NCBI GenBank assembly: GCA_030645775.1
Contig: JAUSLX010000057.1
Coordinates: 1 to 37,030 of the forward strand
From: Gallionella sp.
Lineage (GTDB): Bacteria; Pseudomonadota; Gammaproteobacteria; Burkholderiales; Gallionellaceae
Length of the DNA stretch: 37,030 nt
Reading direction: 5' to 3'
Every line of letters starts with the position of its first letter. Position 1 is the stretch's first letter. Below are positions 1 through 37,030 of the stretch, in pieces. A model generated the notes under the pieces. It was given only the letters and a program-made list of their open reading frames with translations. It made no database searches and had not been told where the DNA came from. The position numbers and the translations under genes were made by a program.

Positions 1-2417
1 ATGCGTTTTGCGGCAAGCTGAAAGACGGCGAGCGCGATTTCGCTACTTCCGACATTACACAATATGCCGAGTTGTTTATTCCCGAATTGCACCGCGACAC
101 GGTGTTCCGCTTTGTGCAGTCCAACGTGTGCGACAAGGAAAATATCGGCCTCAAGGCGACCAGCGGCGGGATGATCGCGATTACCAACTGGCACTTGCTG
201 GCGGAAGCAGGTGAGGAAATTATTGATGACAACGAATTCGATGCGCCGGGTGCAGATATTGACCCGATAAAAGTGCTGAATGCCTTGCTGCCGCTAACGC
301 CGGGCAGAGCCACCGGCAATGCGCTGGATGTGCTGGATCGGCGTTTTTCGCGCGGTAGCGTGCTGGATTTTCTCGCTGGTTTGCCGGATTTGATGGTGGT
401 CAACGATGAGGCGCATCACATTCACGAACTGAAAAAAGAAGGCGAGCAAACCGAGGTGGAATGGCAAAAGAGCCTGAGCCGCATCGCTGAAAGCAAGGGA
501 ACACGATTTCTGCAACTGGATTTTTCCGCCACACCGTATAACCAGATCGGAACTGGTGCGAAAACCCGTAAGGCCTATTTTCCGCATATCGCGGTAGATT
601 TTGACCTGAAAACCGCGATGCGGCTGGGCTTTGTGAAATCGCTGGTGCTGGATAAACGCAAGGAAATCGGCGCATTGCCGCTGGAATTCAAGGCGGAACG
701 CGATGCGGAAGGAAATCCGATGTTGTCAGAAGGCCAGCGCGTGATGCTGCGCGCCGGACTGTCCAAGCTCAAGAAGCTGGAGGCCGATTTTGCGCAAATC
801 GCGCCGCACCGTTATCCAAAAATGATGGTGGTTTGCGAAGACACCACTGTGTCGCCGCTGGTCGCGCAATTCCTGATGGATGAAGGCTTGAGTGCTGACG
901 AAGTGATGGCGATAGACAGCAGCAAAAAGGGCGAGCTGAAACCGGACGAATGGGCGAAAGTGCGTGAGCGATTGTTCGATGTGGACAGGCATAAAACGCC
1001 GCGCGTGCTGGTCAGTGTGCTGATGCTGCGCGAAGGTTTCGACGTGTCCAATATCTGCGTCATCGTGCCGTTGCGCACCACGGGCGCGCAAATACTGCTG
1101 GAACAGACCATCGGGCGCGGCTTGCGGCTGATGTGGCGCGATGACGAATACACCGACATCAAAGAAGAAAACCGCGCCCGTATTCACAACGGACAAGAGC
1201 CGAACAGCATGATCGATGTGCTGTCGGTAATCGAACATCCCGCCTTTCAATCGTTTTACGATGAACTGATGCAGGAAGGTCTGGCAGGAACAACAGAGGG
1301 TGAGGGGCCGGGCAGCAGCATCGGTGATTTGATTTCGGTGGGCTTGGTCGAGGGCTATCAGGAATACGATTTCGCTATTCCATTCATCTTGAGCGAGGAT
1401 GACGAAGAGTTGAGTGTGCTGAATGTGGCGGTGGAGGGCATCGCAAAGTTCAGCAGCTACACGCAACAACAGCTCAAAGACATGCTGGGCAAGGGCGATG
1501 TGTTCGCCTCGCATGATGTGCAATCCGGCACGCGCTTCGGCGATTATCGTGTGCAGGGCGGCGTGATGACGGCAACGGGTTACAACGAGTATTTGAGCCG
1601 CATGACCGCGCGCCTGTCGCAAGTGCTGAATCAGCCGTTGACGGGTAAAAGCGGCGGCGGGGTGGCGAAATTCCCTTATTTGCAGATACATACTGTGGGC
1701 TTGGTGCAAGCCCTGGACGACTATATCCGCCAGCATTTATTCGGCGAGATGTTCGATCCGCTGGTAGATGAAAATTGGCGTTTGTTGCTGCTCGACCCGC
1801 TGCTGCAACACATCATCCGCGTGTTCGCCGAAGCGATTTTGCGCGCGGAAGAATCCGAGCAGATCAGCGGCTTTGAAGTGGCGCAACGGCATTTGTCGGA
1901 AGTGGAAAAATTGCCGATGCGCGACAGTTTTTCCATACCCACGCGCAAATGTATTTATGAGCGTCAACCGTTCCCGTCCCACAATGGCGGGTTGGAAAAA
2001 GCCTTTATGGAATGGGCGCAGAAAGATGTGGCAGTTCATGCGTTCTGCAAAATCAACGAAACCAAACACGGCTTTTGTCGCCTGCGTTATCTCAAGGATG
2101 ACGGGCTACCCGCCACGTATTCGCCGGACTTTTTGGTGAAGACGGAAACGGAGATTTTTCTGGTGGAAACCAAGGCGCAAAAAGACGTGCGCTCCGCCAA
2201 TGTGCAACGCAAATTAAAATCGGCAGCGGCTTGGTGCGAACGGGTGAACACACTGCAAGCTGAGGACAGAATGGGGCGCGAGTGGCATTACGTCTTGCTG
2301 GGCGAATCGCAGTTTTACGAATGGCGTGACAAAGCGGCGGGCATGGTGGAGTTGCTGAAATTTGCGCGGGTACGCAGGATAGCTAATGCCTTTGTACAGG
2401 CACGGTTGGGGTTCTGA
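1..2417 (+). CDS. Type III restriction enzyme Res-like DEAD/DEAH helicase with C-terminal nuclease-like domain, 5' truncated by window
   Basis: Frame 3 is open from the window edge. Motifs: NDEAHHIHE (DEAH/Walker B), LDFSATPYN (SAT), LLEQTIGRGLRLMWR (motif VI), C-terminal PDFLV...IFLVETKAQ (PD-ExK-like). Confidence 0.85.
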   Translation, partial: AFCGKLKDGERDFATSDITQYAELFIPELHRDTVFRFVQSNVCDKENIGLKATSGGMIAITNWHLLAEAGEEIIDDNEFDAPGADIDPIKVLNALLPLTPGRATGNALDVLDRRFSRGSVLDFLAGLPDLMVVNDEAHHIHELKKEGEQTEVEWQKSLSRIAESKGTRFLQLDFSATPYNQIGTGAKTRKAYFPHIAVDFDLKTAMRLGFVKSLVLDKRKEIGALPLEFKAERDAEGNPMLSEGQRVMLRAGLSKLKKLEADFAQIAPHRYPKMMVVCEDTTVSPLVAQFLMDEGLSADEVMAIDSSKKGELKPDEWAKVRERLFDVDRHKTPRVLVSVLMLREGFDVSNICVIVPLRTTGAQILLEQTIGRGLRLMWRDDEYTDIKEENRARIHNGQEPNSMIDVLSVIEHPAFQSFYDELMQEGLAGTTEGEGPGSSIGDLISVGLVEGYQEYDFAIPFILSEDDEELSVLNVAVEGIAKFSSYTQQQLKDMLGKGDVFASHDVQSGTRFGDYRVQGGVMTATGYNEYLSRMTARLSQVLNQPLTGKSGGGVAKFPYLQIHTVGLVQALDDYIRQHLFGEMFDPLVDENWRLLLLDPLLQHIIRVFAEAILRAEESEQISGFEVAQRHLSEVEKLPMRDSFSIPTRKCIYERQPFPSHNGGLEKAFMEWAQKDVAVHAFCKINETKHGFCRLRYLKDDGLPATYSPDFLVKTETEIFLVETKAQKDVRSANVQRKLKSAAAWCERVNTLQAEDRMGREWHYVLLGESQFYEWRDKAAGMVELLKFARVRRIANAFVQARLGF

Positions 2418-2455
2418 GTGCTTAGGCGGAGAGGTTGAATTTCACGAGTAGCCGT

Positions 2456-2518
2456 GTGAGTAGTCCTCCGGCTTGAGGCGGGGCAGAACAAGAAATTATT
2501 TGCCGGCGTCGATGATTG
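2456..2518. repeat. Imperfect direct repeat copy A, similar to the mnmA 3' end plus downstream sequence
   Basis: GTGAGTAGTCCTCCGGCTTGAGGCGGGGCAGAACAAGAAATTATTTGCCGGCGTCGATGATTG aligns with 4330-4387 (GTGAGTCCTCCGGCTTGAGGCGGGCAGACAAGGGATTATTGTCCTGCCTCGATGATCG). Confidence 0.75.
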
Positions 2519-2560
2519 TTATCAGCCTGCGCAAGGCTAACCCAAAAGAGGTGAAAAGCT

Positions 2561-2902
2561 ATGCCGAAACTTAAACCGGGGACGATCATCCCCACACACA
2601 ATGAAACGGTGGCCATCAACGCAGGTATCTCCGCCGATCAGGACAATCCTGAACTGACGAAGGAGTGGTTCGCCCAAGCCAAGCCAGCAAGTGAAGCGTT
2701 CTCGCCTGAAATGTTTGCTGCACTGTCCGCAATGAAGCCCGCACGCGGTCGTCCGAAAGCGGCTGACCCGAAGGTGTTTACTGCGATTCGCCTGGACGCT
2801 GACCTGCTGGATGCTTTCAAGTCCACCGGCAAGGGTTGGCAGACTCGCGTCAACGCAGCCCTGCGTCAGTTCATCACCGAGCATCCTTTGCGCGGTTCAT
2901 AA
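2561..2902 (+). CDS. BrnA-type antitoxin-like protein, orphan
   Basis: C-terminal KVFTAIRLDADLLDAFKSTGKGWQTRVNAALRQFITEHP resembles the BrnA ribbon-helix-helix region; RBS-like gaggtgaaaagct upstream; no adjacent BrnT-like ORF. Confidence 0.7.
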   Translation: MPKLKPGTIIPTHNETVAINAGISADQDNPELTKEWFAQAKPASEAFSPEMFAALSAMKPARGRPKAADPKVFTAIRLDADLLDAFKSTGKGWQTRVNAALRQFITEHPLRGS

Positions 2903-3112
2903 GGTGGTTGAAGTGCGGGCGCGGCTCTGCTTGTTCCTCATCCTGCCGCCGCGCCTGCAATACGCACTCAAACCGGTTGCCGTTTTTTGTCGGGTCGTGC
3001 GTCGGAAATTTGGTGTGCTTACTCATGGGCTGATGCTCTGGATTTCTACAGAGAACAAGCTGGGCCCGTGGTTGTCGAGTGTTTTCTCAAAGAGTTTGAG
3101 TGCGCCGCCAAG

Positions 3113-3240
3113 CTATCCAGACACCTCGTTCAGTTGTGCAGGATTCGCCTTGCCTTTGCTGGCTTTCATCGCCAGCCCGACGAAGAAGCCGAGCAGTTTG
3201 TCTTTACCGCAGCGGAATTCTACAACCTTGCTGACATTTT
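3113..3240 (-). pseudogene. GatB-like (Asp/Glu-tRNA amidotransferase subunit B) C-terminal tail remnant
   Basis: Reverse-strand translation ...[37 protein letters not shown] matches the typical GatB/YqeY tail; no GatB body is present. Confidence 0.6.
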
Positions 3241-3283
3241 CGGCGATGAATGCATCTGCCAGTGTTACTTTCGCGCTTACGAA

Positions 3284-3604
3284 TCAAGCATCTGCAAAAT
3301 CATGTTCACGGGGATGGATAGGTTGTACGGAAAGCCGCATGCCCATCGCTCTTAGAATCGCAGAGAAACTGCTTAAAGCTGGGTTTCCGCTGGGCGACAA
3401 AGTGCGATAAAGCTGGGTTTGATTTAGATGCGCCTGCTCTGCAACAGCCTGCACGCCGCCAAAAGCTTTTGTCATTTGGCGCAAGGCAATTAAAAGTTCA
3501 CCCTGGTCGCCATCTTCAAAAATGCTATTGAGCAATTCAAATGCAAACGCAGGATCTTTGCGGTAAAGCTCAGCCATCGCTTCGTCGTGTGATCTACTTT
3601 TCAT
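3284..3604 (-). CDS. HTH antitoxin of HigA-like/addiction-module antidote type
   Basis: MKSRSHDEAMAELYRKDPAFAFELLNSIFEDGDQGELLIALRQMTKAFGGVQAVAEQAHLNQTQLYRTLSPSGNPALSSFSAILRAMGMRLSVQP; overlaps the toxin ORF end. Confidence 0.85.
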   Translation of the reverse strand: MKSRSHDEAMAELYRKDPAFAFELLNSIFEDGDQGELLIALRQMTKAFGGVQAVAEQAHLNQTQLYRTLSPSGNPALSSFSAILRAMGMRLSVQPIHPREHDFADA

Positions 3605-3926
3605 GATCGCTTCTCCTTTGCCAGTCTTGCCAGTATTCACAGGCGCTGTTTATATCTGACTGTTGTGTATTTTTGTTGCCACCACATAGCAGCAAAACAA
3701 CCTGTTTTCCTGAAATAGCGTAATAAACTCGATACCCTGCGCCAACATCAATACGCAGCTCCCACACACCATCTCGACAAAATTTATGGTCGCCAAAATT
3801 GCCTTGTGCAATTCGCAATACGCGCCGAACCGCAGAAATTTTAGCCGTTGTATCTTTTAGCTTTTCAAGCCAATCGATATACAGGTCACGCTCGTCGTTG
3901 GTTAGATAGTGCTGTATTTCATGCAT
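3594..3926 (-). CDS. RelE/HigB-type (phage Gp49-like) toxin
   Basis: MHEIQHYLTNDERDLYIDWLEKLKD...AAVRRVLRIAQGNFGDHK-like architecture with GVWELRIDVGAGYRVYYA and VLLLCGGNKNTQQSDI; directly upstream of and overlapping the antitoxin gene. Confidence 0.85.
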   Translation of the reverse strand: MHEIQHYLTNDERDLYIDWLEKLKDTTAKISAVRRVLRIAQGNFGDHKFCRDGVWELRIDVGAGYRVYYAISGKQVVLLLCGGNKNTQQSDINSACEYWQDWQRRSDHEK

Positions 3927-3998
3927 GGATCATCTTCGTTTATAAACGAGAAAGTGTCAAATAGATTTGGTTTATCCCAGATAATCCATTAGCCACAA

Positions 3999-4116
3999 TG
4001 TCCCCTCCCCCTTGCAGGGCTAGGGTGGGGGTAGAAACATATACATTTCACCACATCTACCCCCATCCTGATTGCCCCCTCGCTTCGCTCTCCCCCACTG
4101 CAAGGGGGAAGGGACA
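3999..4116. repeat. Long imperfect palindrome (REP-like)
   Basis: Left arm tgtcccctcccccttgcag (3999-4017), right arm ctgcaagggggaagggaca (4098-4116), one mismatch; inner gtgggggtaga / tctaccccca also pair. Confidence 0.75.
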
Positions 4117-4156
4117 TTCGGTTCTAATGAACTTTTTGGGTTTATCCCGCCCATTT

Positions 4157-4206
4157 TTACAGCACCTTGTTCAGTTGTGCGGGATTGGCTTTGCTGGACT
4201 TCATCG
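4157..4206 (-). pseudogene. Second GatB-like C-terminal tail remnant
   Basis: Reverse-strand translation [16 protein letters not shown] resembles the 3113-3240 tail; DNA shares cacctNgttcagttgtgcNggattNgc with 3116-3150. Confidence 0.45.
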
Positions 4207-4253
4207 AAACCCGGGGTCTCATGAAAAACGGGTTCTAACATTCCAACATTTTC

Positions 4254-4333
4254 TGTGGCCCCGGGTTCCCCTGCACATGATCCAGCGCGGCAATAATCAA
4301 GGCCACTGCGGGGCATGCCTTATGGAGCTGTGA
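4254..4333 (+). pseudogene. REP-associated (Y1_Tnp/RAYT) transposase N-terminal remnant
   Basis: Translation PRVPLHMIQRGNNQGHCGACLMEL* resembles the canonical N-terminus (LPGVPxHxIQRGNNRQACF); no remaining body. Confidence 0.5.
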
Positions 4334-4387
4334 GTCCTCCGGCTTGAGGCGGGCAGACAAGGGATTATTGTCCTGCCTCGATGATCG
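4330..4387. repeat. Imperfect direct repeat copy B (overlaps the mnmA 3' end)
   Basis: See copy A at 2456-2518. Confidence 0.75.
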
Positions 4388-5486
4388 CGCCACCCAGGCA
4401 CACTTCGCCGTCATATAAGACGACCGATTGTCCGGGGGTGATAGCCCATTGCGGTTGCTCAAAGGAAACCGAGCACTGAGCGCCGGATAATGCGGTGATT
4501 CGGCACGGTGCGTCTGCCTGACGATAACGTGTCTTGGCCGCATAGGGGTGATGCACTTCGGGCGCGCTGCCGCTGATCCAGTGGGCATCGAGCGCCGACA
4601 GGCTGTGGCTCAACAGGGCGGGGTGGTCGTGGCCTTGCACCACGATCAGGCGGTTGTTTTCCATGTCCTTGGCGGCGACAAACCAGGGTTCGTGCTGGAC
4701 TGACGCGTCTGGTTTGCCGGCGCCCTGTTCCTTGATGCCGCCTATGCCCAAGCCCTGACGCTGTCCCAGTGTATAGAACGACAGGCCGATGTGTTTGCCG
4801 ACGATTTTCCCTTCCGGGGTGCGCATTTCGCCCGGTTGGGTGGGCAGATAGCCGCTCAGGAATTCGCGGAACGGGCGTTCGCCGATGAAGCAGATGCCGG
4901 TGCTGTCCTTCTTAGCGTGATTGCACAGGCCGTGTTGTTCGGCGATCCTGCGTATATCGGACTTGAGCAACTTGCCCAGCGGGAACATGGCGCGGGAGAG
5001 TTGCGCCTGATTCAATCGATGCAAAAAGTAGCTCTGATCCTTGCTCTGGTCGGTGGCTTTGAGTAACTGGAACAATCCGTCCGTTTCGCGTACTTGCGCA
5101 TAGTGTCCGGTGGCGATGGTGTCCGCGCCTAATTCAATGGCGTGGTCTAAAAACGCCTTAAACTTGATTTCTGCGTTGCACAGGATGTCGGGATTGGGGG
5201 TGCGGCCTGCCTGATATTCGCGCAGGAAGGAGCTGAATACGCGGTCCTTGTATTCCTTGGCGAAATTGACCGCCTCGATGGGGATGCCGATGGTGTCGGC
5301 GACCGACACGGCGTCGAGCAGATCCTGACGCGACGAGCAATATTCGCTGTTGTCGTCATCTTCCCAGTTCTTCATGAACAGGCCGATCACGTCATAGCCT
5401 TGTTCCTTGAGCAGCAGGGCGGTGACGGAGGAATCCACGCCGCCGGACATACCGACGACAACGCGAGGTTTAGAGTTGATTTTCAC
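4365..5486 (-). CDS. mnmA: tRNA-specific 2-thiouridylase MnmA
   Basis: [67 protein letters not shown]. Confidence 0.97.
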
Positions 5487-5536
5487 GTTTGTCCTTATCT
5501 ACCGCAGGAATTAACAATTGCTTTTCTCGTGCGCTT

Positions 5537-5557
5537 CCTCCCCCGCAAGCGGGGAGG
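5537..5557. repeat. Short GC-rich hairpin between nudJ and mnmA
   Basis: cctcccccgcaagcggggagg, near-perfect inverted repeat with one bulge. Confidence 0.55.
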
Positions 5558-5575
5558 ATTGTGATGAGGGCTTGC

Positions 5576-6022
5576 TTATTCATAGTGCACCAGCAAATCG
5601 AGCGGATAGCGTTTTCCTGCCAGGTAATCTTCCACGCAGCGCAAAATGAGCGGGCTGCGATGCCGTTCCTGAGTAGCGCGGATTTCGTCTATCGTCAGCC
5701 AGACGGCGCGCAGTATGCCTTCGTCCAGCGTGAGTTCCGGGTGGTGTGCCGTGATTTCGCCACCAAAGGCAAAGCGCAGATAGGTGGTGTCGGATTCGGG
5801 GGCGTGCCAGTGGTAGATGCCGAGCAGATACTGAGGCGCGAAATCATAAGCGGATTCTTCCAGTGCTTCGCGTGTTGCGGCGGCGGCCAGTGTTTCGTTT
5901 GGCTCCCAGTGTCCGGCAGGCTGGTTGAAACGCACGCCTTGCGAGGTCTCTTCTTCGACCAGTAAGAACTTTCCGTCGCGTTCGATGACGGCGGCGACAG
6001 TGACGTTGGGTTTCCAGATCAT
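5576..6022 (-). CDS. nudJ: NUDIX hydrolase, NudJ-like
   Basis: MIWKPNVTVAAVIERDGKFLLVEEETSQGVRFNQPAGHWEPNETLAAAATREALEES (Nudix box); located upstream of mnmA as in E. coli. Confidence 0.88.
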   Translation of the reverse strand: MIWKPNVTVAAVIERDGKFLLVEEETSQGVRFNQPAGHWEPNETLAAAATREALEESAYDFAPQYLLGIYHWHAPESDTTYLRFAFGGEITAHHPELTLDEGILRAVWLTIDEIRATQERHRSPLILRCVEDYLAGKRYPLDLLVHYE

Positions 6023-6056
6023 CGGTACGATTCCACCAGAAAATAGCCTTAAATAG

Positions 6057-6085
6057 AAAAGAGGCAGGATAACCTGCCTCTTTTT
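6057..6085 (-). terminator. Hairpin terminator downstream of tRNA-Leu (possibly bidirectional)
   Basis: aaaagaggcaggataacctgcctcttttt. Confidence 0.75.
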
Positions 6086-6088
6086 GTT

Positions 6089-6175
6089 TGGTGCCGGGGG
6101 GGGGAATCGAACCCCCACGCCCTTTCAGGCACCGGATTTTGAGTCCGGCACGTCTACCAGTTCCATCACCCCGGC
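6089..6175 (-). tRNA. tRNA-Leu(CAA)
   Basis: Reverse complement GCCGGGGTGATGGAACTGGTAGACGTGCCGGACTCAAAATCCGGTGCCTGAAAGGGCGTGGGGGTTCGATTCCCCCCCCGGCACCA; acceptor GCCGGGG/CCCCGGC, anticodon loop CTCAAAA, encoded CCA. Confidence 0.95.
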
Positions 6176-6252
6176 GAAGTGGGGCGCATTATCCATGAAA
6201 CAGTTACCCATATCAACTACAATTGCGCCTTTGCAAAAATGGCTGGTTGTTG

Positions 6253-7270
6253 ATGCGTACCGATGAGTTTGATTTTGCCTTGCCTGATGCGTTGATTGCG
6301 CAGCATCCGCCGGAAAAACGCGGTGCAAGCCGATTGTTGTGTGTGCACGGGAGCGTGCTGGAAGACAGCCAGTTCGCAACCTTTTTGCAGAAGGTTAAGC
6401 CGGACGATGTGCTGGTGCTGAACGATACGCGCGTGATCCGTGCACGGCTGTTCGGCGAGAAGCAAAGTGGTGGAAAAATCGAAGTGCTGGTGGAGCGGGT
6501 GCTGAACGAACATGAGGTGCTGGCGCAGGTGCGCGCCAGCAAATCGCCCAGGGCGGGCAGCCGTATAATTTTAGCGGACGAGTTGGAAGTCGAGGTGCAG
6601 GGGCGTGTGGGAGAGTTCTTTCACCTGCGTTTCCTTTCCGAGACGCCGGTGCTGGAATTGCTGGAGCGTTATGGCCGCTTGCCTTTGCCGCCCTACATTA
6701 CGCACGCGGCGGAAGATGAGGACGAAGAGCGTTATCAGACTGTTTTTGCGCGTGAATCGGGTGCGGTTGCGGCCCCGACGGCCGGACTGCATTTTGATAA
6801 TGAGATGCTGCAAGCCTTGCGCGACAAGGGGGTAACGATCGTTTACGTGACCTTGCATGTCGGTGCGGGCACATTTCAGCCAGTGCGTGTCGAGCATGTG
6901 CACGAACATGCCATGCACAGCGAATGTTATGAAATCCCGCAGGCGACGGTGGATGCGATTGCACGCTCGCAAATTGCGGGCGGGCGGGTCATTGCGGTGG
7001 GAACCACCAGTTTGCGCGCGCTGGAGAGTGCGGCGCAATCCGGTGAATTGCTGGCGGGAACAGGCGAGACGCGGATTTTTATCACGCCGGGTTATCGATT
7101 CCGCGTGGTGGATGTGCTGCTGACCAATTTCCATCTGCCTAAATCCACGCTGCTGATGCTGGTGAGCGCGTTTGGCGGCATGGCGGAAATACGCGCGGCG
7201 TATCGCCATGCGGTGGAGCAACAATATCGTTTCTTCAGCTACGGCGATGCGATGCTGATTGATAGAAAAA

Positions 7271-7281
<11 letters not shown>
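6253..7281 (+). CDS. queA: S-adenosylmethionine:tRNA ribosyltransferase-isomerase
   Basis: [89 protein letters not shown]. Confidence 0.97.
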
Positions 7282-8461
<1,180 letters not shown>

Positions 8462-8521
8462 AGTTGTCACGGGCTTCGTGATAGAATGCGCGCCTTTTGA
8501 TCGATTACTGGAGTAAAAACT

Positions 8522-8848
8522 ATGTTTATTAGTAATGCTTTTGCTGAAGCAGCTGCCCCGGCAGCAGGTGGCGGGATTATGGATTTTCTGCCGCTGGTTG
8601 CGCTGGTCGCCGTGTTTTATTTCATGATCCTGCGTCCGCAATCCAAGCGCGCCAAAGAACACAAAGTCATGCTGGAAGCGCTGCAGCGCGGTGATGAAGT
8701 GGTGACGACGGGGGGTGAATTGGGCCGTGTCACCAAGGTTTATGAGCAGTATGTCGGTGTGGAGCTTGCCGAGAATATTGAAGTGACCGTGCAAAAAGCC
8801 GCGATTCAAAGCGTGCTGCCCAAGGGAACCATTAAATCCATCAAGTAA
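8522..8848 (+). CDS. yajC: Preprotein translocase subunit YajC
   Basis: MDFLPLVALVAVFYFMILRPQSKRAKEHKVMLEALQRGDEVVTTGG. Confidence 0.95.
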   Translation: MFISNAFAEAAAPAAGGGIMDFLPLVALVAVFYFMILRPQSKRAKEHKVMLEALQRGDEVVTTGGELGRVTKVYEQYVGVELAENIEVTVQKAAIQSVLPKGTIKSIK

Positions 8849-8892
8849 GCACCTCCCCTTGACGGGGATGTTGCGCGCATTAGAGGTCGTTT

Positions 8893-10704
8893 ATGAACCG
8901 TTATCCACTCTGGAAAAATCTGCTGATTCTGGCTGTATTACTGGCCGGTCTGATTTATACCTTGCCGAATTTCTATGGTGAATCGCCAGCCGTGCAGATT
9001 TTGCCGTTGCGTTCCAGTATGAAAGCGGATGCCGCCTTGCTGGGTCGCGTGGAAGAGGCGCTCAGAACGGCCAATCTCAACGTGGAAAGGGTCGCGCTGG
9101 ATGGTAATAGCATCAAGGCGCGATTTGCTGACACGGATGTGCAGCTCAAAGCCAAGGATGTGCTCAAAACCCAGTTGGGTGACGACTACGTGGTGGCGCT
9201 CAATTTGTTGCCGCGTTCGCCACAGTGGCTGACCAGTCTGCATGCACTGCCGATGTATCTCGGTCTGGATTTGCGCGGCGGCGTGCATTTTTTGTTGCAG
9301 GTGGATATGAAAGCCGCGCTGGACAAGGCGCTGGAAGCGGCAACGGGCGATATTCGCACTGCGTTGCGCGAAGAGAAAATTGCCTATTCCGGCGTGGTTC
9401 GCGACGGCAACAGTTTGCTGGTGAAGTTTCGCGATGCCGGGACGCGCAGCAAGGCCGAGGAACAACTCAAGCAGCGTTTCTCCGATTATGCGTTGACTGA
9501 AAAAGAGCTGGACGGTGAATTTATGTTGCAAGCCACGCTCAAGCCGGAAGCCGAACGTCGCATCCAGGAGTCGGCGGTGCAACAAAACCTGCTGACCTTG
9601 CGCAACCGTGTCAATGAGCTGGGCGTGGCCGAACCGGTGATACAGCAGCAGGGTGCGGATCGCGTGGTGGTGCAGTTGCCCGGCGTACAGGACACGGCGC
9701 GCGCCAAGGATATTCTGGGGCGCACCGCCACGCTGGAGGTGCGCATGGTGGATGACGAGCATCAGATCGGGGCAGGCGGCGTTGCACCGTTTGGTACGGA
9801 ACTGTTCAAGGACAGGGAAGGCAATACCCTGCTGGTGAAAAAACAGGTGATGCTGACTGGTGAACGCATCAATGATGCGCAGCCCGGCTTTGATAATCGC
9901 AACAATGAGCCTGCCGTACATATCAATCTGGACGGGGTGGGCGCGCGTAAATTCAAGGAAGCCACGCGCGAAAATGTCGGCAAACGCATGGCGATCATCC
10001 TGTTTGAGAAGGGCCGTGGCGAAATCGTCACTGCGCCTGTGATTCGCGAGGAAATCGGCGGCGGACGGGTTCAGATCAGCGGCAAGATGTCCACCGAAGA
10101 GGCGCAGGATACCTCGTTGCTGTTGCGTGCAGGTGCATTGGCGGCGCCGATGGAAATTATCGAGGAACGTACCGTAGGCCCCAGTTTGGGCGCGGACAAT
10201 ATCTCGCGCGGTTTCAATTCCACCAAGATCGGTTTCATGATGATTGCGGTGTTCATGGCGGCCTACTACATGATGTTCGGCACAATTTCCGTGCTGGCGC
10301 TGGCGGCGAATCTGCTGTTGCTGGTGGCGTTGTTGTCCATGCTGCAAGCGACGCTGACTTTGCCGGGCATGGCGGGTATCGCGCTGACGCTGGGTATGGC
10401 GATTGACTCCAACGTATTGATCAATGAGCGTATTCGCGAAGAATTGCGCAATGGCATGTCGCCGCAGGCGGCCATCAATGCCGGCTATGACAGTGCGTTT
10501 GCCACCATTGTGGACTCGAATATCACCAACCTGATTGCCGGTGTCGCCTTGTTCCTGTTTGGCTCCGGGCCGATCAAGGGTTTTGCCGTGGTGTTATGTC
10601 TGGGTATTTTGACCTCGATGTTCAGTTCGGTGCTGGTGTCGCGCGCGATGGTGAATCTGGTTTACGGACGTCGTGCCCGATTGACCAATGTGTCCATCGG
10701 TTAA
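8893..10704 (+). CDS. secD: Protein translocase subunit SecD
   Basis: LGLDLRGGVHFLLQVDM, DNISRGFNSTKIG, GIALTLGMAIDSNVLINERIREELRNG. Confidence 0.97.
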   Translation: MNRYPLWKNLLILAVLLAGLIYTLPNFYGESPAVQILPLRSSMKADAALLGRVEEALRTANLNVERVALDGNSIKARFADTDVQLKAKDVLKTQLGDDYVVALNLLPRSPQWLTSLHALPMYLGLDLRGGVHFLLQVDMKAALDKALEAATGDIRTALREEKIAYSGVVRDGNSLLVKFRDAGTRSKAEEQLKQRFSDYALTEKELDGEFMLQATLKPEAERRIQESAVQQNLLTLRNRVNELGVAEPVIQQQGADRVVVQLPGVQDTARAKDILGRTATLEVRMVDDEHQIGAGGVAPFGTELFKDREGNTLLVKKQVMLTGERINDAQPGFDNRNNEPAVHINLDGVGARKFKEATRENVGKRMAIILFEKGRGEIVTAPVIREEIGGGRVQISGKMSTEEAQDTSLLLRAGALAAPMEIIEERTVGPSLGADNISRGFNSTKIGFMMIAVFMAAYYMMFGTISVLALAANLLLLVALLSMLQATLTLPGMAGIALTLGMAIDSNVLINERIREELRNGMSPQAAINAGYDSAFATIVDSNITNLIAGVALFLFGSGPIKGFAVVLCLGILTSMFSSVLVSRAMVNLVYGRRARLTNVSIG

Positions 10705-10727
10705 AAATTCGCGCAGCGAGACATTTG

Positions 10728-10767
10728 CTCCCTCGCCCGCTTGCGGGAGAGGGTTGAGGAGAGGGGA
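10728..10767. repeat. REP-like GC-rich palindrome between secD and secF
   Basis: ctccctcgcccgcttgcgggagagggttgaggagagggga, inner stem CCCGC-TT-GCGGG. Confidence 0.6.
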
Positions 10768-10837
10768 ACGAGTCTGACTCGTTTTACCATCAAGGGCGAC
10801 AACAGTGTCATGACCGTAAGGTTAAGGAAAAAACAAT

Positions 10838-11770
10838 ATGGAATTCTTTAAAATCAAGCACGACATCCCGTTCATGAGTTATGGACGTTATACCACGGCT
10901 ATTTCGCTGGTGACCTTTTTGCTGGCAATTTTTTTCCTCGCCTATAAAGGGTTGAATTTCGGGGTGGATTTTACCGGCGGTACCGTGATGGAAGTGCATT
11001 ACGCGCAGCCTGCCGATCTGGTCAAAGTACGCGAACATCTGGCGGCCAATAAACTGCCGGAGGTGCAGGTGCAAAACTTCGGCTCCAGTCATGATGTATT
11101 GATCCAGATTCCGCTCAAGCAAAACGTCGTCGGTGCCAAGTTGAGCGAGCATGTGATGGCTGTATTGCACCAGCAGGATGCCACCGTGGAAATGCGCCGC
11201 GTTGAATTCGTCGGCCCGCAGGTCGGCAAGGATCTGATCGAGAACGGCGCGATGGCGTTGTTGCTGGTCAGCCTGGGCATCGTCGGTTATCTGTGGATAC
11301 GCTTTGAATGGAAATTCGGCTTGTCCGCGATCATCGCCAATTTGCATGACGTGGTGATTATTCTCGGCTTCTTCGCCTTTTTCCAATGGGAATTCTCCCT
11401 GTCGGTGCTGGCGGCGGTCTTGGCGGTGCTGGGTTATTCGGTGAACGAGTCGGTGGTGGTGTTCGACCGTATCCGCGAAAATTTCCGCAAGATGCGCAAG
11501 GCGGAAGTCAGCGAAATCATCGACAACGCGATTACCCGCACCATGTCACGCACCATCATTACCCACGGTTCCACGCAGATGATGGTCGGCGCGATGTTGT
11601 TTCTGGGTGGCGAGACGCTGCACTATTTCGCCATGGCGCTGACCATCGGCATCCTGTTTAGTATCTATTCTTCGGTTCTGGTCGCCAGTCCGATCCTGAT
11701 GTGGCTGGGCGTGTCGCGCGAAGACTTCATCAAGCCTGAAAAAGTCGAAGCGGAAGAAGTGCTGCCTTAG
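10838..11770 (+). CDS. secF: Protein translocase subunit SecF
   Basis: LNFGVDFTGGTVMEV, LGYSVNESVVVFDRIRENFR, NAITRTMSRTIITHGSTQMMV. Confidence 0.97.
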   Translation: MEFFKIKHDIPFMSYGRYTTAISLVTFLLAIFFLAYKGLNFGVDFTGGTVMEVHYAQPADLVKVREHLAANKLPEVQVQNFGSSHDVLIQIPLKQNVVGAKLSEHVMAVLHQQDATVEMRRVEFVGPQVGKDLIENGAMALLLVSLGIVGYLWIRFEWKFGLSAIIANLHDVVIILGFFAFFQWEFSLSVLAAVLAVLGYSVNESVVVFDRIRENFRKMRKAEVSEIIDNAITRTMSRTIITHGSTQMMVGAMLFLGGETLHYFAMALTIGILFSIYSSVLVASPILMWLGVSREDFIKPEKVEAEEVLP

Positions 11771-11783
11771 ATCAAATCCCTTT

Positions 11784-11847
11784 TGTCCGCAGATTACACA
11801 GATTCAAGCAGATTTTAATCGTGGCTAATCTGTGTAATCTGCGGACA
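11784..11847. repeat. 21-bp perfect inverted repeat, REP/MITE-like hairpin
   Basis: tgtccgcagattacacagatt (11784-11804) and aatctgtgtaatctgcggaca (11827-11847), 22-nt loop. Confidence 0.9.
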
Positions 11848-11868
11848 ATGTTTTTATAGAATTGGAAT

Positions 11869-12516
11869 ATGACTTTGGACCTGCTGACTATCTTTATTGA
11901 CCTCGTTCTGCATCTGGATACCCACCTGATGGCGCTGGTGCAGGACTATGGCGTATGGGTCTATGCCATCCTGTTTTTGATTATTTTTGCAGAAACGGGC
12001 CTGGTGTTCATGCCCTTCCTGCCCGGCGATTCGCTGCTGTTCGTGGCCGGCGCCTTGTGCGGGCTGGGGGCGATGCAACTGGAGTGGCTCGCCCCGTTGC
12101 TGATCGTGGCGGCATTTAGTGGTGATAACACCAATTACTGGGTTGGCCGGCTGATCGGGTTGCGTCTGCTCGAACGCGCGAATGGCCGGTTTATTAAACG
12201 CGAACACATAGACAAAACCCACACCTTCTATGAAAAGCATGGCGGCAAGACTATTATTTTTGCGCGCTTCATGCCCATCATTCGCACCTTCGCCCCCTTC
12301 GTTGCAGGCATAGGACTGATGCGTTACCGTTTGTTCATGCTGTATAGCGCGCTGGGCAGCGTTGCGTGGATAGGCAGCCTGACGCTGGCAGGCTATTTCT
12401 TCGGCAATATTCCTGTCGTGAAAAACAACCTCACCCTGATTATTCTGGTGGTTATCCTGATTTCCTTTCTCCCGGGATTTGTCGAGTATTTCCGCCATCG
12501 TCGCCGCGAAAATTAA
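11869..12516 (+). CDS. DedA family (VTT/SNARE-associated domain) membrane protein
   Basis: FAETGLVFMPFLPGDSLLFVAGALCGLG, GDNTNYWVGRLIG, FARFMPIIRTFAPFVAGIGLMRYRLF. Confidence 0.93.
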   Translation: MTLDLLTIFIDLVLHLDTHLMALVQDYGVWVYAILFLIIFAETGLVFMPFLPGDSLLFVAGALCGLGAMQLEWLAPLLIVAAFSGDNTNYWVGRLIGLRLLERANGRFIKREHIDKTHTFYEKHGGKTIIFARFMPIIRTFAPFVAGIGLMRYRLFMLYSALGSVAWIGSLTLAGYFFGNIPVVKNNLTLIILVVILISFLPGFVEYFRHRRREN

Positions 12517-12696
12517 GCCGTCCGTTTGCCGGGCGGGTATCACAGTATTTTTTCGGTACGCATAAAGCCCGCCTGCCCCAGGCTGACGTGCTGCCTGTCT
12601 GGAGTAACAATTTGCAACAATTTGTGTTGAACGCAACGCTAAATGACGAGTCACAGTCCCGTCATGAAAATTCAGACACTTTAAGGAGTAGTGAAA

Positions 12697-13419
12697 ATGA
12701 AAAAAAGTCTATGGGCGTTGAGTGTTGCTTCACTGTTTGGCAATGCGTATGCGGCTGATTTTGTGGATACCGCGCGCGTCATCTCCAGCACGCCGATTTA
12801 TGAACGTGTCAGTGAGCCGCGCCGCGAGTGCTGGACTGAAACTGTGCAAACCACGTCCAAAGAGCGTTCCATGACGGGTGCGGTGGTCGGGGGCGTTGCC
12901 GGTGGCCTGCTGGGCGGCCAGGTTGGTGGCGGGCATGGCAATACCGCTGCGACAGGGGCGGGTGCGGTCGCCGGTGCGGTAGTGGGGGATCGTGTTTCCA
13001 ATCCTGATAGCGAGCGTTCGGCAACCGGCAGTATCGTTGGCGGAATAGCCGGGGCGTTACTGGGTAGTCAGGTCGGTGGCGGCTCAGGTAATAAGGCCGC
13101 TACCGCGGTAGGTGGCGTGGCGGGTGTGCTGATCGGCGACCGTGTCGCCAACCCTGAGCAGCCGCGCAGCAAACAGGTCGAGCGCTGTCGTGAGGTGGAA
13201 AACAGCCGTGAAGTCATCAAGGGTTATAACGTGACGTATCGTTACAATGGCCGTGATGTCACCACCACCCTGCCTTATCAACCCGGCAGTACGGTTAAAG
13301 TCGGCATCAGCATGATCGAGGATCAGTCCGCGCCGCAATCGAACCGTTATCAGGACAGGTATGACAGACAGGATCGGCAATACCAGGATCGGCGATATGC
13401 GCCAGGCGAGCGTGATTAA
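12697..13419 (+). CDS. Glycine-zipper 2TM domain envelope protein
   Basis: Signal peptide MKKSLWALSVASLFGNAYA; two glycine-zipper blocks GAVVGGVAGGLLGGQVGGG.. and GSIVGGIAGALLGSQVGGG..; RBS aaggag upstream. Confidence 0.85.
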   Translation: MKKSLWALSVASLFGNAYAADFVDTARVISSTPIYERVSEPRRECWTETVQTTSKERSMTGAVVGGVAGGLLGGQVGGGHGNTAATGAGAVAGAVVGDRVSNPDSERSATGSIVGGIAGALLGSQVGGGSGNKAATAVGGVAGVLIGDRVANPEQPRSKQVERCREVENSREVIKGYNVTYRYNGRDVTTTLPYQPGSTVKVGISMIEDQSAPQSNRYQDRYDRQDRQYQDRRYAPGERD

Positions 13420-13436
13420 AAATTACTAACTTGCAG

Positions 13437-13464
13437 AAAAAAGCCCGGCATGCCGGGCTTTTTT
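13437..13464. terminator. Bidirectional rho-independent terminator
   Basis: AAAAAAGCCCGGCATGCCGGGCTTTTTT between convergent genes. Confidence 0.92.
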
Positions 13465-13477
13465 CTGGCCTGAACGT

Positions 13478-14257
13478 TTAGCCGAAACGACCTGTAATGT
13501 AGTCTTCGGTTTCCTTGCGTTTCGGATTGGTGAATACCGTGCTGGTATCGCCGAATTCCATCAGGTCACCCAGGTACATGTAAGCGGTGTAGTCGGAGAC
13601 GCGCGCAGCTTGTTGCATGTTATGGGTGACGATGACGATGGTGAAGTCTTCTTTCAGCTCGTCTATCAATTTTTCAATATGGGCGGTGGAAATCGGGTCG
13701 AGTGCCGAGGTGGGCTCATCGAGCAGCAGTACTTCCGGCTTGACGGCGATGGCGCGCGCGATGCACAGACGCTGTTGCTGACCACCGGAAAGCCCCATGC
13801 CGCTCTGTGTCAGCTTGTCCTTGACTTCATCCCATAGCGCCGCCTTGCGTAACGCCCATTCGACTCGCTCTTCCATGTCATTCTTGTTCAAACTCTGATA
13901 GAGCTTTACACCGAACGCGATGTTGTCGTGTATGGACATCGGAAATGGGGTGGGCTTCTGGAATACCATGCCGACCTTTGCGCGCAGCTTGTTAAGGTCC
14001 TGGTTTTTATCAAGAATGTTTTTACCATCGAGGACGATGGAACCCGTGGCTTTTTGCTTCGGGTAAAGCTCGTACATGCGGTTAAAAGTACGCAGCAGGG
14101 TGGATTTTCCGCAGCCGGACGGGCCGATGAAAGCCGTCACCTTTTTTTCTGTGATGTCCAGATTGATATTGTTCAGGGCCTGTGCTTTGCCGTAATAAAA
14201 GTTGAGGTCTCTGACAGTGACTCTGGGTTTGACGATGTTTTCAGCGTTCATTTGCAA
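13478..14257 (-). CDS. pstB: Phosphate ABC transporter ATP-binding protein
   Basis: [60 protein letters not shown]. Confidence 0.97.
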
Positions 14258-14263
14258 GCCTTG

Positions 14264-15112
14264 TTAATGTGTTGAAGCTTTTTGACGGAATAGCACGCGT
14301 GCCAGAATATTGAGCGTCAGCACACTCATGGTAATCAGCAGTGCGCCTGCCCAGGCCAGACTCTGCCAGTCTTCGTAGGGACTCATGGCGAACTGGAAGA
14401 TGACGACTGGTAAATTGGCCATCGGTTGGTCCATGTCGCTGCTCCAGAACTGGTTGTTGAGTGCGGTGAATAACAACGGTGCGGTCTCGCCGCTGATGCG
14501 CGCGATGGCCAGCATCACACCGGTGATAATTCCGGCACGAGCGGCACGCAGCGTGACGAAACTGATGATTTTCCATTGAGGCGCGCCGAGAGAGGCAGCG
14601 GCTTCACGCAAGGTGCTGGGCACCAGTCGCAACATGTTTTCTGTGGTGCGTATCACGATGGGAATCACGATGATAGCCAGGGCAATGGTGCCAGCCCAAC
14701 CGGAAAAATGTTTGACGTGCACGACATAAACTTCGTAGACAAACAAGCCGATGACGATGGACGGAGCGGACAGCAGAATGTCGTTGATGAAGCGTGTAAT
14801 GGGAGCCAGCCAGCCGCGCTGGCCGAATTCAGCCAGATAGGTTCCTGCCAGAATACCGATAGGCGTACCGATTGCGGTGCCGCCTATGGTCATCATCAAG
14901 CTACCGAAGATGGCATTCAACAGACCGCCTGAACTGCCAGGTGGCGGAGTCATCTGCGAAAATACCATCGGGGTCAGTGCGGGCAGACCCCGGTCCAGCA
15001 AGGTCCATAAAATCCAGCATAACCAGAACAGGCCGAATGCCATGGCTGCTACTGCGATGGTCAGGCCCGTTGCGTTGGCGATGCGGCGACGTGTGTATAG
15101 ATCGATCATCAT
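14264..15112 (-). CDS. pstA: Phosphate ABC transporter permease PstA
   Basis: [37 protein letters not shown]; position between pstB and pstC. Confidence 0.95.
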
Positions 15113-15114
15113 GA

Positions 15115-16077
15115 TTACGCTGCCTTTCCTTCGCGCTGCCCAAGCTTGTAGAGCATGTAACGTGCGAGTGATAACACTACAAAAGTAATAAAGAACAAGA
15201 TCAGGCCAAGCTCGATCAGCGCGGCGGTGTATAGCTCGCCGAATGCTTCGGTGAATTCGTTGGCCAGTGCCGAGGAAATACTGTTGCCCGGATTCAGCAG
15301 GGATTTGCCCAGTTCATGGGCATTGCCGATTACGAAAGTGACCGCCATGGTTTCACCCAGCGCGCGTCCCAGTCCCAGCATGATGCCGCCAGCCACACCG
15401 ACCTTGGTGTAGGGCAATACAATCCTCAACATGACTTCCCAGGTGGTGGAGCCGAGACCGTAAGCGGATTCCTTGAGCATGACAGGGACGACGTCAAATA
15501 CATCGCGCATCACTGAAGCGATGAACGGGATGACCATGATGGCGAGTATGATGCTGGCGGTCAGGATGCCTATGCCCATAGGCGGGCCGGAGAAGAAGGG
15601 GCCGATGTAGGGTAGAACGCCGATATGTTCGTTGAGCCAGGGTTCGACATGGTCGGCGAACAGTGGTGCAAAGACAAACAAGCCCCACATGCCGTAGATG
15701 ATGCTGGGAATACCCGCCAGCAGTTCAATGGCAACGCCGAGCGGGCGACGTAATACGCGCGGTGATAGCTCAGTGAGAAAGAGTGCGATCCCGAAGCTCA
15801 CCGGAATGGCAATAAGCAGCGCGATACCGGAAGTGATGAGTGTGCCGACGATAGGAACCAGCGCGCCGAATTGATCGTTGACCGGATCCCAGTCAGGGCT
15901 GATCAGAAAGCCGAAGCCGAAGGCGTGAATGGCGGGCATGCTGCCGATGACCAGCGAGCCTATAATCGCCGCGAGCAGGACCAGTACGCTAAAAGCGGCT
16001 ACGCGTGTCAGATTGCGGAACAGCGAATCGAAGATGGATTGCCTTTTCAGGCGTGCTTCGTGTAAAAACATCGACAT
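15115..16077 (-). CDS. pstC: Phosphate ABC transporter permease PstC
   Basis: [57 protein letters not shown]. Confidence 0.95.
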
Positions 16078-16120
16078 AGTGTGTGCTTTTAATTAGATAA
16101 ACAGTCGGCTTAAGGCTAAA

Positions 16121-16150
16121 AATTACGGGGGGCAAGCGCCCCCCGTAATT
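16121..16150 (-). promoter_or_regulatory. Intra-operon hairpin between pstS and pstC (attenuator or mRNA-stabilising)
   Basis: Perfect 13-bp stem AATTACGGGGGGC-AAGC-GCCCCCCGTAATT. Confidence 0.85.
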
Positions 16151-16190
16151 ATAGCTTAGAGATAGGCTTTGTCAGCCACACTCCGTTTGC

Positions 16191-17240
16191 TTATTTCCAG
16201 ATTGCCTTGCCCTCTGTGCTTTTGATTTGTGCCTTCCACGCGCTGCGGATCAATTTCACCACATCGTCAGGGATAGGTACATAGTCCAGATCGGAAGCCA
16301 GTTTGCCGCCATTGGCATATGCCCAGTCAAAGAACTTCAGCACGGCCAGAGCGGATTCAGGTTTTTCCTGCATCTTGTGTACCAAGATGAACGTTGCGCC
16401 GCTGATAGGCCAGCTTCCCTTGCCGGCTTCGTCAGTCAGAATTTCGTAAAAGCCCGGTGCCTTGGTCCATTCCGCACCGGCAGCGGCGGCCTTGAAGCTG
16501 GCTTCATCTGCGCCGACAAAGTTGCCGGAACGGTTCTTCATTTGCACGGCGTTCATCTTGTTCTGCAAAGCGTAGGCGTATTCTACATAACCGATAGAAC
16601 CCTTGATGCGCTGCACATAAGACGCGACACCTTCGTTACCCTTGCCGCCGGTACCGGCTTTCCAGGAAACGGCTGTCCCTTCGCCTACCGTGGATTTCCA
16701 GTCAGCGCTTACCTTGGACAGGTAGTTGGTGAAAATGAAGCTGGTGCCGGAACCATCAGAACGATGCACTACGGTGATGATGTCGTCAGGCAGTTTGATG
16801 TCTTTGTTCAGTGCCGCAATGGCCGGGTCATTCCACTTGGTGATCTTGCCCAGATAGATGTCAGCCAGCGTTGTGCCATCCAGTTTCAAATTTCCGCTGC
16901 TGATGCCAGCGACGTTGATGACCGGTACTACGCCGCCTATGATGGTCGGAAACTGCATCAGGCCGTGTTTTTCGAGATCTTGTGGTTTCAGTGGCATGTC
17001 TGATGCGCCGAAATCAACGGTTTTTGCAGTAATCTGCTTGATGCCGCCACCGGAACCGATGGATTGGTAGTTCATGCTGATGCCGGTTTGTGTCTTGTAA
17101 GCTTCAGCCCATTTGGCGTAAGCAGGATACGGGAAAGTCGCGCCGGCACCGGTGATGTCGGTGGCGTAGCTGATGCTGGCGTAAGCCAGTGCAGTGGTTG
17201 CGGCGAGGGTAATAACGAGTTGCTTGAGTTTGCTATTCAT
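16191..17240 (-). CDS. pstS: Phosphate ABC transporter substrate-binding protein PstS
   Basis: ITGAGATFPYPAYAKWAEAYK, GSGGGIKQITAKTVDFGASDMPL, VVHRSDGSGTSFIFTNYLSKVS. Confidence 0.97.
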   Translation of the reverse strand: MNSKLKQLVITLAATTALAYASISYATDITGAGATFPYPAYAKWAEAYKTQTGISMNYQSIGSGGGIKQITAKTVDFGASDMPLKPQDLEKHGLMQFPTIIGGVVPVINVAGISSGNLKLDGTTLADIYLGKITKWNDPAIAALNKDIKLPDDIITVVHRSDGSGTSFIFTNYLSKVSADWKSTVGEGTAVSWKAGTGGKGNEGVASYVQRIKGSIGYVEYAYALQNKMNAVQMKNRSGNFVGADEASFKAAAAGAEWTKAPGFYEILTDEAGKGSWPISGATFILVHKMQEKPESALAVLKFFDWAYANGGKLASDLDYVPIPDDVVKLIRSAWKAQIKSTEGKAIWK

Positions 17241-17351
17241 AGTGTCTCCATTGTGTTGAGCATGCTGTCTATTGCAAATTAAATCTGTTAACCCGAAATT
17301 GTCCGTTAAGCCAACAGTGCTTCGAGGTGTTGCGTATCTTAATTACCTTAT

Positions 17352-17369
17352 GTGACAGAATTATTACAA
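17352..17369 (-). promoter_or_regulatory. Putative PHO box upstream of pstS
   Basis: Minus strand TTGTAATAATTCTGTCAC matches the PHO box consensus CTGTCATAWAWCTGTCAY at about 16 of 18 positions; about 112 bp upstream of the pstS start. Confidence 0.75.
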
Positions 17370-17402
17370 AATTACGCTTCAGCGTTGAATACGCCCAAAG
17401 GT

Positions 17403-19295
17403 TTACCAATGAAGTCGCCTTAGCAGTGCGCTCTTCTTTTTCTGGTGGGATTGCATGCGATGCAGGATGTCGTCCAATGTCTGGATTGCCTCAATAATAT
17501 GCGCGCCCTTGTTCAACATGACGCATTCGGCACGCACACCCATGGCTGCATCGGTAATTTCAGCGCGACTCGGTTTGCCGTTTTTGGATAATCCCTCCAG
17601 CACCTGGGTAGCCCATATCACCGGCAAATGAGCCGCTTCGGCCAACCAGAGAATTTCTTCCTGCAACTCGGCCATTCTTTCGTAACCACACTCCACCGCC
17701 AGATCGCCGCGAGCAATCATGACGCCGACGGTTGATGAGCGCAATAATGTGAATAATAGTTCCGGCAGATGCTCGAATGCGGCGCGCGTTTCGATTTTTA
17801 GCACGATGCCAAGCTTCCCCGCATTAAGGCGTTTCAGATGTTTTTGCAATAACTCAATGTCAGCGGAATGGCGCACGAATGAAAGTCCGACCATATCGGC
17901 ATTTTGAACGACAAATTCCAGGTGTTCGATGTCTTGAGCCGTCAGACCATCCAGCACAAGTCGGCTGTCCGGCAGGTTGATGCCCTTATTGGCCAGTAGT
18001 TTCTCACCGCCTTTGCGGGCCTGTGTGATCTCGACCACGATTTCTTTTTTGCTCGCACTGCGGATTAGGCCGCCGATTCTGCCATCGTCGATCAGGATGC
18101 GTTCACCTGGTTGAACGGCGCGAAAAATCTCCGGCAGGGAACAGGAAATGCTGGCAGCGCGCAGCAAATTCCCGTTGCTATCGAATTGAGCCGGCATGCC
18201 CGGTAATGGCTCACGCGTGACGATCAAATGGTCTCCGTGGTGAAGTCGGATTTGTTCGGGGGTCGGAGGCAGTGCCCCGACATTGCCGGTACGACCCGCC
18301 CGGCGCGTTTGACCGGATGACGAGAGTCGCAGCAGTCTAAGCTCCATGCCGGGCGTGATATAGGTGGTCTGGCTGGATTCTGCCCAAAATCCGCCCCCGA
18401 TCTGTTCAACCAGTTTCAACGTGCGGGAGGCCCCCCTTGCGTCGGTAAATTCAATGATGTCGCGAGAGGTTGCCAGTGTGAGCCAATCCTCATCGACAGG
18501 AAGGTAAGCATTAGCGAGAGGCGGACAGGAAGAATCATCGCCTTCGGGGTGCAGCCATATCCGTGCGGGTGCAGTCACATTGCCATAGGTGTCCCGCTGT
18601 GGCTGCCATTTGAGTACGGCAGGCCTGAGCGCAATTTCACCCGTGCGCAACTTGGGCCCACCCAAGTCCATCAGTATGCGGCAGTGCCTGCCTGTTTCAC
18701 TGCGGGCCAGATTGATTTGTTCAATCATGCGCGCCCATATTTCCAGATTGTCGTGCGCGCAGTTGATACGCGCACAATCCATGCCGTGAACGAGCATGTC
18801 TTTGATCAATGAATAATCATCTGCTACTTCACCTGGCAAGGTGACCATGATGCGGACACGGCGACCTGAGGGGGGCTTGCCAAGCAAATTGCTGGTATTG
18901 TTTTCAAGCAGGGTTGCACCCGTTGGGGTTGAAGTGGGTATTATTTCATCTGCCGACTGCTTGCCTAACGCGCAACGCAAAAGGTCAATGATGGCAGTGA
19001 GGTTGGTGAAGACATGCGATTCCATGCGACCTAATGATGACAACCCTACCACTGCCAGTCTTTCCTGCAGCGACCGCATATCTCGCCGCCTCAGGCCAAG
19101 GTAGTGAATCAGATTGATGGCGCTTGCCAGATGGAGTGGATTTATAAGTAGCTGTGTTTTTGCAGAGAGATGCTCAACCTCCATTATCTCATCCAGCAAT
19201 CCCTCCAATTCATGCAATAAGCCATAGTAAGGATGCACATCACGGGCCTGGTGTGAGATTGATGGTTCTTTCGGGTTTTGTATGCTCGTACGCAC
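17403..19295 (-). CDS. Divergent pyruvate-kinase-like protein with N-terminal extension
   Basis: PK-like motifs LMDLGGPKLRTG, IVLKIETRAAFEHL, VMIARGDLAVECGYERM, PVIWATQVLEGLSKNGKPSRAEITDAA; about 145 aa N-terminal extension; no C-terminal allosteric domain. Confidence 0.85.
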   Translation of the reverse strand: MRTSIQNPKEPSISHQARDVHPYYGLLHELEGLLDEIMEVEHLSAKTQLLINPLHLASAINLIHYLGLRRRDMRSLQERLAVVGLSSLGRMESHVFTNLTAIIDLLRCALGKQSADEIIPTSTPTGATLLENNTSNLLGKPPSGRRVRIMVTLPGEVADDYSLIKDMLVHGMDCARINCAHDNLEIWARMIEQINLARSETGRHCRILMDLGGPKLRTGEIALRPAVLKWQPQRDTYGNVTAPARIWLHPEGDDSSCPPLANAYLPVDEDWLTLATSRDIIEFTDARGASRTLKLVEQIGGGFWAESSQTTYITPGMELRLLRLSSSGQTRRAGRTGNVGALPPTPEQIRLHHGDHLIVTREPLPGMPAQFDSNGNLLRAASISCSLPEIFRAVQPGERILIDDGRIGGLIRSASKKEIVVEITQARKGGEKLLANKGINLPDSRLVLDGLTAQDIEHLEFVVQNADMVGLSFVRHSADIELLQKHLKRLNAGKLGIVLKIETRAAFEHLPELLFTLLRSSTVGVMIARGDLAVECGYERMAELQEEILWLAEAAHLPVIWATQVLEGLSKNGKPSRAEITDAAMGVRAECVMLNKGAHIIEAIQTLDDILHRMQSHQKKKSALLRRLHW

Positions 19296-19355
19296 GATGA
19301 TTCTCAGTCAATAAAAAGTCAATTGACCGCATTCTAGGCGCGTTAGATTGAAGAA

Positions 19356-20111
19356 TTATGACGGATTGCTGGTTTTGCGATCCCAGACGATGAGTTCCAT
19401 TTCGCCATTCAGGTGTTCGACGATAGCCGTGCAACTGTCAACCCAATCACCGCAGTTCATATAAGTCAGGCCGCCGATATCCTTGATGTTGGGCCAATGA
19501 ATGTGGCCGCAGATTACGCCATCCAGTTTGTTTTCACGGGCGTGGCGAATAAGCGCATCCTCAAAGTCAAAGATGAAATTAACCGCTTTTTTGATCTTGC
19601 GCTTGGCATATCCGGCCAGAGACCAATAACCCGGGCGGCGCAAGGAACGGCGCAGCCAGGATAGCCAGATGTTGATCCTGACCAGAAAGTTATAGAGGAC
19701 ATCTCCGAGCAGAGCGACCCATTTGTAGTGACGCGTTACCTGGTCGAATGCATCGCCATGGATCAGCAAAAATTTCCGCCCTGTTGCAGTCACATGAGTG
19801 TGCGTCAGCTCGATTTGAATGCCGCCAAACGAAGTGCCGGCATATTCCCGAACCACCTCATCGTGATTCCCGGGTATGAACATGACTGTTTCACCATGCC
19901 GCGCCCGTTTGAGTATTTTTTGCAGTACTGTGTTGTGATCTGCGCTCCAATACAGACCGCTACGGCTTATTTGCCAAAAATCAACGATGTCCCCCAGCAG
20001 AAACAGGTTCTCGGCAGGATGGTCGCGCAAAAAATCAAGCAGGCGGTCCGCCTGGCAGGCACGGGTACCCAAATGCACATCAGATATAAATATGGAACGG
20101 ACGGGTGGCAT
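19356..20111 (-). CDS. Metallophosphoesterase, UDP-2,3-diacylglucosamine diphosphatase-like
   Basis: SIFISDVHLGTRACQADRLLDFL, LFLLGDIVDFW, FIPGNHDEVV, LLIHGDAFD, GVICGHIHWPN, YMNCGDWVDS. Confidence 0.88.
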   Translation of the reverse strand: MPPVRSIFISDVHLGTRACQADRLLDFLRDHPAENLFLLGDIVDFWQISRSGLYWSADHNTVLQKILKRARHGETVMFIPGNHDEVVREYAGTSFGGIQIELTHTHVTATGRKFLLIHGDAFDQVTRHYKWVALLGDVLYNFLVRINIWLSWLRRSLRRPGYWSLAGYAKRKIKKAVNFIFDFEDALIRHARENKLDGVICGHIHWPNIKDIGGLTYMNCGDWVDSCTAIVEHLNGEMELIVWDRKTSNPS

Positions 20112-20115
20112 GGGT

Positions 20116-20256
20116 CTATATGGATGTTATCAAGGAGGAAATTGCCGGTAAGGCGACGATGATCGTCAGGGTGCAGACTACCCCCCAGCGCACGATTTTG
20201 AAAAAGAGTTGCAAGTAATTTCTCGTTTTATGAACACGATAATCGCGTGGCATCAT
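20116..20256 (-). CDS. Small hypothetical membrane protein (46 aa), overlaps olsB stop by ATGA
   Basis: Reverse-strand MMPRDYRVHKTRNYLQLFFKIVRWGVVCTLTIIVALPAISSLITSI*; ATG overlaps the preceding TGA; basic N-terminus then a hydrophobic helix. Not in the ORF track (<60 aa). Confidence 0.6.
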   Translation of the reverse strand: MMPRDYRVHKTRNYLQLFFKIVRWGVVCTLTIIVALPAISSLITSI

Positions 20257-21011
20257 TTAAGGAAATGCCTGGCATAACGGTCATTCATGCGTGACATCGG
20301 CAGCAGGATTAACAAGTCTGCAGTGTTGAATTCCGGGTCCCATGCCGGTTCGCCGCAAATATAAGCGCCCAGTCGCAAGTAGCCTTTGAGCAACGGCGGG
20401 ACAGGCGCATCGAGATACTGGTTCAGGGCGTGCAGCGGTAACGGACAACGGGGGAACACGCTGTATTCAACTGGTGCGCCGTATACTCTGTGCAATTTGC
20501 GATAGAGGCTGGCGGCGACATGACCACCGTCTGCCATACTGATACTGGCGCAGCCAATCAGATACTCGTGACTGTAGCGCTGCATGTATTGAGCCAGACC
20601 GCCCCACAGTTGAGTGATCGTCCCGCCATCGCGGTAATCCCGGTGCACACAGGAACGTCCCACTTCAACCATGCTGGCACTGAGATGCAGTAATCGGGTT
20701 ATATCAAATTCGGTCTGTGCATAGTAGCCGCCGATTTTCTGCGCCTGATTGGGTGAGAGGATGCGATAAGTCCCGACGACTTTATTCTCGTCGCTTTCGC
20801 GCACGATCAGATGTTCGCAGTATTTATCGAATATATCGCGGTCGATTTCTTCTTTTGCGCTGGGCAGGTTGGCACCCATTTCTTCGGCAAACACCTTGTA
20901 GCGCAAACGTTGCGCTTCCAGTACTTCGGCATGGCTATGTGCCAGTGTGGTGATTAGTCGTCGTTGAACGACAGGGTGATTTTGTCGGTTGAGTTCCAGC
21001 ATTGCATCCAC
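20253..21011 (-). CDS. OlsB-like GNAT acyltransferase (L-ornithine N-acyltransferase family)
   Basis: AQRLRYKVFAEEMGA, DKYCEHLIVRE, VVGTYRIL, VEVGRSCVHRDYRDGGTITQLWGGLAQYM, PPLLKGYLRLGAYICGEPAWDPEFNTADLLILLP. Confidence 0.85.
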   Translation of the reverse strand: MDAMLELNRQNHPVVQRRLITTLAHSHAEVLEAQRLRYKVFAEEMGANLPSAKEEIDRDIFDKYCEHLIVRESDENKVVGTYRILSPNQAQKIGGYYAQTEFDITRLLHLSASMVEVGRSCVHRDYRDGGTITQLWGGLAQYMQRYSHEYLIGCASISMADGGHVAASLYRKLHRVYGAPVEYSVFPRCPLPLHALNQYLDAPVPPLLKGYLRLGAYICGEPAWDPEFNTADLLILLPMSRMNDRYARHFLK

Positions 21012-21090
21012 CTGTTGGTTTGAAGATGTTTGCAGATTACGGAGCGCCTGTTGCAGCGCGATGACGGGAATATGAAGAAAGTGTTAACGG

Positions 21091-21954
21091 TTATCTGGGT
21101 GTCTGACCCATGTCCTGGCTGATCAGCAACGCGTAGGCTGACTGGGATGAGAGAATCTCTTGATTAGGGCTGATTTGCTCCGGTTTTCGTTTATGCGGAG
21201 CGATGTTTGCCAATTTCAGTGCGATGGCTTGTTGGGCAGCACGTGACAGCACACGGCGATTCTCGTTGCTAGTTATCAATGCGGGAGTGAATATAACGAG
21301 TGAGTTAAGCTGTTGACAGCACAGAATCTGCCAGATGGATTGCGCAAGGGTTGTGTCACCGGTGAAAGCCGCCGCTGTGCTCAGTTCGCCTGCTTCATCC
21401 CGGTAGTGCAGTGCAATCGGGCACAGACTGACCCCTGCATCAACCGCAGGCTGGATGAGTGCCGAGTGGAAGTGGCCGACCTGCTTGCCGTCCGTGGTGG
21501 TGCCCTCGGGGAATAGCCCTACACTAACGCCTTGATTAAGCAGCGTGCTGATGCGCTGATTGATCGAGGCTGCATTTTGGCGCAGGGAACGTTCAATGAA
21601 AATAGTGCCGCTGCGTTCGCATAGCCAACCGATCAGTGGCCAGCTGCGGACTTCCGATTTGGCAATAAACAGTGAGGGATGAATCGCATTCAGCACGAAA
21701 ATGTCCAGCCATGAGACATGGTTGGCGACCATCAGACAACCCGTTCCGTCGCGCGCAGGCGGCAGCCCATCGATCTGGATACCAATATTGAGGATGCCCA
21801 ATATTTGTCTGCTCCAGTTTTTCAGGGTGCGGCGTTGCCGCGCCTGATCCATGAATGGATAAAACAGCGCCAGCAACATCCCGTGCAAGAGGTGCAGTGC
21901 GAGGCGGCAGCCACGGAATACGCTGACCAGTCTGTTCGGCGAGCGCTTAACCAT
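21091..21954 (-). CDS. 1-acyl-sn-glycerol-3-phosphate acyltransferase family (OlsA/PlsC-like)
   Basis: Motifs VANHVSWLDIFVL (NHxxxxD) and GLFPEGTTTDGKQVGHFHSALIQPA (FPEGTT); start MVKRSPNRLVSV overlaps the upstream gene by 8 nt. Confidence 0.88.
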   Translation of the reverse strand: MVKRSPNRLVSVFRGCRLALHLLHGMLLALFYPFMDQARQRRTLKNWSRQILGILNIGIQIDGLPPARDGTGCLMVANHVSWLDIFVLNAIHPSLFIAKSEVRSWPLIGWLCERSGTIFIERSLRQNAASINQRISTLLNQGVSVGLFPEGTTTDGKQVGHFHSALIQPAVDAGVSLCPIALHYRDEAGELSTAAAFTGDTTLAQSIWQILCCQQLNSLVIFTPALITSNENRRVLSRAAQQAIALKLANIAPHKRKPEQISPNQEILSSQSAYALLISQDMGQTPR

Positions 21955-23134
21955 AGCAGGCAATGTCGATTTCAGGCAGAGCCGATTCGCGCCGCTCGAT
22001 GAACAGGCTGTTGCCCGGTATTTTTTTGGCCATTTTCCGGGCGGCGCTAACCGCATCCGATACTTCGTGGTGCGAATCAAATCGGTCGGAACTGATCCAG
22101 ACCGCGCCAATCGTGAGCGTGGGTAGCGGGTGATGAACGATGCGACCTTGTCTGTCTTCCGTAAAATAGCCGCCGATCGAACGGTCTTCCTTGTCGAACA
22201 TTCTTGCTGACGTTTGTGCAAAGGCAGTGAGTGCCTGATTACAACGTAACGCCCAATCGGGGCTTTGCAGGACAAGAATAAAGTCATCACCGCCGATATG
22301 ACCGATAAAATCGCACTTTGAATCGCAGACCTTGCCGAGTAGCTTGCCGATAAACTGGATGAGTTCATCCCCCCTGTAATAGCCGTACTTATTGTTGAAG
22401 TGTTTGAAGTTGTCCAGGTCGCCATAACAGACAGCGAATGATTTGCCGGATTGAAGAAAATGTTCTATGTGTTCTTTGATCGGTACATTTCCGGGCAGCA
22501 AGGTCAATGGATTGGCATAGCGTGCTGTTTCGATATGTGCTTTGGTGATTTCACGCAACAGGTCTTGTCCGACGCCCAAACCGATATAGCGGCCTTGTTC
22601 GGTAATGATGAAACCGTCGGTAAAATGCCGGATGTCGGATTCGCTCAGGAATTCGCTCAACTCATGAATAGGGGTGGATTTTTCCACCAGCAGCGGTGCC
22701 TGATTCATTAGTTCGGCGCAGGTTTTTTTGCCGGGTAGTTCACGATGGAAAGGCTGTGCGAAACTATCGAAAAATTGATGTCGGTTAATCAACCCAACGG
22801 GATGCCCCTGCTCGACGACAGGGATGGAGCGCAAACTTTTGTCGGCGGAAAAGTGAGCGAATATTTTTTCAATCCCGGTGTCCGGCTGGAACGACTCTGC
22901 ATAACGTAACAGTGTTTCGACTGTGACGCTGCGTGAATTGCCCGGCGGTTGTTCAACGATGTTATTGGCGTTGGACAGGCAGTCGGCTTCGGCAGAAGCA
23001 CACGGCGGCGGGATGGGGGCGGGATGTGCGATCAAGTAGCTTTGTCCGCAGAAGATGTCTGCGTCGCGGAATTCTGCAATCGTATCTACACCTTTCTCAG
23101 CCATTTGTGTCATGCCTTTAAGTGTTTCCATCAT
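21947..23134 (-). CDS. CBS-domain/GGDEF signalling protein
   Basis: Paired CBS-like segments (RSIPVVEQGHPVGLINRHQFF; DGFIITEQGRYIGLGVGQDLL), then GGDEF domain (YGDLDNFKHFNNKYGYYRGDELI...IGHIGGDDFILVL). Confidence 0.88.
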   Translation of the reverse strand: MMETLKGMTQMAEKGVDTIAEFRDADIFCGQSYLIAHPAPIPPPCASAEADCLSNANNIVEQPPGNSRSVTVETLLRYAESFQPDTGIEKIFAHFSADKSLRSIPVVEQGHPVGLINRHQFFDSFAQPFHRELPGKKTCAELMNQAPLLVEKSTPIHELSEFLSESDIRHFTDGFIITEQGRYIGLGVGQDLLREITKAHIETARYANPLTLLPGNVPIKEHIEHFLQSGKSFAVCYGDLDNFKHFNNKYGYYRGDELIQFIGKLLGKVCDSKCDFIGHIGGDDFILVLQSPDWALRCNQALTAFAQTSARMFDKEDRSIGGYFTEDRQGRIVHHPLPTLTIGAVWISSDRFDSHHEVSDAVSAARKMAKKIPGNSLFIERRESALPEIDIACYG

Positions 23135-23307
23135 AAACTGCCCTGTGTATGGATAGGTGCGGTAGCGTAGCCCGCGGATATTTCAATTACGTTAAGAGGG
23201 TGTGGTCTTTGTCGTGAGCTATCAGCGCATTTTTAAAATTAAGGTTGAATATTTTTGATTCCGCCTGTAAAATCCGCGCTCTTTTGAAAATCGGTTGGAG
23301 TAGAAGC

Positions 23308-23544
23308 ATGGCGCGAGTATGTCAAGTGACGGGCAAAGGCCCGATGAGTGGAAACAATGTTTCACATGCGAACAACAGAACCAAGCGCCGCTTCTTGCCT
23401 AATCTGCAACGTCGCCGTTTCTGGGTTGAGGCTGAAAATCGCTGGGTCAGCTTACGCTTGACTAATGCGGGCCTGCGTACCATCGACAAGAATGGTATTG
23501 AGTCCGTGTTGAGCGATATGCGCGCACGCGGCGAAAAAATCTAA
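23308..23544 (+). CDS. rpmB: 50S ribosomal protein L28
   Basis: [39 protein letters not shown]. Confidence 0.97.
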
Positions 23545-23555
23545 GGAGCTAGAAA

Positions 23556-23711
23556 ATGCGTGAAAAAATCAAACTTGAGTCCAGTGCCGGTACCGGTCAT
23601 TTCTATACCACGGACAAGAACAAGCGCACCACACCGGGCAAGATCGAAATGAAGAAATACGATCCCGTGGTTCGCAAGCACGTCATGTACAAGGAAACCA
23701 AGCTGAAGTAA
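23556..23711 (+). CDS. rpmG: 50S ribosomal protein L33
   Basis: [51 protein letters not shown]; 51 aa, below the ORF track cutoff; follows rpmB. Confidence 0.97.
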
Positions 23712-23732
23712 TTCAGTCTGGCTTCATCGTGC

Positions 23733-23760
23733 AAAAAAACCCGCTCAGGCGGGTTTTTTG
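23733..23760 (+). terminator. Rho-independent terminator after rpmBG
   Basis: aaaaaaacccgctcaggcgggttttttg. Confidence 0.9.
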
Positions 23761-23829
23761 TTTTAGTGCTTGTCGTGACGGTTTTTTCGGGGTGCCTGCG
23801 CGATTATCTGCGCAGGTTCGGTGACAAGA

Positions 23830-24378
23830 TCAGTTGGATTGGATGAGTAGTGAACTGAATTCAGGTGATTTGACCAATTTGCCAATCACATTTTGAACAG
23901 CCGGGAGGTAGGCTTCAGCGGTTTGCTTGCAGGCTGTATCAGCGATAAAGCCGCTCTCAAATTCGTAGTGCTCTGAAACAAATATTGATTTACCGTTCGA
24001 AGAGTTGATGCGCAAACTGATGTCCCACTCGCCGCCAGTGAGTCCTCGAGAAGAAGAAAAACTCAACTTTTCTAAAGTGCCAGTAAGCGTTGTTCTTGGC
24101 GTCTTGTCATCAAACATACCAGCGACTTTTAATTCATCTGCAAGTGCTTTCTGGATGTAACCCTCAAAACTCATATTGTCAGGCGGGGCAATTGGTCCCG
24201 CGCCTCTGCAAGCTTTGTCAAAAACCGCGGGGCCTGCGAATGTTCCAACGCTTATGGCACCAATGCCTATTGCTTTTAGAGCTACGTTGTTATCAGCGGA
24301 AATGTTGTATCGCTGCGGCGTGAATGTAGAGCACGCGCTAAGGGTGAGAATGGAGAGTGCGATGGCAATTTGTTTCAT
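23830..24378 (-). CDS. Putative lipoprotein
   Basis: MKQIAIALSILTLSACSTFTPQ (lipobox LSAC). Confidence 0.8.
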   Translation of the reverse strand: MKQIAIALSILTLSACSTFTPQRYNISADNNVALKAIGIGAISVGTFAGPAVFDKACRGAGPIAPPDNMSFEGYIQKALADELKVAGMFDDKTPRTTLTGTLEKLSFSSSRGLTGGEWDISLRINSSNGKSIFVSEHYEFESGFIADTACKQTAEAYLPAVQNVIGKLVKSPEFSSLLIQSN

Positions 24379-24526
24379 GTTGTAATACTCCATGTGTGAG
24401 TAACGAAATGCACACCTCAAGGTCGGTGCGCCCTATTGAAATACGGTATGTAACTTTGCTCATGTCATTTCAACACGCTTAAGATTCGGTTTTGAGGGCG
24501 AGCGTTTGCGCCGGATGCTTTAACCG

Positions 24527-24883
24527 CTATTCAGGTTGCCCCTGCGTCCATTCCTTCGCTGTTTCGTAGTCGGTGAATACGCAAATTTCCGCATCGACGA
24601 ACAGGCGCGACAGCCAGGCGTTCCAGGTGACCCATTGGTTGTCGGTGACCACGGCGATTTTGCTGAAGTCATGGTTGTGTTCGCTGCTGAAGAATTTGAT
24701 TTCTTCCCAGGCGACATCGACGCTGTAATCCAGCATGCCGCGCAGGTCGAACAGCAGGTTGAGCGCGCCGGGGGTGGTCAGTTTGTACAGGGATTGTTGT
24801 TCGAAGGCCTTGAAGTCGGCCAGGGTGAATTCGCCCAGCACGGCTACGTTGACGAGGTTGTCGGTTTGTTCGATGGTAATCAC
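24527..24883 (-). CDS. STAS/SpoIIAA-like domain protein
   Basis: ITIEQTDNLVNVAVLGEFTLADFKAFEQQ...LLFDLRGMLDYSVDVAWEEIKFF...KIAVVTDNQWVTW. Confidence 0.72.
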   Translation of the reverse strand: MITIEQTDNLVNVAVLGEFTLADFKAFEQQSLYKLTTPGALNLLFDLRGMLDYSVDVAWEEIKFFSSEHNHDFSKIAVVTDNQWVTWNAWLSRLFVDAEICVFTDYETAKEWTQGQPE

Positions 24884-24902
24884 AATGCGCCTCTTTCTGT
24901 TT

Positions 24903-25748
24903 TTATGATGGGTGTTTCGGTGACAGGGTCAAGCTTATCACACCGCTGGCGATGATGAACGCCATGCCTGCCCAACTTGTCAGCGGCAGGGTTTCATTCC
25001 ACAACACAATCCCGAACAAACTGGCGAAAACGATGGTGCTGTAGGCCAGACTGCCGACCACCAGCGTCTTGCCGACGCGGTAGGCGCGGGTCATCGCGAG
25101 TTGCGCGAAGGTGGCGGTGCCGCCCAGACCCAGCAGAATCAGCAGGCCATGCGTGGTGATGCTATGCATGGTGTCGAACAGCATCAATGCACCGCTGCCC
25201 AGGGTCGCGGTCAGACTGAAGTAAAACACCGTGCGCGTTACGGGCTCGCCCAGCATCCCCAGTTGTTTGACGTTGAGGTAGGCGATCCCGGCGAGAAAGC
25301 CCGAAATCAGTCCCAACAGGCCGGTCAACAACTGGTCGTGTTGCAGTGTCGGGTGCAGCAACAGCACTACGCCGAAAAATCCCAGGCCGATGGTGATGGT
25401 CAGCGGCAGATGGAACTTGTCCTTGAACACCAGCATGGTGAGCAGGGTGAGAAATATCGGTGCGGTGTAGTTGAGCGTGATGGCGGTGGCCAGCGGCAGT
25501 ACGGTGATGCAGTAGAAAAACAGTATCAGCGCCACCGTGCCGGACAGGCCGCGCCACAGATGGTTGCGCCAGTGGTGCGTGGCGGCGCTGATGTGCTGTG
25601 AACGCATGATCAGATACACGATCAGCAGGCCAATAGCGGAGCGGTAGAACACCAGTTCGACATGCGAGAAATACGGTGCGCCCAGCTTGACGAATACGCC
25701 CATGCAGGCGAAAAGCACAGCCGCAACCAGCATCCACAAAGAACCCAT
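24903..25748 (-). CDS. DMT superfamily (EamA) transporter
   Basis: MGSLWMLVAAVLFACMGVFVKLGA..., ten hydrophobic segments, ATAITLNYTAPIFLTLLTMLVFKDKF. Confidence 0.9.
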   Translation of the reverse strand: MGSLWMLVAAVLFACMGVFVKLGAPYFSHVELVFYRSAIGLLIVYLIMRSQHISAATHHWRNHLWRGLSGTVALILFFYCITVLPLATAITLNYTAPIFLTLLTMLVFKDKFHLPLTITIGLGFFGVVLLLHPTLQHDQLLTGLLGLISGFLAGIAYLNVKQLGMLGEPVTRTVFYFSLTATLGSGALMLFDTMHSITTHGLLILLGLGGTATFAQLAMTRAYRVGKTLVVGSLAYSTIVFASLFGIVLWNETLPLTSWAGMAFIIASGVISLTLSPKHPS

Positions 25749-25796
25749 ACAAAGTAGCTCCGTAGAATTGGGTAGAAAAACAGGTGAGAAGGTGTT

Positions 25797-26894
25797 TTAT
25801 AGATGTGGGGCAAGGTTGCGGCGCAGATACTCGTGAAAATGCAGCATGCCGTCCTCGGTGGGCGACTGGTAAGGGCCGTGTTCCTCGATGCCGCGCTGGT
25901 GCAGCGACTTGCGGCCCTGATGCATGCGCAAACAGATGATGTCGTCCTCGACAGCTGTTTCGTTGTAGGCCTTCTGTTCGGCTTCGACGTATTCGCGTTC
26001 GAACATCACGATGTCTTCCAGATAATAGAATTCGACGATGTTGGTGCAGGCTTCAGCGCCGCGGGGCACCAGCGTGCTGATGACCAGCGTGCCGGGATAC
26101 CATTCGACCATGATGTTCGGATAGTAGGTCAGCCAGATTGCGCCGTATTTCGGCAACTTGCCGCCGTGATAGCGCAACACTTGTTCCTGCCAGTCGCCAT
26201 AGGCTGCGCTGCCGACCTTTTTCAGCGCATTCTTGATGCCGACTGTCTGTACGCTGTACTGTTCGCCGAATTCCCACTGCAGGTCGTCGCAGTCGACAAA
26301 ATTGCCCAGGCCGGGGTGGAAAGGCACGACGTGGTAGTCCTCCAGATAGACTTCGATGAAAGTCTTCCAGTTGAAGGCATATTCGTCCACCTGCACGCGA
26401 TCCAGCATGTAGCCGGAAAAATCCAGATCCTGCATTACGCCGACATTGGCCAGGTCACGGGCGATATCGCGCTTGCCCGAGAACAGCATGCCGTTCCAGT
26501 TTTGCAGTGGCGATTTATTCAGATGCAAACAGGGATTTTCCGGGAAATGCGGGGCACCCAGCAACTCGCCGTCGGTCTTGTAAGTCCAGCGATGCAGCGG
26601 GCAGACGATGTGTTGCGCGTTGCCCCGGCCTTGCAGCATGGTGGCCTGACGATGGCGGCAGATATTGGAAAGTAATTCCACGCCATTCGGGTTGCGCACC
26701 AGCATTTGCGCTTCATCGCGCAGTACCTGATAGTCGCCCAGGCTGGGTACCATCAATTCATGGCCGACATAGTTGGGCCCGTGCTCGAACAGCACGCGCT
26801 GCTCCAGTTGCAGCACTTTGCTGTCGAAGTACCAGGCGAGTGGCGGTTGTACCTGAGCCGGGGTGAGTTGATTCAGTGTGGTGATATTGGACAT
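25797..26894 (-). CDS. Rieske (2Fe-2S) aromatic ring-hydroxylating oxygenase alpha-subunit-like protein
   Basis: Rieske motif CRHRQATML...CPLHRWTYKTDGELLGAP and C-terminal catalytic domain EVYLEDYHVVPFHPGL. Confidence 0.88.
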   Translation of the reverse strand: MSNITTLNQLTPAQVQPPLAWYFDSKVLQLEQRVLFEHGPNYVGHELMVPSLGDYQVLRDEAQMLVRNPNGVELLSNICRHRQATMLQGRGNAQHIVCPLHRWTYKTDGELLGAPHFPENPCLHLNKSPLQNWNGMLFSGKRDIARDLANVGVMQDLDFSGYMLDRVQVDEYAFNWKTFIEVYLEDYHVVPFHPGLGNFVDCDDLQWEFGEQYSVQTVGIKNALKKVGSAAYGDWQEQVLRYHGGKLPKYGAIWLTYYPNIMVEWYPGTLVISTLVPRGAEACTNIVEFYYLEDIVMFEREYVEAEQKAYNETAVEDDIICLRMHQGRKSLHQRGIEEHGPYQSPTEDGMLHFHEYLRRNLAPHL

Positions 26895-27039
26895 ACCCAC
26901 ATCATCCTTACAAATAGTGAATACGTTTGTTACGGGAAAGGCCGCGATTTTCCCTTAAATCAGGGGGGAGGGCAACAAAAATTGGCTCAGACAGGATGCG
27001 TTGGGTAAAATGCCCTCCTTTCCTACGCAGAAGACTGAA

Positions 27040-27273
27040 ATGGCCGGAAAACCGCACAAACCACTGGGCTACGAGTCGGCAATGGTCGAGCTTGAGCAAA
27101 TTGTCGCCGATATGGAGGCGGGCAAGTTGTCGCTGGAAGACTCGCTGCTTGCCTATAAACGCGGTGCTGAACTGCTGACATTCTGTCGTGGCCGCCTTGA
27201 AGACGCGCAACAGCAGGTGCGCGTGCTGGAAGAGGGGATGCTTAAAGAGCTGCCGCTCAGCGAGGCGCTATGA
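27040..27273 (+). CDS. xseB: Exodeoxyribonuclease VII small subunit
   Basis: GYESAMVELEQIVADMEAGKLSLEDSLLAYKRGAELLTFCRGRLEDAQQQVRVL. Confidence 0.94.
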   Translation: MAGKPHKPLGYESAMVELEQIVADMEAGKLSLEDSLLAYKRGAELLTFCRGRLEDAQQQVRVLEEGMLKELPLSEAL

Positions 27274-28163
27274 TGGCAGTCGATTTTGCAGGCTGGGCGG
27301 CTGCTCATCAGTCGCGCTTTGAAGAGGTGCTGCGCGGTTTGCTGCCGCAGCCCGAGGTGTCGCCGCAGCGTTTGCATCAGGCGATGCGCTATGCAGTGCT
27401 GGATGGCGGCAAACGGGTACGGCCCTTGCTGGCCTTTGCGGCGGGCGAATGGGTCGGGGCGGATGTGGCACGCGTCAATATCGCAGCGGCGGCGGTCGAG
27501 CTGATTCACGCCTATTCCCTGGTTCACGATGACATGCCGTGTATGGATGACGATGTGCTGCGCCGGGGCAAGCCGACCTGTCATGTGCAATACGACGAGG
27601 CGACCGCGTTACTGGTCGGCGACAGCCTGCAAACACTGGCTTTTCAGTTGTTAGCGGAGCGGCGCCTCAGCGATGATGGTCTGCAACAACTGGAGATGGT
27701 TAAATTACTGGCAGTGGCTTCCGGTTCACGCGGTATGGCAGGCGGACAGGCGATAGATCTGGATAGCGTCGGTCGTGCGTTAAGTCTGCCGGAACTGGAG
27801 AATATGCACATCCACAAGACAGGTGCATTGATTCGCGCCGCGATATTGCTCGGCGCACGCTGCGGAACCGTTTCGACAGAACACTTGGCCAGGCTGGATC
27901 ATTTTGGAAAATGCGTCGGGCTGGCGTTTCAGGTGGTGGATGATGTGCTTGATTTTGCGGCGGATACCGCCACGCTGGGCAAGACCGCAGGCAAGGATGC
28001 CGATAACGACAAACCGACTTATGTCACGTTGCTGGGCGTGCAGGCTGCGCGCAGCATGGCGCATGATCTGCACGCGGAAGCCGTGGAAACGCTGGCGGAA
28101 TTCGGCGATAAAGCGTTACGCCTGCGTGAACTCGCTGATTTCATCGTGTTAAGAAAGTTCTGA
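27270..28163 (+). CDS. ispA: Polyprenyl synthetase / farnesyl diphosphate synthase
   Basis: [24 protein letters not shown] (first DDxxxD) and [13 protein letters not shown]; overlaps the xseB stop. Confidence 0.95.
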
Positions 28164-30007
28164 TGTACTCTTTGCTCAATACCATCAACACCCCTGAAGA
28201 TTTACGCAAGCTGACGCGCGAGAGACTGCCGCAGCTGGCTCAGGAATTGCGCGAGTTTCTGGTCGAGTCAGTCAGTAAAACCGGCGGGCATTTGTCTTCC
28301 AACCTCGGTACGGTTGAATTGACCATTGCCCTGCACTACATCTACGACACGCCGGAAGACAGGCTGGTGTGGGATGTGGGGCATCAGACCTACGCGCATA
28401 AAATTCTCACCGGACGACGTCAGGCGATGAACACCCTGCGCATGGCGGGCGGCATTGCCGGATTCCCCAAACGCGATGAAAGCCCTTACGATACCTTCGG
28501 TACCGGGCATTCCAGCACCTCGATTTCGGCGGCATTGGGTATGGCGGTGGCGGCGCAGCTGGCAGGCTCCGAGCGGCGAGCGGTGGCGATCATCGGCGAT
28601 GGTGCGATGACCGGCGGTATGGCGTTTGAGGCGCTCAACAACGCGGGGGCGATGGATGCCAATCTGCTGGTGATACTCAACGATAACGACATGTCCATCT
28701 CGCGACCGGTTGGCGCGCTGAACAATTATCTGGCACGTCTGATGTCGGGACGTTTTTATGCGGCGATGCGGCGCGGCAGCGAGAAGGTGCTCAAGGGCAT
28801 GCCGCCAGTGCTGGAATTCGCCAAGCGTGCCGAAGAACACGTTAAGGGGATGGTGACGCCGAGCACGATGTTCGAGGAGTTTGGTTTTAATTATATCGGC
28901 CCGGTCGACGGGCATGATCTGGATGCGCTGCTGGATACGCTGGGAAATATTCGGGAGCTCGAAGGCCCGCAGTTCCTGCATGTGGTCACGCAAAAGGGCA
29001 AGGGCTACGCGCTGGCGGAAGAAGACTGCCTGTTGTATCACGGCGTGAGCAAGTTCGACCGGGGTAACGGCATCGTGCAAAAGCAGGCCGGGAAACCCAC
29101 CTATACTCAAGTTTTCGGGCAATGGTTGTGCGATATCGCCGCTCAGGATCAACGTGTGGTCGGCATCACGCCCGCGATGTGTGATGGCTCAGGTATGCAA
29201 CAATTCGCAGAAAAATTCCCGGCGCGCTATTTCGATGTGGGCATCGCCGAGCAGCACGCGCTGACCTTCGCCGCAGGGCTGGCCTGTGATGGCTACAAGC
29301 CGGTGGTGGCCATCTATTCGACTTTTCTGCAACGCGCATACGACCAGCTGATCCACGATATCGCGATACAGAATCTGCCGGTGGTCCTGGCGATAGATCG
29401 CGGCGGGCTGGTGGGGGCGGATGGTGCGACCCATGCGGGCAGCTTTGATTTGTCTTATCTGCGTTGCATCCCGAATATGACCGTAATGACGCCCGGCGAC
29501 GAAAACGAATGCCGCCAGATGCTGTACACCGCAATCACGCTGGATACGCCGAGTGCGGTGCGTTATCCGCGCGGCATGGGGCCGGGCGTGACGGTATGCA
29601 GCGAAATGCAGGCCTTGCCGGTGGGCAAGGGAGAGTTGCGGCGCACCGGCAAGCGGGTGGCGATACTGGCTTTCGGTTCCATGCTGGCACCCGCTCTGCT
29701 GGCCGCCGAGCAGCTGGATGCGACTGTGGTGAACATGCGTTTCGTCAAGCCGCTGGATGCCGAGCTGGTATTGCGCATGGCGCGCGAGCATGAGTTGCTG
29801 GTTACGGTGGAAGAAAATACCGTACAGGGCGGGGCGGGCAGCGCGGTCGCGGAATGCCTGATGGAGTGCGGTATCGCGATACCGCTATTGCAACTGGGTT
29901 TGCCGGATAAATTCATCGAACAGGGTGAGCATGCGCAGATGCTGGCAGACTGCGGGCTGGATGCCGCCGGGCTGGTTGTTGCAATAAACAGCAAATTAAC
30001 CAAGTAA
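28163..30007 (+). CDS. dxs: 1-deoxy-D-xylulose-5-phosphate synthase
   Basis: [81 protein letters not shown]. Confidence 0.97.
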
Positions 30008-30008
30008 T

Positions 30009-30036
30009 CTTGTCGGGATTGGTTATAATCCCGCCT
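30009..30036. repeat. Degenerate copy of GTCGGGAT..ATCCCGAC palindrome at the folE2 promoter region
   Basis: CGGGATT (30014-30020), AATCCCG (30027-30033), 6-nt spacer; resembles 30911-30977; contains TATAAT at 30024-30029. Confidence 0.6.
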
Positions 30037-30062
30037 ACCCGTAATTTGATAGAAAGCACACC

Positions 30063-30860
30063 ATGAATACACATAAATCCATTGCCGATGTACAAAACTC
30101 GGCTGATTTGCGCCAGATAGCGATCAACCGGGTGGGTATCAAAGGCATTCGTCATCCTGTCAAGGTTCAGGATAAGAGCGTCGGCGTGCAGCACACCATA
30201 GCGACTTTTAACATGTATGTGCACCTGCCGCACAATTTCAAAGGCACACACATGTCGCGCTTTGTCGAGATACTCAATCGGCATGAACGTGAAATTTCCG
30301 TGGAATCATTTGAGAAAATCCTGCGCGAAATGGTGGTGTTGCTGGAAGCACAATCCGGCTATATCGAGATGAATTTTCCGTATTTCGTCAACAAGACCGC
30401 GCCCATATCCGGCGTGCAAAGCCTGCTCGATTATGATGTGACACTGATCGGGGAAATGAAAGACGGCGACGCGCATGTGACCATGAAGGTATTGGTGCCG
30501 GTGACCAGCCTGTGCCCCTGCTCGAAGAAGATTTCCGAGCGCGGCGCGCACAACCAGCGCTCACATGTGACCATCACCTTGCGCACCAACAGCTTCGTCT
30601 GGATTGAAGAGGTGGTGGATATCGCCGAGAAGCAGGCTTCGTGTGAGCTTTATGGTTTGCTGAAACGCCCCGATGAAAAATATGTTACCGAGCGCGCCTA
30701 TGACAACCCCAAGTTTGTCGAAGACATGGTGCGTGACGTGGCTGCGGTGCTCAATGCGGATGATCGTATCGATGCCTATATCATCGAATCGGAAAACTTT
30801 GAATCCATCCACAATCACTCGGCCTATGCGCTGATCGAACGGGATAAAACCAGGGATTAG
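30063..30860 (+). CDS. folE2: GTP cyclohydrolase FolE2
   Basis: [77 protein letters not shown]. Confidence 0.95.
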
Positions 30861-30910
30861 TCACTTACAGGTTTAATGATGTCAAAACGTGACAAGATTT
30901 GTGTTTTTCG

Positions 30911-30977
30911 TAGGTCGGGATTTATCCCGACAAGACGTGTTGAATGAAGCAAAAACGCCGGGATAAATCCCGACAAG
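30911..30977. repeat. Inverted pair of GTCGGGATTTATCCCGAC-type palindromes
   Basis: taggtcgggatttatcccgacaag (from 30911) and gccgggataaatcccgacaag (30957-30977). Confidence 0.85.
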
Positions 30978-31065
30978 TTTGGTTCCGGCTTGTCCGGCTT
31001 AGGGGTTTATAAGCTGTGTCTCCTGAGCGGTTAACACGGCTACACAAGATTTATAAATACCGGCG

Positions 31066-31359
31066 GTGAATATCAATATCGACAATGCGGACGACAGCCC
31101 GGTTATAACCTGTGCTTCATGCAAGGCATGCTGTTGCCGGCTGGAAGTGATGCTGATGGGTGACGACAATGTCCCGCCCGAATTAACGGAACGGGATCGC
31201 TGGGGTGGGTGGATCATGGCGCGTCTCGACGACGGCTGGTGCTCGGCTCTGGACAGGCGCACCCTGCTGTGTACGATTTATGCGCACCGCCCGATGATCT
31301 GTCGTGAATATCAGGCGGGCGACAGCGATTGCATTGAAGAAAGACGCCTGCACAATTAA
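31066..31359 (+). CDS. YkgJ-family cysteine cluster protein
   Basis: CASCKACCCRLEVML...CSALDRRTLLCTIYAHRPMICREYQAGDSDC; GTG start likely. Confidence 0.85.
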   Translation: MNINIDNADDSPVITCASCKACCCRLEVMLMGDDNVPPELTERDRWGGWIMARLDDGWCSALDRRTLLCTIYAHRPMICREYQAGDSDCIEERRLHN

Positions 31360-31419
31360 CAAGGCATACACCTGCGCACGTTGGCACTTTACGGCGGCTC
31401 ATCCGGTATTTCTCAGGTT

Positions 31420-31737
31420 ATGGATATGACAAGTTTGCTTTTTATGCTGGCGTTAGCCGCGCTGGCCTGGTTCTGGTTCGACAGTTTACGTGCCCTTGAA
31501 GTCGCACGGAGCGGAGGGAAACAGGCCTGTAGTGACGCGCAAGTGCAGTTTCTTGACGACACGGTCGCCAGCATCGCACTGACACTGGCGCGCGACAAGT
31601 ACGGACGCCGTGTGCTGCGCCGTACCTATCGTTTTGAATTCAGTGAAACCGGCAACACCCGGCTTGAAGGGCAATTGATTCTGCTCGGCGATAAGATCGA
31701 GTCGGTCATGATGGAGCCTTACCAAATAGTGCCTTGA
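31420..31737 (+). CDS. DUF3301-like protein
   Basis: MDMTSLLFMLALAALAWFWFDSLRALEVARSGGKQACSDAQVQFLDDTVASIALTLARDKYGRRVLRRTYRFEFSETG. Confidence 0.8.
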   Translation: MDMTSLLFMLALAALAWFWFDSLRALEVARSGGKQACSDAQVQFLDDTVASIALTLARDKYGRRVLRRTYRFEFSETGNTRLEGQLILLGDKIESVMMEPYQIVP

Positions 31738-31748
31738 ACAGGGGCGAC

Positions 31749-32048
31749 TCAGGCCTTGATATTCAGCAGCGTTCCCAGCATGGCGTTGTTGGTCTTGAAT
31801 ACCGACAGATTGGCCAGATAGCTGTTTTTGGCTTGCAATTGCTGCACCATATCCGTTTCCAGTTCGACACTGCTGCCAGCGCTCTCGCTGATCCGCGCAA
31901 GCGTGCCGCCTTCAGTTACCGTACTTTGCAACACTTCCTGACGCTTAAACCCCTGAGTATTGAAATTGGCGATATTGTGCGCAGACGCTTGCAAGCGAGT
32001 TTGCGCTGCATTCATGCCGGAGAGCGCAATGGATGAAATAACGTTCAT
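31749..32048 (-). CDS. Flagellar basal-body rod/hook-like short protein
   Basis: N-term SSIALSGMNAAQTRLQASAHNIANFNTQGFKRQ; C-term LETDMVQQLQAKNSYLANLSVFKTNNAMLGTLLNI; middle domain absent. Confidence 0.75.
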   Translation of the reverse strand: MNVISSIALSGMNAAQTRLQASAHNIANFNTQGFKRQEVLQSTVTEGGTLARISESAGSSVELETDMVQQLQAKNSYLANLSVFKTNNAMLGTLLNIKA

Positions 32049-32166
32049 ATTCGTATTTGGAAACTGTTCGATTGAAGTGGGCAGTATATAGGATGGCATG
32101 ATTCGGATGTTGCCAGTCTCATTAATCTATTTTGTTCGTATTTTCGTGTGCTAAGGTATCCCTGTT

Positions 32167-33009
32167 TTATTCGCTTTCCAGTTTGTCGGAAGGTGTGAAT
32201 GACCAAGTGCGGGTGATGGTCAGGATGTCCACGTCTTTGGTGATGCTGGGGGGGAGCGGGGAAAAAGGCCCGGCGAGTTTGACGATGCGCATCGCTGCCG
32301 CATCCAGAATGCGATGCCCGGAAGAACGGCTGACTTCGATGTTTTCGATGCTGCCATCCGCATTGATTGAGACGCTGAGCTGTAATTTTCCATAAAGTTG
32401 TTCGCGCCGTGCCTGTTCCGGGTAGTTCAGGTTGCCGATGCGTTCCACCTTGACGCGCCAGTCCTCAATATATTGCGCAAAACGGTATTCCTGGGTGCGT
32501 GCGCCAATAAATTTCCGGCGCGGAAGTTTTTGATAAAAATCATTGTTTTTATTGATCTGTGCTTCCAGTCGGGCTATTTCCAGGCTGCGCTGTACCAGAT
32601 CGTCGGCGGTGTCACCGTTTTGCTGTTTTTTGGGTTGCGGTTGATCCAACTGGTAACTGCTCTTCAGCGCGGTCAGCACGCGTTTGGATTCTTCTTCCAG
32701 ATGCGCAACTTGCCTGTTAGCTTGCTCAGGGGTGATCCGGCTGTAGTCGTCGCTATTCAGCATGCTCTTGGCCTGACGGTCTTGTTCTGTATTGCCGCCG
32801 CCGTCCAGATTGGCCTGCGCCAGTGCGTCGGCCTGGAGAGGGCGGGATTTCGACTTGCTGTTGACCAGCACTACATGCAGCGGTTGCATGATGTCCGCCG
32901 CACTGCGCGGCTCGGGCAATACCAGTGTAACGCCAAACATGGCGAAGCCATGTACTGCAATGGAAAAAGCCATCGCCAGTGAAATGCCCGATTTCAGCGT
33001 GTCTAGCAA
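32167..33009 (-). CDS. TonB-like energy transducer
   Basis: N-terminal TM; C-terminal YIEDWRVKVERIGNLNYPEQARREQLYGKLQLSVSINADGSIENIEVSRSSGHRILDAAAMRIVKLAGPFSPLP. Confidence 0.88.
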   Translation of the reverse strand: MLDTLKSGISLAMAFSIAVHGFAMFGVTLVLPEPRSAADIMQPLHVVLVNSKSKSRPLQADALAQANLDGGGNTEQDRQAKSMLNSDDYSRITPEQANRQVAHLEEESKRVLTALKSSYQLDQPQPKKQQNGDTADDLVQRSLEIARLEAQINKNNDFYQKLPRRKFIGARTQEYRFAQYIEDWRVKVERIGNLNYPEQARREQLYGKLQLSVSINADGSIENIEVSRSSGHRILDAAAMRIVKLAGPFSPLPPSITKDVDILTITRTWSFTPSDKLESE

Positions 33010-34976
33010 GTAGTTTCCCCGACGGCGGCCACCGTCGTTTCAACGGCTCCGCTCGTCTCGGCAGATGTTTGTTCCACTTCCGCAGCTTCCTCGGCATCTT
33101 CTTCGGTTTCGATGCCATCGCCGGTGGCGAGTGTGGCGACATAGCGTGTCAACACGGATAAATCAAGCAGGTCGATTCCGGTGACGGCGAGCTGCACGCG
33201 GGTATGGGCAGGCAGTTGTTCCGGCAGAGACGGCGCACGAAATACCAGCGGAATCTCGGTCATTTTCACCAGATTTTCGCGGATAACAGTGGCCGTAATG
33301 AGCAGGGGCGATTCATGAATCGCCTGCTCCTGTTGCAGCCAGCGCAAACACCAGTAACGCTCCATGTTGCGCTGGAAATCGTTATAAATGCCATACATGG
33401 TGTCGAAGTCGCGCAGGATGGTGTACAGCCCGGTGTCGTTCTTCGGATATGGCGCTTCCTTGTCATGCAGCATGGCGATGATCTGGCGCTGATTCACCAT
33501 GTCCACATAGCGGCGCAGCGGTGAACTGGACCACATATATTGCTCCACGCCCAGCCCCTGATGGGGCGCTGCAACGGTACTCATCCTGACCTTGCCGCCC
33601 TGCTGGGTGCGGTAGATGCCGGGAAAACCATGCTCTGCAAGATGCTTGCCCCATTCGCAATTAACCAGAATCATCAACTCGGACACGACCTTGTCGATTG
33701 GCGAGCCGCGTCTGCGGTTAGTGATGCTGACGTGATTGTTATCGATGTGGAAGTTGTAGTCCACCTGAGTGTTGTTGTCCGCCTTGCCCCGAGCGGATTC
33801 CATCTTCTGAACCAGATGCCAGAGCAGGGTCAACTCATTGGCATAAGGGTAGTCGAGCTTTCCTTCGGCCAGCGTTGCTTCGTTGAACAGCGGTTCCAGC
33901 GTGTCATGGCGCAGATTGGCCGCAATATGCACGCGTTCGACGCGGCTCTCATAGTTGAGTATGGCCAGCGTGTCTGCCTCGACTTCGATATACATCGACA
34001 GAGCGGGGCAGACGCGGTCAGCTGTCAGCGTGAAAGCTTCTACCACGCTGTCCGGCAGCATGGTGATTTTTCCGCCCGGCATATACACCGTGGAAAGCCG
34101 TGAGGCGGCGAGTTTGTCGCCCTCCGAATCGCGCGGCATGCCCAGCGCGGGCGCGGCTATATGTACGCCGATACGCCAGTTGTCGTTAGTTTGTTTTTCC
34201 ACCGAGAAGGCATCGTCGATTTCCGTCGTGGCTGCATCGTCTATGCTGAAGGCATTACTCGCTCCCATGGGCAATTCGTCCCAGGCGCTCAATGCTATGG
34301 GTGGAAAGCCGATGCCTTTGGGGAAATTCTCAAACAGAAATTTTTGCAGATGGTAATCCTGCGTGGAAGGCAGTGCGCCGCAACGGTGTAACAGGTGCAC
34401 GGCGGAAATATGCGTGGCGGCACAGGCGGCTTCCAGCGCCTTGACTTCGAGGGTGTTGCGATCCGGGTTGTAGAGCAGTGGGTTGATGTGAGCGGCGAAC
34501 TCGGCGGGCAATTCGAAATTGATGAGCTGTTCCGTATAACGTGTTTGCAGTTCCAGCGCCAGACGTTTTTTTTCGGCGCCCGCGAGGGCCGCTTTCAGTA
34601 TTTCCGGCGGCGCGGCGCGATAGCGGCCTTTGCCTTTCTTGTGGAAATAGACCGGCGCACCCTGCAGGCGTATCAGTGCGGCAGCCGCTTCCAGCGAACT
34701 CGGCTTGTGCCCGTAATATTCCGTGGCGATTTGTTCGAAGCCAAATTCTTCCGGCGGGCAGCATTCCCACAGGAATTCCACCTCGATGTCGGCTGCCAGT
34801 GCCTCGGCCTGAGGGATAAAGTCTGCCATCTCCGGTTGGGTGAAGTGCAGCATCACGTTGGCCGCCTTGATCTTGCTGCGTTTGCCGGACAGACTTTCGA
34901 TCTGTAGCGAGGTAGTATTGTCGGTCATGATGCTGCCGACCTTAAAACTGCCGTCTTCTTCGTAAAGGATATTCAT
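33003..34976 (-). CDS. RNB-domain exoribonuclease (RNase II family)
   Basis: AFSIDDAATTEIDDAFSVEKQTNDNWRIGVHIAAPA, YMPGGKITMLPDSVVEAFTL, MWSSSPLRRYVDMVNQRQI. Confidence 0.92.
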   Translation of the reverse strand: MNILYEEDGSFKVGSIMTDNTTSLQIESLSGKRSKIKAANVMLHFTQPEMADFIPQAEALAADIEVEFLWECCPPEEFGFEQIATEYYGHKPSSLEAAAALIRLQGAPVYFHKKGKGRYRAAPPEILKAALAGAEKKRLALELQTRYTEQLINFELPAEFAAHINPLLYNPDRNTLEVKALEAACAATHISAVHLLHRCGALPSTQDYHLQKFLFENFPKGIGFPPIALSAWDELPMGASNAFSIDDAATTEIDDAFSVEKQTNDNWRIGVHIAAPALGMPRDSEGDKLAASRLSTVYMPGGKITMLPDSVVEAFTLTADRVCPALSMYIEVEADTLAILNYESRVERVHIAANLRHDTLEPLFNEATLAEGKLDYPYANELTLLWHLVQKMESARGKADNNTQVDYNFHIDNNHVSITNRRRGSPIDKVVSELMILVNCEWGKHLAEHGFPGIYRTQQGGKVRMSTVAAPHQGLGVEQYMWSSSPLRRYVDMVNQRQIIAMLHDKEAPYPKNDTGLYTILRDFDTMYGIYNDFQRNMERYWCLRWLQQEQAIHESPLLITATVIRENLVKMTEIPLVFRAPSLPEQLPAHTRVQLAVTGIDLLDLSVLTRYVATLATGDGIETEEDAEEAAEVEQTSAETSGAVETTVAAVGETTC

Positions 34977-35060
34977 GGATGCGTGCGAAAAAAATTGGCA
35001 CGAATTATAACAGTTCAGCCTCGTCGGCGTGGTTTGCCACGGCCAACAAAAAAGCACAAT

Positions 35061-35084
35061 AAAAAAGCCGACTTGCATCGGCTT
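35061..35084 (-). terminator. Rho-independent terminator of the cytochrome c gene
   Basis: Minus strand AAGCCGATGCAAGTCGGCTTTTTT. Confidence 0.8.
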
Positions 35085-35104
35085 GTTGTGAGGCGGGAAC
35101 AGTC

Positions 35105-35425
35105 TTACTTCTGGCTCAGTACCCATTTCACGAGTGTCTTGATGCTCTCGTCACTGACTGACTGTGGTGTGGGAGGCATAGGCATGCCGCCGAAAGAGCC
35201 CTTTCCACCATTGCGCACCTTGGCTTCCATTTTGGCCTGAGCGTCCTTGTCGTCCTTGTACTTGGCGGCGACATCTTTCATGGATGGGCCGACAGATTTG
35301 CTGGCTACAGCATGGCAGGCGGCGCAATTGCTTTTCTTGAATAGTGCTTCGCCGTCATCCGCTGCAAAGGCGGAGGCGGAAACAGACAGGGCAGCGGTTA
35401 AAGCGATGACATAACGAAGTTTCAT
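35105..35425 (-). CDS. c-type cytochrome (class I, c551/c5-like)
   Basis: Signal peptide MKLRYVIALTAALSVSASAFA; CAACH heme motif; GGMPMPPTPQSVSDESIKTLVKWVLSQK. Confidence 0.93.
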   Translation of the reverse strand: MKLRYVIALTAALSVSASAFAADDGEALFKKSNCAACHAVASKSVGPSMKDVAAKYKDDKDAQAKMEAKVRNGGKGSFGGMPMPPTPQSVSDESIKTLVKWVLSQK

Positions 35426-35565
35426 AACGGTCTCCCATGGTAAAAAAACAATGTGCGAATTGTACACTTAACAATCTTTTAATAAAGCTGCGCGCCACAT
35501 AGATGCCGACATAGACCCCTTATCCTGTGCATGGTTCCGTGAATGACACGCAACAAGGCTTGGCG

Positions 35566-36000
35566 CTAACCTGAGAAAAGTTGCCACCAGCGCCTCCGGT
35601 TGTTGGGCACAGGCGCGTGAATCTCGACGGGCGAAGGCTGCGCGATGCTGAGTATCCAACGCGGCGGCGTGGGGGTGGCGTTGTGACTGCATGAAGAACC
35701 CAGCGTGCACGGGTCATAGACTTTGATTAACGTGGGGCGCTCGACATGGTCAACATAGACTATGCCGCAGTAGTGGTAGTCATGTTCATGCCGTAACAGC
35801 GTGTTCAGTGCATCAATGCGGACGGTGAGTTCATCGCCGTTCAGCGGTGTGACGGGCAGGGTTTCTCCCACCTGATAGAAGAACCACGGGTTTCCTTTGA
35901 CGTGTTCCCACAGCACATCCAGTTGCTGCCATTGCAGGATGCCGTAGAAAGTTCCTTTCAGGCGAGTATGAAAAACTTCTGCAGCGAGGTCATCCATCAT
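35566..36000 (-). CDS. Hypothetical protein
   Basis: 144-aa ORF, globular composition, C-rich segment DPCTLGSSCSHN; starts with ATGA overlap with the upstream ORF. Confidence 0.65.
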   Translation of the reverse strand: MMDDLAAEVFHTRLKGTFYGILQWQQLDVLWEHVKGNPWFFYQVGETLPVTPLNGDELTVRIDALNTLLRHEHDYHYCGIVYVDHVERPTLIKVYDPCTLGSSCSHNATPTPPRWILSIAQPSPVEIHAPVPNNRRRWWQLFSG

Positions 36001-36689
36001 ATTCCCAGCGAAATTCTGGCATGGAAGGGTGTATTCGTTTCAACCGGATTCGTTTCAACCGGATTGGTTTCCGTGCCGGATAGTCGTCGTGATGTATCCG
36101 GCCGTTTGCTATGCGCCACAAACCAGCCCAGCCAGGCCGCCCAATTGGGTCTTTCTGAGTGAGAGGCAGGCTGCACAGCTTGCTCAACCCCTGTTCGTCT
36201 GTTGTCGATGCGGTGACTGCCTGTGTCGTCTGGCGCTATCGAGCGGTTGCGTCGCCCGGTATTCGCACTACCTTCGTTCCGATGGACGCTTGCCGTCTGC
36301 GGTTCTCCGGGGGTGTCGCGTTCCTGGTTTGCATGCTCTGTCCTTTCCTGTTCACCAAGATGGTGCAGGTAATTTGTCAAGTGGGGTGTTTCGGTTGTGG
36401 GTGGGGGGGCTATCGGAGCGTGGTGCAACCCCAACGGCATCCTGCCATTTTCTATGGAACGACTGGTTGTATCATCGGGTGATGTCGCGTTGTTACGTCG
36501 CCCGGCCTTACTCTTGCTCCGATCACTGCCTGGCTGTCGCGGTTCTACGGGTACGGGGCGTTTATGCCGCGCGTTTTCCGACAACACCTGTTCACCTGCC
36601 ACAGGAGACTGTGGTTTTGTGAGGGGTGGTTGTTTTACCTGCTCGTCAATTTTGTGCAGGTAAACCGACCAGTAAGGTGTTCTGTGCAT
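35997..36689 (-). CDS. Hypothetical repeat-containing, probably disordered protein
   Basis: Internal duplication: YLHKIDEQ...AGRRNNATSPDDTTSRSIENGRM and YLHHLGEQ...TGRRNRSIAPDDTGSHRIDNRRT; stop overlaps next start (ATGA). Confidence 0.55.
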   Translation of the reverse strand: MHRTPYWSVYLHKIDEQVKQPPLTKPQSPVAGEQVLSENARHKRPVPVEPRQPGSDRSKSKAGRRNNATSPDDTTSRSIENGRMPLGLHHAPIAPPPTTETPHLTNYLHHLGEQERTEHANQERDTPGEPQTASVHRNEGSANTGRRNRSIAPDDTGSHRIDNRRTGVEQAVQPASHSERPNWAAWLGWFVAHSKRPDTSRRLSGTETNPVETNPVETNTPFHARISLGI

Positions 36690-36890
36690 AAGAAATAAGG
36701 AAGATACACTCAGATTCGGACTACCGATAATTCTAAACGGAATATATAGATATATCTATGCCTAGGCCTATGTTTGCGGGGGGATTATTTTCATAATTCT
36801 GGACAACCATAAATCCAACGCCTAAACTCGCCAATGTTCGTTAACGGGTTGAGTTCATCAAGCGTTTCCTGCTAGATGTATGGCTTGGCG

Positions 36891-37030
36891 TGTTGACGCC
36901 GACCGAATAGTGACCCAGTGTGCCGATTGAATATTGACCCAGGACAGGCTGCTGTTTTTAGGGACAGCAACTGTGGATAAGTGTACCAAGAACTGGTTTT
37001 TGAAGTTCACTTTTTCCCATTTTTTTGCAA
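36891..37030. mobile_element. Probable terminal region of an IS21-like element, truncated by window
   Basis: tgttgacgcc followed by direct repeats gaccgaatagtgacccag and gattgaatattgacccag, like IS21-family multiple terminal repeats. Confidence 0.45.

Follow-up and report, generated by a model that had tools for sequence, protein, structure and literature searches.

A candidate envelope-stress microprotein family of Gallionellaceae, with one copy embedded in an olsA-olsB operon

The window, by which we mean the whole stretch of 37,030 nucleotides analysed, belongs to a Gallionella sp. genome assembly of 2.28 Mb in 269 contigs that is 92% complete (genome G000). Its minus strand carries an OlsA/PlsC-like O-acyltransferase ORF (21091-22425, domain in residues 218-339), an OlsB-like GNAT N-acyltransferase gene (20253-21011) and a gene for a calcineurin-like metallophosphoesterase with weak similarity to LpxH (19356-20111). 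The OlsB-like protein matches PF13444; its top NCBIfam models are OlsB, with scores below their cut-offs, and its closest named OlsB relatives are in Gallionella MAGs, at 98% and 96% identity. Taken from its first ATG, the olsA-like ORF overlaps with its 5' part a GGDEF gene on the same strand (21947-23134); thus, its true start probably lies further downstream, well inside the ORF. Family-model matches place a PRK14725-type pyruvate kinase among the window neighbours as well. Elsewhere in the window, pstS (16191-17240, minus strand) has a PhoB-box-like sequence, TTGTAATAATTCTGTCAC, some 130 nt upstream, at position 17369 (minus strand).

The only gap between the olsB-like and metallophosphoesterase genes is occupied by a minus-strand ORF at 20116-20256, which encodes a 46-residue product, MMPRDYRVHKTRNYLQLFFKIVRWGVVCTLTIIVALPAISSLITSI. 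The original prediction described this ORF as a membrane microprotein gene and gave its sequence and coordinates exactly. Also as predicted, the first ATG of the ORF overlaps the olsB-like TGA (ATGATG), and 4 nt separate its stop from the ATG of the metallophosphoesterase gene. The ATGA overlap is compatible with translational coupling to olsB, and the gene is embedded in the olsA-olsB operon.

Several lines of evidence support a genuine coding gene. Syntenic 46-residue orthologues are present in two close relatives, G010 (87% identity by tblastn) and G014 (78%), so the frame, whose loss from relatives of the same gene order would have counted against the prediction, is preserved. A profile built without any olsB-linked copy matches the ORF at E = 3.8e-11 among 1940 six-frame ORFs, the next-best window frame reaching E = 0.27. 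Residues 17-46 (20119-20208, minus strand), LFFKIVRWGVVCTLTIIVALPAISSLITSI, form a conserved core, as seen in the alignments and in dN/dS values of about 0.2-0.4 among G000, G010 and G014, which are based on few changes, 3-5 of them synonymous. Residues 1-16 (20209-20256, minus strand) are an N-terminal extension found in the copies of these three genomes only; alignments and substitution analysis show that it varies freely and is weakly constrained. At the canonical family start there is an in-frame ATG in G014 and an ACG in the window, so the 16 extra residues may have been added later, in front of an older start. Based on these observations, the coding status of the ORF is well supported, and the microprotein is presumably translated in vivo.

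The single hydrophobic helix of the original prediction is borne out both by hydropathy and by structure prediction. The 19-residue Kyte-Doolittle average is 2.27 for the window protein and exceeds 1.6 in all members of the family described below. AlphaFold, run on five sequences, returns one helix spanning residues 5-45 (mean pLDDT 79, pTM 0.37), a result that speaks to the helix and no further. The mean net charge is +2.7 before the conserved tryptophan and about -0.1 after it. By the positive-inside rule, this asymmetry points to an inner-membrane protein with its N-terminus in the cytoplasm and its C-terminus outside.

Weak tblastn matches within the genus proved to be ORFs of 36-40 residues at unrelated loci that have the same core. 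Together they define a family of about 85 copies, mostly 34-46 residues long (36 and 40 being the commonest lengths), with a single helix and the core F-V-R-W-x12-P-x3-S. The extracted set has 86 rows and 79 distinct sequences, with L117 and L215 representing one copy. The R-W pair is common to nearly all members; where it is present, proline stands at W+13 in 99% and serine at +17 in 88%. The window protein, with R23-W24, P37 and S41, belongs to the family by profile, R-W pair, proline and single helix. The median dN/dS of the 36-residue members is 0.21 (496 pairs, 440 usable). Copies with readable frames number at most three per genome and include tandem pairs (L203, L214, L216); decayed copies also occur (G035:C92, G010:C16).

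The distribution of the family is narrow. In a profile search, 60 of 159 Gallionellaceae genomes were positive, from 4 of 15 genera. Among 369 genomes sampled across the class, the window's own was the sole match, with none in the other 368; in 400 genomes drawn evenly from the order, nothing outside Gallionellaceae scored better than 3.5e-4, and the weak matches seen there lie mostly inside long frames. The window microprotein has no Pfam or NCBIfam match up to E = 0.1, and five other members have none above the cut-off. PHROGs, PDB sequences and Rfam were likewise searched for the family without an informative match, Rfam gathering scores being reached by tRNAs only. Within these searches, it is well supported that the family is seen only in Gallionellaceae, which are iron-oxidizing bacteria, and is apparently undescribed.

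No constant neighbour pointing to a target was found among the genes beside the copies. Three stand-alone copies (L171, L177, L195) follow a tRNA-Arg(CCT) at a distance of 154-235 nt, and the genes beyond these copies differ. Seven others (L172, L176, L186, L200, L223, L224, L229) precede a small gene, MTTVIDTLHNSAITENLSDTEI..., which by eye resembles cyclic-nucleotide-binding proteins; a 70-residue stretch of it has no Pfam match. A PhoB-type sequence like CTTCATCAAGTTGTCACA is common to several copies near a small regulatory-looking gene. Across the family, PhoB-type boxes with at least 11 of 14 matches occur at 14 of 86 copies against about 4 expected, a modest excess, and we do not claim PhoB-type control. 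Only 36 of the 79 distinct sequences end in a C-terminal tail like a PDZ ligand ([ST]-x-hydrophobic), and this feature was dropped as evidence.

Upstream of the copies, the DNA reads as GGAACTT and TCTGA boxes at fixed spacing. Of the 86 copies, 39 have a site of the form GGAAC[TC]-N15-19-TCTNA in the 200 nt before them, whereas dinucleotide shuffles give a mean of 0.11 and a maximum of 1. The site is exactly 28 nt long in 38 of the 39, most commonly GGAACTT-N16-TCTGA, and just 42 such strict sites occur in all the loci together (1.16 Mb, both strands). Four genomes were searched whole, with only 2-3 strict GGAACT-N16/17-TCTGA sites per genome; three of the four hold a stand-alone copy, and in each of these the microprotein promoter is among the sites. 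We take TCTGA to be the sigma-E -10 element and CTTAAG-N5-CTTAAG to be the direct-repeat form of PmrA/QseB boxes. The latter is found at about -65 in 4 of the 86 copies, against 0.02 expected, and is not among the features of the window copy. In total, 43 copies have a strict sigma-E-type or PmrA-type site and about half have neither.

The -35 element of E. coli sigma-E is quoted as GGAACTT (PMC2893595). The gene for sigma-E, rpoE, was found in all 12 Gallionellaceae tested. In several of them (L264-L270), a -35 box like GAACTTATTT is present about 130 nt upstream of rpoE, and the strict -10 of the microprotein promoters was not matched in these upstream regions, which suggests that rpoE may be autoregulated with a different -10. 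Since rpoE's own box lacks the strict -10, we ascribe the motif to RpoE on the strength of its agreement with the E. coli-type consensus, and another ECF sigma factor could be responsible instead. With this reading of the consensus, the motif evidence for sigma-E-type control of about half of the copies is strong, and we infer that these copies depend on sigma-E in vivo. The window genome has two strict sigma-E-type sites, one of which (G000:C63:5461-5488, L250) precedes a gene for cytochrome b561 (PF01292) and, after it, another membrane protein gene; G014 (L255) is arranged alike.

The sigma-E-type copies share further transcript features. Just past the predicted start, a 5'-terminal perfect stem of at least 6 bp is present in 27 of 38 distinct leaders, against 3.6 expected (maximum 9 in 200 shuffles). 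The 27 leaders contain 22 different stem sequences, indicating that pairing is kept while the sequence changes; this covariation is suggestive and not a strict test, as the shuffles ignore relatedness. A terminator-like hairpin with a T run follows within 110 nt of the stop in 32 of 39 sigma-E-type copies (7.5 in shuffles), and a Shine-Dalgarno-like motif, typically GAGGTG, precedes 76 of all 86 copies. As computed from these elements, the sigma-E-type copies form self-contained cassettes, about 300 nt long with the promoter counted.

The window copy differs from these cassettes. It has no strong Shine-Dalgarno motif, no 5' hairpin and no terminator of its own, the next gene being too close for one, and no strict sigma-E-type or PmrA-type site exists anywhere in the window. 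A strict promoter site is likewise missing from the other olsB-linked copies. G010 and G014 each carry, in addition, a stand-alone copy of sigma-E type upstream of uvrB. The window genome retains the flank of the uvrB locus, but the next 220 nt of the contig differ and hold no cassette; the operon copy is therefore the only one found in this genome, which is 92% complete. Without the promoter sites, the strong Shine-Dalgarno motif and the terminator, a stress role for the window copy would come by descent only.

Based on these observations, we propose as the probable reading that the family consists of envelope-stress-induced inner-membrane microproteins that tune a membrane partner, and that the copy in the window was captured by a lipid operon. 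The members would span the membrane once, with the positive N-terminus facing the cytoplasm and a short tail, rich in Ser/Thr, on the periplasmic side. Many stand-alone cassettes would be switched on by envelope-stress regulators, mostly RpoE and in a few cases a PmrA/QseB-type response regulator, and the product would enter the inner membrane during envelope stress. There, the near-invariant R-W, proline and serine positions of the helix may adjust the activity or stability of a partner. It is the regulation of the family that suggests the envelope-stress role; that the role is regulatory, and through which membrane partner, is more conjectural. In the lineage of the window, a copy with no promoter, hairpin, ribosome site or terminator to itself would have become translationally coupled to olsB, so the microprotein would now be made with the ornithine-lipid enzymes. 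Capture of a stand-alone copy by the operon is the direction of change that we consider plausible.

A more specific version, possible but unlikely in our judgement, is that the family is a main output of a small Gallionellaceae sigma-E regulon and feeds back on the envelope-stress pathway, acting on RseP or another sigma-E component as an inhibitor or a substrate-like ligand, some copies having been rewired to PmrA/QseB-type inputs or captured by the lipid operon. The idea is drawn from the short periplasmic tail and the N-in helix. RseP, the protease of the sigma-E pathway, cleaves many small membrane proteins, and its substrates are generally single-pass with N-in/C-out topology (PMC10470546), a preference that makes such feedback possible.

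The main rival to the proposed stress-regulator reading, which we regard as unlikely, is a family of type I toxins, hydrophobic peptides whose mRNA is silenced by an antisense RNA and which damage the membrane on release. The small size and single helix would suit a toxin, as would the multiple and tandem copies, the decayed ones, the narrow, patchy distribution and a transcript with a 5'-terminal hairpin and a terminator; predicted folds leave the Shine-Dalgarno motif unpaired only in part (mean 0.37). That motif is nevertheless near consensus, the promoters are dedicated, stress-type and of two kinds, R-W/P/S is strictly conserved, one copy is overlapped into a metabolic operon, and Pfam, NCBIfam, PHROG and Rfam are all without a match.

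It is improbable that the family is a dual-function RNA, whose transcript, about 250 nt and driven by sigma-E, acts as a small RNA with the peptide secondary. The architecture is like that of an sRNA, the 5' stem varies and still pairs, and the strongest sigma-E promoters of E. coli apart from that of rpoE drive sRNAs (PMC2893595). Constraint at the protein level (dN/dS 0.21), the ribosome-binding motif of 76 copies, the lack of an Rfam match and an ORF kept within an operon where the remainder of the transcript is missing all argue against this reading.

The original prediction also proposed a partner of the lipid acyltransferases, and this part was not supported. A membrane anchor or regulator of ornithine-lipid synthesis dedicated to OlsA/OlsB would account for the ATGA overlap in three genomes (G000, G010, G014) and for adjacency to olsB in five copies, which include a divergent 44-residue copy 42 nt behind olsB in G013 and L117, identical in sequence to G437/L215. 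Constant linkage to ols genes is expected of an accessory subunit, but only these 5 of about 85 copies adjoin olsB, and the microprotein is missing from most of the genus's olsB loci. The remaining copies, about 80, are at unrelated loci away from olsB, many under their own sigma-E-type or PmrA-type control, and a dedicated link to OlsB is thus very unlikely. Finally, it is hardly credible that the ORF arose by chance between two closely spaced genes. Its short length and nothing else speaks for this, and the leave-out profile match and the frame kept in relatives refute it as far as sequence allows.

If the stress-regulator reading holds, an unannotated, sequence-defined family would join the few known stress-induced small membrane proteins. 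It would offer a compact cassette placed at many unrelated sites under differing envelope-stress regulators, a testable entry point to envelope stress in iron-oxidizing bacteria, and an example of a stress microprotein brought into a lipid operon through start overlap with the preceding gene.

Comparison with known systems shows likenesses of several kinds. Sigma-E-driven sRNA genes resemble the family in having a short sigma-E-type transcript with a terminator; the family differs by its conserved, constrained ORF and ribosome site. Type I toxins (Hok, Ldr, TisB, TimP) are similar in size, in their one hydrophobic helix, in copy number and in narrow distribution, whereas the family has a good Shine-Dalgarno motif, stress promoters and an operon-embedded copy. 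PmrR, a PmrA-induced inhibitor of LpxT (PMC8129183), is likewise a small membrane peptide, and four family copies lie behind a PmrA/QseB-type box; in contrast to PmrR, most regulated family copies have sigma-E-type promoters, and the family is restricted to Gallionellaceae. MgrB of E. coli and Salmonella, 47 residues long, is induced by PhoP, inhibits the PhoQ kinase and has two conserved cysteines, C28 and C39, in its periplasmic region (PMC8404706), and its N-terminus reads MKKFRW (PMC6814738). Like MgrB, family members would be single-pass small proteins induced by a stress regulon, with a short basic N-terminus and a tryptophan at the cytoplasmic membrane boundary, and many of them begin with MKK and contain F-V-R-W. 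Unlike MgrB, the aligned members have no periplasmic domain with two conserved cysteines and no equivalent of W20, their regulators are of sigma-E or PmrA type, and the family is multicopy and dispersed, with no profile or family-model match. The family thus appears comparable in kind to MgrB or PmrR, a likeness of design that does not imply kinship with either.
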